Source of the DNA: Ethanoligenens harbinense YUAN-3
GTDB lineage: Bacteria > Bacillota > Clostridia > Oscillospirales > Ethanoligenentaceae
DNA length: 64,000 bases
Assembly: GCF_000178115.2 (NCBI RefSeq)
Contig: NC_014828.1
Location: 186,001-250,000 of the forward strand
Direction of reading: 5' to 3'
The first letter of the stretch is position 1. The number at the start of each line of letters is the position of its first letter. The translations under genes and the position numbers were made by a program. This document shows positions 1 to 64,000 of the stretch, in pieces. The notes beneath the pieces were generated by a model. That model saw only the letters and a list, made by a program, of their open reading frames with translations. It did no database searches and was not told the origin of the DNA.

Positions 1-302
1 CCCGCGAGAATATTTTTGCGCAATGCATCAAGCTGACCGTCCGGCACGGTCTTGACCGTATATGCCGGCAGCGCCTGCTGTAGGGCGGCCGGGTCGATGG
101 TGGCGGTGGTCTTGTCGTCAAAATAGACCACGCTGCGGCTTGCCTTGCCGTTTGCCTTGCCGCTCTGCCACTGGGGAATGAGCACGGGCAGCGCCACCAG
201 CGCCGCCGCCACCAGCATCAGCAGCACGGTGACGATGACATAGGATTTTTTCCGCGCCTGTTCGCGGAAGGTGAACCGGAAAATCGTGCCGATGTTTTTC
301 AT
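1..302 (-). CDS. ABC transporter permease (NatB-like), N-terminal part, cut by the window edge
   Basis: Only the first 100 or so codons are present; the gene runs off the left edge. The protein starts MKNIGTIFRFTFREQ, a basic amphipathic start, followed by one hydrophobic segment at about residues 20-40 (VIVTVLLMLVAAALVALPV) and then an extracytoplasmic-looking stretch. This is the arrangement of NatB/ABC-2 type export permeases. The ATG overlaps the stop of the upstream ATPase gene (ATGA), so the two are translationally coupled and almost certainly form one exporter. The substrate cannot be read from what is present. Confidence 0.75.
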   Translation of the reverse strand, partial: MKNIGTIFRFTFREQARKKSYVIVTVLLMLVAAALVALPVLIPQWQSGKANGKASRSVVYFDDKTTATIDPAALQQALPAYTVKTVPDGQLDALRKNILA

Positions 303-1195
303 GCCCGCGCACCCGCCTTTTCCACAAAAATTTCATGCAGCGACGGGGTGCGGATCTCAAAACGGTCGATGCGCACGCCGTCGTCCAGCAGACCGCGCAG
401 AAAACGGTAGGCGTCCGCTTCGTCGCGGATGCGGCATTCCAGGCCGCGCGCGTCCTGCTCCAAAACCGTCAGCCCGGCTGTTTCCGCGCGCGCATGCACG
501 TCCTTCCCGCACTCGACCGACAAGTTGGTGCGGCCATAGCCATCCTTGATGGCGCGCAGGTTGCCCTGCAAAACCGTCTGCCCGTCTTTCAGCATTAGGA
601 TATCGCGGCAGAAGGCTTCCACCGACTCCATCTGATGGCTGGAAAGCACGATGTATTTGCCTTCGGCCGCCTGTTCGCGCATCACATCCGCAAACAGGTC
701 GGCGTTCACCGGGTCGAGCCCGCTGATCGGCTCATCCAGCACCACCAGGTCCGGATCATGCAGCAGTGCGGCGGCCAGCTGCACTTTCTGCTGGTTGCCT
801 TTGGAGAGCTGGTCGGCGGTCATCCTGTCATATTTGCCGATTTCCAGCCGCTCATACCACCGGCGGATGGACTGCCTGGCAGCCTGCGCGTTCATGCCGC
901 GCAGGCTGGCGAAATAGAAGAGCTGCTCCCCCACGCGGATCTTGGGATAGAGCCCGCGCTCCTCGGGCAGATAGCCGAACGACACGTTTTCCCGCGTGAC
1001 CGGGCGGCCGTCCCAGGTGATGGTGCCGGCGTCCTGCTCCAGAATGCCGAGCAGCATCCGGATGGTGGTCGTCTTACCTGCGCCGTTGGTGCCCAGCAGG
1101 CCGAATACCCCCGGACTGTCCATCGTGAAGGAAAGGTTCTGCACGGCGGTCTTGCCGCCGTATTGCTTGCGAACATGCTCTACATGCAGCCCCAT
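299..1195 (-). CDS. ABC transporter ATP-binding protein (NatA-like exporter ATPase)
   Basis: 298-aa cytoplasmic ATPase. It has Walker A GTNGAGKTT, a Q-loop region, signature LSKGNQQKVQLA, Walker B DLVVLDEP and H-loop SSHQ, followed by a C-terminal extension of about 80 residues typical of the NatA/DrrA/CcmA group that works with ABC-2 permeases. The ATG at 1195 is preceded by GAGGGGAAACC; a longer in-frame start at 1255 has no ribosome binding site. The stop overlaps the permease start, and the gene lies downstream of a small membrane protein and an XRE regulator in one minus-strand operon. The pump drives export of an unknown compound (antibiotic, peptide or Na+ in known relatives). Confidence 0.93.
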   Translation of the reverse strand: MGLHVEHVRKQYGGKTAVQNLSFTMDSPGVFGLLGTNGAGKTTTIRMLLGILEQDAGTITWDGRPVTRENVSFGYLPEERGLYPKIRVGEQLFYFASLRGMNAQAARQSIRRWYERLEIGKYDRMTADQLSKGNQQKVQLAAALLHDPDLVVLDEPISGLDPVNADLFADVMREQAAEGKYIVLSSHQMESVEAFCRDILMLKDGQTVLQGNLRAIKDGYGRTNLSVECGKDVHARAETAGLTVLEQDARGLECRIRDEADAYRFLRGLLDDGVRIDRFEIRTPSLHEIFVEKAGARA

Positions 1196-1245
1196 GGTTT
1201 CCCCTCGTTTCGTGTGTTTTTGTGATATTATACCGTCTGTAAAGA

Positions 1246-1686
1246 TTATCCCCAACGCCGCAGCACCACCATGCTAATCCATTTCACTGCGATCAGCAGC
1301 AGCAACACCGCAGATAACGCATGCATCATATCCCGGTTAAAAAACGCGGTCACACCCGCAGCCACAGCCAATACCAAAATCCCAACGAACAGCGTCCATT
1401 GGGAGGATCGCATGTCGATCAAAAGATTTCGCTCGTCTTCCTCTTCGATACGGGCCACCCGCTGTTTTTCCGGGTCGCGCAGCGTGTGCAGGGTCTTCAC
1501 CAGCAAGACCACGCCCGCCGCCAGCAGCCCCGCGCCGGCGCCCGCCAGAAAGCTGCCGCCCAAATCGTCGAGATGACCCGCCGCCATACTTCCAATCAGC
1601 AGCGCCAGCCCGGCCGCTACACATGCCGCCGACCAGTTTACGCGCAGATGCATCCTTTTGTTGAATTCCATCTTGCCGATGCGCAT
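1246..1686 (-). CDS. Four-helix membrane protein of an XRE-ABC operon, unknown function
   Basis: 146-aa protein with four hydrophobic segments in two pairs (about 14-34, 40-60, 93-112 and 117-135) separated by a charged cytoplasmic loop containing EEEDERNLLIDMRSSQ. Small membrane proteins with a DERxxLI motif after the second helix often sit next to short XRE regulators in Firmicutes (DUF2178-like); that family name is a guess from the motif. The start at 1686 has GAGGTGA six bases upstream and lies 4 bases past the stop of the regulator gene. It may be an accessory part of the ABC exporter encoded downstream. No enzymatic motif is visible. Confidence 0.75.
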   Translation of the reverse strand: MRIGKMEFNKRMHLRVNWSAACVAAGLALLIGSMAAGHLDDLGGSFLAGAGAGLLAAGVVLLVKTLHTLRDPEKQRVARIEEEDERNLLIDMRSSQWTLFVGILVLAVAAGVTAFFNRDMMHALSAVLLLLIAVKWISMVVLRRWG

Positions 1687-1690
1687 GATG

Positions 1691-1885
1691 TCACCTCTCA
1701 AACAGAAAAATGTCCTCAATCGTCACGCCCAGAGCCTTTGCGAGACGAAATGCCAGCAAGACCGACGGGTTGAACCGCCCGGCCTCGATGGCAATGACGG
1801 TTTGGCGGGAGATATCTGCCGCGTCCGCCAGCGCCTGCTGGGTCATGCCGCGCAGGCGGCGCAGCTCCCGGAGCCTGTTCTCCAC
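1691..1885 (-). CDS. Small XRE-family (Cro/CI) transcriptional regulator
   Basis: 64-aa protein that is almost entirely a helix-turn-helix domain (LRRLRGMTQQALADAADISR, then QTVIAIEAGRFNPSVLLAFR), ending ALGVTIEDIFLFER as in YozG-type mini-repressors. The GTG start at 1885 has AGGAGG seven to eight bases upstream. It is the first gene of the minus-strand exporter operon. Two near-identical 24-bp operator-like direct repeats flank its promoter and ribosome binding site, so it probably represses its own operon. There is no effector domain, so any signal must come through another partner, perhaps the membrane protein encoded next. Confidence 0.93.
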   Translation of the reverse strand: MENRLRELRRLRGMTQQALADAADISRQTVIAIEAGRFNPSVLLAFRLAKALGVTIEDIFLFER

Positions 1886-1896
1886 GCTGGTTCCTC

Positions 1897-1964
1897 CTGA
1901 AATGTCATCTATCCATTACATTGAGCATAACAGACAGTGCATGAAATGTCAATCATTCATTACA
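1897..1964. repeat. Two operator-like direct repeats upstream of the XRE regulator
   Basis: The segments 1897-1920 and 1941-1964 read almost alike (plus strand TGAAATGTCA followed by an AT-rich part and ATTACA) and are 44 bp apart, close to four helical turns. Each contains an imperfect dyad (ATGTAA and TGACAT on the minus strand). One overlaps the -35 element, the other lies just upstream of the ribosome binding site, as expected for autorepression by the adjacent XRE protein. Confidence 0.6.
1924..1952 (-). promoter_or_regulatory. SigA-type promoter of the XRE-ABC exporter operon
   Basis: On the minus strand TTGACA (1952-1947), a 17-bp spacer and TATGCT (1929-1924). Transcription would start near 1918, about 33 bases before the GTG of the regulator. 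Confidence 0.7.
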
Positions 1965-1996
1965 TTTTGTACTGCACAAAAAATATGTGTCGGCAC

Positions 1997-2025
1997 TTGC
2001 GTTTTGAATAAAAACATGCTATACT
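1997..2025 (+). promoter_or_regulatory. Promoter of tRNA-Gly
   Basis: TTGCGT (1997-2002), a 17-bp spacer and TATACT (2020-2025), placed about 27 bases ahead of the tRNA 5' end. Confidence 0.65.
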
Positions 2026-2052
2026 GGAACACACTTTCGGCTGAAATCATCT

Positions 2053-2126
2053 GCGGGTGTGATTCAATGGTAGAATTCCAGCTTCCCAAGCTGGCCGCGT
2101 GGGTTCGATTCCCATCACCCGCTCCA
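2053..2126 (+). tRNA. tRNA-Gly(CCC), CCA end encoded
   Basis: Full cloverleaf. The acceptor stem GCGGGTG pairs with CACCCGC (2116-2122), the discriminator is T2123 and an encoded CCA follows. The anticodon arm CCAGC-TTCCCAA-GCTGG gives anticodon CCC, reading the glycine codon GGG, and a T-arm with GGTTCGATTCC is present. It stands alone with its own promoter and terminator. Confidence 0.95.
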
Positions 2127-2150
2127 ACAGGCTGAGCCTGCACGCAATAT

Positions 2151-2184
2151 GCGCCCGTACCCCAACCCGGTACGTGCGTTTTTG
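2151..2184 (+). terminator. Terminator of tRNA-Gly
   Basis: CGTACC pairs with GGTACG, extended past one mismatch by GCG/CGC pairs, followed by TTTTTG. It lies directly downstream of the tRNA. Confidence 0.6.
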
Positions 2185-2213
2185 CTGCCCGCGCCGCCAT
2201 GAGGAGAAACCGC

Positions 2214-2786
2214 ATGGAACAGCAGCACGACAAGCGCACTTGGAACCTGTCCCGGGCCGCGGCGATTACCGCGCTTTGTTCACTGGGTATTCTGGTGTGC
2301 CTGGGAGAACTTCGGCAGCGGAACATTTTCTTCTATTTTTTCGGGCTTCAGACAAAGCTTGTCCTGCGGATCACCGGCGGAGTTCTGCTCTCGGCGGTTT
2401 GCGGGCTGATCATGGTCAACCTGAAAAACGTGGTCCTCACAACCATTGCCGCAATCCTGTACATCATCGCGCTGATGCTGTACTTCATATGTAACGTCTG
2501 GACATCCGGAGAAGAAAAATATTACGAATTTCAGTCGCCCGACCATAAAAGGACCATCGTGGTGGAAGAATGCAGCTGGCTGTTGGCAGGGGGGAGCAAT
2601 GTGTATCAGAAGACCAGCCCGTTCACCATTACGAAATTGAAAAGCGATATCAGCACAGATGACGGATACCGCCCGTTTGAAAACAAGGACTTTGCGATCA
2701 CCTGGTCGGCCCGCACTGTAACGATCGCCTACGGTTTCGGTAACGGCGGCGATACGCGCCCCTTCACAACCGTTCAGCTGCAATAA
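2214..2786 (+). CDS. Membrane protein with extracytoplasmic C-terminal domain, unknown function
   Basis: 190-aa protein with three hydrophobic segments (about 14-31, 51-70 and 73-95) followed by a soluble domain of about 95 residues containing the run YYEFQSPDHKRTIVVEECSW. The phrase 'sequence of SPDxK then TIVVEE' is reminiscent of other small Firmicute surface domains, but I do not recognise the family. The start is set at ATG 2214 because GAGGAG lies eight bases upstream; an ATG five codons earlier has no site. It is transcribed alone, after the tRNA terminator, and ends at a shared hairpin with the convergent DUF815 gene. No catalytic motif is visible. Confidence 0.8.
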   Translation: MEQQHDKRTWNLSRAAAITALCSLGILVCLGELRQRNIFFYFFGLQTKLVLRITGGVLLSAVCGLIMVNLKNVVLTTIAAILYIIALMLYFICNVWTSGEEKYYEFQSPDHKRTIVVEECSWLLAGGSNVYQKTSPFTITKLKSDISTDDGYRPFENKDFAITWSARTVTIAYGFGNGGDTRPFTTVQLQ

Positions 2787-2793
2787 ATCACAC

Positions 2794-2830
2794 AGAAAAA
2801 GAACACCCTCCACCAGCATGGAGGGTGTTC
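2794..2830. terminator. Terminator between the membrane protein and the DUF815 gene
   Basis: A perfect 12-bp stem (GAACACCCTCCA at 2801-2812 with TGGAGGGTGTTC at 2819-2830) and a 6-nt loop. On the minus strand it is followed by TTTTTCTG, so it terminates the DUF815 gene best. It also follows the convergent plus-strand gene by 14 bases. Confidence 0.8.
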
Positions 2831-2858
2831 CCGTTCGCAGGCTCTGTACGGTATGCCA

Positions 2859-4121
2859 TCAGAAATCGTCGAGCGGCAGGCCTTTTTTGATGCGCCCGGC
2901 CACCCAGTCGATATACTGCGTGGCGGTGCGGGGCGAGCGCCCATTGTACCGCAGCGCCCACTGCGCCGCGCCGCGCTCGAGCTGCGCGCCGTCCACATCC
3001 AGGCCACGGTCGGCCGCGAGCGCGCGCACGATATCGAAATAAAGCCGCTGGTCAGGCGAGGTGAACGTGACCGTGATGCCGAAACGGTCGGCCAGCGAGA
3101 GTTTTTCCTGCATGGCGTCCCCGGCATGGATCTCGCTGTCGCGCTCGGAAAAACTCTCCTTGACAAAATGCCGCCGGTTGGAGGTGGCATAGATGACCGT
3201 ATTGCGCGGGCGGGCGGCCACACCGCCTTCTAGCACGGCCTTGAGGGCGGAATAATTGTCGTCGTCGTCGCTGAAGCTCAGATCGTCGATGAAAATGATG
3301 AATTTCAGCGGCACCGAGCCGATGCGCTCAATGATGCGGGCAAATTCCACGATGCAGTCCTTGGATACCTCGATGATGCGCAGCCCGCGCCCGCGGAACT
3401 CGTTGAACACCGCCTTGACGGTGGAGGATTTGCCGGTGCCGCGGTCGCCGTAAAGCAGCATGTTGTTGGCCGAGATGCCGTCGAGGAAATTCGCGGTGTT
3501 TTCCAGCACGATGTTGCGCTCATACTCATAGCCCTTGAGCTGGGCAAGGCGCACCGGATCGGGCGAGGAGATGCCGAACAGGCTGCTGTCCCCCGAAACG
3601 CCGCGCTGCCACTTGAACGCGCCGAAGCTGGCGAACACGCCGCAGCCGTGGGTGGCATGGAACTGTTTCGTTTCTTCCGTCGAAAACGAACCGCCGGTGA
3701 TAAAATCGGGCAGCGAGTCGATGAACGCCACCGAATCGTCGTCGTCAAACGAGGCGCTTGCCGCGGCTTTGATCTCGCGCGGCGAAAGGTCAAGCGCCAT
3801 GGAAAGCGCTTCCAGATCGCGGGCGGCGGCGGCGCGCACGGCTTCTTCCACCCGCCCGGCCGCGGCCTGCCTGGCAAACAGGCTGTCATTCTGCTGCACA
3901 AGCGTGTGCAGCGCGCCGGAAAAATCCAGCACTCCGGCCGTCGCTCTTGCCGGCGCGAGCAGGCTGATGAACGCGCCGTATGCGTCCAGAAACCCGCGCA
4001 GCTCCGCGCCGTGCGCTGTTTCCAGCACCTTTGCAAAGGCCGCCACCACGGGTTTTTCCAGCAGCGGGCGATAAAGCCCCAAAGAAGAAAGCGCCAGACG
4101 CGCTTTTTGCACCGTATCCAT
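2859..4121 (-). CDS. DUF815-family AAA-type ATPase
   Basis: 420-aa cytoplasmic protein. The C-terminal two thirds is a P-loop ATPase domain of the DUF815 family: Walker A GDRGTGKSS, Walker B FIIFIDDLSF, then a sensor-like segment VIYATSNRRHFVKESFSERD. The N-terminal 170 residues are mostly alpha-helical and poorly conserved. Proteins of this family are widespread in bacteria and have no firmly established role. The gene is monocistronic, with its own promoter (TTGACA-18-TACAAT) and terminator. The assignment to family is firm; the substrate is unknown. Confidence 0.9.
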   Translation of the reverse strand: MDTVQKARLALSSLGLYRPLLEKPVVAAFAKVLETAHGAELRGFLDAYGAFISLLAPARATAGVLDFSGALHTLVQQNDSLFARQAAAGRVEEAVRAAAARDLEALSMALDLSPREIKAAASASFDDDDSVAFIDSLPDFITGGSFSTEETKQFHATHGCGVFASFGAFKWQRGVSGDSSLFGISSPDPVRLAQLKGYEYERNIVLENTANFLDGISANNMLLYGDRGTGKSSTVKAVFNEFRGRGLRIIEVSKDCIVEFARIIERIGSVPLKFIIFIDDLSFSDDDDNYSALKAVLEGGVAARPRNTVIYATSNRRHFVKESFSERDSEIHAGDAMQEKLSLADRFGITVTFTSPDQRLYFDIVRALAADRGLDVDGAQLERGAAQWALRYNGRSPRTATQYIDWVAGRIKKGLPLDDF

Positions 4122-4182
4122 TTATAACATCCACACCTTTTTTATGTTGCGCGGGCCGGAAGCCCGCCGCGTGTCACCGCTT

Positions 4183-4212
4183 ATTGTAGACCTGCGCCCG
4201 CCCCGCTGTCAA
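4183..4212 (-). promoter_or_regulatory. Promoter of the DUF815 gene
   Basis: On the minus strand TTGACA (4212-4207), an 18-bp spacer and TACAAT (4188-4183), about 60 bases upstream of the ATG. Confidence 0.65.
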
Positions 4213-4403
4213 CACGGACATTGCCCGCTTTTCGGTTCAGGCGGATTCCACACGAACGACCGGCATACGATCCCAATAAGGCACGCGCCTGTCTCGGTGA
4301 TTTCTGCATATCCTCAAATTGGAGCGCACTCCGTTTGCCTTCCCGTTTGTCCGCTCCGGAACCGCCGCCCCGACGCAAAGCCCCGGCAATTTTGCCGGAA
4401 AGG

Positions 4404-4432
4404 TTGCGCGCCGCGCCGTTTGAGGCTATAAT
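4404..4432 (+). promoter_or_regulatory. Promoter of ilvB-ilvN-ilvC
   Basis: TTGCGC (4404-4409), a 17-bp spacer and a perfect TATAAT (4427-4432). It gives a leader of about 105 nt before ilvB. I see no branched-chain-rich leader peptide, T-box or riboswitch in that leader. The rest of 4213-4403 contains no recognisable gene; there is a small palindrome CCGGCAATTTTGCCGG at 4383-4398. Confidence 0.7.
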
Positions 4433-4542
4433 ATCATATTGAACAGCCTGCGGTATTCCACGCGATTCCACCCACAGGCAGGCCTGTTTCCGCAAACTCT
4501 TTATTGAACGGACAATGTCGTCACGCAGGAGGAACGCTCAGT

Positions 4543-6165
4543 ATGCCAAACGGCGCACAAGCCATGGTAACCGCACTTGAAGCGGAAGGTGTCCGCACGT
4601 TATTCGGTTATCCGGGGGCAGCAATCTGCCCGTTTCTGGACGCGCTCGCGGCGTCCGATATCACCTATCATCTTGTGCGCCATGAGCAAAGCGCCGGGCA
4701 CGCGGCCAGCGGCTATGCCCGTGTTTCCGGTTCACCGGGTGTGTGTTTTGCCACCTCCGGCCCGGGCGCGACCAACCTCATCACCGCGCTGGCCACAGCC
4801 TACATGGACTCCATCCCGCTGGTGGCCATCACCGGGCAGGTGCAAAGCGGCCTCATCGGCCGCGACGTGTTTCAGGAAGCGGATATCACCGGCGCTGCGG
4901 AACCGTTCTGCAAGCACAGTTATCTGGTGCGCGACGCGAACGACCTGCCCCGTGTGATGAAAGAGGCGTTCTATATCGCGCGCAGCGGCCGTCCCGGCCC
5001 CGTGCTGGTGGACGTGCCGTCCGACATACAGGAGCAGCCGGTGACTTCACCGGCGCACCACGAAAAAGTGGACATCCGCGGCTACAAACCGCGCACCAAA
5101 GGCCACGCGCTCCAGATCAAGCGGGTGGCCGAGCGCGTCGCCCGGGCGCAAAAACCTGTCATCTGCGCGGGCGGCGGCATTTTCTCCGCGCACGCGCAGG
5201 CCGTGCTCGCCGCCTTTGCGGAAAAGTGCCGCATCCCGGTGGTAAATACGCTGATGGGCATCGGCGCGCTGCCCGCAGCCCATCCACTGGCGTTCGGCAT
5301 GCTGGGCACCCACGGGCGCGCGGTGGCCAACCATGCCCTGCACAACTGTGACCTGCTCATCATCGCCGGCGGCCGGGTGGGCGACCGCTCCGTGGCGGAG
5401 CCGGATCAGATCGCCGCGCGCACCTGCGTGGTGCACATTGATGTGGACCCGGCGGAGATCGGCAAAAACATGGATGCCGAACTTCCGCTGGTGGGCGACC
5501 TGCGGCTGGTGCTGGAGGCGTTGACCGAGCAGACCGTGCCGGGCGATACCGCCGCATGGGTGGCTTCTCTGGAAAGCCTGCGGGACGCGCCCGAGCCTGC
5601 GCGCCCCCCACACAGCGGCTGTATTGAGCCGCGTGCCTTTTTCCGCACGCTTGCCGCACAGATGGAGGACGATGCCGTGGTGGTGGCGGACGTGGGGCAG
5701 TCCCAGATCTGGGCGGCCAACCACCTCGCCATGCGGCACGGGCGTTTCCTTACCACAGGCGGCATGGGCACCATGGGCTACAGCCTGCCCGCCGCCGTAG
5801 GTGCGGCGGTGGCGTTGCCGGAGAGACAGATCGTAGCCGTGTGCGGGGACGGCGCGTTCCATATGTCCATGATGGAACTGGCCACCATCCGCCAGTACAG
5901 ACTGGACATCAAGCTTGTCGTGATGCACAACGACTGCCTGGGCATGGTGCACGAACTGCAGACCAAGCACTACGGCGGGCGGTATGTGGCCACCTCGCTC
6001 GGCTGCGGCGATCCGGATTTCCAGTTGCTGGCCAAAGCCTACGGGCTGGAAAGCCGCCGCGTGGAGAACGACGCGGACGTTCCGGACGCCGTCGCGCGCA
6101 TGCTGCACGCACCCGGCCCTTATCTGCTGGAATGCCGCATCGACCCCGACGAGCCGACGCTCTGA
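4543..6165 (+). CDS. ilvB: Acetolactate synthase large (catalytic) subunit
   Basis: 540-aa ThDP- and FAD-dependent enzyme. It condenses two pyruvates to acetolactate (valine/leucine) or pyruvate with 2-oxobutyrate (isoleucine). The ThDP-activating glutamate sits in RHEQSAGHAASGYAR near the N terminus, and the ThDP/Mg motif starts GDGAFHMSMMELATI and ends about 26 residues later at HND. The order is N-terminal PYR domain, central FAD-type domain, C-terminal PP domain. ATG 4543 has GGAGGAA upstream; an earlier in-frame ATG at 4504 lacks a site. It is the first gene of ilvB-ilvN-ilvC. Its closeness to the regulatory subunit gene supports the biosynthetic (AHAS) rather than the catabolic (AlsS) form. 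Confidence 0.96.
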   Translation: MPNGAQAMVTALEAEGVRTLFGYPGAAICPFLDALAASDITYHLVRHEQSAGHAASGYARVSGSPGVCFATSGPGATNLITALATAYMDSIPLVAITGQVQSGLIGRDVFQEADITGAAEPFCKHSYLVRDANDLPRVMKEAFYIARSGRPGPVLVDVPSDIQEQPVTSPAHHEKVDIRGYKPRTKGHALQIKRVAERVARAQKPVICAGGGIFSAHAQAVLAAFAEKCRIPVVNTLMGIGALPAAHPLAFGMLGTHGRAVANHALHNCDLLIIAGGRVGDRSVAEPDQIAARTCVVHIDVDPAEIGKNMDAELPLVGDLRLVLEALTEQTVPGDTAAWVASLESLRDAPEPARPPHSGCIEPRAFFRTLAAQMEDDAVVVADVGQSQIWAANHLAMRHGRFLTTGGMGTMGYSLPAAVGAAVALPERQIVAVCGDGAFHMSMMELATIRQYRLDIKLVVMHNDCLGMVHELQTKHYGGRYVATSLGCGDPDFQLLAKAYGLESRRVENDADVPDAVARMLHAPGPYLLECRIDPDEPTL

Positions 6166-6194
6166 CCGCCGCGACCGAAAGGAGACTGAAACAG

Positions 6195-6719
6195 ATGAAG
6201 CATACCCTGTCCGTTCTGGTGGAAAACCGCCCGGGCGTACTCTCCAAAGTGGCCGGGCTGTTCTCGCGCCGCGCCTTCAACATTGACAGTCTGGCCGTAG
6301 GCGTCACGCAGGATCCGTCGGTCTCCCGCATCACCATTGTGGTGGACGGTGACGAATATACCACCGAGCAGGTGGAGAAGCAGCTTAACAAGCTTATCGA
6401 CGTCATCAAAGTCAAAACGCTGCCGCACGGGCAGTTCATCAGCCGGGAGCTGGTGCTGCTCAAGGTGGCGTGCATGGCGGCGAACCGGTCGGAGGTCGTG
6501 CAGATCGCAGACATTTTCGACGCCCGGATCGTGGACGTGACCCGCACCACCCTCACGCTGGAAATCTCGGGTACCGCGTCCCGCATCGCCAGCCTGGAAT
6601 CGCTGCTGGCGCCGTACGGCATCCGCGAAACGGTACGTACCGGCACCATTGCGCTCGAAAAGGGCGCGCAGGACATCACCGCGGGCAGAAAGCCGGCGGA
6701 GGAGCCGTCCGTTTCCTAA
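6195..6719 (+). CDS. ilvN: Acetolactate synthase small (regulatory) subunit
   Basis: 174-aa protein: an N-terminal ACT domain (MKHTLSVLVENRPGVLSKVA, through DSLAVGVTQDPSVSRITIVV) and a C-terminal ALS_ss_C domain that contains RELVLLKVA and DVTRTTLTLEISG. In characterised enzymes this subunit binds to IlvB, raises its activity and confers valine feedback inhibition. It follows ilvB by 29 bases with AAAGGAG ten bases before the ATG, and length and domain order are normal for the full-length IlvH/IlvN type. I use ilvN; ilvH would be equally valid. Confidence 0.95.
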   Translation: MKHTLSVLVENRPGVLSKVAGLFSRRAFNIDSLAVGVTQDPSVSRITIVVDGDEYTTEQVEKQLNKLIDVIKVKTLPHGQFISRELVLLKVACMAANRSEVVQIADIFDARIVDVTRTTLTLEISGTASRIASLESLLAPYGIRETVRTGTIALEKGAQDITAGRKPAEEPSVS

Positions 6720-6760
6720 ACGCTGAACCTTGCGGAACAACCGTTCCGCAGTGCAGATAA

Positions 6761-7804
<1,044 letters not shown>

Positions 7805-7823
7805 GCGTTTTTCCAAACGCAGC

Positions 7824-7856
7824 AAAAGGGCCGACGGCAACTGCCGTCGGCCCTTT
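7824..7856. terminator. Terminator of the ilv operon, shared with the fur-like gene
   Basis: A perfect stem formed by AAAAGGGCCGACGGCA and its complement with a tiny loop; T or A runs flank both sides, so it works in either direction between two convergent genes. Confidence 0.85.
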
Positions 7857-7878
7857 TCATATGGATGCCGCTCGCGCA

Positions 7879-8322
7879 TCATTTCCGGGGCTGCGCGTTT
7901 TCCCCGTCCCGCCTGCGGCAGGCTTCGCAGACCCCGTAAAAAACCACGCGATGATCCTCGATCTGAAAATGTTTGGTCGATTCGATGAGCCGTTCAAGTC
8001 CGTCGAGCAGGTCGGCTTCAAAATCCAGGATCGCGCCGCATTTCCGGCAGACCAGGTGGTGGTGCGCGTGCGGCGACTGTGCATCGCTCATTTCATAATA
8101 GGCAAGCGAATCGTCCGCCACATAGACCTTCTTGACCGTGCCGTTTTCCTCCAGCAGCCGCAGATTGCGATAGACCGTGGCGATGCTGATGGTCTGGCTC
8201 TCCTGCCGGATGCGGTTGTAGATCTCCTCGGCCGTCATATGCGCGCCGCCCGCGTTTTTCATGCAGTCCAAAATCAACTGCTTTTGTTTGGTGTTTCTGG
8301 TTTCCTTATGCGGTTTTTCCAA
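7879..8322 (-). CDS. Fur-family metal-dependent transcriptional regulator
   Basis: About 147-aa DNA-binding protein of the Fur/PerR/Zur group. It has a winged helix with ATVYRNLRLLEENG, a metal-binding stretch HAHHHLVCRKCG, and a C-terminal CEAC that completes the structural zinc site of two CxxC motifs. I cannot decide between iron, zinc, manganese or peroxide sensing. The start is put at TTG 8322, which has GGGGGG five bases upstream. An in-frame ATG at 8379 coincides with the predicted transcription start, so it would be leaderless and is less likely. It is monocistronic and convergent with ilvC. Confidence 0.88.
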   Translation of the reverse strand: MEKPHKETRNTKQKQLILDCMKNAGGAHMTAEEIYNRIRQESQTISIATVYRNLRLLEENGTVKKVYVADDSLAYYEMSDAQSPHAHHHLVCRKCGAILDFEADLLDGLERLIESTKHFQIEDHRVVFYGVCEACRRRDGENAQPRK

Positions 8323-8387
8323 TGCGACCCCCCGCTCCTGCCCGGCCCGGCGCGCGATGCCGTGCGCCGGGTGCTGCATTTCTTTAT

Positions 8388-8416
8388 AGTATAAGCCGGA
8401 TCGCCCGGTTTGGCAA
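8388..8416 (-). promoter_or_regulatory. Promoter of the fur-like gene
   Basis: On the minus strand TTGCCA (8416-8411), a 17-bp spacer and TATACT (8393-8388). The predicted transcription start lies near 8381, which argues for the downstream TTG start codon. Confidence 0.7.
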
Positions 8417-8788
8417 GTGAGGATACACCCGCCGACAGGCAGCCGCCCATCCAAACAACAAAGCGGGCGCCTCTGAACGGGACACCCGCTTTGCCCTTGC
8501 ATACATCATCCATCCGCTCTGCAAAAGTGGATTTCTTTACGGCAGCTTTACATAACAGAGGATTTTCCCGTCTCAACCAGAACCTTTCCACACTTTCCAC
8601 CGGGTTTTCCACCGCGCAGCCCGCTCGGATTGCCCACCGGAGAGGCCCGTTGTGGAAAAATCAGAGGTTTTCCTCCGCAACCTGTCGAGAAACGGCGATG
8701 TGTCGGTTTACATAATCCGACCGATTTCCGTATAAACCAACCGTTCCGCCCCCGGTGCCGCACACCGGAATACAACGAACCGCCCGAT
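8417..8788. other. Gene-free stretch between the fur promoter and thrS
   Basis: No credible gene. It contains three TTTCCAC heptamers in direct orientation (8585-8591, 8594-8600, 8606-8612) and one inverted copy (8652-8658), each close to half of a DnaA box. No AT-rich unwinding region or origin genes lie nearby. No clear thrS terminator is visible. Confidence 0.4.
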
Positions 8789-10726
8789 TCAATGCCGTTT
8801 TTCGGCGATTTCCTGCAGGATATCCTTCAAAAAGGCATCCACGGTCTGGGTGCCGCCCTCGCCTACGCGCGCGCGCACCGACACCGTGCCCTCTTCGGCC
8901 TCGCGGTCGCCCGCCACCAGCATATAGGGCACTTTTTCGAGCTGTGCCTCGCGGATGCGGTAGCCGATCTTCTCGTTGCGCTGGTCCACGGTGGCGCGCA
9001 GGCCGGCGGCGCGGAGTTTTTCCAGCACGGGTTGGGCATACGCCTCGTGCTTCTCGGAGATGGGCAGCACACGCACCTGCTCGGGGGCCAGCCAGGTGGG
9101 CATTGCGCCGGCGTATTTTTCGATGAGCAGAGCCAGGGTGCGTTCATAGCAGCCGATGGACGTGCGGTGGATAACATAGGGATATTTCTCCTGCCCGTCC
9201 GTGTCGGTATATTTCATTTCAAAGCGTTTGGCCAGCTGGAAGTCGATCTGCACGGTGATGAGGGTGTCTTCCTTACCGAATACATTACGGATCTGGATGT
9301 CAAGCTTGGGTCCGTAGAACGCCGCCTCGCCCGACGCCTCGGTGTATTGGATGCCGAGGTCGTCCAGGATGTTGCGCATGCGGTCCTGTACTTCTTCCCA
9401 CTGTTCGCTGGTGCCGATATATTTGTCGCGGTCGTTCTCATCCCATTTGGAGAAGCGGTAGGACACATCCTCGTCCAGCCCGACCGTTTTGAGCATGAAA
9501 TTCGCCAGATCGACGCAGCCTTTGAATTCTTCCTCCAACTGGTCGGGGCGGCAGGCGATGTGGCCTTCCGAAATGGTGAACTGCCGCACGCGGATGAGCC
9601 CGTGCATCTCGCCGGACGCTTCGTTGCGGAACAGCGTGGAGGTCTCGCCCAGGCGCATGGGCAGATCACGGTAGCTGCGCTTTTTGTTGAGGTAGACCTG
9701 GAACTGGAACGGGCAGGTCATGGGGCGCAGGGCGAACACCTCGTCGTCCTTTTCCTCATCGCCCAGCACGAACATGCCGTCGCGGTAGTGGTCCCAATGG
9801 CCGGAAATTTTGTAGAGGTCGCTCTTGGCCAGCAGCGGCGTTTTGGTGAGCAGGTAGCCGCGCTTTTCCTCCTCGTCCTCCACAAAGCGCTGAAGCAGCT
9901 GGAGTACGCGGGAGCCCTTGGGCAGCATCACCGGCAGGCCCTGCCCGATATAATCCACCGTGGTGAAGAACCCCAGTTCACGGCCGAGTTTGTTATGGTC
10001 GCGCTTGCGGGCCTCCTCCAGCATAGTAATGTGGGCATCCAGTTCGGCCTTTTTGGGAAACGCCGTGCCGTATACGCGGCGCAGCATCTTGTTTTTGGCA
10101 TCGCCACGCCAATACGCGCCGGTGCTGGAGGTCAGCTTGAACGCCTTGACACGCCCGGTGTCGGGCAGATGCGGGCCGGCGCACAGCTCGGTGAACTCGC
10201 CCTGTTTATAGAAGGAAATGGGCTCGCCCTTACCGGCGTGCTCGTTGATGAGCTCCACTTTATACGGTTCGCTTTTTTCCTCCATCAGCTTGACGGCCTC
10301 GGGAGCGGGCAGAGTGAAGCGTTCGATGGGCAGGTCTTCCTTGACGATTTTCTTCATCTCGGCCTCGATTTTGGCCAGTTCCTCCTGTGTGAAAGAGAGG
10401 TCGCTGTCGAAATCGTAATAGAAGCCGTCCTCAATGGCGGGACCGATGGTCAGCTTTACCTCGGGATAGAGCCGCTTGACGGCCTGCGCAAGAATGTGCG
10501 ACGCGGTGTGGTTGAAGGCTTTTTTACCGTCCGGGTCATCGAATGTGAGCAGTTCGAGCGTGTCGCCGTCCTGCAGTTGGGTGCGCAGGTCCACGACTTT
10601 TCCGCCTATGCGTGCGGCGCAGACCGCCTTATATAACCCCGCGCCCAGCTCTTTGGCCAGCGCGAGCGCCGTCGCGCCCGGCTCCACGGCACGAATACTG
10701 CCGTCTTTCAAGGTGATGTTTGGCAT
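8789..10726 (-). CDS. thrS: Threonyl-tRNA synthetase
   Basis: 645-aa class II synthetase that charges tRNA-Thr. In order it has an N-terminal TGS domain (MPNITLKDGSIRAVEPGATA), the second editing domain with HTASHILAQAVKRLYPE and CAGPH, the catalytic core with class II motif 2 (FRNEASGEMHGLIRVRQFT) and the zinc-site segment MTCPFQFQVY, and the anticodon-binding domain (VRVLPISEKH to the end). Length is normal. ATG 10726 has AGGAGA nine bases upstream; an in-frame extension to 10780 lacks one. Expression is controlled by the T-box leader immediately upstream. Confidence 0.97.
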   Translation of the reverse strand: MPNITLKDGSIRAVEPGATALALAKELGAGLYKAVCAARIGGKVVDLRTQLQDGDTLELLTFDDPDGKKAFNHTASHILAQAVKRLYPEVKLTIGPAIEDGFYYDFDSDLSFTQEELAKIEAEMKKIVKEDLPIERFTLPAPEAVKLMEEKSEPYKVELINEHAGKGEPISFYKQGEFTELCAGPHLPDTGRVKAFKLTSSTGAYWRGDAKNKMLRRVYGTAFPKKAELDAHITMLEEARKRDHNKLGRELGFFTTVDYIGQGLPVMLPKGSRVLQLLQRFVEDEEEKRGYLLTKTPLLAKSDLYKISGHWDHYRDGMFVLGDEEKDDEVFALRPMTCPFQFQVYLNKKRSYRDLPMRLGETSTLFRNEASGEMHGLIRVRQFTISEGHIACRPDQLEEEFKGCVDLANFMLKTVGLDEDVSYRFSKWDENDRDKYIGTSEQWEEVQDRMRNILDDLGIQYTEASGEAAFYGPKLDIQIRNVFGKEDTLITVQIDFQLAKRFEMKYTDTDGQEKYPYVIHRTSIGCYERTLALLIEKYAGAMPTWLAPEQVRVLPISEKHEAYAQPVLEKLRAAGLRATVDQRNEKIGYRIREAQLEKVPYMLVAGDREAEEGTVSVRARVGEGGTQTVDAFLKDILQEIAEKRH

Positions 10727-10789
10727 ATCGTTCACTCTCCTGTTCTCGGCGCCGTTTGCCGTACGTGAGGGAAAAGGCATCCACGGCGC

Positions 10790-10825
10790 AAAAATGCCCC
10801 ACCCCTCTCAAAAAAGGGGTGAGGC
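10790..10825 (-). terminator. T-box-controlled terminator ahead of thrS
   Basis: On the minus strand GCCTCACCCC pairs with GGGGTGGGGC (one G.U-type mismatch) and is followed by a U tract at 10794-10790. It lies directly after the T-box sequence, as expected for premature termination when tRNA-Thr is charged. Confidence 0.85.
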
Positions 10826-10834
10826 ATCAAACAG

Positions 10835-11066
10835 TCCCACGGTTCCACCCTTATTGCGCTTTTTATACATAGATACATCCGTATAAGCGCCGCTTCGTTG
10901 CCGGTAACGGGGCTTGGCCGGCGCGCCTTCCCGCAAGCGGTGGCGCGCGCTCCGGGGCGGTGTTCGCCGGGCGGCGGAAACGGCGCTTCCAGCACCTGAA
11001 GGCGAACCTTCAGGGCGCCGTTCTCTGGTTCCCGCGTGTCCCGGCTACTGTCCCCATCATCACTTT
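10835..11066 (-). promoter_or_regulatory. T-box leader RNA (threonine-specific) controlling thrS
   Basis: The conserved T-box AAGGGTGGAACCGTGGGA is at 10852-10835. Its TGGA bulge can pair with the tRNA 3' end, the A matching a U discriminator, usual for tRNA-Thr. A Stem I with an AGAGA box lies upstream. The best specifier candidate is ACC (Thr) at 10961-10959 within GAACACC, at the usual position on the 3' side of Stem I. A T-box senses uncharged tRNA and opens thrS transcription when threonine is short. The specifier assignment is by pattern only, without folding. Confidence 0.88.
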
Positions 11067-11072
11067 ATCCGT

Positions 11073-11101
11073 AGTGTAACACCATCCCCTTTCGCTGTCA
11101 A
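11073..11101 (-). promoter_or_regulatory. Promoter of the thrS T-box transcript
   Basis: On the minus strand a perfect TTGACA (11101-11096), a 17-bp spacer and TACACT (11078-11073). The leader is about 340 nt long. Confidence 0.8.
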
Positions 11102-11104
11102 GCG

Positions 11105-11138
11105 GGCGGGCACAGCCCGCTTTCCGGTTTAGGGAAGC
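11105..11138 (-). repeat. Intergenic palindromic repeat, copy A
   Basis: Core 11123-11105 on the minus strand reads AAAGCGGGCTGTGCCCGCC, preceded by CTTCCCTAAACC. It belongs to the repeat family with core AAWGCGGNCTGYGNCCGCC seen at ten sites in this window. It abuts the -35 element of thrS. Confidence 0.7.
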
Positions 11139-11253
11139 CGAGCGGCATAACGGCTGCGCGGCCTGCTTTTCAATCCCGGATAGCCGGGCGGGCGCGCCCT
11201 GAAAAAACACCGTCATCCCACGAGCCGGTCACACAAAAGCGCCCGTCCCCCGA

Positions 11254-11282
11254 TTGCCTTTTGAGGGTGCGCATGGTACAAT
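11254..11282 (+). promoter_or_regulatory. Promoter of the nfeD-SPFH pair
   Basis: TTGCCT (11254-11259), a 17-bp spacer and TACAAT (11277-11282), about 70 bases before the first gene. The preceding 11139-11253 shows no gene. Confidence 0.65.
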
Positions 11283-11350
11283 GCTGATAGGGAAAACGGG
11301 CCCACGGCAGGCGTGTCCGCGCGCCTGTCCGGCCGAAAGGGGGAAGGGAA

Positions 11351-11785
11351 ATGAGCGGGATTCTGCTGTTCTGGCTCATTGTGGTCATCGTGCTGGTCGT
11401 GATCGAACTGGCCACCATCCAGCTGGTCGCCATCTGGCCGGCCATCGGCGGTGTGTTTGCCATGCTGGCGGCTTCGTTCGGCCAATCGCTGCTGATACAA
11501 TTTCTGCTGTTCGTGGGTATATCGGCGGTATTGCTGTTCTTCACACGCCCGTTTTTGAAACGTTTCATCAAAACGCCGCCGCGCACTTCCACCAACGCCG
11601 ACCGGCTGATTGGGCGGGAAGCGGTTGTCTGCGAGCGCATCGACAACCTGGCCGAGACCGGCGCGGTTGTTGTTTCGGGCGTGACATGGATGGCACGCTC
11701 CGGTACCGGAGCGCCCATTCCCGCTGGTGAAAAAGTCCGCATCGAGCGTATCGAAGGCGTTAAACTGATCGTTTCCGTCGAATAA
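11351..11785 (+). CDS. NfeD family membrane protein
   Basis: 144-aa short-type NfeD. Two or three hydrophobic segments occupy residues 4-66, followed by a soluble OB-fold-like domain (from LIGREAVVCERI to the C-terminal GVKLIVSVE). In known pairs NfeD proteins bind a partner SPFH protein at the membrane; here the SPFH gene follows 39 bases downstream in the same operon, the usual arrangement. The ATG has GGGGGAAGGGAA upstream. The ClpP-like protease domain found in long NfeD proteins is absent. Confidence 0.88.
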   Translation: MSGILLFWLIVVIVLVVIELATIQLVAIWPAIGGVFAMLAASFGQSLLIQFLLFVGISAVLLFFTRPFLKRFIKTPPRTSTNADRLIGREAVVCERIDNLAETGAVVVSGVTWMARSGTGAPIPAGEKVRIERIEGVKLIVSVE

Positions 11786-11824
11786 ACACAGCCGGGGTAT
11801 GTCCCCGCAACAGGAGGGAAAGCT

Positions 11825-12787
11825 ATGGATGTCACCATCCTCATCTGGATCGTCCTTGCCATCGTCATCATCGGCGTGCTCATCAGCTGCTTCCGCATCG
11901 TGCCGCAGGCAAGCGCTTTCGTCGTGGAGCGGCTGGGCGCATATTACACCACCTGGAGCTCTGGCAGCATCAAATTTAAGGCTCCGTTCATCGACCGCAT
12001 CGCCAAGATCATCTCTCTTAAGGAGCAGGTGGTGGATTTCCCGCCGCAGCCGGTCATCACCAAGGACAACGTGACCATGCAGATCGACACCATCGTCTTT
12101 TTCCAGGTGACCGACCCCAAGCTCTACACCTACGGCGTGGAGCGCCCCATTCAGGCCATTGAGAACCTCACGGCCACCACCCTGCGCAACATCATCGGCG
12201 ATTTGGAACTCGATCACACCCTTACCTCGCGCGATGTCATCAACACCAAGATCCGCACCATTCTCGACGTGGCCTCCGACCCGTGGGGCATCAAGGTCAA
12301 CCGCGTGGAGCTGAAAAACATCGTGCCCCCGCGTGAGATCCAGGACGCGATGGAAAAGCAGATGAAGGCCGAGCGTGAACGCCGCCAGGCCGTGCTGCGC
12401 GCCGAAGGCGAAAAGGCCAGCCAGGTGCTGGTGTCCGAAGGCCAGAAGCAGGCGCAGATCCTGCAGGCCGAGGCTGCTAAGGAATCCGCCATCCTCCACG
12501 CCGAGGGCGTGAAACAGTCGAAGATCATCGAGGCCGAGGGCGAGGCGGAAGCCATCATCAAGGTGCAGCAGGCGCTGGCCGACAGCTTGAAGCTGCTCAA
12601 CGCGGCCGCGCCGACCGACAAGGTCATCGCGCTTAAATCGCTGGACGCGCTGGCCAAAGTCGCCGACGGCAAGGCTACCAAGATCATCATTCCGTCCGAG
12701 CTCCAGTCGCTGGCTTCCCTCGCCGTGTCGGTCAAGGAACTGGTAACCGGTGACCCGGCACCCGCGCAACCGGTGGAAAAGGCTTGA
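11825..12787 (+). CDS. SPFH/Band 7 (stomatin/QmcA-like) membrane-scaffold protein
   Basis: 320-aa protein. One N-terminal transmembrane segment (about 4-24), then an SPFH domain (FRIVPQASAFVVERLGAYYT onward, including VDFPPQPVITKDNV), a long charged, alanine-rich coiled coil (about 175-250, with repeats of AEGEKAS, EGQKQAQ and AEGEAEA) and a C-terminal tail. It matches the QmcA/YbbK slipin type. Such proteins oligomerise and organise membrane microdomains, and are encoded beside NfeD. AGGAGGGAAAGCT precedes the ATG. A second, unrelated SPFH gene sits at 19.6 kb. Confidence 0.93.
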   Translation: MDVTILIWIVLAIVIIGVLISCFRIVPQASAFVVERLGAYYTTWSSGSIKFKAPFIDRIAKIISLKEQVVDFPPQPVITKDNVTMQIDTIVFFQVTDPKLYTYGVERPIQAIENLTATTLRNIIGDLELDHTLTSRDVINTKIRTILDVASDPWGIKVNRVELKNIVPPREIQDAMEKQMKAERERRQAVLRAEGEKASQVLVSEGQKQAQILQAEAAKESAILHAEGVKQSKIIEAEGEAEAIIKVQQALADSLKLLNAAAPTDKVIALKSLDALAKVADGKATKIIIPSELQSLASLAVSVKELVTGDPAPAQPVEKA

Positions 12788-13006
12788 GCGGAACCCCGCC
12801 GGCATTCTCGTTCGAGCCCACGCTATTCCTCCATAAAATGTAAAAAATGTGTATGGTTTCTGTAAAAACTGACGCAAAAGCCCGTGCCGCTTGCACGGCC
12901 TGCGCAGTTTCCATATATAACGGCAAACAGAGGGCATTTGCCTGCGTGCTTTTTCGGACAGTTTTGCCAAAATGCAATACCGAAACATGGAAAGTGCAAT
13001 TTTCAC

Positions 13007-13035
13007 TTGCAATATAGCGCCGTTTGCCATAAAAT
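13007..13035 (+). promoter_or_regulatory. Promoter of the purE-prs operon
   Basis: TTGCAA (13007-13012), a 17-bp spacer and TAAAAT (13030-13035). It drives a leader of about 200 nt that contains a short ORF and a terminator before purE. The stretch 12788-13006 has no gene I can support. Confidence 0.6.
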
Positions 13036-13083
13036 AAGAGATACTGGGTTGACTTTGATGCGTATCGTTGGGAGGTATCCGCT

Positions 13084-13179
13084 GTGACCGCGACTTATAT
13101 GGCCTGGCTGCTGGCCTTTTCATATTGCAGAGCGGGCGGCGTCTCTTTCCGCGAGGGCGCGGGCGCAAGACAAGTATAA
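13084..13179 (+). CDS. Putative 31-aa leader peptide ahead of purE
   Basis: GTG-started ORF of 31 codons (begins MTATYMAWLLAFSYCRAG, ends GARQV) with GGGAGG nine bases upstream. It stops at 13179, three bases before the terminator stem that precedes purE. The first half is hydrophobic. It may be a regulatory leader peptide or a small membrane peptide. It is not enriched in one amino acid, so classical codon-starvation attenuation is not obvious. Existence is inferred only from its ribosome binding site and position. Confidence 0.4.
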   Translation: MTATYMAWLLAFSYCRAGGVSFREGAGARQV

Positions 13180-13181
13180 TC

Positions 13182-13218
13182 AAAAATACACTTCCAAATT
13201 ATGGGAGTGTATTTTTTT
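13182..13218 (+). terminator. Terminator/attenuator between the pur promoter and purE
   Basis: AAAATACACTTCC (13183-13195) pairs with GGGAGTGTATTTT (13203-13215) and ends in seven T. It lies between the only good promoter and purE, so some transcripts must be stopped here or antiterminated. Confidence 0.75.
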
Positions 13219-13243
13219 GTAAATGCAACAGGAGGAAACAAAC

Positions 13244-13750
13244 ATGCAGGAACTGAAAAAAGTGGCTGTCATCATGGGCAGCGACAGCGACCTGCCCGTG
13301 GTGAAAGGCTGCCTCACCACGCTCAAAGAATTCGGGGTGCCGTTTGAGGTACATGTGTGCTCGGCGCACCGCACCCCCGGCAAAGCGGCGGCGTTTGCCA
13401 AAAGCGCGGCGGAAAACGGCTTCGGCGTGCTCATTGCGGCGGCCGGCATGGCGGCCCATCTGGCCGGTGCGATGGCGGCGCAGAGCGTGCTGCCGGTCAT
13501 CGGCATCCCGGTGAAATCGGCCGCGTTCGGCGGGCTGGACGCCCTGCTTTCCACGGTGCAGATGCCCTCCGGCATCCCCGTGGCCACCGTGGCGGTGGAC
13601 GGCGCGAAAAACGCCGCGTTTCTTTCCATCCAGATTCTGGCGCTGGGCAACGCGGAGCTCACCCAAAAACTGCTGGACTACAAGCAATCCATGGCCGACG
13701 GCGTGGAAAAAAAAGATATGGCTTTGCAGACGGAGGTAGAAAAACTATGA
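13244..13750 (+). CDS. purE: 5-(carboxyamino)imidazole ribonucleotide mutase
   Basis: 168-aa class I PurE, which moves the carboxylate of N5-CAIR to give CAIR in de novo purine synthesis. It shows the family signature [10 protein letters not shown] at the N terminus, the [14 protein letters not shown] loop and [15 protein letters not shown]; residue choice fits the N5-CAIR mutase rather than the CO2-dependent class II form. ATG 13244 has AGGAGG eight bases upstream. The stop overlaps the purC start (ATGA). purK is not in the window. Confidence 0.95.
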
Positions 13751-14463
13751 GTACAAAACTGGAGCAAATTTACGAAGGTAAGGCCAAAAAAGTCTACAAA
13801 ACCGATGATCCCGAGCTGTTCATCGTCGATTATAAGGACGACGCCACCGCGTTCAACGGCAAGAAAAAAGGCACCATCTCGGGCAAGGGTGTCATCAACA
13901 ACCGCGTGACCAACTTCCTGATGGAAAAACTGGAAAAAGAAGCGGGCGTGCCCACCCATTTTGTGAAAGAACTCTCCGAGCGCGAAACGCTGGTCAAAAA
14001 AGTGACCATCGTGCCGCTGGAAGTCATTATCCGCAACATCGCCGCCGGTTCCATGTCCAAACGGCTGGGCATCCCGGAGGGCACCGTGCTGCCCATCCCC
14101 ACGCTGGAATTTTCTTATAAAAACGATGATCTGGACGATCCGCTTATCAATGATTACCACGCGCTGGCCATGGGCCTTGCCACCCGTGAGGACATCGACA
14201 CCATCACCACGCTGGCCTTCAAGGTCAACGATTACCTGAAAACCTTCTTCGCCGGCATCGGCATTGAGCTGGTGGATTTCAAACTGGAATTCGGCAAGAC
14301 CACCGACGGCACGATCATCCTTGCGGACGAGATTTCGCCGGATACCTGCCGCTTTTGGGACAGCAAGACCCACGAAAAACTGGATAAGGACCGTTTCCGC
14401 CGCGACCTCGGCAATGTGGAAGGCGCGTATCAGGAGATTTTGCATCGCCTGTTCGGGGAATAA
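13747..14463 (+). CDS. purC: Phosphoribosylaminoimidazole-succinocarboxamide (SAICAR) synthase
   Basis: 238-aa enzyme that ligates aspartate to CAIR using ATP. It starts [20 protein letters not shown], with the ATP-binding EGKAKKVY motif, and holds the conserved [13 protein letters not shown] and [14 protein letters not shown] segments. The length is that of the compact bacterial type. It overlaps purE by four bases and is followed after 112 bases by purF. Confidence 0.96.
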
Positions 14464-14575
14464 GACGAGGTCCGTTTTCGATCCCGGCATTTTGCCCACC
14501 CTGTCCGCGGGATTCTGCGGACAGACGCTTCCCCTCCGCCGCCAAGGTGCGGCTCGGGTGTGAAAGGAGACCCCC

Positions 14576-16072
14576 ATGCAGGACAAGCCACACGAAGAAT
14601 GCGGTGTTTTCGGCATTTATGACTACGAGGGTTTGGACGTAGCACACACGGCCTATACGGCATTATATGCCCTTCAGCACCGGGGGCAGGAAAGCTGCGG
14701 CATCGCCGTGAACGACGACGGCATTATCCGCGCACACAAGGACCTCGGCCTGGTGCCGGATGTTTTTCAAGAGACGGAGCTCAACAAGCTGGGCGCCGGG
14801 CAGATGGCGGTGGGGCACGTGCGCTATTCCACTACCGGCGGCAACACGCGTGAAAACGCCCAGCCGCTGGTGATGAAATATGCTAAAGGCACCATTGCGC
14901 TGGCGCACAACGGCAATCTGGTCAACGCGTTCGAGCTGCGCAAGCAGCTTGAACAGAGCGGCGCCATTTTCCAGAGCACCAACGACACCGAGGTGATGGC
15001 CTACATTGTGGCGCGCAACCGCCTGCATACCCCTTCCATCGAACAGGCGTTCCTCGAAACGATGAAGACCATTCGCGGCGCCTATTCGGTGGTGCTCATG
15101 TCGCCGCGTAAGCTCATCGCTGCGCGCGACCCGCAGGGCTACCGTCCTCTCTGCGTGGGCCAAGTCGGAAAAAGCGTGGTGTTCGCCTCCGAAACCTGTG
15201 CGCTCGACGCCATCGGTGCGGACTATGTCCGCGACGTGGAGCCCGGCGAGATCGTGGTGGCGGAGGGCGGGCGCATCACCAGCATTCGGGAGCTGTGCGG
15301 GCAGAAGCCTTCGCAGTGCATCTTCGAATTTATCTATTTCGCCCGCCCGGATTCTTTCATCGGCGGGGCCAGCGTCCACCTGGCGCGGAAAGAGGCCGGG
15401 CGCTGCCTGGCGAAGGAATACCCGGTGGAAGCCGACCTTGTGGTGGGCGTGCCCGACTCCGGTATCGACGCCGCACTCGGCTACGCCGAGGAGTCCGGCA
15501 TTCCGTATGGGCTGGGCTTCATCAAAAACCGCTATGTGGGCCGCACCTTCATTCAACCCACGCAAATCCAGCGCGCGCGTGCGGTGCGCATCAAGCTCAA
15601 CGCGCTCCGGAGCGCCGTGGCGGGTAAGCGCGTGGTGATGGTGGATGACTCCATCGTGCGCGGCACCACCAGCGCGCGCATCGTCGCGCTGCTGCGCGAG
15701 GCCGGCGCCACCGAGGTGCATGTGCGCATCTCTTCGCCGCCGTTTACAAACCCGTGCTATTTCGGCACCGACATCGACTCGCGCGATAACCTCATCGCCT
15801 GCCGGATGTCCATCCCGGAGATCCGGGACACCATCAGCGCGGATTCGCTGGGTTACCTGCGGGTGGAGGATCTCGCGCATATCGTACCGGGGCTCAAAGA
15901 CGGCTACTGCGCGGGCTGCTTCACGGGGCGATACGCAGTGGAAGTGCCGGACGATGTTCCCAAAGACCGGTTCGAGCGCAAGCTGAGCGAAAAGAAAAAC
16001 GCGGTGGATTTCAGGATTATCAAAAACGAGAACGGCGACAGCGATGCCTGGCCCGCCGCGGGAGGTGCGTGA
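14576..16072 (+). CDS. purF: Amidophosphoribosyltransferase
   Basis: 498-aa enzyme that starts purine synthesis, making phosphoribosylamine from PRPP and glutamine. The N-terminal Ntn-glutaminase domain begins after a short propeptide (MQDKPHEE) at the catalytic Cys9 of CGVFG. The C-terminal type I PRTase domain has the PRPP loop VVMVDDSIVRGTTS. Cysteines in SQCIFEF, NPCYFGT and YCAGCF match the [4Fe-4S] ligands of the Bacillus-type enzyme, which is oxygen labile. AAAGGAGA precedes the ATG. The stop abuts the purM start with no gap. Confidence 0.97.
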   Translation: MQDKPHEECGVFGIYDYEGLDVAHTAYTALYALQHRGQESCGIAVNDDGIIRAHKDLGLVPDVFQETELNKLGAGQMAVGHVRYSTTGGNTRENAQPLVMKYAKGTIALAHNGNLVNAFELRKQLEQSGAIFQSTNDTEVMAYIVARNRLHTPSIEQAFLETMKTIRGAYSVVLMSPRKLIAARDPQGYRPLCVGQVGKSVVFASETCALDAIGADYVRDVEPGEIVVAEGGRITSIRELCGQKPSQCIFEFIYFARPDSFIGGASVHLARKEAGRCLAKEYPVEADLVVGVPDSGIDAALGYAEESGIPYGLGFIKNRYVGRTFIQPTQIQRARAVRIKLNALRSAVAGKRVVMVDDSIVRGTTSARIVALLREAGATEVHVRISSPPFTNPCYFGTDIDSRDNLIACRMSIPEIRDTISADSLGYLRVEDLAHIVPGLKDGYCAGCFTGRYAVEVPDDVPKDRFERKLSEKKNAVDFRIIKNENGDSDAWPAAGGA

Positions 16073-17107
16073 ATGAAAAGCTTCAGTGAAAGTTACAAAG
16101 CGGCCGGGGTGGACGTCACCGCGGGTTACAAAGCGGTGGAACTCATGAAAGCGCACGTGGCGCGCACCATGGTTCCCGGCGTGATGGAAGGGCTGGGCGG
16201 TTTTGGCGGCCTGTTCGACCTCGGCGAACTGAACCTGCGGCATCCCGTCCTGGTTTCGGGCACCGACGGCGTGGGCACCAAGCTCAAGCTGGCATTCCTG
16301 CTGGACCGACACGACACCGTCGGTATCGACTGCGTGGCCATGTGCGTCAACGACGTGGTCTGCGTGGGCGCGAAGCCGCTGTTTTTCCTTGATTACATCG
16401 CCACCGGCAAAAACACGCCGGAAAAGATCGCCGCGGTGGTCTCGGGCGTGGCGGAAGGCTGCGTGCAGGCGGGCGCGGCGCTTGTGGGCGGCGAAACGGC
16501 GGAGATGCCCGGCTTCTATCCGGAGGACGAATATGACCTCGCCGGTTTCTGCGTGGGCGCGGTGGAAAAAGACGCCATGCTCTCGAAAGAGAACGTGCGG
16601 GAGGGCGACGCGCTCATCGGTCTGGCCTCGAGCGGTGTGCATTCCAACGGCTTTTCCCTGGTGCGCAAAATATTCGGCATCGACCGTGAAAAACTGAACG
16701 TCTATGTGGACGAGCTGGGCGCCACGCTGGGCGAAACACTGCTCACCCCCACCAAAATCTATGTAAAGCCGCTGCTGGCGCTGCTTGCCGCGGTGCCGGT
16801 GCACGGCGTGTCCCACATCACGGGCGGCGGCTTTTATGAAAACATCCCGCGCATGCTGCCGGAGGGCTTGCAGGCCGTCATCCGCAAGGAGAATTTCCCC
16901 GTGCCGCCCATTTTTCCGCTCATCCGCGAGACCGGCAGCATTTCCGAGCGCGATATGTTCAACACCTTCAACATGGGGCTTGGTATGGTGGCGGCGGTAC
17001 CCGCCGAACGGGCGGACGAGGCGTTGCGCGTGCTGAAAGACGCGGGCGAGGATGCTTATCTGGTGGGCGAGGTCGCCAGAGGCGGCGACGGAGTGGCGAT
17101 ATGGTAA
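16073..17107 (+). CDS. purM: Phosphoribosylformylglycinamidine cyclo-ligase (AIR synthetase)
   Basis: 344-aa ATP-dependent cyclase that converts FGAM to AIR. It shows the PurM-type motifs [26 protein letters not shown] and the C-terminal glycine-rich [14 protein letters not shown]. The start follows purF directly (GGGAGGTGCGTGA carries the ribosome binding site inside the purF end), and the last seven bases overlap purN. Length and motif order are normal. Confidence 0.96.
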
Positions 17108-17742
17108 ACATCGCGGTGCTGGTCTCCGGCGGCGGCACCAACCTGCAGGCGCTCATCGACGCGGTAGAAACCGGCAAAATCCATGGGCGCATCGTGCTGG
17201 TGGCAGCCAGCAAACCGGGCGTGTTCGCGCTGGAGCGTGCCAGAAAGCACGGCATCCCGTCCTGCGTGGCACGCCGGGCCGATTATGCCGACCCGGCCGC
17301 GTTCGAGCAGGCGCTGCTGGCACAGTTGGATGCCGTGGGCGCCGATCTGGTGGTGCTGGCGGGCTATCTGTCCATCCTGGGTCGGGCGGTTACCGACGCC
17401 TATAAGGGCCGCATGATCAACGTACACCCGTCGCTCATCCCGTCGTTCTGCGGGCCGGGCTATTACGGGCTGCGCGTGCATGAGGCGGCGCTCGCTTACG
17501 GCGTGAAAGTCACCGGCGCCACGGTGCATTTCGTCAACGAGGTGACCGACGGCGGCGCGATCATTTTGCAAAAAGCGGTGGAGGTTCGGCAGGGGGACAC
17601 GGCGGAGGCCCTGCAGCAGCGCGTGATGCGGCAGGCGGAATGGGAGATCCTGCCGCGGGCGGTGGCGCTGTTTTGTGACGGACGGTTGGAATGGACGGAT
17701 GACGGAAAAGTCATCATCAAGGAACAGGGGGAGCAGGAATGA
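17101..17742 (+). CDS. purN: Phosphoribosylglycinamide (GAR) formyltransferase
   Basis: 213-aa 10-formyl-THF-dependent GAR transformylase. Substrate-binding loop [15 protein letters not shown] at the N terminus, catalytic region [19 protein letters not shown] (catalytic Asn-His-Asp set: N and H here, with D in NEVTDGG). It overlaps purM by seven bases and prs by four, so the block is tightly coupled. No purT-type enzyme is present in the window. Confidence 0.95.
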
Positions 17743-18908
17743 GCGGAGAAGAGCTCAAAATGCCCATGCCGGTGGGGGAACTCGGCATCGTCGGCATGAA
17801 CGGCTGCGAGGATACGGCCATGGCGGTCAACGACTGGCTGACACATTGGCGGGGCAGCCGAAACGAACATGGATTCAAGATCGAGGTGGAATGCCCGCGT
17901 TTTGGCACAGGCGAGGGGAAAAGCATCATCCGGCAGTCGGTGCGCGGGCACGATCTGTTCATCATCACCGATATGTTCAACTACGGCATCACCTACGACA
18001 TGTACGGCATGCAGGTGCCCATGAGCCCGGACGATCACTTCCAGGACCTCACCCGCATCATTGCGGCGGCGGGCGGCAAAGCCCGGCGCATTAACGTCAT
18101 TATGCCCATGCTGTATGAGGGCCGCCAGCATCGCCGTACCTCTCGCGAATCGCTCGACTGCGCGGTGATGCTCCAGCAGCTTCAGCGGCTGGGGGTGGAA
18201 AACATCATCACGTTTGACGCGCACGACCCGCGCGTGCAGAACGCCATCCCGCTCATCGGGTTTGAAAACATTCATCCCACCTACCAGATGCTCAAGGCGC
18301 TGGTACGCGAGGAGCCGGATATCCGTATCGACCGCTCGCACGTGGCGGTCATTTCGCCGGACGAGGGCGGCCTCAACCGCTGCATCTACTATTCGTCCGT
18401 GCTGGAGCTTGAGCTGGGCATGTTCTACAAACGTCGGGACTATACACGCATCGTGGGTGGGCGCAACCCCATCATCAGCCATGAGTATCTCGGCGGCAAC
18501 CTGGAGGGAAAAGACGTCATCATCGTGGACGACATCATTTCCTCCGGCGACTCCATGCTCGACATCGCCGAGCAGCTGCGCGCCAAAAAAGTGGGCCGCA
18601 TCTTTATGTTTGCCAGCTTCGGCCTGTTTTGCAACGGCCTGAAGAAATTTGACGAAGCCTATGCGGCCGGCCTGTTCGACCGTGTCTTCACCACCAATCT
18701 CGTCTACCGTACCGAAGCGCTCAAGGCGCGCCCGTGGTACGCCGAGGTGGACATGTCCAAATACATCGCGCTGGTGATCGACACCCTCAACTTCGACCGC
18801 TCAATGTCCGAACTGCTCAACCCGGTGGGCCGCATCCATCGGCTGATGGCCCGGCTGGAACAATCACACCAGGCGGCGGATAAGAAAGCTGCGAAGTCGC
18901 TGGCTTGA
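17739..18908 (+). CDS. prs: Ribose-phosphate pyrophosphokinase, long divergent form
   Basis: 389-aa homologue of PRPP synthetase, longer than the usual 310-320 aa. It keeps the two tandem PRTase-like domains, the KRR of the flexible catalytic loop (MFYKRRDYTRIVGG), the PRPP/ribose-5-P loop DVIIVDDIISSGDSM and the segment FDAHDPRVQ aligned with the canonical DLH motif. Extra residues are at the N terminus and the C-terminal tail. Its place as the last gene of the purE operon, overlapping purN, fits supply of PRPP to PurF. Activity is inferred; this long subfamily is not the classical one. Confidence 0.85.
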   Translation: MSGEELKMPMPVGELGIVGMNGCEDTAMAVNDWLTHWRGSRNEHGFKIEVECPRFGTGEGKSIIRQSVRGHDLFIITDMFNYGITYDMYGMQVPMSPDDHFQDLTRIIAAAGGKARRINVIMPMLYEGRQHRRTSRESLDCAVMLQQLQRLGVENIITFDAHDPRVQNAIPLIGFENIHPTYQMLKALVREEPDIRIDRSHVAVISPDEGGLNRCIYYSSVLELELGMFYKRRDYTRIVGGRNPIISHEYLGGNLEGKDVIIVDDIISSGDSMLDIAEQLRAKKVGRIFMFASFGLFCNGLKKFDEAYAAGLFDRVFTTNLVYRTEALKARPWYAEVDMSKYIALVIDTLNFDRSMSELLNPVGRIHRLMARLEQSHQAADKKAAKSLA

Positions 18909-18940
18909 TTCTGCCGGATTACATACCGTTTCGATGCGGC

Positions 18941-18971
18941 AAAAGCGCCGGGCAATTTGCCCGGCGCTTTT
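18941..18971 (+). terminator. Terminator of the purE-prs operon
   Basis: AAAAGCGCCGGGCAA with its complement TTGCCCGGCGCTTTT, an almost loop-free perfect stem with T4, 32 bases past the prs stop. The following 18972-19070 has no gene. Confidence 0.85.
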
Positions 18972-19070
18972 GCCATACAGTTCCGCAGAAAAGCGCGTCT
19001 GCTTCGGGCTGTGCGCCTGCCGTCCGGTGCAAACTTCCCTGGACCTAACTGCATCATGGAAATATATGGA

Positions 19071-19439
19071 CTAATCTGTGCCCCTTTGAATCCCGGTATA
19101 GTCTGTGATACCCAGTCTATTCCCGAAGGGGTCTTCAAATTCCACTGCCATACCTGTCCGAATCTCAAACGGTTCAGATAAAAATTGAACACCCTTCAGA
19201 GACAATTTTTTGTATTCTTCCTGAACATTTTCAACTTCAAACCAAATAGTCGGCTTCATGTTTTTGAAGATATTGGTATCTTTTAAAATGATTGCGGGTT
19301 CTTCATTCCCTATATTGAATGCAATCATTCCATTTTTTGAAAAATCAAATTTCAGTTTTAAGTTGAGCACGGTTTCATAGTAATTTTTTGCTTGAGACAG
19401 ATCATTTACACCGAGAAAAAAATTGTCATAGTTTTTCAT
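19071..19439 (-). CDS. VOC-family (glyoxalase/bleomycin-resistance fold) protein, AT-rich
   Basis: 122-aa protein with two beta-alpha-beta-beta-beta units: FFLGVNDLSQAKNYYETVLN at the start, TIWFEVENVQEEYKKL at the half-way point and VEFEDPFGNRLGITDY near the end. VOC proteins include dioxygenases, isomerases and antibiotic-binding proteins; no function can be assigned. The gene is strikingly AT-rich and rich in A- or T-ending codons (for example AAA, TTT, AAT), unlike its G+C-rich neighbours, which suggests recent horizontal transfer. AGGAG lies eight bases before the ATG. It interrupts the pur region. Confidence 0.85.
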   Translation of the reverse strand: MKNYDNFFLGVNDLSQAKNYYETVLNLKLKFDFSKNGMIAFNIGNEEPAIILKDTNIFKNMKPTIWFEVENVQEEYKKLSLKGVQFLSEPFEIRTGMAVEFEDPFGNRLGITDYTGIQRGTD

Positions 19440-19467
19440 TTCATAAGCTCCTGTTCAACCATATAAT

Positions 19468-19505
19468 CCCTGAACTTGAATGCGGGCTGTGTCCGCCTGC
19501 ACTGA
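19468..19505 (+). repeat. Intergenic palindromic repeat, copy B
   Basis: Core at 19479-19497 reads AATGCGGGCTGTGTCCGCC, preceded by CCCTGAACTTG. It sits just upstream of the AT-rich VOC gene. Confidence 0.7.
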
Positions 19506-19615
19506 AATCTTGCAGTTTTGCACTGCAGAACTATGGTATACGGATGGAAATTTCCATGCCATAATGGGATGCAAGGCTGGTTGATACCGGTTTGCCCCTG
19601 TGGACCGATTCTCCG

Positions 19616-20509
19616 TCAGCGGCCCATCGTCCCTGTGTTGACGATGGGCGCGGCGGCCTTTTCGGCGCAGAGCACCACCAGCAGGTTGGACACCATGGCG
19701 GCTTTGCGTTCCTCATCCAACTCGATCACGCCTTTTTCGCCCAGCCGGTCGATGGCCATCTGTACCATGCCCACCGCGCCTTCCACGATCATCTGTCTGG
19801 CGGCGATGACCGCCGACGCCTGCTGCCGCTGGAGCATCACGGCGGCGATCTCCGGCGCGTAGGCCAGATGCGAGATACGCGCCTCCTCAATGATGATGCC
19901 GGCCTTCTCGGTGCGCTCCTGCAGTTCCTGCCTGAGCGCCTGCGCAACCTCCTCGGTGTTGCCGCGCAGGGTCTTGGCGCCTTCCTCTCCGCTGGTGTCG
20001 TAGGGATACAGGTTGGCCAGATGCCGTACGGCGGACTCGCTCTGCACCTTGACGAACGACTCGTAATTTTCCACGTCATACGACGCCCGGAATGAATCCC
20101 CGATGTGCCAGACCACCACGGCGGCGATCTCAATGGGGTTGCCGGCCGCATCGTTGACTTTCAGGTTTTCGCCGTTGAGGCTGCGTGCCCGTAGAGACAG
20201 CTTCTTTTTCGAGTAGAACGGGTTGGTCCACAGCAGGCCTTTTTGGTGGGACGTGCCCTTGTAATCCCCAAACAGACTCAGAACAGCGGCCTGGTTGGGC
20301 GCCAGATTGAAAAAACCCGCGCTGATGATGATGAACGCCACAATAAGTAAGATTCCTGCCAGCACAAACAGCGGGCTGGCGCCGCTGTTTGCGGCCGCCG
20401 CAAGCCCGAACAGCAGCACCGCGGCCACGATGCTCACAATGGCCAGCAGCAGCATCGCAAACCCCGGGGCGGCAGTGAATTCCTTTTCCTGTACCGGTTT
20501 TTCGGACAT
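19616..20509 (-). CDS. SPFH domain-containing membrane protein
   Basis: 297-aa protein. Two hydrophobic segments near the N terminus (about 17-38 and 45-65), then an SPFH domain (FNLAPNQAAVLSLFGDYKGT, later PIEIAAVVVWHIGDS and the RTEKAGIIIEEARISHLAYA segment). It ends in a helical stretch without the long coiled coil of the QmcA type. The start is the ATG at 20509 with AAGGAG ten bases upstream; an in-frame GTG three codons earlier is too close to that site. It is monocistronic and has no NfeD neighbour, so it is a second, distinct SPFH protein of unknown role. Confidence 0.88.
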   Translation of the reverse strand: MSEKPVQEKEFTAAPGFAMLLLAIVSIVAAVLLFGLAAAANSGASPLFVLAGILLIVAFIIISAGFFNLAPNQAAVLSLFGDYKGTSHQKGLLWTNPFYSKKKLSLRARSLNGENLKVNDAAGNPIEIAAVVVWHIGDSFRASYDVENYESFVKVQSESAVRHLANLYPYDTSGEEGAKTLRGNTEEVAQALRQELQERTEKAGIIIEEARISHLAYAPEIAAVMLQRQQASAVIAARQMIVEGAVGMVQMAIDRLGEKGVIELDEERKAAMVSNLLVVLCAEKAAAPIVNTGTMGR

Positions 20510-20617
20510 GTAAAACACGCTCCTTGACGCATGATGGTGGATAATCTTTGTGATATCGCCAGAATAGCATCCTGGTTTATGTATTGCAAGCCTTTCGGAA
20601 AAATCTCCCTCTTCTCC

Positions 20618-21163
20618 CTAAAAGCGCAGTACCATGAGATATTCGCTTTGGTAGGTGCCGTCCTCCAGCTTAGACGCATGTTCGCGCAGGCCGTAGGAAA
20701 CAAAGCCCATCTTCTGATAGAGCGCTATGGCACGGGTATTTTTGGCCACGACTTCCAGCTCCACCTGCTCGATGCTCATGCGCCTGGCCTGCGCAAGGAC
20801 TTCGCCAAGCAATGCGGAGCCCACGCCCAGATGCCAATACGCCTTGCAGACCGAAATGCCTATGCCCGCCCGGTGCAGAAATCGCACGATGTCCTGCGAA
20901 TGGAGACCCGTGCTGCCGACGATCTCCCCATCCACAAATGCAGCGAGAAAACCGGAGCGCGGGTGATCCAGCTGTTTTTGCAGCATCGCGCGTTCTTCCT
21001 CCACCGTCGGCACCGGGTCTTGGGGACCACGCGCCAGAAAATCGGTCTCGGCGCGCGTGCCGCGCAGATGAGCCAGCATAGCCTCGGCGTCTTCCGGTGT
21101 GGGGCTTCTGAGCGTACAGCTCCGCCCGTCCCGCAGTGTAATCTCGTTCACTTCCATGTTCAT
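20618..21163 (-). CDS. GNAT family N-acetyltransferase
   Basis: 181-aa acetyltransferase of the GNAT fold: ITLRDGRSCTLRSPTPEDAE start, motif A region AGIGISVCKAYWHLGVGSAL with the acetyl-CoA loop (here WHLGVGSALL), and AIALYQKMGFV near the end. The acceptor substrate is unknown; the closest fold relatives acetylate amines, ribosomal proteins or small metabolites. ATG 21163 is preceded by GGGAGGGG eight bases upstream. It is divergent from the purH promoter. Confidence 0.88.
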   Translation of the reverse strand: MNMEVNEITLRDGRSCTLRSPTPEDAEAMLAHLRGTRAETDFLARGPQDPVPTVEEERAMLQKQLDHPRSGFLAAFVDGEIVGSTGLHSQDIVRFLHRAGIGISVCKAYWHLGVGSALLGEVLAQARRMSIEQVELEVVAKNTRAIALYQKMGFVSYGLREHASKLEDGTYQSEYLMVLRF

Positions 21164-21216
21164 ACGCTCATCCCCTCCCGTTGGTTCCTTTTCAGCATAG
21201 CAGAACTGCCAGGCTC

Positions 21217-21245
21217 TTGCAATATGCCGCGTTTTTGGGTATACT
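21217..21245 (+). promoter_or_regulatory. Promoter of the purH-purD riboswitch transcript
   Basis: TTGCAA (21217-21222), a 17-bp spacer and TATACT (21240-21245). Transcription would begin near 21252, just before the aptamer. Confidence 0.75.
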
Positions 21246-21253
21246 ATCCTTGT

Positions 21254-21356
21254 AACGGCCGTATGACTGGCGGAAGTGGACAAACCACGTGGAGTACGGC
21301 CCGGTTTGGACGGACGTTTTGCCCCGTCGTGAACAGAAAAGCCGACCGCCTGGGCG
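21254..21356 (+). promoter_or_regulatory. ZTP (pfl) riboswitch controlling purH-purD
   Basis: The aptamer has P1 GGCCGTA (21257-21263) pairing with TACGGCC (21295-21301), the conserved GACTGGCGGAAGTGG and CCACGTGGAG segments between them, and the downstream GCCGACCGCCTGGGC element at 21341-21355. This is the ZMP/ZTP-sensing class, which turns on purine and one-carbon genes when 10-formyl-THF is short. PurH is the step whose substrate is ZMP. Confidence 0.9.
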
Positions 21357-21384
21357 TAGTGTAAGCTATCCCCGGGCGGTTTTT
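21345..21384 (+). terminator. Riboswitch-controlled terminator ahead of purH
   Basis: ACCGCCTGGG (21345-21354) pairs with CCCCGGGCGGT (21370-21380) and is followed by TTTTT. The 5' arm is part of the conserved riboswitch element, so ligand binding should prevent the terminator (an ON switch). Confidence 0.85.
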
Positions 21385-21456
21385 ATTTGCCCGGCACGGG
21401 CCAGAACGCGGGGATCGCAAAAAACGGCATGCATTGCGTGCAAACGGAGGATTTCT

Positions 21457-23007
21457 ATGAAAAAGCGGGCGCTCATCAGTGTTTCGGACAAGACCGGCGT
21501 GGCGGATTTCGCCAAGGCGCTGGAAGAACTCGGCTATGAGGTGGTGTCCACCGGCGGCACGGCCAGGGCGCTGGCCGACGCGGGCGTGAACGTCACCGGC
21601 ATCAGCGACATCACCGGCTTCCCCGAATGTCTGGACGGGCGGGTGAAGACCTTGCACCCCAAGGTTCACGCAGGCATTCTGGCCATCCGCGGCAACGCGG
21701 AGCATATGCGCCAGCTTGAGGAACTGGGCGTCACCCCCATCGACATCGTGGCCATCAACCTCTACCCGTTCAAGGAGACTATCCTGAAACCCGGCGTAAC
21801 GCTGGAGGAAGCCATCGAGAACATCGACATCGGCGGCCCGTCCATGATCCGCGGCGCGGCCAAGAACTGGCAGGATGTGGCGGTGGTCATCGATCCGGCG
21901 GATTACGCCGTGGTGCTGGAAGAACTCCGTCAGATCGGGGAAGTGTCTCGCCCAACGAAATTCCGCCTGGCGGCGAAGGTATTTGAACATACCGCGCAGT
22001 ACGACGCGCTCATCGCGGATTACCTCCGCAAAGCGCGCGGCGACGCCAGCCTGCCCGATGCGCTCACCCTCACCTTTGAAAAGCGCCAGGAGATGCGCTA
22101 CGGCGAGAACCCGCACCAGCCCGCGGCGTTTTACACCGAGATCGGCGCGCCGTCCAACACGCTGGCGGCGGCCAGACAGTTGCACGGCAAAGAGCTTTCT
22201 TACAATAACATCAACGACGCCAATGGCGCGCTCGATCTGCTCAAAGAATTCGGAGAAGCCGTGCCCACCGCCGTGGCGGTGAAGCATGCCAACCCCTGCG
22301 GCGTGGCCATCGGCAGGACCCTGCTGGAAGCTTACCAGCGCGCCTATGCGGCCGACCCGGTCTCCATTTACGGCGGCATCGTGGCCCTCAACCGTGTGGT
22401 GGACGGAGCCACCGCAGCCGAGCTGGCTAAAATCTTTCTGGAAATCCTTATTGCGCCGGGGTTTGCGCCCGAAGCGCTGGAAATTCTCGAAAAGAAAAAG
22501 AATATCCGCCTGCTTGAGCTGCCCGACCTGGCCAAGCCGAACGACCCGAAGACGCTGGACATGCGCAAGGTGGTGGGCGGCCTGCTGGTGCAGAAGCTGG
22601 ATACCTTCCTGCTGGACGAAAGTGCGCTCAAATGTGTGACGAAGCGCCAGCCCACGCCCGAAGAGCTGGACGAGCTGCATTTTGTCTGGAAAGTGGTCAA
22701 GCACACGAAATCGAACGGCATCGCGCTCTCAAAGAGCCACCAGACGGTGGGCATCGGGCCGGGGCAGACCAACCGTATCACCGCGCTGGAACTTGCCATC
22801 AAATACGGCGGCGACAAGGTCAACGGCAGCGTGATGGGCTCGGATGCATACTTCCCGTTCTCCGACTGTGTGGAAGCCGCACAGAAAGCCGGCATCACCG
22901 CCATCATTCAACCGGGCGGCTCCATCCGCGACGAGGATTCCATCAAAGCCGCCGACGCCGCCGGTATCGCCATGGTGTTCACCGGCTACCGCCACTTCAA
23001 GCACTAA
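21457..23007 (+). CDS. purH: Bifunctional AICAR transformylase / IMP cyclohydrolase
   Basis: 516-aa enzyme that carries out the last two steps to IMP. N-terminal cyclohydrolase domain ([18 protein letters not shown], then [20 protein letters not shown]) and C-terminal transformylase domain with [21 protein letters not shown], the KSNGIALSK loop and [18 protein letters not shown] 21457 has GGAGG upstream and follows the riboswitch leader; the longer in-frame start near 21289 lies inside the aptamer and is not used. It is followed by purD after 82 bases that contain one repeat copy. Confidence 0.97.
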
Positions 23008-23012
23008 GAACG

Positions 23013-23045
23013 GGCACAGGCGAGCACAGCCCGCATTTATGTTGC
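23013..23045 (-). repeat. Intergenic palindromic repeat, copy C
   Basis: Core 23037-23019 on the minus strand reads AATGCGGGCTGTGCTCGCC. It lies inside the purH-purD intergenic space, hence inside the transcript. Confidence 0.65.
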
Positions 23046-23089
23046 GAAAAGACGGCGGCAGAAAGCGGCACGAAGAGGAGAAACTGCGA

Positions 23090-24349
23090 ATGGATATACT
23101 GGTCATCGGCGGCGGCGGGCGCGAACACGCCGTCATCAAAAAGCTCAAGGAAAGCCCGCGCGCGGGCGCCATCTACTGCGCGCCGGGAAACGGCGGCATC
23201 GCGGCGGATGCGCGCTGCGTACCCATCAAGGCTACCGACGTGGACGGCGTGGTGCGTTTTGCCAAAGATAACCGCATCGGATTCGTTGTGGTCACGCCGG
23301 ACGACCCGCTGGCCCTCGGCATGGTGGACGCGCTGGAAGCGGCGGGTATCAAAGCATTCGGGCCAAATCAAGCGGCCGCCGCCATCGAGAGCAGTAAGGT
23401 CTTTTCCAAAAACCTCATGAAAAAATACGGCATTCCCACCGCGGCCTACGATGTGTTCGAAAGCCCCATAGAGGCGCTTGCACACATTGTGAAAGAGGGG
23501 CGTTACCCCGCCGTCATCAAAGCGGACGGGCTGGCGCTGGGCAAAGGTGTGGTCATCGCGCAGAACGAGGACGAAGCGCGCGCCGCCCTCCACGCCATCA
23601 TGGAGGACAAGATTTTCGGCGCGTCCGGTAATCGCGTGGTGGTGGAGGAATTCCTCACCGGGCCGGAAGTGAGCGTGCTGGCTTTCACCGACGGCAAGAC
23701 CATTCGCCCCATGGTCTCATCCAAGGATCACAAGCGCGCGCTCGATGGCGACAAGGGGCCGAACACCGGCGGCATGGGCACCATCAGCCCCAACCCGCAT
23801 TACACCGACACGATAGCCGACCAGTGCATGGAGACCATCTTTTTGCCCACCGTGCATGCCATGAATGCGGAAGGGCGCCCGTTCAAAGGCTGTTTGTATT
23901 TCGGGCTGATGCTCACGCCGGATGGCCCGAAGGTAATCGAGTACAACGCGCGTTTTGGCGACCCGGAGACCCAAGTGGTGCTGCTGCGCCTGCAAAGCGA
24001 CCTGTTGGATATTCTGGAAGCCGTCGCCGACGAGCGCCTGGCCGGTATGGACATTGAGTGGGACAGCCGCGCTGCCGCCTGTGTGGTGGCGGCTTCGGGT
24101 GGCTATCCCGGCAAATATGCCTCCGGCAAAGCCATCACCGGCATCGCGGCGGCCGAAACGCACCCGGATGTGACGGTTTTCCATGCGGGCACCAGACTGG
24201 AGGACGGCACCCTTGTCACGGCGGGTGGACGGGTGCTGGGGGTCACGGCGCTGGGGGCAACGCTGGAGCAGGCGCTGGGCATCGCTTATGCGGCGCTGCG
24301 CGAAATCCATTTCGACGGCATGCAATTCCGCACGGACATCGGGCGCTGA
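23090..24349 (+). CDS. purD: Phosphoribosylamine-glycine ligase (GAR synthetase)
   Basis: 419-aa ATP-grasp enzyme joining phosphoribosylamine and glycine. N-terminal ILVIGGGGREHAVIKKL, ATP-grasp core with KADGLALGKGVVIA, GPNTGGMGTISP and EYNARFGDPETQ, C-terminal beta domain. The ATG at 23090 has GAGGAGA upstream; the frame extends further up inside purH but without a site. It is the second gene of the riboswitch operon and is followed by a terminator. It makes the product that PurN formylates. Confidence 0.96.
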   Translation: MDILVIGGGGREHAVIKKLKESPRAGAIYCAPGNGGIAADARCVPIKATDVDGVVRFAKDNRIGFVVVTPDDPLALGMVDALEAAGIKAFGPNQAAAAIESSKVFSKNLMKKYGIPTAAYDVFESPIEALAHIVKEGRYPAVIKADGLALGKGVVIAQNEDEARAALHAIMEDKIFGASGNRVVVEEFLTGPEVSVLAFTDGKTIRPMVSSKDHKRALDGDKGPNTGGMGTISPNPHYTDTIADQCMETIFLPTVHAMNAEGRPFKGCLYFGLMLTPDGPKVIEYNARFGDPETQVVLLRLQSDLLDILEAVADERLAGMDIEWDSRAAACVVAASGGYPGKYASGKAITGIAAAETHPDVTVFHAGTRLEDGTLVTAGGRVLGVTALGATLEQALGIAYAALREIHFDGMQFRTDIGR

Positions 24350-24375
24350 AACGGCTTCTGTTTTCTTTTATGCAC

Positions 24376-24413
24376 AAAAAACCGCCGCACGGCTTGCCGT
24401 GTCGGCGGTTTTC
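24376..24413. terminator. Terminator downstream of purD
   Basis: AAAACCGCCG-CACGGC and its complement (CCGTG-TCGGCGGTTTT) form a strong hairpin with flanking T run. It lies between purD and the convergent XRE gene. Confidence 0.8.
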
Positions 24414-24454
24414 CTATACAATAAAGTGTGGAAATGGGTTCCTAACGGCAGATT

Positions 24455-25159
24455 TCATGGGCGCAGATGTTTTTCCATGGTGCTTTCTGCATTTTTTACC
24501 AGATTGGTCAGCGAGGTGGCAAAGAGAGGATAATCCTGTGCGATTTTCTCCGGGCTGAGCGCCAGTTTTTCCTTGTCTTTGAACGGGGCCGCGCCTCCCG
24601 GCAATTCCTTGCCCAGCAGCGCGCCGCGCAGCCGCATCTCGGTCAGGACCATGGATGCGGAAGAAAGCGCCCCATATTGTTCTTTCGGCACGGAAAACAG
24701 GCCGCTCGGGTTCTTCTCGTTGGCGTGATACAGGCTGCGGAACACTTTATACACTGCAAAGGACAGATAGTTGGACACCTCCACCGTCAGATCGCGGCTG
24801 CCCGCGTGCTGGAGCAGATCGTAGATGATGTTGATCGAGTTCTCAATGAGCTTTTTGTTCAGTGTGGGGAGCAGGCTCCCTTTGAACACGTTTTCCTTAC
24901 CCGCGGCATCCGGCTCTGGCAGGTCTTCCACCGAAAGCATCGTGCCGTTCCGGTCGGGCGAACGCCCGAGCAGATAATCACAGGAGACGTTGTAATAGCC
25001 TGCCGCCCGCACCACGAATTCCAGCCCGCATTCCCGGATGCCCTTTTCATAATGTGAAAGCAAAGCCTGGGAAATTCCCAATTCCTCCGCAGCGTTTTTT
25101 TGGCTGATGCCTTTTTCCTTGCGCAGCAATGTGAGAATGCGCGGAAAGTCTTTGTTCAT
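24455..25159 (-). CDS. XRE-family regulator with C-terminal helical domain
   Basis: 234-aa protein. The N-terminal 65 residues are an HTH_3 domain (LRKEKGISQKNAAEELGISQ, LLSHYEKGIRECGLEFVVRA, YYNVSCDYLLGRS). The rest is a predicted helical domain of about 170 residues that I do not recognise; it probably dimerises or binds a signal. GGTGACATG start with GGGGCGGTGA upstream, weak. Its own promoter (TTTACA-17-TATAAT) is divergent from the phosphatase gene. Regulators of this size and layout are common singletons in Clostridia; the target is unknown. Confidence 0.85.
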   Translation of the reverse strand: MNKDFPRILTLLRKEKGISQKNAAEELGISQALLSHYEKGIRECGLEFVVRAAGYYNVSCDYLLGRSPDRNGTMLSVEDLPEPDAAGKENVFKGSLLPTLNKKLIENSINIIYDLLQHAGSRDLTVEVSNYLSFAVYKVFRSLYHANEKNPSGLFSVPKEQYGALSSASMVLTEMRLRGALLGKELPGGAAPFKDKEKLALSPEKIAQDYPLFATSLTNLVKNAESTMEKHLRP

Positions 25160-25189
25160 GTCACCGCCCCTTTATATAACACATGGTAT

Positions 25190-25218
25190 AATTATAAAGG
25201 TTATTGCGTTTCTTGTAA
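25190..25218 (-). promoter_or_regulatory. Promoter of the 234-aa XRE gene
   Basis: On the minus strand TTTACA, a 17-bp spacer and TATAAT in the AT-rich stretch just upstream of the gene (positions read by eye, accurate to a base or two). Confidence 0.55.
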
Positions 25219-25310
25219 ACCAAACCCGGAAGATTGCGGTTGTCGAATTTGCACGAATTATCAGAGTAGAATGTACCAATATATTCATATGCCCACAAGG
25301 GAGGCTCTTT

Positions 25311-25991
25311 ATGAAAGCGTATCACATCTATCTCATCCGCCACGGCATAACACAGGGCAATGACGAGGGACGGTACATCGGTTCCACCGACCAGCCGCTG
25401 AGCGCCCGTGGTGAACAGGAGTTGAAAAAGCTGGCCGGGTCTTACCGGTATCCCGATGCGGAAGCATTCTACACCAGCCCGCTGCAGCGCTGTGCGCGCA
25501 CGCTGGAAATCCTTTACCCCGACGTGTCGCCCCGCGTGGTGCCCGACCTGCGCGAATGCGACTTCGGCGATTACGAGAACAAGTCCATGGATGACCTGAA
25601 AGACGACCCCGGATATCAGAAATGGGTGGCGGCCAAAGGCGGGATCACGCCGCCGAACGGCGAATCGGTCGAAATCTTCCAAAAACGCTGCTGCGCAGCG
25701 TTTGCCGGCATCGTGAACGAACTGCTGCGCGCAGGTACCACACGCGCAGTGGTCTGTGCGCACGGCGGCACCATCATGTTTATCCTGGCGGCGTTCGGCT
25801 ATCCCAAATACCCGTTTTACCGGTGGATGACCGGCAACGGGCTGGGGTATGAAATCGTCATCACACCGCAACTGTGGATGAGCGCGCAGGCATTCGACAT
25901 TGCCGCCCCCATTCCTGAAAACGCGCCCGACACCGGTCTGTCCGGATTGCAGAGCGTGATGGACGCGCTGAAGCAGAACAGCGAAAACTGA
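25311..25991 (+). CDS. Histidine phosphatase family protein (phosphoglycerate mutase-like)
   Basis: 226-aa protein of the RHG phosphatase superfamily: IYLIRHGITQGNDEGRYIGS (catalytic His in RHG), RECDFGDYENKS, and the second catalytic His in VCAHGGTI. The motif set fits cobalamin phosphatase (CobC), broad phosphatase or phosphoglycerate mutase-like proteins; which one cannot be told. No cob genes are adjacent, though a B12-dependent enzyme (NrdJ) is encoded elsewhere in the window. ATG 25311 has AAGGGAGG upstream. Confidence 0.9.
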   Translation: MKAYHIYLIRHGITQGNDEGRYIGSTDQPLSARGEQELKKLAGSYRYPDAEAFYTSPLQRCARTLEILYPDVSPRVVPDLRECDFGDYENKSMDDLKDDPGYQKWVAAKGGITPPNGESVEIFQKRCCAAFAGIVNELLRAGTTRAVVCAHGGTIMFILAAFGYPKYPFYRWMTGNGLGYEIVITPQLWMSAQAFDIAAPIPENAPDTGLSGLQSVMDALKQNSEN

Positions 25992-26049
25992 CCGGCAGTG
26001 TCTTCCGCACTCTATATATCGGCACAAACTGCAATATCTTAACAAAATT

Positions 26050-26085
26050 CCCGCGTCCTGCACATATTTGCAGGGCGCGGGAATC
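26050..26085 (-). terminator. Terminator of the 55-aa gene
   Basis: Two-part stem (TTCCCGCG with CGCGGGAA and TCCTGCA with TGCAGGG) of about 15 bp. On the minus strand it is followed by TTTTGTT, directly after the small ORF stop. Confidence 0.7.
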
Positions 26086-26088
26086 GCT

Positions 26089-26256
26089 TCACGACTTGAC
26101 GCCATGATCGTCTATGGCCTGTTTGGCTTTCTGCACCATGTTGTGAAAGGTTTTCAACTGTCTGTTCTGCGTTCCGTGCGGATGCGCCGTATTATCCTGC
26201 GTACTGCTCCTGGACTGGAACTCCGTCCCATCTCCTCTGAACGGACGTGCCTCCAT
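26089..26256 (-). CDS. Small hydrophilic protein (55 aa), unknown
   Basis: 55-codon ORF starting MEARPFRGDGTEFQSRSS and ending AKQAIDDHGVKS, with AGGAGG eight bases before the ATG and a terminator just after its stop. It is rich in Q, H, T and S, has no membrane segment and no cysteine, and I do not recognise it. The ribosome binding site and terminator make it a believable gene. A clear promoter was not found in the 180 bases upstream, which contain an inverted repeat instead. Confidence 0.55.
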   Translation of the reverse strand: MEARPFRGDGTEFQSRSSTQDNTAHPHGTQNRQLKTFHNMVQKAKQAIDDHGVKS

Positions 26257-26379
26257 GAAGCATTCCTCCTTTTTTCGGATGATTCGTCATGCAAAGGATG
26301 ACAAACCTAGTTTTCCCGTCCATTTCGGCCGCATGCGCACGGAAAACAGAAAAAAGCCGCATCTTTTTGAGCAGACGCA

Positions 26380-26413
26380 AACGATCTCCCGGCCACGGGC
26401 GCGGGAGATCGTT
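26380..26413. terminator. Hairpin downstream of recG
   Basis: AACGATCTCCC (26380-26390) pairs with GGGAGATCGTT (26403-26413), an 11-bp perfect stem. It stands 22 bases past the recG stop but lacks a T run, so termination is likely but not certain. Confidence 0.5.
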
Positions 26414-26435
26414 GATGATATATAAAACGTAAAAA

Positions 26436-28499
26436 TCAGTTGAATACGATGCCGTTTCCGGCAAACAGTGCGTCCACCGCATTGCGCAGGCCCGCATGCT
26501 CCTTTAGAGACAGCGCGGGATCCTGTCGCAGTAATGTATCGGCGGCTCGGCGCGCTTCCTGCAATATGTCCATATCCCCCATGAGGTCGGCGATGGCCAG
26601 CGCGGGCAGGCCATGCTGCCGTTTGCCAAAAAAATCGCCGGGGCCGCGCAGCTTCAGGTCTTGCTCTGCGATGGCAAACCCATCGGCCGTTTTGCACAGG
26701 GTTTGCAGCCGCTCACGAGTTGCAGCGTCTTCCGCATCGGAGATGAGGATGCAGTGCGACTGCGCCGCGCCGCGCCCCACCCGACCCCGCAACTGGTGCA
26801 GCTGTGAAAGGCCGAAGCGTTCGGCATTTTCCACCACCATCACAGTGGCAGCGGGTACGTCCACTCCCACCTCGATAACGGTGGTGCTCACCAGCAGCTT
26901 CAGGTCACCGGCGGCAAACGCCTGCATGACCTTCTCTTTTTCCCGCGCGGGCATCCGCCCGTGCAGCAGTCCTACCGGTATTCCGGCAAGAGAGGTTTCG
27001 GCCAGCCCGTCCCGCAACTGCACGGCAGCGGCCAGCTCGCTTTCGTCTGCTTCCACCAGCGGGCAGACGATATACGCCTGCTGTCCTTGCTCCACCTGCG
27101 TGCGCAGAAACCGGTGCACGCGCGCACGCAAGCCGCTACCCACCAGATAGGTTCTGACCGGCCGCCTGCCGGCGGGCAGTTCGTTCAGCACCGATACGTC
27201 CAGGTCGCCGTATATCATCAGGGAAAGTGTGCGCGGGATGGGTGTGGCCGACATGATGAGCATGTGCGGCGAGCTGGAATCGACCGCATCCGTGCTGCCT
27301 TTTGCCGCAAGCGCCGCCCGCTGCGCCACGCCGAAACGGTGCTGCTCATCGGTGATGACTAGCCCCAGGCGGTGAAACGCCACATCCTCCTGCAGCAGGG
27401 CGTGGGTGCCCACCACCAGTCCCACCGATCCGTCCGCAATCGCGGCCTTGACTTCGCGCTTTTTCGCAGCGGGTAGCCCGCCCGTGAGCAGGCCGACCCG
27501 CAGGCCGCTTGGAGCAAGCAGCCGTTCGAGATTCCGCGCATGCTGCGCGGCCAGAATCTCGGTGGGGGCCATGAGTGCCGACTGCAGCCCGCCGGCATGC
27601 GCCAGCACGCAGAGCGCCGCCGCCACCGTAGTTTTGCCGGAACCAACATCGCCCTCGATCAGACGGTTCATCGGCACGGCGCGCGCCATGTCGGCGGCCG
27701 CCTCCGCCACGGCGCGCAGCTGTGCGCCGGTGGGCGTGTAGGGCAGCGATGCAAAAAACGGTGCAAAATCAAAATCCGGCAGACAGCGCGGCGCGTGCCC
27801 GTCCGCCTGCCGGTGACGCAGCAGTCCCATGCCCAACAGCAGTGCCAGCAATTCGTCGAACACCAGCCTCCGGCGCGCGGCGGCCAGCGCCTGCCCGTCC
27901 CGTGGAAAATGGATATTTTGCAGCGCGCAGCCCACACGGCAGAGCTGGTACTCCGCCCGCAGTGTGTCGGGCAGCAGTTCGGGAATGGTGCGGGTCGCAA
28001 ACAGGCTAAGCGCCGCCTGCACTGCAGCGCCTACTGCACGCGAAGAAAGCCCCGCCGTGGTCGCATACACCGGGCGCAGGCCGGGGTTGCAGCCGGCAGG
28101 CAGACATTCGGGGGCGGTCATCGTTTTCCGGAACAGCGTGCCGCTCACCCGGCCGTACAGGAAATATGCTGCGCCCTCCTTGAGCAGCTCCGCAGCGTAT
28201 TTGTTGTTGAAAAACACAACTTCCAGTATGCCGCTGTCATCCGCCACCCGCGTCTTGCAGAGCAGCATGCCGCCGCTCGCCCTCGTCACCCGTATGGGCG
28301 CGCTCACCACGGCACGGATGCAGCACACCTCGCCCGGCGCTGCCTGCGAGATCGAAACCGGCCGTGTAAAATCTTCATAGCTGCGTGGAAACGTATACAG
28401 CAGGTCCCGCACGGTGTGTACGCCCAGCTTCGCAAACAGCGCGGCCCGTTTCGGCCCTACACCGCGCAGTGTGCGCACATTCCGCGCCAATTCCTCCAT
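26436..28499 (-). CDS. recG: ATP-dependent DNA helicase RecG
   Basis: 687-aa branch-migration helicase that processes stalled forks and Holliday junctions. N-terminal wedge/OB domain (residues about 1-200), then helicase motifs: Walker A EGDVGSGKTTVAAALCVLA, Walker B-like VITDEQHRFGV, MSATPIPRTL, and motif VI QLRGRVGRG. Start at ATG 28499 with GGGAGG four to five bases upstream; an in-frame extension to 28571 is less supported. It is the third gene of asp23-fakA-recG, a conserved Firmicute order. Confidence 0.95.
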   Translation of the reverse strand: MEELARNVRTLRGVGPKRAALFAKLGVHTVRDLLYTFPRSYEDFTRPVSISQAAPGEVCCIRAVVSAPIRVTRASGGMLLCKTRVADDSGILEVVFFNNKYAAELLKEGAAYFLYGRVSGTLFRKTMTAPECLPAGCNPGLRPVYATTAGLSSRAVGAAVQAALSLFATRTIPELLPDTLRAEYQLCRVGCALQNIHFPRDGQALAAARRRLVFDELLALLLGMGLLRHRQADGHAPRCLPDFDFAPFFASLPYTPTGAQLRAVAEAAADMARAVPMNRLIEGDVGSGKTTVAAALCVLAHAGGLQSALMAPTEILAAQHARNLERLLAPSGLRVGLLTGGLPAAKKREVKAAIADGSVGLVVGTHALLQEDVAFHRLGLVITDEQHRFGVAQRAALAAKGSTDAVDSSSPHMLIMSATPIPRTLSLMIYGDLDVSVLNELPAGRRPVRTYLVGSGLRARVHRFLRTQVEQGQQAYIVCPLVEADESELAAAVQLRDGLAETSLAGIPVGLLHGRMPAREKEKVMQAFAAGDLKLLVSTTVIEVGVDVPAATVMVVENAERFGLSQLHQLRGRVGRGAAQSHCILISDAEDAATRERLQTLCKTADGFAIAEQDLKLRGPGDFFGKRQHGLPALAIADLMGDMDILQEARRAADTLLRQDPALSLKEHAGLRNAVDALFAGNGIVFN

Positions 28500-28609
28500 G
28501 TGGCCTCCCATTGCAGCAAAAAGCGGCAGAAATTGTTTCCCGCCGCCGCAAACCTTATGTGAAACGGCCACGCCGCCAGCTCATTCCCTACAAATACAGT
28601 TCTCTCGGC

Positions 28610-30220
28610 TTATTCTACCGAAAGGATAAAACTGTAGATTGGCTGCCCGCCGTTGATGACATTGACCTCGGCCTGCGGGAACCGCCCCGCGATCTCCGCG
28701 CGCACCGTTTCCGCTTGTGCGGCGTTCACACCCTCGCCGTAGAGGATGGTGATGAACGCCGTGGATTTGTCCGCTAGGTCGCGCAGCAGCCGGACGGCTG
28801 CCCGCATGGTGTCGCCGTCGGTAAAGGATATGTGCCCTTCCTCCAGTGCGAGAATCTCGCCCTTGTGAATGCGTTTGCCGTCAAACTCGGTGTCCCGTAC
28901 CGCATAGGTCACCAACCCGGTGTGCACTTTGCCGTAGGCGGATTCCATGGCCAGCAGATTCTGCTCGGCATCCGCGTCAGGCAGATAGGCCAGCATGGCG
29001 GTCATCCCCTGCGGGATGGTCTTGGTATGAAGCACGCGCGCCTTGCCCGCGGAAAGCGCCGCGGCCTGTTCGGCCGCCATCAGGATGTTTTTGTTATTGG
29101 GAAGGATGAACACCGTCTGCGCCGCCACGCCTTCCACTGCCTTGAGAATATCTTCGGTGCTGGGGTTCATCGTCTGGCCGCCCTCTACCACCGCGTCCAC
29201 GCCGAGGTCGCGGAAGACGGCAGCCACACCCTTGCCGGATGCCACGGCCACGAACCCGATGGCTTTCAACGGTTCGCTGTCCGCTTTTTCGCGGTGCTGC
29301 TCGTGCATGTTGTCAATCTTCAGATCGGTGAGGAATCCGAACGTGAGCGCTTCCTCAATGGCTTTGCCGGGGTGATCGGTGTGGCAGTGCACCTTGATGA
29401 AATCCTCATCGTCCGCCACCAGCACGCAGTCGCCCAGTGATTCCAGAAACGCGCGCAGCGCCAGGGAGTCTTTTGTGGCTACGTTTTTCCGCTTGTTGAT
29501 GATAAATTCGGTGCAGTAGGCATAGGCGCTCTCGTCCTCGGCGCTGGCCGCCGCGTCATGCTCCGGCGGCACGTCCTGTTCCGGTTCGGCGGCGGCCGCT
29601 TTGCCTTCCAGCACATCCAGCATGGCGGACAGGATGATGACCAGCCCCTGCCCACCGGAGTCTACCACGCCGGCCTTTTTCAGCACCGGCAACATATCGG
29701 GCGTGCGGGCAAGCGTGTCCTTTGCCTGCTCCACCGTCGCCAGAAAAACGGCGTGCATGTCTTCGCCGTTGTTGGCGCCAAAAGCGGCAGCCACGGCGGC
29801 CTCGCGCGCCACCGTGAGGATGGTGCCCTCTGCAGGCTTCATCACGGCTTTATAGGCGGCGTCCACGCCGCTTTGGAGCGCGCCGGCCCAGTCGGCGGCG
29901 GTTGCCGCCTCTTTGCCCCGGAGTGCAAGTGCCATGCCGCGCACCAGTAGCGACAAAATGACTCCGGAATTGCCGCGCGCACCCCGCAGTAGGGCCGTAG
30001 CCGCCGCCCGTGCCACTTCGCCCGCGCCCGCGTCCGCATCCACCGCGGCCAGCGCATGTGCGCATGCGCCCATCGTGCGGGACATATTCGAGCCCGTATC
30101 GCCATCCGGCACGGGAAAAACATTCAGGGCGTTCACCTGTGCGGCCTGTGTCTCAATAGCCTGCGCCGCCGCCTGAAACATCTGGTTGAGCATCACGCCG
30201 GTAATGGTCGGATTCTCCAT
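28610..30220 (-). CDS. fakA: DAK2 domain fatty acid kinase FakA-like protein (YloV)
   Basis: 536-aa protein. N-terminal DhaL/DAK2 ATP-binding domain with NVFPVPDGDTGSNMSRTM (Mg-ATP aspartates) and RGARGNSGVILS; a middle domain; and a C-terminal DegV-like FakB-binding region (from QTVFILPNNKNILMAAEQAA). In Gram-positives FakA phosphorylates fatty acids held by FakB; no fakB is in this window. The ATG at 30220 has AAGGTGG eight bases upstream; a GTG at 30232 would overlap that site. It follows asp23 by 81 bases. Confidence 0.9.
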   Translation of the reverse strand: MENPTITGVMLNQMFQAAAQAIETQAAQVNALNVFPVPDGDTGSNMSRTMGACAHALAAVDADAGAGEVARAAATALLRGARGNSGVILSLLVRGMALALRGKEAATAADWAGALQSGVDAAYKAVMKPAEGTILTVAREAAVAAAFGANNGEDMHAVFLATVEQAKDTLARTPDMLPVLKKAGVVDSGGQGLVIILSAMLDVLEGKAAAAEPEQDVPPEHDAAASAEDESAYAYCTEFIINKRKNVATKDSLALRAFLESLGDCVLVADDEDFIKVHCHTDHPGKAIEEALTFGFLTDLKIDNMHEQHREKADSEPLKAIGFVAVASGKGVAAVFRDLGVDAVVEGGQTMNPSTEDILKAVEGVAAQTVFILPNNKNILMAAEQAAALSAGKARVLHTKTIPQGMTAMLAYLPDADAEQNLLAMESAYGKVHTGLVTYAVRDTEFDGKRIHKGEILALEEGHISFTDGDTMRAAVRLLRDLADKSTAFITILYGEGVNAAQAETVRAEIAGRFPQAEVNVINGGQPIYSFILSVE

Positions 30221-30301
30221 GTTGATTGCCACCTTTTTCTCGCTTGATACAGGTCGCCCGGCCCTGCGGTCCCACCGGTCCAGGCTTTCACAAACGGCTG
30301 T

Positions 30302-30658
30302 TCAGTCGGCTCTCATGCCGTCCACATAGACGTTCACGCTCTCCACCGTGAGGCCGGTTGCTTCCTCAATGGTGTAGCGCACTTTTTTAATGATGCTTTT
30401 GACGATCTCGGCGATGTTCACGCCATAGGTGACGATAATATGCAGATCCACCACCAGCTCGCGGCCGTTTGCGGTGACGAGCACGCCGTGGTCGATCTTT
30501 TTGCGCCCGAAAAACGAGGCGATGCCCTGCGCGGCATTGCCCGGTGCCATGCCGGCCACGCCGTAGCAGGACGACACGGCGCTGCCGATCAGGGTGCTGT
30601 AATATTCATTGCTCACATCCACAATGCCGTTGGGGGTTTCCAGAATGATCATATCCAT
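30302..30658 (-). CDS. Asp23/Gls24 family envelope stress protein
   Basis: About 118-aa protein of the Asp23 family (YloU-like): GIVDVSNEYYSTLIGSAVSS at the N terminus, GVLVTANGRELVVDLHIIVT in the middle and a C-terminal ESVNVYVDGMR. Such proteins are membrane-tethered or cytoplasmic scaffolds linked to cell-envelope stress. The start is either ATG 30658 or ATG 30652; both share one AAAGGAG. It heads the conserved asp23-fakA-recG order; no clear promoter is visible between it and the SBP gene upstream. Confidence 0.9.
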   Translation of the reverse strand: MDMIILETPNGIVDVSNEYYSTLIGSAVSSCYGVAGMAPGNAAQGIASFFGRKKIDHGVLVTANGRELVVDLHIIVTYGVNIAEIVKSIIKKVRYTIEEATGLTVESVNVYVDGMRAD

Positions 30659-30715
30659 TCCACTCCTTTTCACCGGCGCAGTCCACGGCCGGTCTGTCCG
30701 ATCAGCCGTCCGGCC

Positions 30716-32278
30716 CTAATAATGCCAGCCGGCAATGCCATAAAGTACGTTTTGCACGGTCGGATTTACCGTGCCGGACAGACCGGGCGTGAACGTCACG
30801 GAGCCGGTCTTGAAACACAGCGCAATAAACGGCATCTCGCTGGTATACGCGGTGGTAAGCGCACTGAGTGCGCCGCCCGTCCGCCAGGTATTAAACGCCG
30901 CGAGGGTGGCGCTGTTTGCGGGCACGCCGTATGCCGCCGCGCCGCCGGGTGCCAGCAGCGGGGAAAGATCCATATCGGCCGTGAGCGAAAGATTGCCCAG
31001 ATACAGATCGTAACTGCCGGCCTGCAAAGCGGCAACATAGGCGGCAAACGGCTGCGCGTTGATGGTAATGCCGATCCCCGCCTTGGCAAGCGAAACCTTG
31101 ATCTGGTTGGCTGCCGCCGTCATCTGCTGGTCCCCGCTGTTGACCAACAGCGTCAACTGCAGGGGGCTTGCGCCGCCCGCCTTGGTGGCCACGCCGCCGA
31201 TGTTCTGCGCGGTGTAACCCGCCGCCGTGAGTTCCGTAGCGGCTTTATCCAACTGTGCGCGCAGTTCGGTGCTCGCGGGCTTCACACCGTCGGCCCAGTC
31301 CGGATTATACGGGAGATCGGTGGGCAGTGCCTGCGCCGAAAATGCGTCGTCGCTCAGTGACTGGCGGTCGAGCGCAAACGAAATGGCTCTGCGCACATGT
31401 GCGTCCGCCGTGAGCGAGTGCCCCGAATTGACCCCCATGAATACCATGCGGTTGAGATTTACGGTCTTGGAATCGAGGTTGGCGGCTGGAACCGCCCCGT
31501 TGCCGTAATCGGTGTAGAGGTAATTGATCTCGCCGATTTTCAAGCTGCCAAGCACGGCGTCGCTGCTGGGCATGTTGACCAGCGCAATGGTCTGAAAACC
31601 GAACGTGCCGCCCCCATACCAGTTTTTATTAACCGAAAGCGTGCCGCTGAACTGGTTGGTGGAAAAGGTATATGGTCCGCTGCCGACAGGCGGCGTGCGG
31701 GCGGCGGCCACGCTTCCCGTCTTGATGATGGGGATATCCAGCAGGTTCTGCGCCAGCGTGTCGGGAGCGGAAAGGGTGAAGACCACCGTGCCGCTTCCCT
31801 GGGGCGTGACCGACGCGATATTGCCCACATTGCCGTAAAAATAGGACGACGGCGTGCTTTTGACGAGATTGTAACTATAGGCCACATCCTGCGCCGTAAG
31901 CGCCGACCCGTCGGAAAATTTTACGCCGCCGCGCAACTGCACCATCATGGTGGTGCCGCTGTTGGTGATCGACGCGGCCAGACCCTGCCGTGCGGTAAAG
32001 GTCGTGTCCGGCTGCGTAAGGCTGTCGTAAAGAAGCGGCCAAAGCGTCACATTGATCATGCAGCCGCTGGTCAGCGGGTTCATGTCCTGCGCAAACACCA
32101 CGGGCAGGCTGAACGTGGTGGGCTTGGTCGCGGTCTGCGACGACACTTTGGCTGAAGACGTTTGGGATGAAGAAGACGGCTTTGACGAAGACGCCCCGCT
32201 ACTCGCCGCGCAGCCGGCCAGCGCAAATGCCAAAAGCAACGCCAAAAGGCCCAAAACCCATCGGTGATTCTGTTTCAA
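30716..32278 (-). CDS. ABC transporter substrate-binding lipoprotein, family 5 (peptide/nickel type)
   Basis: 520-aa secreted lipoprotein. The signal peptide is VLGLLALLLAFALAGC with a lipobox LAGC; a Ser/Thr-rich linker follows (about residues 24-50), then the SBP_bac_5 fold (SLPVVFAQDMNPLTSGC, RRAISFALDRQSL, YDLYLGNLSLT). The start is TTG 32278, ten bases after GGGGGA, because upstream in-frame codons lack a signal peptide. No permease or ATPase genes are adjacent, so the transporter is encoded elsewhere or the protein is an orphan receptor. Ligand unknown. Confidence 0.88.
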   Translation of the reverse strand: MKQNHRWVLGLLALLLAFALAGCAASSGASSSKPSSSSQTSSAKVSSQTATKPTTFSLPVVFAQDMNPLTSGCMINVTLWPLLYDSLTQPDTTFTARQGLAASITNSGTTMMVQLRGGVKFSDGSALTAQDVAYSYNLVKSTPSSYFYGNVGNIASVTPQGSGTVVFTLSAPDTLAQNLLDIPIIKTGSVAAARTPPVGSGPYTFSTNQFSGTLSVNKNWYGGGTFGFQTIALVNMPSSDAVLGSLKIGEINYLYTDYGNGAVPAANLDSKTVNLNRMVFMGVNSGHSLTADAHVRRAISFALDRQSLSDDAFSAQALPTDLPYNPDWADGVKPASTELRAQLDKAATELTAAGYTAQNIGGVATKAGGASPLQLTLLVNSGDQQMTAAANQIKVSLAKAGIGITINAQPFAAYVAALQAGSYDLYLGNLSLTADMDLSPLLAPGGAAAYGVPANSATLAAFNTWRTGGALSALTTAYTSEMPFIALCFKTGSVTFTPGLSGTVNPTVQNVLYGIAGWHY

Positions 32279-32350
32279 AAAAGGAAATCCCCCTTCACAG
32301 GGTGTGGGGCTTCGGCCGCCCCAACGGATATGAATGCGTGTTCTCCTCTT

Positions 32351-32379
32351 ATCATAACACGTTCCGCCCATATCGTAAA
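32351..32379 (-). promoter_or_regulatory. Promoter of the SBP gene
   Basis: On the minus strand TTTACG (32379-32374), a 17-bp spacer and TATGAT (32356-32351), about 75 bases upstream of the TTG start. Confidence 0.55.
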
Positions 32380-32404
32380 GCAGTGGAAATCGGAAAGACT
32401 CCAT

Positions 32405-32441
32405 AAAAAAGAAGCAGGGCGAAACCGTACGGTTTCGCCCT
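32405..32441 (-). terminator. Terminator of spoVS
   Basis: A perfect 26-nt palindrome with no loop (AGGGCGAAACCGT and its complement, 32416-32441) followed on the minus strand by GCTTCTTTTTT. Confidence 0.85.
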
Positions 32442-32463
32442 GGCAAAGACGAACAACAGGCAC

Positions 32464-32724
32464 TTATACTGTCTTGACAATCAGGCGGATAGCGGTACGG
32501 TTTTCCCCCGCCACCTCCACGTTGGCAAAACCGGGGACGCAAACGATATCGATTCCTGAAGGGGCAAGATAACCGCGGGCAATAGCAATGGATTTGATCG
32601 CCTGATTGGTGGCACCGGCACCCACAGACTGAATCTCAGCCGCACTTTTGTCGCGGATGACATTCGCTATGGCTCCGGCAACTGCATGGGGAGCGGATTT
32701 GGATGAAACTTTGATGATTTCCAT
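32464..32724 (-). CDS. spoVS: Stage V sporulation protein S
   Basis: 86-aa Alba-like protein, small and nearly invariant in endospore formers: MEIIKVSSKSAPHAVAGAIA at the start and IKSIAIARGYLAPSGIDI in the middle. It affects spore coat assembly and sporulation timing in Bacillus. Its presence is the strongest sign that this genome belongs to a sporulating lineage, although relatives also occur in some non-sporulators. Start ATG 32724; the site GGAAGTGGGG upstream is moderate. Confidence 0.93.
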   Translation of the reverse strand: MEIIKVSSKSAPHAVAGAIANVIRDKSAAEIQSVGAGATNQAIKSIAIARGYLAPSGIDIVCVPGFANVEVAGENRTAIRLIVKTV

Positions 32725-32861
32725 AATGACCCCACTTCCTGTGAAGATAGTAGAATGGAACTCTGCTGCTGGCGGTTTTGGCGGCTGGCCAAGCCCATGG
32801 CAAGGCAAACGCACAGTCGTATTGTTCACACAAAATTCCGCCGCCAAAGAATCCTGCCCTT

Positions 32862-32890
32862 ATTGTAAGACGAAAAAATTAAAATAGCAA
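32862..32890 (-). promoter_or_regulatory. SigA-type promoter of spoVS
   Basis: On the minus strand TTGCTA (32890-32885), a 17-bp spacer and TACAAT (32867-32862), giving a leader of about 130 nt. A SigH-type promoter, as used in Bacillus, was not found. Confidence 0.55.
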
Positions 32891-32909
32891 GCTTTTTTGG
32901 AAATATATG

Positions 32910-33689
32910 TTATTTAATTTGAACTCTTTTAACAAAATTCGTTTTTTGTGTGAAATGATCTATGTCGAATATGACACCAGACAGTTGATAAGGCGCCCCT
33001 GCGTTCGCAAAGCGTACCGGCATTTTGGTCAGGTATCGCTCCAGCACCAGATGGGGTTCCACGCCCAAAATGGAGCGGACCGGCCCCGTCATACCGATAT
33101 CGGTGATATAGCCTGTCTGTTTGGAAAGAATTTCCTCATCCGCGGTCTGCACATGCGTGTGCGTGCCGTACACCGCGCTGACCCGCCCGTCCAGATAAAA
33201 TCCGAGGGCACGTTTTTCGCTGGTAGCCTCGGCGTGGAAATCCACCAGGATGACGGCCTTGCCTACCGTACGTTCGATCTCTTTGAGAATGGCGTCGGCG
33301 GCATAAAACGGGTTGTCCAGACTGTCCAGAAACACGGTGCCCATCAGGTTGACGACGCAGACCTGGACCCGCCCGGTATCCACCACGCACCAGCCGTGGC
33401 CGGGGTCGCGCGCGGGATAGTTGGCCGGGCGCAGCAGAAATGGGTTTTCCTCCAGCATGTCGTGCAATTCGCGGCGCCGGTAAACATGGTTGCCGGTGGT
33501 GATGACGTCCGCGCCGCTGGTGAAGATATGCTGCGCCGAACCGGGTGTGATGCCGTTGCCGTCCGCGGAATTCTCTCCGTTTACAATGGTAACGTCCACC
33601 CCGTACAGTTTTTTCAGCGCCGGCAGGTGCTCGCGCAGAAAACCGCACCCTCCCGAACCAACGACATCTCCAACGGCCAGAACGACCAT
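32910..33689 (-). CDS. ymdB: YmdB-family metallophosphoesterase
   Basis: 259-aa protein of the TIGR00282 family: AVGDVVGSGGCGFLREHLP at the start, metal ligands in VNGENSADGNG and TGNHVY, VDFHAEATSEK, and YGTHTHVQTADEEIL. In Bacillus YmdB has 2',3'-cAMP phosphodiesterase activity and affects motility and biofilm decisions. It is downstream of the RNase Y gene, the usual Firmicute neighbour (rny-ymdB), here separated by a terminator. The gene ends 20 bases from the spoVS promoter. Confidence 0.93.
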   Translation of the reverse strand: MVVLAVGDVVGSGGCGFLREHLPALKKLYGVDVTIVNGENSADGNGITPGSAQHIFTSGADVITTGNHVYRRRELHDMLEENPFLLRPANYPARDPGHGWCVVDTGRVQVCVVNLMGTVFLDSLDNPFYAADAILKEIERTVGKAVILVDFHAEATSEKRALGFYLDGRVSAVYGTHTHVQTADEEILSKQTGYITDIGMTGPVRSILGVEPHLVLERYLTKMPVRFANAGAPYQLSGVIFDIDHFTQKTNFVKRVQIK

Positions 33690-33744
33690 ATGCGCACTCC
33701 CTCTCCAAACGCCGCGCTACGCGCGGCTCGTTTCTTTACAAAAA

Positions 33745-33780
33745 CAAAACGAGGATGCGGCACACCACATCCTCGTTGTT
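33745..33780 (-). terminator. Terminator of rny
   Basis: AACGAGGATG pairs with CATCCTCGTT (10 bp). On the minus strand it is followed by TTGTTTTTG. It separates rny from ymdB. Confidence 0.7.
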
Positions 33781-33805
33781 TACGCGCACCCACAGCGGGT
33801 GGCGC

Positions 33806-35365
33806 TCATTTGGCATACTCGATGGCACGGCTCTCACGGATAACGTGAACCTTGATCTGGCCGGGATATTCCATCTCGTGCTCGATTTTGGCCACGATAT
33901 CGCGGGCAACCAGCACGATCTGGCGATCGTCCAGTGCTTCCGGCCGCACCATGATGCGTACTTCGCGCCCCGCCTGAATGGCGAATGATTTTTCCACGCC
34001 CTCAAACGAATTGGCGATGGTCTCAAGCTTCTCCAACCGGTGGATATAGTTCTCGAGGTTTTCACGCCGTGCGCCCGGTCGCGCGGCCGAGATGGCATCG
34101 GCGGCCTGCACCAGGCAGGCGACCACCGTGCGCGCTTCCACATCGCCGTGATGCGCTTCAATGGCATGGATAATATCCGCATGTTCCTTGTATTTTTTGG
34201 CGATATCGACGCCAATGTCCACATGGGAACCCTCGACCTCGCGGTCGACCGACTTACCGATATCATGCAACAGACCGGCGCGGCGAGCCGTGGTGGCGTC
34301 TGCATGCAGCTCCGCCGCCATGAAGCCCGCAAGCTGCGCGACCTCCAGCGAATGGTTGAGAACGTTCTGGCCGTAGCTGGTACGGTAACGCAGTCGCCCA
34401 AGCAGTTTGACCAGTTCGTGGTGCATGCCGTGGATGCCCATCTCGATAATGGCCTGTTCACCTTCCTGACGGATGGTGTTCTCCACTTCTTTTTTGGCCT
34501 TTTCGACCATTTCCTCGATGCGCGCGGGATGGATGCGTCCATCGGTAATCAGGCGTTCGAGCGCGATGCGCGCGACTTCGCGGCGCACCGGATCGAAGCT
34601 GGAAAGCGTGATGGCCTCCGGCGTGTCGTCGATGATGAGATCCACACCGGTCAGGGTCTCCAGCGTGCGGATGTTACGCCCCTCGCGGCCGATGATGCGG
34701 CCTTTCATCTCATCGTTGGGCAGCGGCACCACCGAAACGGTGGCTTCGGCCACATGGTCTGCGGCGCAGCGCTGCACGGCGGTGGTGATGATCTCCCGTG
34801 CGCGCGCGTCCGACTCGTCTTTCAGCTGCTGCTCATAGTCTTTGACGCGCACCGACTTTTCATACGCCAGTTCGTTTTCCAGCCGACTGAGTAGGTAGTC
34901 TTTGGCCTGCTCGGTGGTGAACCCGGAAATGCGCTCCAGTGTTTCAAGCTGCTGGCTCTTGACGGCTTCTGCTTCGTCCAGCCGCTCCTGGGCGGCCTTA
35001 TTACGTTTGTTGAGGGTCTCGTCCTTTTGTTCCAGTTGCTCCAGTTTGCGGTCGATGGATTCCTCTTTCTGGATCAGGCGGCGTTCCTGCCTGGTCACTT
35101 CGGAGCGACGATCACGGATCTCTTTTTCCGCGTCGGCGCGCAACTTGTGCATCTCATCCTTGGCCTCGAGCAGCGCTTCTTTTTTCTTGTTTTCCGCTTC
35201 TTTCAGTGCGTCACCGACAATCCGACGTGCTTCATCTTCGGCCGATTTAATTTCCGCTTCCGCAATCCGCCTGCGGTAGGCAATTCCCAGAAAAAAGCCC
35301 ACCACCGCGCACACAACGATCAGAATGACGGCAATGACGACCTCTATCGTACCCATGCCGCTCAA
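33806..35365 (-). CDS. rny: Ribonuclease Y
   Basis: 519-aa membrane-anchored endoribonuclease that starts mRNA decay in Firmicutes. N-terminal transmembrane helix (about 4-25), a long charged coiled coil (about 30-200), a KH domain with [19 protein letters not shown] and an HD domain with GLLHDIGKS. It is about as long as the Bacillus enzyme. The start is TTG 35365, five bases after AGGAGG; ATG 35356 would be 14 bases from it. It is transcribed alone upstream of ymdB. Confidence 0.94.
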
Positions 35366-35800
35366 CGGCACCTCCTTGCCCCGCAATCATCACAGGCCGT
35401 CTTTTTTCTTCTTTATATGCAATTTTCCGCTTTCAGGCGCGCTTGTCCGCGCGCCGTGTGACATCTAAACATATATATAAAGAGATCAAAATATCCAAAG
35501 CCCGTGTGTCATATCACAAAATGGTACTCTATTTCAATATTCTAAGGCCATGAAGCGGGATTGTCAAGCAAAAGTGACCTTTTTCATGCATTTTGCGTCA
35601 TCAGGCAAGCGAAATGCGTACATACGGTTTTTTTTCAGGCAACGCAAAAGGAGGGCGCGCCGTTGTGCGTCAGGCGTCCCCCTTTTGAATAGTCCGTGCA
35701 TGGCGGCTTGCTCACCGCAAACCCCATACAGGCGTTGCTTCGGCGGCGCAGGTCCGCCCGCGCAACAGCCGTTTGATTTTTACCCGTTTCTGTAGCCCGT
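35366..35800. other. Gene-free stretch between clpC and rny
   Basis: No credible gene. The rny end is AT-rich (35470-35560) with candidate promoter boxes on the minus strand (TTGGAT-17-TATATG or TTGTGA-18-GATATT), none convincing. The clpC end (35750-35800) contains GC-rich complementary segments (GTTGC/GCAAC, GGCGG/CCGCC) but no T-tailed terminator. Confidence 0.4.
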
Positions 35801-38278
35801 TCAGACCTGTTGCGGCGCCGCGGCGGTTTCGAAAACGATGGTGTCGTCTTTCAGCACGGTGTGCACCGTATCGCCGGTCTTGATCTTGCCCTCCAGCATT
35901 TCCTCGGAGAATTTGTCCTCGACTTTCGACTGGATGGCTCGGCGCAGAGGACGTGCTCCGTAGACCGGGTCGAACCCCTCTTTTGCGATGTGGGTAACCA
36001 CCTCGTCGGAGAAGGTGATGCCGATCTCCATCGCCTGGATGCGTTTGGCGACGGTTTCGAGCATGCGGCCGGCGATCTGCTGGATATCGGCGCTGGTGAG
36101 CTGGTGGAAAACGATGATGTCATCCACGCGGTTGAGAAACTCGGGGCGGAACGTGCGGCGCAGCTCGCCCATCACGTCGCTCTTGATCTCTTTGTCGCTG
36201 GCGATGGCATTGTCCGCGTTGGCGAAGCCCAGACGGCGGTTGTCGGTGATCATGCGCGCACCGACGTTGGAGGTCATGATGATGACGGTGTTTTTAAAAT
36301 CCACTTTGCGGCCCTGCGCGTCGGTGAGAATACCGTCTTCCAGGATTTGGAGCAGAATATTGAACACATCCGGATGTGCCTTCTCGATCTCGTCGAACAG
36401 CAGCACCGAATAAGGTTTGCGGCGCACCTTTTCGGTGAGCTGGCCACCCTCGTCATATCCCACATAGCCGGGAGGCGAGCCGACCATCCGCGACACGGTG
36501 TGCTTCTCCATATATTCGGACATATCCACGCGGATCATCGCGTTCTCGTCCCCGAACAGCGCCTCGGCCAGCGCTTTGGAAAGCTCCGTTTTGCCCACGC
36601 CGGTCGGCCCGAGGAAGATGAACGAGCCCACCGGGCGTTTGGGGTCTTTCAGGCCCACGCGCCCGCGGCGGATAGCTTTGGCCACGGCGGCGACCGCCTC
36701 GTTTTGCCCCACCACGCGTTTGTGCAGCACGTCCTCCATGTGCAGCAGGCGTTCGCTTTCCTCCTCGGCCAGCTTTTTCACCGGCACGCCGGTCCAGCCC
36801 GCCACGATATCGGCGATGTCCTCCTCGGTGACTTCCTTGACGGAGCGGGCGTTGTCGGCCATCCACTCTTTTTTTGTGTTTTCCATTTGCTCGTTGACGT
36901 GTTTTTCCTCGTCACGCAGCTTGGCGGCGCGCTCAAAATCCTGCGCTTTAACGGCCGCTTCTTTTTCCTCGGCCAGCTTTTTCAGTTTTTCTTCGAGGTC
37001 GCGCAGGTCGGGCGGCGCGGTGAAGGCGTTCAGCCGCACGCGGCTGGCCGCTTCGTCCATCAGGTCAATGGCCTTATCCGGCAGGAAACGGTCGGAGATA
37101 TAGCGGGCCGAGAGGGTGACCGCCGCCCCGAGTGCCCCGTCGGTGATGCGCACCTTGTGGTGTGCCTCGTATTTGTCGCGCAGGCCCTTGAGGATCAGGA
37201 GCGCTTCCTCCTGCGAGGGCTCGCCCACCGTTACCGGTTGGAAGCGGCGTTCGAGCGCGGCGTCCTTCTCAATATGCTTGCGGTATTCGTTGAGGGTGGT
37301 GGCGCCGATCACCTGGATTTCGCCGCGCGCCAGCATGGGTTTGAGGATATTGGCGGCGTCGATGGCACCTTCGGCTGCGCCCGCGCCGATGATGGTGTGC
37401 AGCTCGTCGATGAAGAGGATGACATTGCCCGCCTTGCGCACTTCTTCCAGCGCTTTTTTGATGCGTTCCTCAAATTCACCGCGGTATTTGGTGCCGGCGA
37501 TCATGCCGGTGAGGTCAAGGGAGACCACACGCTTGTCCTTGAGTGTCTCGGGCAGGCGGCCCTCCACGATCTTCTCGGCCAGCCCCTCGGCGATGGCCGT
37601 CTTGCCCACGCCGGGTTCACCGATGAGGCAGGGGTTGTTTTTGGTACGGCGGGAGAGGATCTGGATGACGCGCTCGATTTCTTTGGCGCGCCCGATCACC
37701 GGGTCGAGCCGCGCGGCCTTGGCCTGCTCGGTGAGGTCGCGCCCGAACTGGTCGAGCGTGGGCGTATTGCTGCCCGGGCGGCGGGCCGGCTGCGCGCCGC
37801 CCGGCGCGGGGGAAGCTCCTTTGTCGTTCGGCTGATTGGTATTGCCGCCGATGGCGCGGATGATTTCCGCGTACAACTCCTTCGGCTCGCAGCCCAGACG
37901 CACCATCACGGCCACGGCCACGCTGTCCGCCTCGCGCAGCAGTGCCATCAGCAGGTGCTCGGTGCCGACGTAGCCGTGGCCCAGGTTCTGCGCTTCCATA
38001 TATGCCAGCTCGATGATGTGTTTGCCGCGCGGCGTCAGACTCTGCGCCGTCACATGGGAGGGATGCGCGCCTCTGCCCACCGATTCGGCCACCAGTTTTT
38101 CCACCGCGTCCGCCTGCACGCCGTGCTGCTCCAGCACTTTGGCGGCCACGCCGCTGCCCTCGCGCAGCAGACCGATGAGGATATGCTCGGTGCCCACATA
38201 CGTGTGGCCCAGATCGCGCGCGCTTTCCAGCGCGAGGTTGAGAGCGGCGGCCGCCTTTTCCGTGAATTTATCAAACAT
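35801..38278 (-). CDS. clpC: ATP-dependent Clp protease ATP-binding subunit ClpC
   Basis: 825-aa Hsp100 unfoldase that feeds ClpP. N-domain repeats ([31 protein letters not shown]), AAA+ D1 with Walker [16 protein letters not shown], a middle domain with a UVR-like segment ([17 protein letters not shown]), and AAA+ D2 with [19 protein letters not shown]. The ATG has AAAGGAGG eight bases upstream. It is the fourth gene of ctsR-mcsA-mcsB-clpC. clpP is not in the window. Confidence 0.97.
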
Positions 38279-38293
38279 ATGCGTATCCTCCTT

Positions 38294-39340
38294 TTAAGCG
38301 TTCCCGTTTTCGCGGGACCCGAGATGTGTGAGCGTTTCCCGCACGATCTTGGCGCGCAGGATGTCGCGTTCCTGTTCGTCCATCGGATGGTTCGTCTGTG
38401 TCTGCAGGGTCGCGGGCTGAACCTCTCCCAGCAGGGCATTGACTGCTTCGAGCGGCACGTCGGTGATGATGTCCATCGTGATGCCGAACCGCACGTCCGA
38501 AATCAGGTTCATGAATTCCTCGGACGTGAGCATCCGCGCGTTGGCCAGGATGCCATAGCTGCGGAAGATGCGGTCCTCGAAGACCGGGCCAAGCTTTTTG
38601 AATTCCTCGCGGATGCTGCGTTCCTGTGCGATGATCTGGGAGACCACGCCGGTGAGGGAACGCAGCACCTCGGCCTCTGAAATGCCCAGCGTCACCTGAT
38701 TGGAAATCTGGTAGAACGAGCCGGTGCCTTTTGAGCCCTCGCCGTAAAGCCCGCGGATGGTGAAGCCGAGTTTGGTGATGGCCTGCGCCAGACTGGGCAG
38801 GGAACGGGAGCGGGTAAGGCCCGGCAGGTGGAGCATCAGGCTGGCGCGCATACCGGTGCCGAGGTTGGTGGGGCATTCGGTGAGATATCCAAAGTCTTCG
38901 TCAAACGCATATTGCAGATGTCTGTCGAACAGGTCGTCGATGTGGTTGGCCGTCTCCATGGCATCTTCCAGCCGGAAGCCGGAGGCGAGCGCTTGGATGC
39001 GGATATGGTCTTCCTCATTAATCATGATGCTGACCGACTCGTCCTTTTTGAGCAGAAGCGCACGGCCGGCGCGTTCCTTCGCAAATTCCGGGCTGATGAG
39101 ATGTTTTTCCGCATAAGAGACGGAGCGCGCCGGTCCCAGCTTTTCCATGTCGATATACTCGAAATCCCTGGCCATCTGCTCATCGGAGAACAGGGCGGCA
39201 CGGGTGGCTTCCTCCACCTCATGCGCCTGCTCGAGGTTCATCTTGCAAGGAAAGAGCATATCGCTGATGTTACGCGCCAGGCGCACCCGCGTGCTGATGA
39301 CAGCGTCCCCCTCGGGACCGGTTTCCAGATACCACTTCAT
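38294..39340 (-). CDS. mcsB: Protein-arginine kinase McsB
   Basis: 348-aa phosphagen-kinase-like enzyme that phosphorylates arginines and marks proteins for ClpCP. It starts WYLETGPEGDAVISTRVRLA, and has the nucleotide and active-site segment ECPTNLGTGMRASLMLHLP with the conserved Cys, and RGLYGEGSKGTGSFYQISNQ. Four bases overlap mcsA upstream; clpC follows after 15 bases. It also inactivates CtsR in characterised relatives. Confidence 0.96.
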   Translation of the reverse strand: MKWYLETGPEGDAVISTRVRLARNISDMLFPCKMNLEQAHEVEEATRAALFSDEQMARDFEYIDMEKLGPARSVSYAEKHLISPEFAKERAGRALLLKKDESVSIMINEEDHIRIQALASGFRLEDAMETANHIDDLFDRHLQYAFDEDFGYLTECPTNLGTGMRASLMLHLPGLTRSRSLPSLAQAITKLGFTIRGLYGEGSKGTGSFYQISNQVTLGISEAEVLRSLTGVVSQIIAQERSIREEFKKLGPVFEDRIFRSYGILANARMLTSEEFMNLISDVRFGITMDIITDVPLEAVNALLGEVQPATLQTQTNHPMDEQERDILRAKIVRETLTHLGSRENGNA

Positions 39341-39879
39341 TTGACCTCACCTCCCTGTTCGATGGCTTTGATCCGGTCGCGCAGTTTGGCGGCCTGCTCA
39401 TATTCCTGTTTGTCCACCGCTTCTTCGAGCTGATGCTTCAGCTCATCCACCTGTTGCAGACGGATGGCCTGCTCCCGCCTAGCAAGGATCTCGCGCGAGG
39501 CGCTGCGGGGGATCTTGCCCACATGATGCGTCTTCCCGTGAATGCGCTCGATCGACGGCAGCAGCTCCTGATAGAATGTGCGGTAGCAATGCGGGCAGCC
39601 CGCCATGGCGTTTTTGGCAAACTCCTGAAACGTGGTGCCGCAAAAGCTGCATGACTTGCCCGCGGGGCCGTGGCTGGGCATTGCCTGCGAAAACAGGCTG
39701 CCCAGAAAATCCTGCCAGTCCGGCGTCATGCCGGTAAACGGGGTGTTGCCTGACAGCAGCTTGTTGTACCCCATTTCATTCGCGCATGCGCTGCAGAGAT
39801 GCACCTCGTGGATCTGCCCGTTCGCCGCTTCGTGGAAATGGACGGTGGCTTCGTTTTTTCCGCAGTGGTCACACAGCAT
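39337..39879 (-). CDS. mcsA: McsA, activator of the McsB kinase
   Basis: 180-aa zinc-binding protein: N-terminal CxxC pairs (MLCDHCGKNEATVHFHE and HLCSACANEMG), a second zinc cluster (KSCSFCGTTF, GCPHCYRTF) and a C-terminal UVR motif (EQEYEQAAKLRDRIKAIEQ-like, written here as EYEQAAKLRDRIKAIEQGG). It tunes McsB and so the degradation of CtsR. ATG 39879 has AAAGGAGG nine bases upstream; the frame runs 31 codons further up without a site and inside ctsR's end. Confidence 0.92.
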   Translation of the reverse strand: MLCDHCGKNEATVHFHEAANGQIHEVHLCSACANEMGYNKLLSGNTPFTGMTPDWQDFLGSLFSQAMPSHGPAGKSCSFCGTTFQEFAKNAMAGCPHCYRTFYQELLPSIERIHGKTHHVGKIPRSASREILARREQAIRLQQVDELKHQLEEAVDKQEYEQAAKLRDRIKAIEQGGEVK

Positions 39880-39895
39880 GGTTGATTGCCTCCTT

Positions 39896-40351
39896 TTATT
39901 TGAGCAGAACGGCCAGCATCTGCTTGAAGACGGCGGCCCGGAGCGCATCCCGCGTTTCCTGTGGGGCGGCACGCAGCACCGCGTCCGACAAAGCGGCGCC
40001 GATCAGTTCCGCGGCCTGCGCGGCGAGAACGCCGCCATCCCGCAAATTGGAAAGAAAGATGCGGGCCGTTTCGGCATCCAGCCGTTCGCCCACGGCGTTG
40101 ATGGCGTGCATGATCGACTGTCCCTTATCCAGACGCACGCGGGAGATGCGGATATATCCGCCGCCGCCCCGCCTGGACTCTACGATATATCCCTGCTCGG
40201 GTGTAAAACGCGAGGTGATGACATAATTGATCTGGCTTGGAACACAGCCGACACGACTCGCCAGTTCGTTGCGCTGGATCTCCGCGATGCCGTTTTCCGC
40301 GTCGCGGAGCATCTGGCGGATGATGTCGGTTATCATGTCGCTGAGTTTCAT
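39896..40351 (-). CDS. ctsR: Transcriptional repressor CtsR
   Basis: 151-aa heat-stress repressor of clp genes. N-terminal winged helix (KLSDMITDIIRQMLRDAENG, QRNELASRVGCVPSQINYVI) with the tetraglycine wing ESRRGGGGYIRI and a C-terminal four-helix dimer domain. The first gene of its operon; the operator overlaps the region just downstream of the promoter, giving autoregulation. ATG 40351 is preceded by GGGGGTGC; an in-frame upstream start at 40378 lies inside the operator. Confidence 0.96.
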   Translation of the reverse strand: MKLSDMITDIIRQMLRDAENGIAEIQRNELASRVGCVPSQINYVITSRFTPEQGYIVESRRGGGGYIRISRVRLDKGQSIMHAINAVGERLDAETARIFLSNLRDGGVLAAQAAELIGAALSDAVLRAAPQETRDALRAAVFKQMLAVLLK

Positions 40352-40377
40352 ACATGCACCCCCTTTTTTGATTATCA

Positions 40378-40394
40378 TTTGACTTTCCTTGACC
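40378..40394 (-). promoter_or_regulatory. CtsR operator
   Basis: On the minus strand GGTCAAG-GAA-AGTCAAA, one mismatch from the consensus RGTCAAA-NAN-RGTCAAA. It lies directly downstream of the predicted transcription start and upstream of the ctsR start codon. Confidence 0.9.
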
Positions 40395-40404
40395 TTTTGA
40401 GTTT

Positions 40405-40432
40405 ATTATACCCCATTTTTCTGGCAAGTCAA
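40405..40432 (-). promoter_or_regulatory. Promoter of the ctsR operon
   Basis: On the minus strand TTGACT (40432-40427), a 16-bp spacer and TATAAT (40410-40405). Confidence 0.8.
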
Positions 40433-40709
40433 TAGCTCTCAGAAAACATCTGCACTGTTTATATACCATTTTGGTGGATTTTTCTGCATCGGACGCGTTT
40501 TTTCGCGGAGGCACGGGATTTTACACAGACAGGCCCCGTCGCGTGCTCACAAAATAACACACTCCCCCGCAAATGCATATGCTGATACTATCCGGCGCAT
40601 ACCGGATGCGGAAAACCCCGCTCGCATAGAACAGCGAACGCCGTGCAGGAACCCCGAACGGGTATTCGCCATACTATGTTGATGAAAGCATTGAAAGGAG
40701 GTCTTTTGC

Positions 40710-40832
40710 ATGTCCGGTTTCTTCGGAGGATTCAACAATTCCTGCCTCTGGATTATACTTATCATCATCGTCCTGTGCTGCTGCTGCGGCGGAGAACGCG
40801 GCTTCGGCGGTTGTGGCGGTTGTGACGACTGA
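40710..40832 (+). CDS. Small Cys/Gly-rich single-helix membrane protein (40 aa)
   Basis: A 40-codon ORF starting MSGFFGGFNNSCLWIILIII, then VLCCCCGG, and ending in a GGCGGCDD tail. One hydrophobic segment (about 13-22), seven to eight cysteines and a Gly-rich tail are visible. AAAGGAGG lies eight bases before the ATG and a strong terminator follows the stop. Similar short MSGFFGG...CCCCG proteins are common, uncharacterised and often linked to spores or the envelope in Firmicutes; that is recollection, not proof. The preceding 40433-40709 holds no other gene I can support; there is a small hairpin ATCCGG/CCGGAT near 40588. Confidence 0.75.
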   Translation: MSGFFGGFNNSCLWIILIIIVLCCCCGGERGFGGCGGCDD

Positions 40833-40859
40833 GCCAACTCCACCCCCTCTCTCTTATGC

Positions 40860-40895
40860 AAAAAGCGCCGGGAGCAAACGCTTCCGGCGCTTTTT
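40860..40895 (+). terminator. Terminator of the 40-aa gene
   Basis: AAAAAGCGCCGG pairs with CCGGCGCTTTTT across a 12-nt interior, 27 bases past the stop. Confidence 0.85.
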
Positions 40896-40910
40896 CCTGC
40901 TGCTGTGCCA

Positions 40911-40939
40911 TTGCTTTTGGCGCGCCGCATCTTTATAAT
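40911..40939 (+). promoter_or_regulatory. Promoter of the 86-aa membrane protein gene
   Basis: TTGCTT (40911-40916), a 17-bp spacer and TATAAT (40934-40939). The predicted start near 40946 rules out an ATG at 40948, so the gene starts at 40972. Confidence 0.7.
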
Positions 40940-40971
40940 GGAATAAAATGTACGTGCAAAAAGAGGATTTT

Positions 40972-41232
40972 ATGAAAATTTTGATAACCAAGGACAAATG
41001 GGTGCGCTACCTTGCCGCCGCTGTCATCCTGATTTTCTGGCAATGCATCGGTTATCTTGTGCCGCTGCCGTTTTCGCCCATCTGGCACGCGACCGCAACA
41101 TCTTACAGCATGAGCATCGTTGGCGTTCTGATCGCGTTTTTTTCCGCGTTTATCGCCGATTTTTTTATCACGCGCTGGCAGAAGGCGCATTCGCACCCAT
41201 CCGCGCCCAAAAGCGGCAGACGTAAACGGTGA
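40972..41232 (+). CDS. Small membrane protein with two helices, unknown
   Basis: 86-aa protein: a short basic start (MKILITKDKWVRY), two hydrophobic segments (about 12-32 and 46-66) and a basic tail (RWQKAHSHPSAPKSGRRKR-type). It is probably an inner-membrane protein with both ends in the cytoplasm. I do not recognise the family. AGAGG lies seven bases before the ATG. It is convergent with a YdcF-like gene, whose stop is only four bases away. Confidence 0.72.
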   Translation: MKILITKDKWVRYLAAAVILIFWQCIGYLVPLPFSPIWHATATSYSMSIVGVLIAFFSAFIADFFITRWQKAHSHPSAPKSGRRKR

Positions 41233-41235
41233 GCT

Positions 41236-42003
41236 TCAGTGGTCGAACAGCAGTGTTTTGGGCAGCGCGAAGATCTCGCGCAGGTAGAGGTAGCCGTTTA
41301 GCCTCCAGTCGGTGTCGGCGGGCACGCCAAAGGGCTCCAGCCCCTGCCGTTTTGCGATGATGCCTGCCCGGAACAGATGGAACCCGTCCGACACCAGCGC
41401 CACATGAACAGGGAGGCCCCGCTGCCGGATGATGGTCCGCGCGTTGCGCAGGTTCTGCACCGTATTGGTGGAGGTGTCGTCCAGAGCGATGCGGGCGGGG
41501 GCGATGCCATGGCGCTGCACCAGCGTATCGCGGATGCTTTCCGCTTCCGTGATATCTTCCTCCGGCCCTTTGCCGCCGGAGGCGATGCAGAATGCCTGTG
41601 GATGCGCTTTTAGATAGGTGCCTGCGGCGTCGATCCGGCCCATCAGGTCGATGCTGGGTGTGCGGCCCTGCACCTTGGCACCCAGTACCACCACCGTCGC
41701 GTCCTGCGGCGGCTGCCCGGGAAAGCTGTGCGCCAAGATCACGCCAAACGACAACAGCAGCCAGCCCAGCCCCGCGATGCAGGCCGCCGCGAGCAGACGC
41801 AGCACGACCCGTGCATACCGGCCACAAAGTCTCCGCAGCACCCACAGCAGGGCGGGCAGAAAAATAATCGCCACGCCCAGCAGGACCGGCAATAGGACAA
41901 ATGTGTTCATCACATGCAGCTGCATGGGCGGTAGCGCAGTGGCCATCAGTAGTACCCCGACGAGGGTGCGTGCAATGCCTGCCGCAATGTGTCCTGGTTT
42001 CAT
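41236..42003 (-). CDS. YdcF/SanA (DUF218) family membrane protein
   Basis: 255-aa protein. Three or four hydrophobic segments in the first 95 residues, then a DUF218 domain: TVVVLGAKVQGRTPSIDLMG, a conserved acidic site, DDTSTNTVQNLRNAR and ALVSDGFHLFRAG. Members occur in envelope and vancomycin-sensitivity contexts; the reaction is not established. The ATG at 42003 has GGAG eight bases upstream; a longer in-frame start at 42084 has none and crosses a terminator. The gene is a single-gene unit. Confidence 0.85.
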   Translation of the reverse strand: MKPGHIAAGIARTLVGVLLMATALPPMQLHVMNTFVLLPVLLGVAIIFLPALLWVLRRLCGRYARVVLRLLAAACIAGLGWLLLSFGVILAHSFPGQPPQDATVVVLGAKVQGRTPSIDLMGRIDAAGTYLKAHPQAFCIASGGKGPEEDITEAESIRDTLVQRHGIAPARIALDDTSTNTVQNLRNARTIIRQRGLPVHVALVSDGFHLFRAGIIAKRQGLEPFGVPADTDWRLNGYLYLREIFALPKTLLFDH

Positions 42004-42093
42004 TGACAAAACTCCATAGGGACGCGGGTCTTTTCCGGAATGGTTGAGGCGCAAAACCGGCAAAGAAATTCCCGGTTTGTCCAACTGCCAAAA

Positions 42094-42124
42094 AAGAGCC
42101 GCCGGCTTTTACCGGCGGCTCTTT
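42094..42124 (-). terminator. Terminator of the CD1247-like gene
   Basis: GAGCCGCCGG pairs with CCGGCGGCTC with a short loop. On the minus strand a run of six T follows. Confidence 0.85.
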
Positions 42125-42133
42125 GATGAATCT

Positions 42134-42583
42134 TCAGTGCTTTTCGGAATCTTCTTCGTCATCGTCATGGCCGACACAGCCGTCACAGATGTCGTCCTCG
42201 TCGTCGGTGCTGAAATCAAATTCCAGTTTTTCGCCGCATTTCGGGCAGGTCATCTCGCCGTCGGAAAGCAGATCGTCGTCCAGATAGACTTTTTCGCCGC
42301 ATTTCGGGCAGGTGAGCTCGTAATAATCGGAGTCGTCGCCCTCGTCGTCCTCATCCTCATCGTCGCCGTAGAAGTCCTTTTCAAGGTCTTCCAGATCCTC
42401 GTCAATGGCATCCACCTGTTCGGTCACTTCGGAGATGCTGTCTTCCACTTCCGAAACCGTGAGTGCCACATCGTCGAGTACCTCGACGATGGCTTTGATG
42501 ATGCGGCCTTCTTTCGATGTTTCATCCACACCGAGGCCTTCCACCAGCCCTTTGAGATACGCTACTTTTTCTGTGATCGTCAT
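42134..42583 (-). CDS. CD1247-type protein: helical N domain, acidic linker, two zinc-ribbon knuckle pairs
   Basis: 149-aa cytoplasmic protein. Residues 1-60 are helical (TITEKVAYLKGLVEGLGVDE, then IIKAIVEVLDDVALTVSEV), followed by a highly acidic stretch, then CPKCGEKVYLDDDLLSDGEM and CPKCGEKLEFDF, two CxxC knuckles, and a last CDGC. It has the layout of the Clostridial CD1247 family, which has no known function. AAAGGAGG precedes the ATG. Downstream of efp, as in many Clostridia; it may be a nucleic-acid or protein-binding regulator. Confidence 0.82.
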   Translation of the reverse strand: MTITEKVAYLKGLVEGLGVDETSKEGRIIKAIVEVLDDVALTVSEVEDSISEVTEQVDAIDEDLEDLEKDFYGDDEDEDDEGDDSDYYELTCPKCGEKVYLDDDLLSDGEMTCPKCGEKLEFDFSTDDEDDICDGCVGHDDDEEDSEKH

Positions 42584-42716
42584 TTCTCAAGCGCCTCCTT
42601 TGCGCCGCGCGCCGCGCGGCCTGTGTGGGCGGCGTGCTTTCCGCGCGCCTGCCCGTTGCCGGCTCTGCAAAGCGAGCTCCGTATCGAATGAGATGCCGCA
42701 AATACAAGTATTGCCC

Positions 42717-43274
42717 TTATGCGCGTTCCATATACTCGCCGGTGCGGGTGTCTACGCGGATCCTATCACCCTCGTTGATGAACAGGGGCACGCGGATTTC
42801 GGTGCCGGTCTCCAGTTTGGCGGGCTTGGTCACGTTGGTGGCCGTATCGCCCTTCAGGCCGGGTTCGGTCTCGGTGATCTCAAGCTCGACAAACGTCGGC
42901 GGCTCGATGCCGAACACTTTGCCCTTATAGGAAAGCACTTTGACATCCATGTTCTCTTTCACGAACTTGAAGCTGTCGCCCACATCACTGGCGTTGATGG
43001 GCAGCTGCTCAAAGCTTTCCTTGTCCATCAGGTAGTAGATGTCGCCGTCGTTGTAGAGATACTGCATGTCTTTGCGTTCGATATAGGCCGTGGGGAATTT
43101 GTCGGTGGGATTGAACGTTTTTTCCACCACCGCGCCGGTGATGACGTTCTTCAGTTTGGTGCGCACGAAGGCCGCGCCCTTGCCCGGTTTGACGTGCTGG
43201 AATTCTACAATGGAAAACACATTGCCGTCCATGTCAAAAGTCAAACCGTTCCGAAAATCGCCTGCTGAAAGCAT
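42717..43274 (-). CDS. efp: Elongation factor P
   Basis: 185-aa tRNA-mimic that rescues ribosomes stalled at polyproline. Three beta domains: KOW-like N domain with [20 protein letters not shown] (the modified-residue loop PGKGAAF), central OB domain and C-terminal OB domain ending [13 protein letters not shown] 43274 has GGAGGG seven bases upstream; a longer in-frame frame is ignored. It is part of the yqeG-nfo-aroQ-M24-efp string, a common Firmicute order. Confidence 0.97.
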
Positions 43275-43368
43275 TCCGTTACCCTCCAAAAATGAACAGC
43301 GGCCTGCCGCCGCAGACAAAAAACTGCGCAGCCGGACAACTCTGCATGATTTCATGATTACTCTGATT

Positions 43369-43397
43369 AGTGTATCCTATAAAACAGATTTTTGCAA
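43369..43397 (-). promoter_or_regulatory. Promoter of efp
   Basis: On the minus strand TTGCAA (43397-43392), a 17-bp spacer and TACACT (43374-43369), giving a leader of about 90 nt. Confidence 0.65.
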
Positions 43398-43486
43398 GTG
43401 TTTGCCAAGCAAAAGGACCCGATTCCGGCAAAATCTCTCTTCTGTGTGCAAAACCCGATGCGCGGAGCAGTGCAGGAAGGCATGAG

Positions 43487-44554
43487 TCAGAGCACCAGCA
43501 GTTCCTTCGGGCTTTGGGTGAGAATCTCGCAGCCGCCGTCGGTGAGCACGGCCAGGTCCTCGATGCGCACGCCGAAGCGTCCCTCCAAATAGATGCCCGG
43601 TTCGATGGTCATCATCATGCCGGCCTGCAGCGTTTCGTGACAGGCGGGGGAGAGCCGGGGCTCCTCGTGGATCTGCAGGCCCACCGAGTGGCCCAGCCCA
43701 TGCCCGAAGCAGCCCTCGTAGCCCGCGCCGTAGATGATGCCGCGGGCGATCTGATCCACCTCGCTGCCTGTTTTGCCGGGCGCCAGCTCCTGCTCGGCGG
43801 CCAACTGCGCGGCCAGCACCGTCTCATACACCTTGCGCATCTCGTCCGTTACAAATCCGAGCGCCACGGTGCGCGTCATATCCGAACAGTAGCCGTCTAC
43901 AATGGCGCCGGTATCCATCGTGATGAAATCGCCGGGCTGCAGTCTGCGAGCGCCGGGTACGCCATGCGGGCGCGAGGAATTCTCCCCCGATACGACGATG
44001 AGACCAAACGACGGGCCGGACGCGCCGTTCTGCCGCATGAAATATTCGATCTCCAGCGCGATATCGTGTTCCGCCGCGCCTGGTTTCAGGAACGGCAGAA
44101 TGTGTTTATACGCGTCGTCGGTGATCTGCTGTGCCCTGCGGATGACGTCCAGCTCTTCCGGACTTTTGATCATTCGCAGGCGGAGAATGGCGTCGTTGAA
44201 CGCGTTGCCCTCATCAAATGTGATGTCGGGGAACAGCTTGCGGAAACGGTTGAGGTCCGCCACCGGCAGCTCCTTGGCCTCGATGCCGGCGGTGCGCACG
44301 CCCTCGGCTTTGAAAAACGCCCCCATCTGCATGGCTGCGTCCTTCAGCAATTCCACCTCACAGCCTTTGGCGCCCTCGCGCGCGGCCTCGATATAGCGCG
44401 AATCGGCCAGCAGTACGGCGCGCGCCCGGCCCACCAGCAGGATGCCGTCGGTGGCGGCAAACCCGGTGAGATACCGGCGGTTGTGTTCCGAAAGCACCAG
44501 CCCGGCGTCGATACCTTCCGGAAGCGCCTGCATGAGCGCGGTGCAATGTTCCAT
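43487..44554 (-). CDS. M24-family aminopeptidase (Xaa-Pro aminopeptidase type)
   Basis: 355-aa dinuclear metallopeptidase. N-terminal creatinase-like domain (residues about 1-125) and a C-terminal pita-bread domain with all five metal ligands: Asp in ITMDTGA, Asp in CSDMTRT, His in CFGHGLGHSVG, Glu in TIEPGIY and Glu in VRIEDLAV. It probably cleaves N-terminal Xaa-Pro bonds, which fits its place beside efp. GGGAGGGAATCTTT precedes the ATG. Closest named relatives are PepP/PepQ/YqhT; the exact specificity is not clear. Confidence 0.92.
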   Translation of the reverse strand: MEHCTALMQALPEGIDAGLVLSEHNRRYLTGFAATDGILLVGRARAVLLADSRYIEAAREGAKGCEVELLKDAAMQMGAFFKAEGVRTAGIEAKELPVADLNRFRKLFPDITFDEGNAFNDAILRLRMIKSPEELDVIRRAQQITDDAYKHILPFLKPGAAEHDIALEIEYFMRQNGASGPSFGLIVVSGENSSRPHGVPGARRLQPGDFITMDTGAIVDGYCSDMTRTVALGFVTDEMRKVYETVLAAQLAAEQELAPGKTGSEVDQIARGIIYGAGYEGCFGHGLGHSVGLQIHEEPRLSPACHETLQAGMMMTIEPGIYLEGRFGVRIEDLAVLTDGGCEILTQSPKELLVL

Positions 44555-44592
44555 AAAGATTCCCTCCCGGCGGCTGCGGGCCGCTTATCGAT

Positions 44593-45030
44593 TTAAAACA
44601 GATCCACCAGCCCCTGCAGGGCCAGGACATAGCTGTATTTTCCAAACCCGATGACGGACCCTGCGCAGACCGGGGCAATCACCGACTTGTGCCGGAACTC
44701 CTCGCGCGCGTGGATATTGGACATATGCACCTCAATGGTGGGGATGCGGATGGCGGCAATGGCATCGCGCAGGGCGATGCTGTAATGTGTCAGCGCGCCC
44801 GCGTTGATGACCACGCCGTCGAACTGCCCGCGTGCGGCGTGCAGCAGGTCGATGAGCGTGCCCTCGTGATTGGACTGGCGGATCTCACAGGTGATGCCCA
44901 GCGCGTCCGCCGCGGCCTGGATCTCCGCATTGATATGTTCGATGGTGTCTTTGCCGTAAATGCCCGTTTCACGTTCGCCCAACAGATTGAGATTTGGGCC
45001 GTGCAGCAACAGCACCCGGTGCTTTGGCAT
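44593..45030 (-). CDS. aroQ: 3-dehydroquinate dehydratase, type II
   Basis: 145-aa flavodoxin-like enzyme of the shikimate pathway. Motif [20 protein letters not shown] with the catalytic Tyr in [16 protein letters not shown], and the substrate-binding [18 protein letters not shown]-like segment ([17 protein letters not shown]). The start is ATG 45030, nine bases after AAAGGA; an earlier ATG overlaps the site. Type II dehydroquinase commonly sits beside efp in Firmicutes. Other aro genes are not in the window. Confidence 0.95.
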
Positions 45031-45085
45031 AATAGTCATTCCTTTCCGTGATTTTAAACATTAGAATATCCAAACGCCCGCCGCG

Positions 45086-45943
45086 TTACCGCAGGCAGGC
45101 CAGATACATGTCTTTCATGCGGCGTGCGTCCGCCGCCTGTGTGCCCGCCGATTCGCAGATGATGGTGGGGGCAAGCCCGCGCGCAGCCAGTTCCTCCGCC
45201 AGCGGGGAGAACGGCGGGCCGTACCCATGGCCGTCGGCAAAGGTCAGGTGGCGTTTTTCACCCGCCGCGGTGTATTCGATCTGGGAAAAATGCGCGTGAA
45301 ACACCCGCAGTCGCTCGTCTCCCAGCGCCCGGCCGATGGCGTCTAGCACGGCCGCATAGTCGGCGCGCGTAACCAGCCCGCCGCCGGTGCGGGCGTTCAG
45401 GTGCCCGAAATCGATGCACGGCAGCAGGCGTTCATCCAGCCCGCAGATGGCCAGTACCTCGTCCAGTGTGCCCAGTTGCCCGATCTTGCCCATCGTCTCC
45501 GGGCAGATGCGGATATGCCCCAGCCCGGCCGCGTCCAGCTCCGCAAGCGCCTGCCGGAACGTCTCGCAGGCCAGGGCCAGCACGTCGGCGCGGGGGCGTT
45601 TGCCGCAGGCGCCCGGGTGCACCACCACGCGCCGGGCGCCCATCCAGTCGGCGGCGCGGGCCGACTGGAGAATATAGTCCACACTGCGCGCGCGGATGTC
45701 CGCATCTTCGCTGGCCATGGAGATATAGTACGGCGCGTGCAGCGAAAGCGCGATGCCTGCCTCCCCGGCGGATTTGCCCACCTGTTTCGCACCCGGTTCG
45801 GAAACACGCACACCATGCCCGCACTGGTATTCATAGGCGTCCAGCCCCAGCGAAGCCACATACGCGGGCGCCTGTGCGGTATGGCGCAAACCCGCGGCAA
45901 AAAACGCATCCTCGTTGCCTGCGGCACCGAAACGCGCCGTCAC
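45086..45943 (-). CDS. Endonuclease IV-like protein (AP endonuclease / TIM-barrel)
   Basis: 285-aa TIM-barrel of the AP-endonuclease 2 superfamily. All nine metal ligands of endonuclease IV can be placed: SLHAPYY, VVHPGACG, ICPETMGK, CIDFGHLNA (D and H), FHAHFSQ, TFADGHGYG (D and H) and ICESAG. It may repair abasic sites. It is shorter and more divergent than typical Nfo, so an isomerase-type role cannot be excluded. The GTG start has GGGAGG seven bases upstream and overlaps the yqeG stop. Confidence 0.82.
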   Translation of the reverse strand: MTARFGAAGNEDAFFAAGLRHTAQAPAYVASLGLDAYEYQCGHGVRVSEPGAKQVGKSAGEAGIALSLHAPYYISMASEDADIRARSVDYILQSARAADWMGARRVVVHPGACGKRPRADVLALACETFRQALAELDAAGLGHIRICPETMGKIGQLGTLDEVLAICGLDERLLPCIDFGHLNARTGGGLVTRADYAAVLDAIGRALGDERLRVFHAHFSQIEYTAAGEKRHLTFADGHGYGPPFSPLAEELAARGLAPTIICESAGTQAADARRMKDMYLACLR

Positions 45944-46449
45944 GGCTGTTCCTCCCTGCCTTCCGCCGGGCAGGCGCGGATAAACGGCATCTCCAGCCGA
46001 CGGCGCAGTCGGTAAAACAGAGAATGCCCGCCTCCGCCGTATGGCGATACCATCCAGACCCGCAGGCCCGCCAAGTGCCCGCCCACCACGTCGGTGTAGA
46101 TCTGGTCGCCCACGGCCACCACACGGTCTTTGGGCAGGTCCATGGACTGCACCGCCCTGGAAAACGCATGCGGCAGCGGTTTGAGCCCGTTGGAGCGGTA
46201 AGGCAGGTCGAGTGCCGCCGCAAACCGCGAGACCCGGTTGTGGTAATTGTTCGAAAGAACATAGAGCCGGATCTCAGCCTCTTTTAAATTGGAAATGAAC
46301 GTGCGGATTTCGTCGTCCGGCAGCGGGGCGTACCGGTCCGCCAGGGTGTAGTCGATATCGAGCACCAGCCCTTTCACGCCCTCGCCCTCCAGCAGTTCGG
46401 CCGAGATCGCCGCGATATGAAGAAATCGTTTGTCCGGCACAAAAAGCAC
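45940..46449 (-). CDS. YqeG family HAD-type phosphatase
   Basis: 169-aa HAD IIIA-type phosphatase. N-terminal VPDKRFLHIAAIS lead-in, motif I LVLDIDYTLADRYA (catalytic aspartates), RLYVLSNNYHNRV, and VAVGDQIYTDVVGGHLAGLR. The start is GTG 46449, matching the usual YqeG length; the frame runs upstream through the rpsU terminator, which cannot be coding. In other Firmicutes YqeG lies near yqeH and aroE; the substrate here is unknown. It opens a minus-strand string with nfo-like, aroQ, M24 and efp genes. Confidence 0.88.
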   Translation of the reverse strand: MLFVPDKRFLHIAAISAELLEGEGVKGLVLDIDYTLADRYAPLPDDEIRTFISNLKEAEIRLYVLSNNYHNRVSRFAAALDLPYRSNGLKPLPHAFSRAVQSMDLPKDRVVAVGDQIYTDVVGGHLAGLRVWMVSPYGGGGHSLFYRLRRRLEMPFIRACPAEGREEQP

Positions 46450-46497
46450 ATCGTCACCCGCCCGTTCCAAAGAATGTGTGAAAAGAGACCATACATG

Positions 46498-46525
46498 CGA
46501 AAAAGCGGGCACAAAGCCCGCTTTT
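46498..46525 (-). terminator. Terminator of rpsU
   Basis: AAAAGCGGGC pairs with GCCCGCTTTT around a short loop; on the minus strand it ends in TTTTT. It lies between rpsU and yqeG. Confidence 0.8.
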
Positions 46526-46545
46526 AACGTTTCATCAATCTGCAA

Positions 46546-46722
46546 TCAACGATGCTTGCGCTTCCGTGCCGCCTCGGATTTCTTCTTGCGTTTGACAGAG
46601 GGTTTTTCGTAGTGTTCCCGTTTGCGCACTTCCGCAAGAACGCCCGAACGCGCACACTGCTTTTTAAAGCGACGCAACGCGCTGTCCAGCGATTCGTTGT
46701 CTTTGATTCGGATCTCAGCCAT
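46546..46722 (-). CDS. rpsU: Small ribosomal subunit protein S21
   Basis: 58-aa basic protein: [20 protein letters not shown], then [20 protein letters not shown] and a very basic tail ending ARKRKHR. This is the normal bS21 pattern and length. It is short enough to be missed by length-filtered gene calling. GGAGGGAGGG lies just upstream of the ATG, and a textbook promoter (TTGACA-17-TATAAT) lies about 145 bases upstream. Confidence 0.97.
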
Positions 46723-46859
46723 TTCTATTCCCTCCCTCCGTCTAACGAACGGAATTTCACCGGAAGACCCGATGCGGACTCAAGATAGCCCGCGCCCCGT
46801 CGCCCGAAACGGAAGCGCGCGTGTAGTCCCCCAAAAAGAACCCACAGATGGTATTCTTT

Positions 46860-46888
46860 ATTATACAGCTTCCGGACTCCGCTGTCAA
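46860..46888 (-). promoter_or_regulatory. Consensus promoter of rpsU
   Basis: On the minus strand a perfect TTGACA (46888-46883), a 17-bp spacer and a perfect TATAAT (46865-46860), as expected for a highly expressed ribosomal gene. The rest of 46889-47122 shows no gene. Confidence 0.85.
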
Positions 46889-47122
46889 GGGCAACCGGCC
46901 CGAACATTGCCGGATTCCAAAACATTTTTCCATTCTGGACAAAAACCGCCCGCATCCCGCGCTCGGAATAAAGCGCGGCTCCTTAGGACAAAACAGCGGC
47001 GGCCGCCATCGCAGGAAACCCTATACAGCTTATCCCGCCGCGCGGTGCATTACTCCGCCGCTCACAAAAAAGCAGACGAAAACAGACTGGCCTGTTCTTT
47101 TTTATCATGCGGTGGATCAGAA

Positions 47123-47154
47123 AAATTGTCATAAACTCCATCTGATGACAATTT
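47123..47154. promoter_or_regulatory. Inverted-repeat operator candidate ahead of the ATP-grasp operon
   Basis: AAATTGTCAT (47123-47132) and ATGACAATTT (47145-47154) are a perfect 10-bp inverted repeat with a 12-bp centre. It ends 13 bp upstream of the -35 box of the five-gene operon. AT-rich in a G+C-rich genome, it looks like a regulator-binding site; the regulator is unknown. Confidence 0.55.
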
Positions 47155-47167
47155 CGGCCGGTGTACA

Positions 47168-47196
47168 TTGCTTTTGCAAAAAAATCGGCGTAAAAT
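47168..47196 (+). promoter_or_regulatory. Promoter of the ATP-grasp/transglutaminase operon
   Basis: TTGCTT (47168-47173), a 17-bp spacer and TAAAAT (47191-47196), about 60 bases before the GTG start of the first gene. Confidence 0.7.
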
Positions 47197-47261
47197 AAAG
47201 CCATCCTAATCAAAACAATGGATGAACGCCCAATCACACACAGCGGACAAGGAGAACATGC

Positions 47262-48578
47262 GTGGACAATCAAGTGCTGTATGAACAAGCCGGGCAGGTC
47301 AATCACGCGCTTGAGCGCTATGGCGTCAAGTTCGGCGTATACAAAAACGGAGAATTTCACGAACAGCTCTTTCCATTTGACGCACTGCCACGGGTGATTC
47401 CCGCAGACCAGTTCGCCAGGCTCGAACGGGGCCTGATCCAGCGGGTTTGCGCGCTCAACCTGTTTTTATCCGACATCTACTCCAAACGCTGTATCCTGCG
47501 GGATGGCGTCATCCCGCCCGAATTCATCTATTCCTCCAAGGGCTTTCTGCTGGCCTGTCAGGGCATCCGCCCCCCACAGGACGTATACGCCCATATCTCG
47601 GGTATCGATCTGGTGGAAGCGCCCGACGGATGGTATGTATTGGAAGACAATCTGCGCGTTCCATCCGGCGCGTCCTACCCCATGATCGCCCGCGAGATCG
47701 TGCGGCGCGTCACCCCGTCTTTATTTGAAAAGAACCGTGTGCACGAGAACCGCAACTACGCCGGGCTGCTGGCCGGCATGTTCCGTGAGGTGCAGCGCCC
47801 CGGCATTGTGGTGGTGCTCACCCCGGGGCGGTACAACTCCGCGTTTTTCGAACACGCCTATCTGGCCGAAAAGACCGGCGCCACCCTCGCGTTCCCCGAG
47901 GACCTGGAGGTGGAGGGGGACGTGGTTTATTACAAGAGCTTCGACGGCAAAAAGCAGCGGGTGGGCGCCATTTACCGCCGGGTCTCGGATGAATTTCTCG
48001 ACCCGCTCCTCTTTGACGAGCGTTCCGTCATCGGCGTGCCGCACCTGATGGAAGCCTACCGCAAGGGAAACGTGGCGCTCATCAACGCGCCGGGCAACGG
48101 CGTGGCCGATGACAAGGGTACTTATTATTTCGTGCCGAAAATGATCCGCTACTACCTGGGCGAGGAGCCCATTTTGCAGAATGCCCCCACCTACGTGCCG
48201 TATTATGAAGAAGACAAGGCCTATATCCTCGCGCACCTCGATAAGCTTGTCATCAAAGACGTAAGCGAGGCGGGCGGATACGGCGTCGTGTTCGGGCGCG
48301 ATCTTGCCGCCGCCAAACGGGAAGAGCTGCGGCAGGCCATTCTGGCCAAACCCCGTCGGTTCATTGCGCAGGAGATTATCAATTTTAATGATCTGAATAT
48401 CTGTCTTGACGGCAAACCCGTTCCGCGCAAAGCCGATTTCCGCGCGTTTGTCGTGCATGGGCAGGACATCCGCGTCTGGCACAGCGGCCTGACGCGTTAT
48501 GCATTGCAGGCCGGCTCGTTCGTCGTCAACTCGTCACAGGGGGGAGGGTTCAAGGACACATGGGTACTGTATCGATAA
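47262..48578 (+). CDS. Circularly permuted ATP-grasp protein (DUF404/DUF407 type)
   Basis: 438-aa protein of the circularly permuted ATP-grasp family. Diagnostic segments: VEAPDGWYVLEDNLRVPSG, NGVADDKGTYYFVPKMIRYY followed by LGEEPILQNAPTY, GGYGVVFGRDLA (the lid glycines) and the C-terminal VVNSSQGGGFKDTWVL. ATP-grasp enzymes form amide or peptide bonds via acyl phosphates; this group is predicted, not proven, to make peptide-like products. The GTG start has AAGGAG seven bases upstream. It is the first gene of five and overlaps the alpha-E gene by 19 bases. Confidence 0.9.
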   Translation: MDNQVLYEQAGQVNHALERYGVKFGVYKNGEFHEQLFPFDALPRVIPADQFARLERGLIQRVCALNLFLSDIYSKRCILRDGVIPPEFIYSSKGFLLACQGIRPPQDVYAHISGIDLVEAPDGWYVLEDNLRVPSGASYPMIAREIVRRVTPSLFEKNRVHENRNYAGLLAGMFREVQRPGIVVVLTPGRYNSAFFEHAYLAEKTGATLAFPEDLEVEGDVVYYKSFDGKKQRVGAIYRRVSDEFLDPLLFDERSVIGVPHLMEAYRKGNVALINAPGNGVADDKGTYYFVPKMIRYYLGEEPILQNAPTYVPYYEEDKAYILAHLDKLVIKDVSEAGGYGVVFGRDLAAAKREELRQAILAKPRRFIAQEIINFNDLNICLDGKPVPRKADFRAFVVHGQDIRVWHSGLTRYALQAGSFVVNSSQGGGFKDTWVLYR

Positions 48579-49216
48579 CACAGGCGGAAAAGCTCTATTG
48601 GCTTGGGCGGTACGCGGAGAGGGCCTATACGCTCACCGGCCTGCTCGCACGGTATTACGACCGCATGCTCGACGCAGACGCGGACGCCTATCGGGAATAC
48701 TGCATGAGGCTCGGCATCCCGGATATCTACCGCGACAAAACGGATTTTCTGTGCCGCATTCTGGGAGACGCAGGCAGCCAGGCCAGTATCGCCTATGCTC
48801 TGGGGCAGGCCAATATCAACGCCATGCTGCTGCGCGACCGGCTGGCCACCGAAACGGCGTCTTATATCCAGTCCGCCTGCAACGCCGTTCCGCAGGATTT
48901 TCAGGAGAGCGTCTCCATTACCCTGCGGAACGTGACCGGTCTGCTGCTGGCGTTCTGGGGCGCGGTGGACGACCTGATCCTTGCGGACGACGTGCGTGAT
49001 TTCATCAAGGCGGGCAAATACACCGAGCGCGTTGACCTCTATACCCGGTTTGAGCTGGGCGAGCCCTCGCTCGGCGCCGCCAAACGGCGCCTTTCCCGTT
49101 CCCTTGCGCATATCGACGACGCCGGCGTCTGCAAAGACCTGGCCGACATGCTGACCGAGGGGCGCAGCGTGACCACCCGCCAGATCGACGAAGGCATCAT
49201 CGACATGCTCCAATGA
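48560..49216 (+). CDS. Alpha-E (DUF403) domain protein, short form
   Basis: 218-aa all-helical protein of the DUF403/alpha-E family. It opens SITQAEKLYWLGRYAERAYT, the family signature, and has mostly helical, leucine- and alanine-rich sequence afterwards. The usual members are about 300 aa, so this is a short form. Alpha-E proteins nearly always sit beside a circularly permuted ATP-grasp and a transglutaminase, as here. They are predicted scaffold or substrate-carrier partners; no activity is known. It overlaps the ATP-grasp gene by 19 bases, and a gap of 62 bases precedes the transglutaminase gene. Confidence 0.88.
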   Translation: MGTVSITQAEKLYWLGRYAERAYTLTGLLARYYDRMLDADADAYREYCMRLGIPDIYRDKTDFLCRILGDAGSQASIAYALGQANINAMLLRDRLATETASYIQSACNAVPQDFQESVSITLRNVTGLLLAFWGAVDDLILADDVRDFIKAGKYTERVDLYTRFELGEPSLGAAKRRLSRSLAHIDDAGVCKDLADMLTEGRSVTTRQIDEGIIDMLQ

Positions 49217-49278
49217 GCGGACGCGGCCCGTGTTTATCCTTATGGATCGACATACCCGCACACGGGAGGAAACGACAC

Positions 49279-50100
49279 ATGAAACGGTTTTCCTTTGAAT
49301 ATCGGTCGTCTATCCGGTTCAGCCAGCCGGTCAAGGCACATCATTTCCGGCTCAAATGCCTGCCCGGACGCTTTGCGTTCCAGCACATCTACCACGAGTG
49401 TTGCGCCTTTGCGGGCGGCATCACGCCGCTGGAGGGGGCCGACGCGTTCGGCAACCGCACGCTGGCGGGCACCATCGCGGAACCGCACGACCTGTTTGCG
49501 TTCACGGTCTCGGGCGAGGCGCTGCAGAGCTTTTATCTGCTGCGCGAGCCGCTTGACGATCTGTTCCTGTATGAAAGCCCGCTCACGCATATGAGCGGCG
49601 CGATGGAAGCCTTTGCGCAGACCATCCCGGGTGGGGGCACCGCGGCCAAACAGGCCAGCGCCGTCTGCAAGGCGCTGCAGGCGCGGCTGACCTACCTGCC
49701 CGCCTCCACCGATGTGGACATGCCGGCGGCGGACGCGTTTGCCCAGGGCAAGGGGGTCTGCCAAGACTATGCGCAGATCGCGGTGGCTCTGCTGCGCGGC
49801 CGGGGTATTCCCGCGCGGTACTGCGCGGGCCTGATGCCCGGCGAGGGCGAGACCCACGCGTGGGTGGAATATTACGACGGCGGCGCGTGGCACGGCATCG
49901 ACCCCACCAACGACCGTGCGATCGATTACGGCTACATCAAGCTCTCCCACGGGCGCGACAGCGCCGACTGCCGGGTGGACCGGGGCTGCTTCGTGGGCCC
50001 CGCGGAGCAGGTGGAGCAGACCTTGGAAATCCATGTTAAAGTAGGGGAACAATGTGATCAAGAAAGTGGAAACGGTCAGCCGGACCTGCCTGCCCGTTGA
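49279..50100 (+). CDS. Transglutaminase-like cysteine protease family protein
   Basis: 273-aa protein with a bacterial transglutaminase N-terminal beta domain (FSFEYRSSIRFSQPVKAHHF) and a catalytic core with the full triad: Cys161 in GKGVCQDYAQIA, His193 in GETHAWVEYY and Asp208 in HGIDPTND. Without a signal peptide it acts in the cytoplasm. In this neighbourhood such proteins are predicted peptidases or amide-cleaving/ligating enzymes acting on the ATP-grasp product. ATG 49279 has GGGAGGAAACGACAC upstream. The end overlaps the next gene by 47 bases. Confidence 0.9.
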   Translation: MKRFSFEYRSSIRFSQPVKAHHFRLKCLPGRFAFQHIYHECCAFAGGITPLEGADAFGNRTLAGTIAEPHDLFAFTVSGEALQSFYLLREPLDDLFLYESPLTHMSGAMEAFAQTIPGGGTAAKQASAVCKALQARLTYLPASTDVDMPAADAFAQGKGVCQDYAQIAVALLRGRGIPARYCAGLMPGEGETHAWVEYYDGGAWHGIDPTNDRAIDYGYIKLSHGRDSADCRVDRGCFVGPAEQVEQTLEIHVKVGEQCDQESGNGQPDLPAR

Positions 50101-51037
50101 CGAAATGCTGTGCATCCGGCGCTGCCGCTACCTCCCGGGGAACCTTACCGAAGATGCGATCGCCGGGCTGCCGCGCATCTCGCTCGTCACCGGCGTACAC
50201 GGGGACGAACTGGAAGGGCAGTTTACCTGCTATGAGCTGGGAAGCCAGTTGGCGCAGCATCCCGAAGGGCTCACCGGCGTGGTGGACATTTACCCGGCCA
50301 TCAATCCGCTGGGCATCGAATCCATCCGCCGCGGCGTGCCGGGTTTCAACGTGGAGATGAACCGGCTTTTTCCCGGCAACCCCGATGGGTTCATCGTGGA
50401 AAAAGTAGCCGGGGAAGTGCTTGAGAGTCTTGTTGGCTCCGATCTGGTGGTGGATATCCACGCCAGCAACATCTTCCTGCGGGAGCTGCCGCAGGCGCGC
50501 ATCAACGAGAACGACGCGGAAACGCTCACGCCGCTTGCTTCCCGGCTCAACCTCGATTTTCTGTGGATACATCCGTCGGCTACGGTGCTGGAATCCACGC
50601 TGGCGCATTCGCTGAACGCGCGCGACACACGCTGTATCGTGGTGGAGATGGGCGTGGGCATGCGCATCACACGCACATATGGCCATCAACTGGTGCGGGG
50701 GATCTTTAACGTGATGCGGGCGCTGGGTATCTGGAACATCCCGGACGCGGGCATGGACACACCGCATAAGACCCTTTGTTCTCTGGAGCGCGGCGTCTAT
50801 TTTCTCAACGCAGAAGCTTCCGGCATTTTCGTGCCCCGCGTGGAGCACTGCGCCATCATGGAAAAAGGTGAGGAGATCGGGCGCATTCTCGATCCGCTCA
50901 CCTGCACCGTCCAGGAACGCATCATCGCACCGTGCAGCGGGCTGGTGTTCACCCTACGGGAATACCCGGTGGTCTACACCGGCTCGCTCATCGCGCGGAT
51001 GATTGAAGGTGTGGAGGATTATCAGCTGCGAATATGA
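50054..51037 (+). CDS. AspA/AstE-type zinc carboxypeptidase (M14-like), intact site
   Basis: 327-aa member of the succinylglutamate desuccinylase/aspartoacylase family. Zinc ligands His49 and Glu52 in VTGVHGDELEGQ and His136 in VVDIHASN; substrate arginine and Asn in FNVEMNRLFPGN; general-base Glu198 in CIVVEMGVG; a C-terminal beta-barrel domain (from GIFVPRVEHCAI). The family cleaves amide bonds of N-acyl amino acids or peptides. The GTG start has AGGGGA six bases upstream, inside the transglutaminase gene. It is followed, with a 4-base overlap, by a degenerate paralogue. Confidence 0.85.
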   Translation: MIKKVETVSRTCLPVDEMLCIRRCRYLPGNLTEDAIAGLPRISLVTGVHGDELEGQFTCYELGSQLAQHPEGLTGVVDIYPAINPLGIESIRRGVPGFNVEMNRLFPGNPDGFIVEKVAGEVLESLVGSDLVVDIHASNIFLRELPQARINENDAETLTPLASRLNLDFLWIHPSATVLESTLAHSLNARDTRCIVVEMGVGMRITRTYGHQLVRGIFNVMRALGIWNIPDAGMDTPHKTLCSLERGVYFLNAEASGIFVPRVEHCAIMEKGEEIGRILDPLTCTVQERIIAPCSGLVFTLREYPVVYTGSLIARMIEGVEDYQLRI

Positions 51038-51990
51038 AAAAGAAAACGATCTTTCAACTAAACGCCCCCTACCGGGAGCCGATGCGCGTTACCGCGTTTT
51101 TGTTCGGTGACGCGGATCCCGCTGCACGCGAAACCGGCTGCGCCGTTATGGGCGCCACCCGCGGCAATGAGGCGCAACAGATTTACACCTGTGCCCATCT
51201 CGTGGAACGCCTGCAGGAACTGGAGCAGCAGGGCGGCATCGCCCCCGGCAGACAGATTGCCGTCATTCCCACCGTCAATCCCTATTCGGCGAATACGGCG
51301 CACCGCTTCTGGCCCATGGACGATACCGACATCAACCGCATGTTTCCCGGCTACAGTCTGGGCGAAACCACCCAGCGCATTGCCTGGCATGTGTTCGAAT
51401 ATGTCAGGCCCTACCGGTACGGCGTGCACCTTTCCAGCTACTATATGCCGGGTGAATTCATGCCGCATGTCCGCATGATGCAGACCGGCTATGAGGATAC
51501 GGACGCCGCCGCGCTGTTCGGCATGCCCTATGTCTATGTACGAAAAACGCGGCCTTACGACACCACCACGCTCAACTACAACTGGCAGATATTTGGAACA
51601 CACGCATTCTCCCTCTACGCCGGCAAAACCGATGAACTGGACGAAGCCGCCACTGCGCGCTCGGTGCGGGCCGTCCTGCGCTTCCTGAAAGGCATGGGCC
51701 TTCTTACGGACAAGGTGGAGATCCCCAGCCGTCCCGGTCACGCTCCCACGCAGGTCATCACCGGGGAAAACCTTACCCCCGTGCTGGCCAAAACCGGCGG
51801 TATCATGCGCCGTGTACGCCACGCTGGCGACATGGTGCGCCGCGGCAGCGAGCTTGGCTACATTCACGACCCATATGACAACCGTATCCGGCAGACGCTG
51901 CTCTCCCCCAAAGACGGGCGGGTGTTTTTTGTGCACCGCAACCCGTTCGTCTATGAAAACACAACCGCCTACCGCATCCTGAGTATCTGA
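51034..51990 (+). CDS. AspA/AstE-type paralogue with a broken zinc/catalytic site (putative pseudoenzyme)
   Basis: 318-aa paralogue of the preceding protein, with the same order of motifs (IPTVNPYSANT, DINRMFPGYS, C-terminal GGIMRRVRHAGDMVRRGSEL barrel). The first zinc ligand is Arg43 (GATRGNEAQQ instead of HGNE), Glu46 and His132 remain, and the general-base position is Tyr195 (SLYAG) where the paralogue has Glu198. A single base (CAC to CGC) would account for the His to Arg change. It is therefore probably a pseudoenzyme that binds ligand or regulates its neighbour. An assembly error is unlikely to create both changes. ATGA overlap with the upstream gene. Confidence 0.85.
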   Translation: MKKKTIFQLNAPYREPMRVTAFLFGDADPAARETGCAVMGATRGNEAQQIYTCAHLVERLQELEQQGGIAPGRQIAVIPTVNPYSANTAHRFWPMDDTDINRMFPGYSLGETTQRIAWHVFEYVRPYRYGVHLSSYYMPGEFMPHVRMMQTGYEDTDAAALFGMPYVYVRKTRPYDTTTLNYNWQIFGTHAFSLYAGKTDELDEAATARSVRAVLRFLKGMGLLTDKVEIPSRPGHAPTQVITGENLTPVLAKTGGIMRRVRHAGDMVRRGSELGYIHDPYDNRIRQTLLSPKDGRVFFVHRNPFVYENTTAYRILSI

Positions 51991-52084
51991 CGGGCGGCCC
52001 CGGCGGGCAACGCAGGTTCCATGTCTTTTTTTCTCCTCCGGCACATACCGTTGAACAGAACGCTACGCTGGAGGAGGGGCCGCC

Positions 52085-52798
52085 ATGCCTGTTTTGATCA
52101 GTTTGTCTGCACTCACGCCGTTTCTGACGGCGGCCGCTTTCGTGCTCCTCAACGAATTGGGGGACAAGAGCCAACTGCTCACCATTGCGTTTGCCAGCCG
52201 GATGCGTGTGGGAAAGGTGCTGTTTGGCGTCCTCATCGCTACGCTGGCCAACCATGGGCTGGCGGTGGCGGTGGGCACGCTGCTGGCGCATGTGCCGGGA
52301 TGGGACGGATGGGTGCGGTTTCTGGCCGCCGTGCTGTTCCTCTTTTTTGGCCTGGCGGCGCTGCGACCGGACATTTCCGCCGAAAAACGCTCGCCCCCAC
52401 AGAGCCGGCTGGGTGATGTAGCCACTGTGGCGTTCGCCTTTTTCTTCGCGGAAATGGGCGACAAGACCCAACTGGCCACCGTTGCGTTGGCGGCACGGTT
52501 TCCCGACGCGCCGCTTTTGGTGCTGGCGGGCGCGGCGGCGGGCATGCTGCTGGCGGACGGCATCGGCATCACGGCGGGTGTGCTGCTCCACCGTAAACTT
52601 TCGGCAAATGTCTGCCGGGTGGTCGCCGCGGTCACATTCGTGCTGTTCGGCCTGTTCGGCATTTATGAGGGCCTCACCGGGCTGCTTGGTTTTTCGGGCG
52701 CCGGGGCGGCTGTCGTCACCGTGCTGGCCGCCGCCTGCACGCTGACCGCCGGCATCTGCCTGCGCAAGCCGGGCAGAAAGCGGACCGGCCGCGCGTGA
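52085..52798 (+). CDS. TMEM165/GDT1 (UPF0016) family cation transporter
   Basis: 237-aa inner-membrane protein with six or seven helices and the two family repeats: LLNELGDKSQLLTIAFASRM near residues 20-40 and FFAEMGDKTQLATVALAARF in the second half. The ExGDK[ST]Q motifs are the cation-binding signature; relatives export Mn2+ or exchange Ca2+/H+. A yybP-ykoY manganese riboswitch was looked for upstream and is not seen. GGAGGAGGGG precedes the ATG. It is unrelated in motif to the peptide operon upstream and may be transcribed separately. Confidence 0.9.
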   Translation: MPVLISLSALTPFLTAAAFVLLNELGDKSQLLTIAFASRMRVGKVLFGVLIATLANHGLAVAVGTLLAHVPGWDGWVRFLAAVLFLFFGLAALRPDISAEKRSPPQSRLGDVATVAFAFFFAEMGDKTQLATVALAARFPDAPLLVLAGAAAGMLLADGIGITAGVLLHRKLSANVCRVVAAVTFVLFGLFGIYEGLTGLLGFSGAGAAVVTVLAAACTLTAGICLRKPGRKRTGRA

Positions 52799-52827
52799 GC
52801 CCCGCCCGATTTTCGTCAAGTTGCCGA

Positions 52828-52856
52828 TTGACAGAAAACCTAAATATTGATATGCT
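52828..52856 (+). promoter_or_regulatory. Promoter of nrdJ
   Basis: TTGACA (52828-52833), a 17-bp spacer and TATGCT (52851-52856). Predicted start near 52863, so the leader is about 160 nt. Confidence 0.7.
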
Positions 52857-52884
52857 TAAAAAGCGGATATACCATATATTGTGT
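52837..52884 (+). promoter_or_regulatory. Two NrdR-box-like sites at the nrdJ promoter
   Basis: Boxes at 52837-52852 and 52869-52884 fit the NrdR consensus (C-W-A-N-A-T-A-T-W-G core): the first matches all invariant core positions, the second all but one plus the flanking TGT. They are 32 bp apart, about three helical turns, the normal spacing for tandem NrdR boxes. One covers the promoter spacer, one the start of transcription. Confidence 0.65.
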
Positions 52885-52894
52885 ATATCCGCTT
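52861..52894 (+). other. Hairpin in the nrdJ leader
   Basis: AAGCGGATATAC (52861-52872) pairs with GTATATCCGCTT (52883-52894), a perfect 12-bp stem with a 10-nt loop that contains the second NrdR-like box. There is no T run, so it is not a terminator. Confidence 0.6.
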
Positions 52895-53020
52895 ATGCAT
52901 CGGATCGAACACAATTGCGCCGGCCTTTTCGCGCAGAGCGAACCGGGCATTTTCATACAACAATCGCACAGGAAACGGTGCTCCACGGGAAGCACCGGAA
53001 CATCAAGGAGGACCAAACGG

Positions 53021-55309
53021 ATGGACATCACCCCAAACGCACGCACCGTATTGGAAAAACGCTATCTGATCCGAGACGCGGACGGGAGGCCGACCGAAAC
53101 CATTGAGGAACTGTTTCACCGCGTGGCGGACGCCATCGCCGCGCCGGACAGGACCTATAACCCGGACGCCGACATCAAGGCGCTGGCCGACCGCTTTTAT
53201 GCCCGTATGACCAAACTGGAGTTTTTACCCAACTCGCCCACGCTGATGAACGCGGGGCGGCCGCTGGGGCAGCTCGCGGCTTGCTTCGTGCTGCCGGTGG
53301 AAGACAGCATGGAGGCCATCTTCGAGGCCATCAAGCAGGCGGCGCTCATCCACAAGTCGGGCGGCGGCACCGGCTTTTCCTTTTCGCGCCTGCGGCCCAA
53401 GGGCAGCACCGTCAACACCACAGGCGGCGTGGCTTCCGGCCCGGTGAGCTTCATGCGGGTGTTCAACATGGCCACCGAGGCCGTCAAGCAGGGCGGCACC
53501 CGCCGCGGCGCCAACATGGGCATCCTGCGGGTGGACCATCCCGATATCCTTGAATTTATCGACTGCAAGAAAAACAACGCCGATATTACGAATTTCAACA
53601 TCTCCGTGGGCATCACCGAAGCCTTCATGCGCGCGGTGGAAGCGGACGAGGAATACGACCTCATCGACCCCAACACCAAAGAGAGCACCGGGCGGCTGTC
53701 GGCCCGGGAAGTCTTTGAAAAGATCGTGGACGCGGCATGGCGCAATGGGGAGCCGGGCATCATCTTCCTCGACCGGCTCAACCGCGACAACATGGTGCCC
53801 TCGGTGGGCGCCATTGAGTCCACCAACCCCTGCGGGGAACAGCCGCTGCTGCCCTACGAGGCCTGCAACCTCGGTTCCGTCAACCTGCACCGGATGCTTC
53901 GGCGGCAGGAAGACGGCGCATCCGTCATCAACTGGGACAAGCTGGCCGACGTGGTGCGCGACGCAGTGCATTTTCTGGATAATGTCATCGACGCCAACCG
54001 CTATCCGCTTGCGCAAATCGACCATATGACCAAGCAGACCCGCAAGATCGGCCTGGGTGTGATGGGCTGGGCCGACCTGCTGCTGGAACTGGGTATCCCC
54101 TACAACAGCGACGAAGCCGTGGCACTGGGTGAAAAAGTGATGGGCTTTATCACCGACACCGCACGCTCGGCAAGCGCCGGGCTGGCACAAGTGCGCGGCG
54201 CCTTTCCGCTCTTTGAAGAAAGCACCTTGAAAAACGGCACGCCTGTGCGCAACGCCACTATGACCACCATCGCCCCCACCGGCACGCTGTCCATCATCGC
54301 AGGGTGCTCCAGCGGCGTGGAGCCGGTGTTTGCCTATGTGTTCATCCGCAATGTGATGGACGGCACCGAACTGGTGGAAGCGAATCCCGTGCTGCGGCAG
54401 TTGCTGGAGGAACGCGGGCTTTACAGCGAGGACCTGATGCGGCAGATTGCCCAAGAAGGTAGTCTGGCACACATCGACGCGCTGCCGGAGGACATCCGGC
54501 GGGTGTTCGTCTGCGCGCACGACATCTCCCCGGAATACCACATCAAGATGCAGGCGGCGTTCCAGCGCCGCACCGACAACGCGGTGTCCAAAACCGTGAA
54601 TTTCGCGCATGACGCAACCATTGCGGATGTGCGCCGGGTCTACATGCTGGCCTATGAGCTTGGCTGCAAGGGCGTGACCATCTACCGCGACGGCAGCCGC
54701 GACGCGCAGGTGCTCAACATCGGCAAAGTGAACGCGGAGAAACCTGCCGCTACGGAGGCTGCACCTTCTGTTTCCGGCACCGCGCGCGCCGCCGGTTTGC
54801 AGCCGCGCCCCCGCCCGAACGTGACCACCGGGTTCACCGAGCGCTGCCGCATTGGCTGCGGGAACCTCTACATTACCGTCAACTACGATGAAAACGGCAT
54901 CTGCGAGGTTTTCACCAACACGGGGCGGGCGGGCGGATGCCCGTCTCAGAGCGAGGCCACGGCGCGGCTGGTGTCCATTGGTCTGCGCGCCGGGCTGGAT
55001 GTGGACAGCATCATCGAGCAGCTCAAGGGCATCCGTTGCCCTTCCACCATCCGGCGACCGGGCATGCAGGCCACCTCCTGCCCCGATGCCATCGCTCGTG
55101 TGATCGAAAAGGTCAAGAATATTCAGGCCGGCGAGCCGGCGCAGGTATCCGCTGTTGTCGTGCAGGCGGAGAATGAAGCCGTGCTGCACCGCTGGGCCCC
55201 GCCGGAAAACACCCCGGCGATGAAATATTGCCCTGACTGCGGCGCCAAAATGGAGCACGAGGGCGGCTGCGTTATCTGCCGCAACTGCGGCTATTCCAAA
55301 TGCGGGTGA
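53021..55309 (+). CDS. nrdJ: Adenosylcobalamin-dependent ribonucleotide reductase (class II)
   Basis: 762-aa enzyme that makes deoxyribonucleotides using coenzyme B12. N-terminal domain (LEKRYLIRDADGRPTETIEE), active-site and radical-transfer segments (LPNSPTLMNAGRPLGQLAAC, STNPCGEQPLLPYEACNLGS with the catalytic Cys, NATMTTIAPTGTLSIIAGCS), and a C-terminal zinc ribbon (YCPDCGAKMEHEGGCVICRN, CGYSKCG). ATG 53021 has AAGGAGG nine bases upstream. The frame extends further up, across the hairpin and NrdR-like boxes, which excludes the longer start. Confidence 0.96.
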   Translation: MDITPNARTVLEKRYLIRDADGRPTETIEELFHRVADAIAAPDRTYNPDADIKALADRFYARMTKLEFLPNSPTLMNAGRPLGQLAACFVLPVEDSMEAIFEAIKQAALIHKSGGGTGFSFSRLRPKGSTVNTTGGVASGPVSFMRVFNMATEAVKQGGTRRGANMGILRVDHPDILEFIDCKKNNADITNFNISVGITEAFMRAVEADEEYDLIDPNTKESTGRLSAREVFEKIVDAAWRNGEPGIIFLDRLNRDNMVPSVGAIESTNPCGEQPLLPYEACNLGSVNLHRMLRRQEDGASVINWDKLADVVRDAVHFLDNVIDANRYPLAQIDHMTKQTRKIGLGVMGWADLLLELGIPYNSDEAVALGEKVMGFITDTARSASAGLAQVRGAFPLFEESTLKNGTPVRNATMTTIAPTGTLSIIAGCSSGVEPVFAYVFIRNVMDGTELVEANPVLRQLLEERGLYSEDLMRQIAQEGSLAHIDALPEDIRRVFVCAHDISPEYHIKMQAAFQRRTDNAVSKTVNFAHDATIADVRRVYMLAYELGCKGVTIYRDGSRDAQVLNIGKVNAEKPAATEAAPSVSGTARAAGLQPRPRPNVTTGFTERCRIGCGNLYITVNYDENGICEVFTNTGRAGGCPSQSEATARLVSIGLRAGLDVDSIIEQLKGIRCPSTIRRPGMQATSCPDAIARVIEKVKNIQAGEPAQVSAVVVQAENEAVLHRWAPPENTPAMKYCPDCGAKMEHEGGCVICRNCGYSKCG

Positions 55310-55361
55310 ACACAGTCCACTTTTGAGTTCAGGGAAGCATACCAAAACCATGCATACACAG

Positions 55362-55398
55362 CCTGAACAGGCGGCCGCAGGCCGCATTCAAGTTCAGG
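55362..55398 (-). repeat. Intergenic palindromic repeat, copy D1 (full length)
   Basis: The clearest copy. Outer arms CCTGAAC and GTTCAGG enclose the inner GCGGCC/GGCCGC core (55388-55370). The whole 37-nt unit is an imperfect palindrome. Confidence 0.75.
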
Positions 55399-55773
55399 AA
55401 AATTTCTTTAGAACAAAAAGCGCACAGCCTGAACGGGCGGCAAAGCCATCTCACCTCTTTGCTCTATTATGGCATGAGAAAAGAGCGCGGTATACTGCAA
55501 AAGTGCAGAAAAAGAGTGCCAAAATGCAGCGCGGACGCGGGGATAGACGGCGGGCAGCGCTGCCGCTTTGCATGGCGGGCATGTCCGGCGCAGGCCGACC
55601 GGCCGCCGTTTGCGGCGGGAAAATGCCGCCACTGTTTGAGCGCGGGCGAGTTTGGCGGCGTTTTCAGGGAGACAGTTTTTACTGTGTAACCTACTTTGGG
55701 CAAAGCGGATTAGCCCGCCGAAAGGCGTTTTTTGCATCCTTTTTGTCGCCACACAAAAAGGATGGCCCCCGCG

Positions 55774-55792
55774 GGCGGGCTGAGCCCGCAAA
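55774..55792. repeat. Intergenic palindromic repeat, copy D2
   Basis: Core GGCGGGCTGAGCCCGCAAA, near-perfect inverted repeat, followed by CAGGTTCAA. Confidence 0.6.
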
Positions 55793-55828
55793 CAGGTTCA
55801 AGCAAGTTTTCAGTGGATGGTACGCGCA

Positions 55829-55872
55829 CGGCCTGAAAGGGAGGCGGACACACGCCGCTTTCCAGTTCAGAA
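55829..55872 (-). repeat. Intergenic palindromic repeat, copy D3
   Basis: Core 55861-55843 on the minus strand reads AAAGCGGCGTGTGTCCGCC, with TTCTGAACTGG before it and CTTTCAGGC after it. Confidence 0.65.
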
Positions 55873-55904
55873 AAGTATAGATAAAACAACACGTGCATTA
55901 CCCT

Positions 55905-55940
55905 AAAAGGCGGTTGCAGACCGCATTTTAAATGCAGGCA
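55905..55940 (-). repeat. Intergenic palindromic repeat, copy D4
   Basis: Core 55927-55909 on the minus strand reads AATGCGGTCTGCAACCGCC. Confidence 0.6.
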
Positions 55941-55943
55941 CAC

Positions 55944-55990
55944 AAAAAACCATCTGTAATGCATCTTACGATGTTTACAGATGGTTTTTT
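55944..55990. terminator. Terminator of the kor (ferredoxin oxidoreductase) operon
   Basis: AAAAAACCATCTGTAA (55944-55959) pairs with TTACAGATGGTTTTTT (55975-55990). It has T runs on both sides and lies 30 bases past the last stop of the minus-strand operon. Confidence 0.85.
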
Positions 55991-56021
55991 ATATCGCCGT
56001 AGTATATACTGTATGTATATA

Positions 56022-56630
56022 CTATTTGTTATATTCCATTCCAATGCCGATGGCCTTGATATTTGCGTCCACCAGCGCGGCCTTGCGCGCGGGCACAGAC
56101 TTGCGCAGCCCCGCGATCACGGAATCATACGCCGCAAACTGCGTTTCGCGCAGCAGCTTGCCCAGCATGATCATATTCGCCAGGCCGTCGATCTTGTTCT
56201 CGCTGGCCAGCCGGGTGGCGGGAATGTAAAACGCGCGGATATCGTTGCGCTCCACTTTCCGGTCGATGAGGAACGAATCCAGCACCGCAACGCCGCCCGG
56301 CCGCACATGGTCGATGTATTTTAGGAATGAAGGCAGGTTCATCACCACGAACGCGTCCGGATCAGTCACCAGCGGGGAACCCACCGGATTACTCGAGATG
56401 CACACCCCGCAGTTGGCGGTTCCGCCGCGCATTTCCGGTCCATAAGAGGGCAGCCATGACACTTCGCGCCCCTCCAGCAGGCCGGCATACGCCATCACCT
56501 TGCCGGAAAACAGGATGCCCTGCCCGCCGAACCCGGCAAACAGCGTGGTCATGGAATACGGCTTCGCCTGCGCGCCATTACCCGCCGTGACCGGCGTATC
56601 GACTCGTTCGGAAGTGGTCGTCGCCATCAT
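56022..56630 (-). CDS. 2-oxoacid:ferredoxin oxidoreductase, gamma subunit
   Basis: 202-aa gamma (POR/KOR domain III) subunit: TTLFAGFGGQGILFSGKVMA, YGPEMRGGTANCGVCISSNP and VDANIKAIGIGMEYN. It completes the alpha-beta-gamma-ferredoxin set of a VOR/KGOR-type enzyme that oxidatively decarboxylates a 2-oxoacid with CoA and reduces ferredoxin. The start overlaps the beta subunit stop by four bases. There is an unusual extension of about 25 residues at the N terminus (MMATTTSERVDTPVTAG). Which 2-oxoacid is used is not readable. Confidence 0.9.
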   Translation of the reverse strand: MMATTTSERVDTPVTAGNGAQAKPYSMTTLFAGFGGQGILFSGKVMAYAGLLEGREVSWLPSYGPEMRGGTANCGVCISSNPVGSPLVTDPDAFVVMNLPSFLKYIDHVRPGGVAVLDSFLIDRKVERNDIRAFYIPATRLASENKIDGLANMIMLGKLLRETQFAAYDSVIAGLRKSVPARKAALVDANIKAIGIGMEYNK

Positions 56631-57412
56631 GCATGCACCTCCGCCTTTTGTTTCACAGTCTCATCCGCCGTTTCCGCATGCTTGTCCTTATACACGCCCA
56701 GCGGATAATACGGCATCATGTTTTCGCGCAGCCAATCCAGCGATTCCACCGGGGAAAGGCCCCAGTTGGTCGGGCAGGTGGAGAGCACTTCCACCAGCGT
56801 GAAACCTCTTCCCTCGATCTGATACCGGAACGCTTTGTGGATGGCTTTCTGCGCGGCGCGCACATGGGCGGGGCTGTCCACCGCCACACGCTCGATATAC
56901 GCCGCGCCGTCCAGCGTGGAAAGCATCTCGCAGATGCGCACCGGGTAGCCCGCCGTCTGCGTGTCGCGCCCGTACGGAGTGGTCTGGGTCACCTGGTTCG
57001 GCAAGGTGGTGGGGGCCATCTGCCCGCCGGTCATGCCGTAGATGGCGTTGTTGACGAAGATGACCGTGATGTTCTCCCCGCGCGTGGCGCTGTGCACGGT
57101 TTCGGCCGTGCCGATGGCGGCGAGGTCGCCGTCGCCCTGGTAGGTGAAGACCACGCTTTCCGGCAGCGCGCGCTTGATGCCGGTGGCCACGGCGGGCGCG
57201 CGCCCGTGCGCCGCTTCCACCATGTCGCAGGAGAAATAGTCATACGCCATCACCGCGCAGCCCACCGGGCAGACGCCGATGGTCCTGCCGCCGATATCGA
57301 ACGCATCCATTGCTTCGGCCACCAGCCGGTGGATGATGCCGTGCGTGCAGCCCGGGCAATAATGCAAGGGCGTATCGGTGAGCCCTTTCGGTTTTTGAAA
57401 TACGACCGCCAT
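56627..57412 (-). CDS. 2-oxoacid:ferredoxin oxidoreductase, beta (thiamine pyrophosphate) subunit
   Basis: 261-aa TPP-binding subunit. Fe-S cysteines in HYCPGCTHGII and GVCPVGCA; TPP/Mg motif TYQGDGDLAAIGTAE and VNNAIYGMTGGQMAPT; later LVEVLSTCPTNWG. These are characteristic of KorB/VorA-like proteins. It overlaps the alpha gene by one base (TAATG) and the gamma gene by four, so three subunits are translationally coupled. It binds TPP in the cytoplasm, where the enzyme carries electrons to ferredoxin. Confidence 0.94.
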   Translation of the reverse strand: MAVVFQKPKGLTDTPLHYCPGCTHGIIHRLVAEAMDAFDIGGRTIGVCPVGCAVMAYDYFSCDMVEAAHGRAPAVATGIKRALPESVVFTYQGDGDLAAIGTAETVHSATRGENITVIFVNNAIYGMTGGQMAPTTLPNQVTQTTPYGRDTQTAGYPVRICEMLSTLDGAAYIERVAVDSPAHVRAAQKAIHKAFRYQIEGRGFTLVEVLSTCPTNWGLSPVESLDWLRENMMPYYPLGVYKDKHAETADETVKQKAEVHA

Positions 57413-58476
57413 TACCGGTCACCTCCCAGTATCCGCTCGATCTCCGCGAGAACCTGTGCCGGCGTGGGGATTACGCCGCCGGTGCGGCCATAGAAATGCA
57501 CCGGGCGGCTGCAACTGATGGCCAGCCGTACATCGTCCGCCATCTGGCCCATGTTCATCTCCACGCTCAGAAACGCTTTGGCCGTTTTGGCCGCTTCGGC
57601 AAACGCGTCCGTCGGGAACGGCCAAAGCGTGATGGGGCGCAGCAGCCCCACGTTCAGCCCTTTGGCGCGCGCGGCCATCACCGCGCTTTTGGCCACGCGG
57701 GCCGACGCGCCGAACGCCGTGACCACCAGATCCGCGTCTTCTATATGGAAACGTTCGGAGCGCTGTTCGTTGGCAATGATGGTGTCATATTTTTTAAAGC
57801 GCTCGAAGTTGAGTTCTTCCAGTTCTTCCGGCTGGAGGTACAGCGAGTTGATGATATTGTGCGGGCGTTTGCCGCCGTGCCCGTTTGTCGCCCAGGTCTT
57901 GGGCGGCAGGTCGGCTTTCTGAGGCTCCTGCACCAGCACCGGTTCCATCATCTGGCCGAGCATGCCGTCCGAGAGGATCATAGCCGGCACGCGGTAATGG
58001 TCGCTGCGGTCGAATGCCATGAACACATGGTCCACCATCTCCTGCACCGAATCCGGCGCGAACACCAGCAGATGAAAATCGCCGTGCCCGGCCGCGCGGG
58101 TGGCCTGCCAGTAATCGGACTGCGAAGGCTGGATGCCGCCCAGTCCCGGCCCGCCGCGCTGCACGTTCACGATGAGGCAGGGCAGGTCGCAGGCCGCAAT
58201 ATAGGAAATGCCCTCGCTCTTGAGGCTGATGCCCGGAGAGGACGAGGATGTCATGGCGCGCACGCCTGCGCAGGCTGCGCCATACACCATGTTGATGGCC
58301 GCCACTTCGGATTCCGCCTGGAGATATGTACCGCCGATCTTGGGCATGCGTTTGGCCATATAGGCGGACACTTCGGTCTGCGGCGTGATGGGATAGCCGA
58401 AGAAATGCCGGCAGCCGGCGCCGATGGCCGCCTGAGCCAGCGCCTCGTTGCCCTTCATCAAAACTTTTTCAGGCAT
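57412..58476 (-). CDS. 2-oxoacid:ferredoxin oxidoreductase, alpha subunit (VorB-like)
   Basis: 354-aa PP/PYR subunit: EALAQAAIGAGCRHFFGYPI, TPQTEVSAYM, TSSSSPGISLKSEGISYIA and VQRGGPGLGGIQPSQSDYW, typical of VorB/KorA. The C-terminal domain binds partner subunits. ATG 58476 has a GGTAGGA site seven bases upstream. Relatives act on branched-chain 2-oxoacids (VOR) or 2-oxoglutarate (KGOR). With an ilv operon in the same window a role in branched-chain acid turnover is possible, but that is only a guess. Confidence 0.93.
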   Translation of the reverse strand: MPEKVLMKGNEALAQAAIGAGCRHFFGYPITPQTEVSAYMAKRMPKIGGTYLQAESEVAAINMVYGAACAGVRAMTSSSSPGISLKSEGISYIAACDLPCLIVNVQRGGPGLGGIQPSQSDYWQATRAAGHGDFHLLVFAPDSVQEMVDHVFMAFDRSDHYRVPAMILSDGMLGQMMEPVLVQEPQKADLPPKTWATNGHGGKRPHNIINSLYLQPEELEELNFERFKKYDTIIANEQRSERFHIEDADLVVTAFGASARVAKSAVMAARAKGLNVGLLRPITLWPFPTDAFAEAAKTAKAFLSVEMNMGQMADDVRLAISCSRPVHFYGRTGGVIPTPAQVLAEIERILGGDR

Positions 58477-58485
58477 GCACAAATC

Positions 58486-58692
58486 CTACCTTTCCACCAC
58501 GATGGCCACGTCCGGGCACATCAGCGCGCACATGGCGCAGCCGATGCAGAGCGTCATCTCGGCCACATGGGCGGGATGGTAGCCTTTACTGTTGAGCGTC
58601 TCCGATGAAAGCGCCACGATCCCTTTGGGGCAGGCGGTGGCGCACAAGCCACACCCCTTGCAGCGTTCTTCATCCACAATGATCCTTGGCAT
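58486..58692 (-). CDS. Ferredoxin-like subunit with two [4Fe-4S] clusters
   Basis: 68-aa bacterial-type ferredoxin domain with two CxxCxxCxxxCP motifs: CKGCGLCATACPKG and CIGCAMCALMCPD. In this gene order it is the fourth subunit (KorD/VorD) of the 2-oxoacid oxidoreductase and carries electrons from it. ATG 58692 has GGAGG upstream. It starts ten bases before the VorB gene and 66 bases after the MinD-like ATPase gene. A longer in-frame start was rejected for lack of a ribosome binding site. Confidence 0.94.
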   Translation of the reverse strand: MPRIIVDEERCKGCGLCATACPKGIVALSSETLNSKGYHPAHVAEMTLCIGCAMCALMCPDVAIVVER

Positions 58693-58757
58693 ATCAAAAT
58701 TACCTCCTGTCGGGCGCGACGATGCGCGCCCGATCGTTGCCAATACAGAACGGGCGG

Positions 58758-59420
58758 TCACCACGGGGGCACGACCCACATGGTCAGTGGATAAACCGAG
58801 GGCAGACGGGAGCGTGCGGCGTCGGCCAGCTCTTGCCGCACGCCGGTGTATATAAGCGGCAGGCCTGTGAGTGCCGCCGTCTGCTCCGCAAATGCCGCGG
58901 ATGCGGCCGGCACATCCGTGTCGGTCTCGTTCCCCAGATTGGTGTTGTTCACCAGGCCGGTGGCGGGCACGCGCGAAACCGCCTCGATCTCCCGCAGGAT
59001 CTGCACTGCTTCTTCGGGTGTGGATGTGAGCGGGCGGCGGGCATTGAACACATACAGATGCGCATAGTCCGCCGCCAAGATACGGTGCGCATACGCGCCA
59101 AGCGCCGCGGCGCCCGCGTCGTCCCCCCCGACATCCAGCACCACGGTATAAGACGTGTCGTCAAACACGGCAGCCAGTTCCCCGGGCAGCGCGGGCAGGT
59201 CGAGATTGGTGCCCGCGTAGATGGGCCGAATAACCCGCACGCCTGCGGCTTCAAGCGGACCTTTGCTGTCCGCCGCACGGAAATACGGGTTGACGATATC
59301 CATATCCACCAGACAGGTCTTCCGCCCCGCGCGGGCATTTTCCATCGCGAGGTTGACGGCAAAAGTTGTTTTGCCGCTGCCATAATGCCCGGTGATGATT
59401 TGCAATCGGCTTTGGAGCAT
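58758..59420 (-). CDS. MinD/ParA-type ATPase, first gene of the kor operon
   Basis: 220-aa P-loop ATPase: Walker A IITGHYGSGKTTFAVNLA (deviant for ParA/MinD, with the signature lysine region present), LVDMDIVNPYFRAAD (switch I/A' region), VVLDVGGDDAGAAALG (Walker B). In other Clostridia such ATPases also precede 2-oxoacid oxidoreductase genes; they may help in Fe-S cluster or enzyme assembly, but that is inferred from position. GGAGGAACCGA precedes the ATG. It shares the promoter with the kor genes; no DNA-segregation genes are nearby. Confidence 0.85.
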   Translation of the reverse strand: MLQSRLQIITGHYGSGKTTFAVNLAMENARAGRKTCLVDMDIVNPYFRAADSKGPLEAAGVRVIRPIYAGTNLDLPALPGELAAVFDDTSYTVVLDVGGDDAGAAALGAYAHRILAADYAHLYVFNARRPLTSTPEEAVQILREIEAVSRVPATGLVNNTNLGNETDTDVPAASAAFAEQTAALTGLPLIYTGVRQELADAARSRLPSVYPLTMWVVPPW

Positions 59421-59479
59421 TCGGTTCCTCCGGGGAGAAAATGCAAAACACGCATTCCATGTTTTGCCTGCATATCCCC

Positions 59480-59508
59480 ATTATATCATCTGTTTGCCAA
59501 AAAAACAA
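59480..59508 (-). promoter_or_regulatory. Promoter of the kor operon
   Basis: On the minus strand TTGTTT (59508-59503), a 17-bp spacer and TATAAT (59485-59480). Confidence 0.65.
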
Positions 59509-59522
59509 TCTGCAATACTTGG

Positions 59523-59541
59523 GGCGGGCGCAGTCCGCTTT
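59523..59541 (-). repeat. Intergenic palindromic repeat, copy F
   Basis: Core 59541-59523 on the minus strand reads AAAGCGGACTGCGCCCGCC. It overlaps the -35 box of the thiC promoter. Confidence 0.6.
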
Positions 59542-59567
59542 ACTTTTGGAGGATATTGTGGTATACT
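59539..59567 (+). promoter_or_regulatory. Promoter of thiC
   Basis: TTTACT (59539-59544), a 17-bp spacer and TATACT (59562-59567), starting transcription about 45 bases before the riboswitch. Confidence 0.55.
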
Positions 59568-59618
59568 GTCCATACCGTGCGCGCGGTCTGTCCGCGCCCA
59601 GGGTACAATTACATATTT

Positions 59619-59702
59619 GTTTGCGGGGGGACCGTTTCGGTTGAGAAGGTTAAAACCTGACCCTTTGAACCTGTTAGTTAAGACTGGCGTAGGGAAGCAA
59701 AC
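59619..59702 (+). promoter_or_regulatory. TPP (THI-box) riboswitch controlling thiC
   Basis: P1 GTTTGC (59619-59624) pairs with GCAAAC (59697-59702). Between them are the conserved TTGAGAAGG, ACCCTTTGAACCTG and GACTGGCGTAGGGAAGC segments of the thiamine-pyrophosphate aptamer. TPP binding represses thiC. Confidence 0.96.
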
Positions 59703-59724
59703 GCAGCGTTTATGGTTGCGTATG

Positions 59725-59754
59725 GAGCGTCTGCCTTTCCGGCAGGCGCTTTTC
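59725..59754 (+). terminator. Riboswitch-controlled terminator ahead of thiC
   Basis: AGCGTCTGCC pairs with GGCAGGCGCT, followed by TTTTC, 23 bases after the aptamer; the expected OFF-switch terminator. Confidence 0.75.
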
Positions 59755-59792
59755 TGATGGATTTCCCGCAGCCCCACAAAGGAGAATCACAT

Positions 59793-61091
59793 ATGGCATA
59801 CACTACACAGATGGACGCGGCCGCCAAAGGTATTCTGACCGAACAGATGCGCGCCGTGGCCGAAAAAGAAGGCATGGACCCCGACCTGCTGCTTGCGCGC
59901 GTGGCCGCCGGCCGCATCGCCGTCCCGGCCAATAAAAACCACAAATCGCTGGTGCCCGAGGGCATCGGGGAAGGCATGCGCACCAAGATCAACGTCAACC
60001 TCGGCGTGTCCAAGGACTGCTGCAACCTCGACGCCGAGCTCGACAAGGTGAAAGAAGCCATCAACCTCAAGGCCGAAGCCATCATGGACCTGAGCTCCTA
60101 CGGCAAGACGGGCGAATTCCGCCGCCGACTGGTCGAGATGTCCACGGCGTCCATCGGCACGGTGCCGGTTTACGACGCCGTCGGTTTCTATGATAAAGAC
60201 CTTGCGGACATCACGGCGGACGAATTCATCCGCGTGTTTGAGCAGCATGCTAAAGACGGCGTGGATTTCATGACGGTGCACGCGGGCATCAACCGGAACA
60301 CCGCCGCCACCTTTGCGCGGAGCGGCCGCAAGCTGAACATCGTCTCGCGCGGTGGCTCGCTGCTCTATGCGTGGATGCAGCTCAAAGGCGAAGAAAACCC
60401 GTTCTATGAGCGCTTTGACGAGCTGCTCGACATCTGCGCGGAATATGACGTGACCCTCAGCCTGGGCGACGCCTGCCGCCCCGGCTGCATCGCCGATTCC
60501 ACCGACGCCAGCCAGATTCATGAGCTGATTACGCTGGGCGAGCTGACCAAACGCGCGTGGGCACGCCATGTGCAGGTGATGATCGAAGGCCCGGGCCACA
60601 TGCGCCTAAATGAGATCGCCGCCAATGTGCAGCTGGAAAAACGGCTCTGCCACGGCGCGCCGTTCTATGTGCTGGGGCCGCTGGTCACCGACATCGCGCC
60701 CGGCTACGACCACATCACCAGCGCCATCGGCGGCGCGGTGGCGGGCGCCGCGGGCGCCGATTTTCTCTGCTATGTCACGCCCGCGGAGCACCTGCGCCTG
60801 CCCACCTATGACGATATGCGCGAGGGTATCTTCGCGGCGAAGATCGCCGCCCACGCCGCCGACCTTGCCAAAGGTACGGACGACGGCAAGTGGGACGACG
60901 CCATGGCCGACGCGCGCCGCGCGCTCGACTGGGAGAAGATGTTTGAACTGGCCATCGACCCCGAAAAGGCCCGCCGCTACCGCAAGGAATCCTTTCCCGA
61001 GGACAGCAGCACCTGCACCATGTGCGGCAAGATGTGCTCGGTGCGCAACATGAACAGTGTGATGGACGGCAAGGACGTCAACATCATCTGA
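59793..61091 (+). CDS. thiC: Phosphomethylpyrimidine synthase ThiC
   Basis: 432-aa radical SAM enzyme (non-canonical class) that converts aminoimidazole ribotide, a purine pathway intermediate, to HMP-P for thiamine. Conserved [47 protein letters not shown], and a C-terminal CxxCxxxxC-type cluster motif [13 protein letters not shown]. It draws on AIR, linking thiamine and purine synthesis. ATG 59793 has AAAGGAGAA eleven bases upstream. Expression is gated by the TPP riboswitch. Other thi genes are not in the window. Confidence 0.97.
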
Positions 61092-61113
61092 TAAAAACGC
61101 ATCCCGTCTCCCA

Positions 61114-61150
61114 AGGGGCCGCCGCGGATTGAGATTCCGCGGCGGCCCTT
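61114..61150 (+). terminator. Terminator of thiC
   Basis: GGGCCGCCGCGGA pairs with TTCCGCGGCGGCCC around a 6-nt loop, followed by TTT, 25 bases after the stop. Confidence 0.8.
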
Positions 61151-61196
61151 TCCGCGCCCTTTTCAGGCAAAGCGCATGTCGTTTGGGAAAGGCTTC

Positions 61197-61235
61197 CCTG
61201 AACATGAACGCGGGTTGTACCCGCCCCGGCTTTCA
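61197..61235 (+). repeat. Intergenic palindromic repeat, copy E1
   Basis: Core at 61207-61225 reads AACGCGGGTTGTACCCGCC, with CTTCCCTGAACATG before it and TTTCAGGCTGCG after it. Confidence 0.65.
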
Positions 61236-61264
61236 GGCTGCGCGTGTGCTGTTCCGGCAAAGAC

Positions 61265-61305
61265 GTCTTGAACATAAATGCGGGCTGTGCCCGCCCCGCC
61301 TGCTT
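61265..61305 (+). repeat. Intergenic palindromic repeat, copy E2
   Basis: Core at 61277-61295 reads AATGCGGGCTGTGCCCGCC, the consensus itself. It follows copy E1 by 70 bp in direct orientation and lies just upstream of a promoter. Confidence 0.7.
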
Positions 61306-61308
61306 TGC

Positions 61309-61337
61309 TTGAATCCGGCGGCGTGATATGGTATACT
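61309..61337 (+). promoter_or_regulatory. Promoter of the 164-aa GNAT gene
   Basis: TTGAAT (61309-61314), a 17-bp spacer and TATACT (61332-61337), about 65 bases before the ATG. Confidence 0.65.
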
Positions 61338-61401
61338 CATTTAAATGGAGATTTGCCGTTTGCGGCAGAAAATCAGTCTGATCAAGGGGGAACCGCGCGC
61401 C

Positions 61402-61896
61402 ATGCCGCAGGAATTTTCAGACGAGATCGGGCTTCGCCCGGCCACGGCCGCCGATGTGCCGCTGATCTGGTCGCTTATCGGTGAGCTGGCCGAGTATGAG
61501 CATCTGCGCGATCAGATGGACGCCACGGAACAGGGCCTGCAGGACGCGCTGTTCGACAAACAGGCGGCCCATGCGCTTCTGCTGGAATGGCAGGGCCGGA
61601 CGGCGGGCTACGCGATCTATTTCTATTCGTTCTCCACGTTCACCGGTCTTTCCGGCATCTATCTGGAAGACCTGTATGTCCGCCCGGCTTTCCGGGGCAA
61701 AGGCATCGGGCGCGCAGTTTTCACCCGGCTGGCGCGCAAAGCCTGCGAGGAGGGCTGCGGCCGGCTGGAATGGGAATGCCTGACATGGAATGCGCCGTCC
61801 ATCGCGTTTTATGAAAAAATGGGCGCCCGTGCCAAAAACGACTGGCGGGGCTACCGCCTTTCGGGCGATGCTCTGCGCACCGCCGCGGGCCTGTGA
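61402..61896 (+). CDS. GNAT family N-acetyltransferase, polyamine-acetyltransferase-like
   Basis: 164-aa acetyltransferase: IGLRPATAADVPLIWSLIGE, the diamine/spermidine-type region SGIYLEDLYVRPAFRGKGIG with the acetyl-CoA loop RGKGIGRAV, LEWECLTWNAPSIAFYEKMG. The layout resembles spermidine/diamine acetyltransferases (SSAT/PaiA group), but the substrate is not certain. ATG 61402 has AAGGGGG nine bases upstream; an upstream in-frame start at 61345 is closer to the promoter but has no site. Confidence 0.88.
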   Translation: MPQEFSDEIGLRPATAADVPLIWSLIGELAEYEHLRDQMDATEQGLQDALFDKQAAHALLLEWQGRTAGYAIYFYSFSTFTGLSGIYLEDLYVRPAFRGKGIGRAVFTRLARKACEEGCGRLEWECLTWNAPSIAFYEKMGARAKNDWRGYRLSGDALRTAAGL

Positions 61897-61990
61897 CCCG
61901 CCGCGGCACAACTGAAAATCCGGGCGGCCGGGTTCTTTTTCGGGCAGATTTTGACATTGCGTAAGCCAATAGCGGGAGTGTACTTGCATT

Positions 61991-64000
61991 TTGAATATTG
62001 AGATGAAAGATATTGCGGCGGCGGCGGCAAACCGCGCCGCTTTTGAACGCGGGGTGGAATATTATAACCAGCGGCGCGTTTCCAAACTCAAACGCGCCAA
62101 AGACGAACAGGACACCGGAGAAAAAGTCACCGCGGAGGTCCGCGGAGGCAAATACAATTATGAGGTGGAAGTTTCGTTCGACCAGAACGGCGAGATGAAG
62201 GAAAGCTGGTGCGACTGCCCGGCTTTTTATGAATATGAGGGCTGCTGCAAGCACATTGTGGCGGTGCTGCTGTGCTGCTATGCCCTGCAAAAGACCGATG
62301 CGGGCGGCGAGCGCGGCGAAAATGAAAACAAAACCGACCGCTATGCCGGGCGCATGCTGGGGCACTACAGCAAGAAGGCCCTCAGCGAGGCCATGGCGCA
62401 CACGATTGTGAAAAAAGCCCGGCTGGTGCCCTCGCTGGAGTACGACTACAACGGGCGGCTGAACCTGTCCTTTACCGTGGGGCATGAGCGGCAGTATATC
62501 CTCCGCGACCTTTCCAAATTCTTTTTTGAGATGCGGCAGGGCGGCACCGTGGAATACGGCGCCAAACTCACCCTCACGCACGATATCTCGGCCTTTGAGG
62601 AAGCGTCCCGCCCGCTGGTACGCTTTTTCATGTCGCGCTATGCGGACTATATGCAGTTTGCGGGCGACGCGGGCGGCTACAAGGCCGGTAAACGCAGCCT
62701 CACGCTCTCAAGCAGCGCGTTCGACGAGCTGTTCGGCCTGCTGGTGGGGCAAAAAGTCGCCATGCGGGTGGATTTCCGCAACGAGAAGCATGTGCTGTTC
62801 ACCGACGAAAACCCTGTGCTCAGCCTGCAAGTGCAGGAAGCGGGCGACGCCTTTCTCCTCAGTCTCTCGGAACTGCCGGTCTTCCTCTATATGGGGGAGA
62901 AAAACGCCTATGTGATGCTGGGCGAACGGTTGTTCCGCTGCGCGGAGGACTATACCGCCGCTACGCGGGAATTCCTGCGGGCGTTTACGGACAAAGGCGG
63001 CGAACTCACCATCAATCGCAAGGAGATGCCGGCGTTCTGCGCCAACGTGCTGGACGTGATCTGCAGCCACATTGAAGTGGAAAATGCGGATATGCTCGAC
63101 TGCTTCCGCCCCGCGCCGCTGAAAGCCAAGCTCTACCTCGACATGCCCTCCTCCATGATGGTGACGGGCACGCTCAAATACTGCTACGAGGCCACCGAGA
63201 TCAACGCCATGGACGAACAGCCCACGCCGTCGGTACAGCGGGACGTGCGCGGCGAATACATCGCGCGCTCGCTGGTGGATAAATACCTGCCGTCCTACAA
63301 CCTCCAGCACCGCCTGCTGTATGTGGACGACGAGGAAAGGATCTACGCGCTGCTCAGCGAGGGCATCGCGGAGCTTTCCACCGTGGCGTCCGTCTATGCC
63401 ACCGACCGCCTCGGCAAGGTGACCATCCGCAAGCCGCCGGCGGTGAGCGTGGGTGTGCGGCTCAAAAGCGACCTGCTGAACGTCACGTTCGACACCGGGG
63501 ATTTTCCGCGTGACGAGCTGCTCGATCTGCTCAAATCTTACCGGCAGCATAAAAAGTACCACAAGCTTTCGGACGGCAGCTTCGTTACGCTGGAGGACGA
63601 CACGCTGGGCGAGGTATCCGAACTGGCGCAGAGCCTGGACCTTTCGGACGACCAGATCAAAAACGGAGAGGCGGACGTGCACCGCTACCGCGCCATGGTG
63701 CTCGACAACATCCTGCGGGACAGCGCGCTCATCCAGTCCGACCGCGACCCGGGGTTCAAATCCATGCTGCGGGAGCTGCGCAGCATGGACGACGCCGACA
63801 TCCAGCCGCCCGAGAGCCTGCGCCATATCCTGCGCAACTACCAGAAAAAGGCGTTCCGCTGGCTGAAAACGATGGCGCGCTATGGCCTGGGCGGCATTCT
63901 GGCCGACGACATGGGCCTTGGCAAAACGCTGGAGACCATCGCCTTTTTGCTGCACAACCATGAGGAAAGCACCGAAAACAAGCGCATTTCCCTTGTGGTG
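61991..64000 (+). CDS. SNF2-family helicase with N-terminal SWIM zinc finger, C-terminus beyond the window
   Basis: About 670 codons are present and the frame is open to the right edge. Near residue 80 is a SWIM zinc finger (SWCDCPAFYEYEGCCKHIVA), followed by the bacterial SNF2-associated region and then the start of the helicase core: LRHILRNYQKKAFRWLKTMA and the Walker A GGILADDMGLGKTLETIAFL. These proteins are ATP-driven DNA translocases, sometimes linked to HepA/RapA-like roles. The start is TTG 61991 or ATG 62003; neither has a strong site. The remaining helicase motifs are not visible. Confidence 0.92.
   Translation, partial: MNIEMKDIAAAAANRAAFERGVEYYNQRRVSKLKRAKDEQDTGEKVTAEVRGGKYNYEVEVSFDQNGEMKESWCDCPAFYEYEGCCKHIVAVLLCCYALQKTDAGGERGENENKTDRYAGRMLGHYSKKALSEAMAHTIVKKARLVPSLEYDYNGRLNLSFTVGHERQYILRDLSKFFFEMRQGGTVEYGAKLTLTHDISAFEEASRPLVRFFMSRYADYMQFAGDAGGYKAGKRSLTLSSSAFDELFGLLVGQKVAMRVDFRNEKHVLFTDENPVLSLQVQEAGDAFLLSLSELPVFLYMGEKNAYVMLGERLFRCAEDYTAATREFLRAFTDKGGELTINRKEMPAFCANVLDVICSHIEVENADMLDCFRPAPLKAKLYLDMPSSMMVTGTLKYCYEATEINAMDEQPTPSVQRDVRGEYIARSLVDKYLPSYNLQHRLLYVDDEERIYALLSEGIAELSTVASVYATDRLGKVTIRKPPAVSVGVRLKSDLLNVTFDTGDFPRDELLDLLKSYRQHKKYHKLSDGSFVTLEDDTLGEVSELAQSLDLSDDQIKNGEADVHRYRAMVLDNILRDSALIQSDRDPGFKSMLRELRSMDDADIQPPESLRHILRNYQKKAFRWLKTMARYGLGGILADDMGLGKTLETIAFLLHNHEESTENKRISLVV

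Follow-up and report, generated by a model that had tools for sequence, protein, structure and literature searches.

Two adjacent genes of Ethanoligenens harbinense YUAN-3 raise the question of why a bacterium should keep, directly beside an apparently intact metalloenzyme gene, a related copy that has lost the residues needed for catalysis. Both lie in the window analysed here (the whole stretch of 64,000 nucleotides, positions 186,001 to 250,000 of contig NC_014828.1; all coordinates below are counted from its first letter). The first gene (50054..51037, plus strand) codes for protein A, an AstE/ASPA-type metallohydrolase of 327 aa with a GTG start, and the second (51034..51990, plus strand) codes for protein B, a pseudoenzyme of the AstE/ASPA fold of 318 aa with an ATG start; the stop of A and the start of B share the bases ATGA. 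The original prediction had taken the open reading frame at 51034-51990 and its upstream neighbour as real genes, which they are, and had named their products zinc carboxypeptidases. This label is loose, since the family is that of AstE/ASPA (PF24827; A, E 6e-20 and 72.1 bits; B, E 6.2e-13 and 49.2 bits; cut-off 25), with a fold shared by DoeB and CphZ.

Protein A contains the complete catalytic set, all encoded on the plus strand: the zinc ligands His49 and Glu52 in an HGDE motif (50198..50209), evident from the sequence and from the alignment of A proteins, the third zinc ligand His136 (50459..50461) and the general base Glu198 (50645..50647). Across the A family these residues do not vary (His49 and Glu52 in 31/31, one A protein being cut off before both; His136 and Glu198 in 32/32). 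The AlphaFold2 model of A has a mean pLDDT of 90.5 and matches 6twm (DoeB/EutE) with Z 30.4 and rmsd 2.4 over 299 aligned residues. In all likelihood A works as an active zinc amidohydrolase.

The state of protein B was established with an alignment of the A and B families (32 proteins each), rerun under five MAFFT settings with 12 outgroup proteins, and with a profile-profile comparison of the two families by hhalign (301 columns, probability 99.9, E 1.4e-31). Arg43 (CGC, 51160..51162, plus strand) falls on His49 of A, and Tyr195 (TAC, 51616..51618, plus strand) on the general base Glu198, both in the alignment of the two families and under the five settings with outgroups, as had been proposed from the window alone. 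These replacements recur in the orthologues: among 32 loci from four phyla, the first position is Arg in 32/32 and the second is aromatic in 32/32 (Tyr in 30, Phe in 2). Several features had been listed as kept in B, and Glu46 (51169..51171; 32/32), a zinc ligand in the family, the NRMFPG segment and the C-terminal barrel indeed are. His132, also on that list, is not a zinc ligand that has been retained. In the stretch His132-Leu-Ser134 (51427..51435, plus strand), the MAFFT alignments put Ser134 at the place of the lost second zinc histidine and His132 opposite Asp134 of A; hhalign likewise sets His132 on Asp134 and leaves A His136 opposite a gap. Position 132 is moreover Gln in 24 of the 32 B proteins and His in 8, and the position of A His136 is Ala in 23, Thr in 6, Ser in 2 and Val in 1, never a histidine. 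Because His132 pairs with Asp134 and the His136 position holds no histidine, neither zinc histidine nor the base is left in B, a loss seen in 32/32 B proteins; Glu46 is the sole survivor of the four catalytic residues. A shifted alignment that would restore the zinc histidine to B was also considered, and all MAFFT settings and hhalign agree against it. In the AstE-like outgroup proteins the His/Glu/His/Glu set is intact in 12/12.

A copy without a catalytic set might simply be decaying in this genome, or the loss might be an artefact of alignment, but either idea is hardly tenable, since the same replacements are found at 32 loci in four phyla, the MAFFT settings and hhalign agree, and the dN/dS of B, taken from close pairs without saturation at synonymous sites, is 0.03-0.11 and equals that of A. 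A mutation private to this genome is rejected on the same grounds. Relatives of B share 39-58% identity in tblastn alignments and come from whole genomes of the class and from contigs named as Clostridia, Bacteroidales, Treponema, a single Planctomycete and others. Mean identity among B proteins reaches 57% in the catalytic domain and 34% in the barrel; the dead domain is therefore the best-conserved part of the protein and must be used for something. The proposal that B is a pseudoenzyme thus stands: the orthologues keep the Arg and the Tyr/Phe, no shifted alignment gives back the zinc site or the base, and selection acts on B as it does on A.

The two genes are also bound to each other. A lies directly upstream of B at 32/32 loci, the genes overlap in 20 of the 32 pairs (by exactly 4 bases in 12), and the 15 genomes with strong matches to A, out of 391 sampled evenly from the class, are also the 15 with strong matches to B. 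Pairwise identities of A and of B across loci are correlated (Pearson 0.87, Spearman 0.58). In the tree, the A proteins fall into a single clade and the B proteins into another (support 99 for each). The internal order of the two clades is similar, with Bacteroidota, Planctomycetota and Treponema grouping together in A as well as in B, for example; a duplication within the operon is a plausible origin of the two genes. A scan of plasmids returned, among the matches listed, only ordinary AstE relatives with 22-29% identity. Since B has lost both zinc histidines and the catalytic Glu and is nevertheless preserved by selection, this look-alike, which certain bacteria from gut and soil, belonging to four phyla or more, encode beside the enzyme, would more probably be a partner of A without catalysis of its own than a decaying copy.

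What B has kept suggests what such a partner might do. Arg91 (51304..51306, plus strand), which aligns with an invariant Arg93 of A, is present in 32/32 B proteins, and so are Asn101 and Arg102 of the NRMFPG segment (51334..51351, plus strand), where Asn, Arg, Phe, Pro and Gly are found in 32/32 and Met in 31/32. Arg91 and Asn101-Arg102 align with residues that we take to be those binding the substrate carboxylate in this fold (ASPA, M14 enzymes), so that the putative carboxylate site is preserved in every B protein. The AlphaFold2 model of B (mean pLDDT 90.3) matches 3cdx with Z 28.5 and rmsd 2.9 over 297 aligned residues. In this monomer model the pLDDT drops below 50 in the loop 87-93, in which Asn87, Arg91 and Phe92 are invariant and Trp93 nearly so; strong conservation combined with poor placement would be expected of a loop that depends on a partner or a ligand.

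Such a loop, which might become ordered on a partner, together with the strict pairing and frequent overlap of the genes, would also suit a B protein that serves only in structure or assembly, standing in with an empty pocket for one A subunit of an ancestral homo-oligomer. This seems rather unlikely, because the pocket (Arg43, Glu46, Arg91, Asn101, Arg102 and Tyr195) is far more conserved than the barrel, and a purely structural protein would have no need of it. The high conservation of the catalytic domain could instead be read as the mark of a separate enzyme, working by zinc-free chemistry or with a metal site relocated among its own invariant residues, on another step of the same pathway. 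Thirty-five columns are invariant in B, many of them absent from A (Gln48, Gln49, Asn87, Phe92, Asp96, Glu111, Thr113, Asp176 and Asn183), and His145, Asn181, Tyr182, Trp184 and Gln185 are nearly so; Gln48, Gln49, Asn183 and their neighbours could form a new active site. However, neither a catalytic triad nor a metal set could be recognised in B, the family residues kept in it (Arg91, Asn101, Arg102) are the binding ones, and although genes of two proteins acting independently in one pathway might also be linked and overlap, the strictness of the pairing with A exceeds what a shared pathway needs. A second enzyme is thus an improbable reading too, and binding by a non-catalytic B remains the preferred one.

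The genomic context points to the reaction in which the pair could take part. At most loci, A and B lie downstream of genes for an ATP-grasp protein, an alpha-E protein and a transglutaminase. In the window these are a circularly permuted (cp) ATP-grasp of the short form (438 aa; 47262..48578, plus strand; PF14403, E 1.3e-140), found upstream of most A/B pairs, a shortened alpha-E protein of 218 aa (48560..49216, plus strand; PF04168, E 1e-21, covering only model positions 6-163 of 294) and a transglutaminase-like protein (49282..50100, plus strand, in a frame that opens at 49213; PF01841, E 5.1e-19). The 3' neighbour of the pair is a GDT1-type transporter gene. On the minus strand, at 46860-46888, a promoter that matches the sigma-70 consensus at 12/12 positions (TTGACA, 17 nt, TATAAT) is directed away from the cluster. 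The trio of cp-ATP-grasp, alpha-E and transglutaminase, here present together, is that of the operons of Anbu, a proteasome-like protein that has been proposed to be the hydrolase in a system for peptide synthesis or tagging (PMC5666114; PMC6376114), although its substrates are unknown and no peptidase activity was detected in published tests (PMC6376114).

A search for Anbu with PF00227 proved too insensitive (it gave long, weak frames in 7/40 genomes with cp-ATP-grasp). With an Anbu protein as the query instead, Anbu was found in 6/6 positive controls and in none of the 24 genomes that carry A and B. Matches of about 180 aa in genomes with the pair were discarded as Anbu candidates; they have the size of HslV, and the one tested is HslV. 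As A and B mostly sit in an operon with the trio and no Anbu was found in these 24 genomes, the pair holds Anbu's place. Its operons thus share with those of Anbu the same three linked partner families and differ in having A and B instead of Anbu, and in the ATP-grasp, which has about 475-506 aa in Anbu operons and 438 aa in the form found with the pair; the alpha-E protein, too, is longer there, at about 310-322 aa against the 218 aa of the window. The longer ATP-grasp is seen both with and without Anbu in its operon. The alpha-E protein has about 220 aa in the operons with A and B, and 310-357 aa in those with the longer ATP-grasp. Four Bacteroidota loci (L152-L155) combine cp-ATP-grasp, a full-length alpha-E and a transglutaminase with neither Anbu nor A/B adjacent.

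In the class sample, the pair is present in 12/12 genomes with a strong full-length match to cp-ATP-grasp, and three more genomes (G221, G295 and G316) have it without cp-ATP-grasp. Among 238 Bacteroidota genomes, 93 have cp-ATP-grasp and only one (G442) has a strong B; its ATP-grasp is of the short form, and nearly all the other Bacteroidota ones are longer. At two loci (L040, L048) the pair points away from the trio and yet stays intact. Given its occurrence in three genomes without cp-ATP-grasp, the role of the pair cannot everywhere depend on that operon. At one such locus (L087 of G221, 829-10739), A and B lie beside genes for a 4-aminobutyrate transaminase, an amino-acid ABC transporter, a PucR/CdaR-type regulator and an iron alcohol dehydrogenase, neighbours that would fit a hydrolase freeing an amino acid from an amide.

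Taken together, the data describe how, in a variant of the Anbu-type operon, an enzyme is paired with a pseudoenzyme, both of them conserved and both from the AstE/ASPA family; the pseudoenzyme character of B is well supported, and its role would be that of a partner. With a probability of about two in three, B is a conserved AstE/ASPA pseudoenzyme acting as a non-catalytic, ligand-binding subunit of an A-B hetero-oligomer in the place of Anbu. The losses and replacements in B, its strict pairing with A, the purifying selection and the operon context without Anbu are observed, and we infer the complex itself, the ligand of B, the regulation and the substrate of A. B keeps the fold and Arg91/Asn101-Arg102, with Arg43 where zinc would sit and an aromatic side chain where the base would be. 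Because of these kept carboxylate residues, Arg43 and the aromatic residue at 195, B probably binds its ligand uncut; this ligand may be an acyl-amino acid or a peptide end, as for A. With the ligand bound, B might position the substrate for A or tune its activity. The position of the pair in the place of Anbu makes amide hydrolysis for the ligase system its likely job, and A and B would hydrolyse amide products or intermediates of the ATP-grasp ligase. A bolder and quite tentative version sees in A-B a heteromeric amidohydrolase of a kind not described before, standing in for Anbu in an amidoligase operon that is widespread; the pocket of B, with Arg for zinc, would then be a ligand sensor or else a new metal-free active site.

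Comparison with known systems places the pair in a family and offers precedents for its organization. Structure searches with the models of A and B returned AstE/ASPA and M14-type folds, and both proteins match over their full length the AstE/ASPA members DoeB/EutE (6twm) and CphZ (8eip), the latter a cyanophycin dipeptide hydrolase. These solved members are only about 14-23% identical to A and B, and whereas A has the full catalytic set of these enzymes, B is without both zinc histidines and the base. Neither protein can be named DoeB (N-acetyl-diaminobutanoate deacetylase) or assigned to another named equivalog, A scoring 57 and B 22.5 bits against an NCBIfam cut-off of 402.7. In vertebrates, the M14 proteins CPX1, CPX2 and AEBP1 are inactive members of the wider carboxypeptidase fold that lack catalytic residues and are kept by selection, but they are secreted animal proteins with no operon pairing to an active copy. 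A solved precedent is the M23 heterodimer Csd1-Csd2 of Helicobacter pylori, composed of an active zinc metallopeptidase and a homologue with incomplete ligands and no bound metal (PMC5053510). It resembles A-B in pairing an active metalloenzyme with a metal-less homologue; it differs in its unrelated peptidase family and cell-wall substrate, and in being an established heterodimer where A-B is a putative one. According to Chan et al. 2015, as cited in PMC5053510, the M14 relative Csd4 is active with Gln replacing one zinc His, so that, on that account, a single ligand change is no proof of inactivity; in B, however, both histidines and the base are gone, against the one ligand described for Csd4. 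The literature yielded no description of the A/B pair, although a mention in the 2009 survey of amidoligase operons (PMC3268129) is possible.

What the Anbu operon does is still a puzzle, and a version in which an amide hydrolase of a better known class stands in for Anbu limits the reactions that may make up the missing step: a bond of the acyl-amino-acid or isopeptide-like type would be hydrolysed. The step also becomes testable with two small, probably soluble proteins. At one locus (L012, G059:C39), a single ORF (892-2424, minus strand) joins B to a class I methyltransferase domain, which makes up its C-terminal part at about residues 350-490 (PF08241, E 4.3e-22). The pair is, finally, a clean case in which to ask how the fold of a metalloenzyme survives once the metal site has gone.
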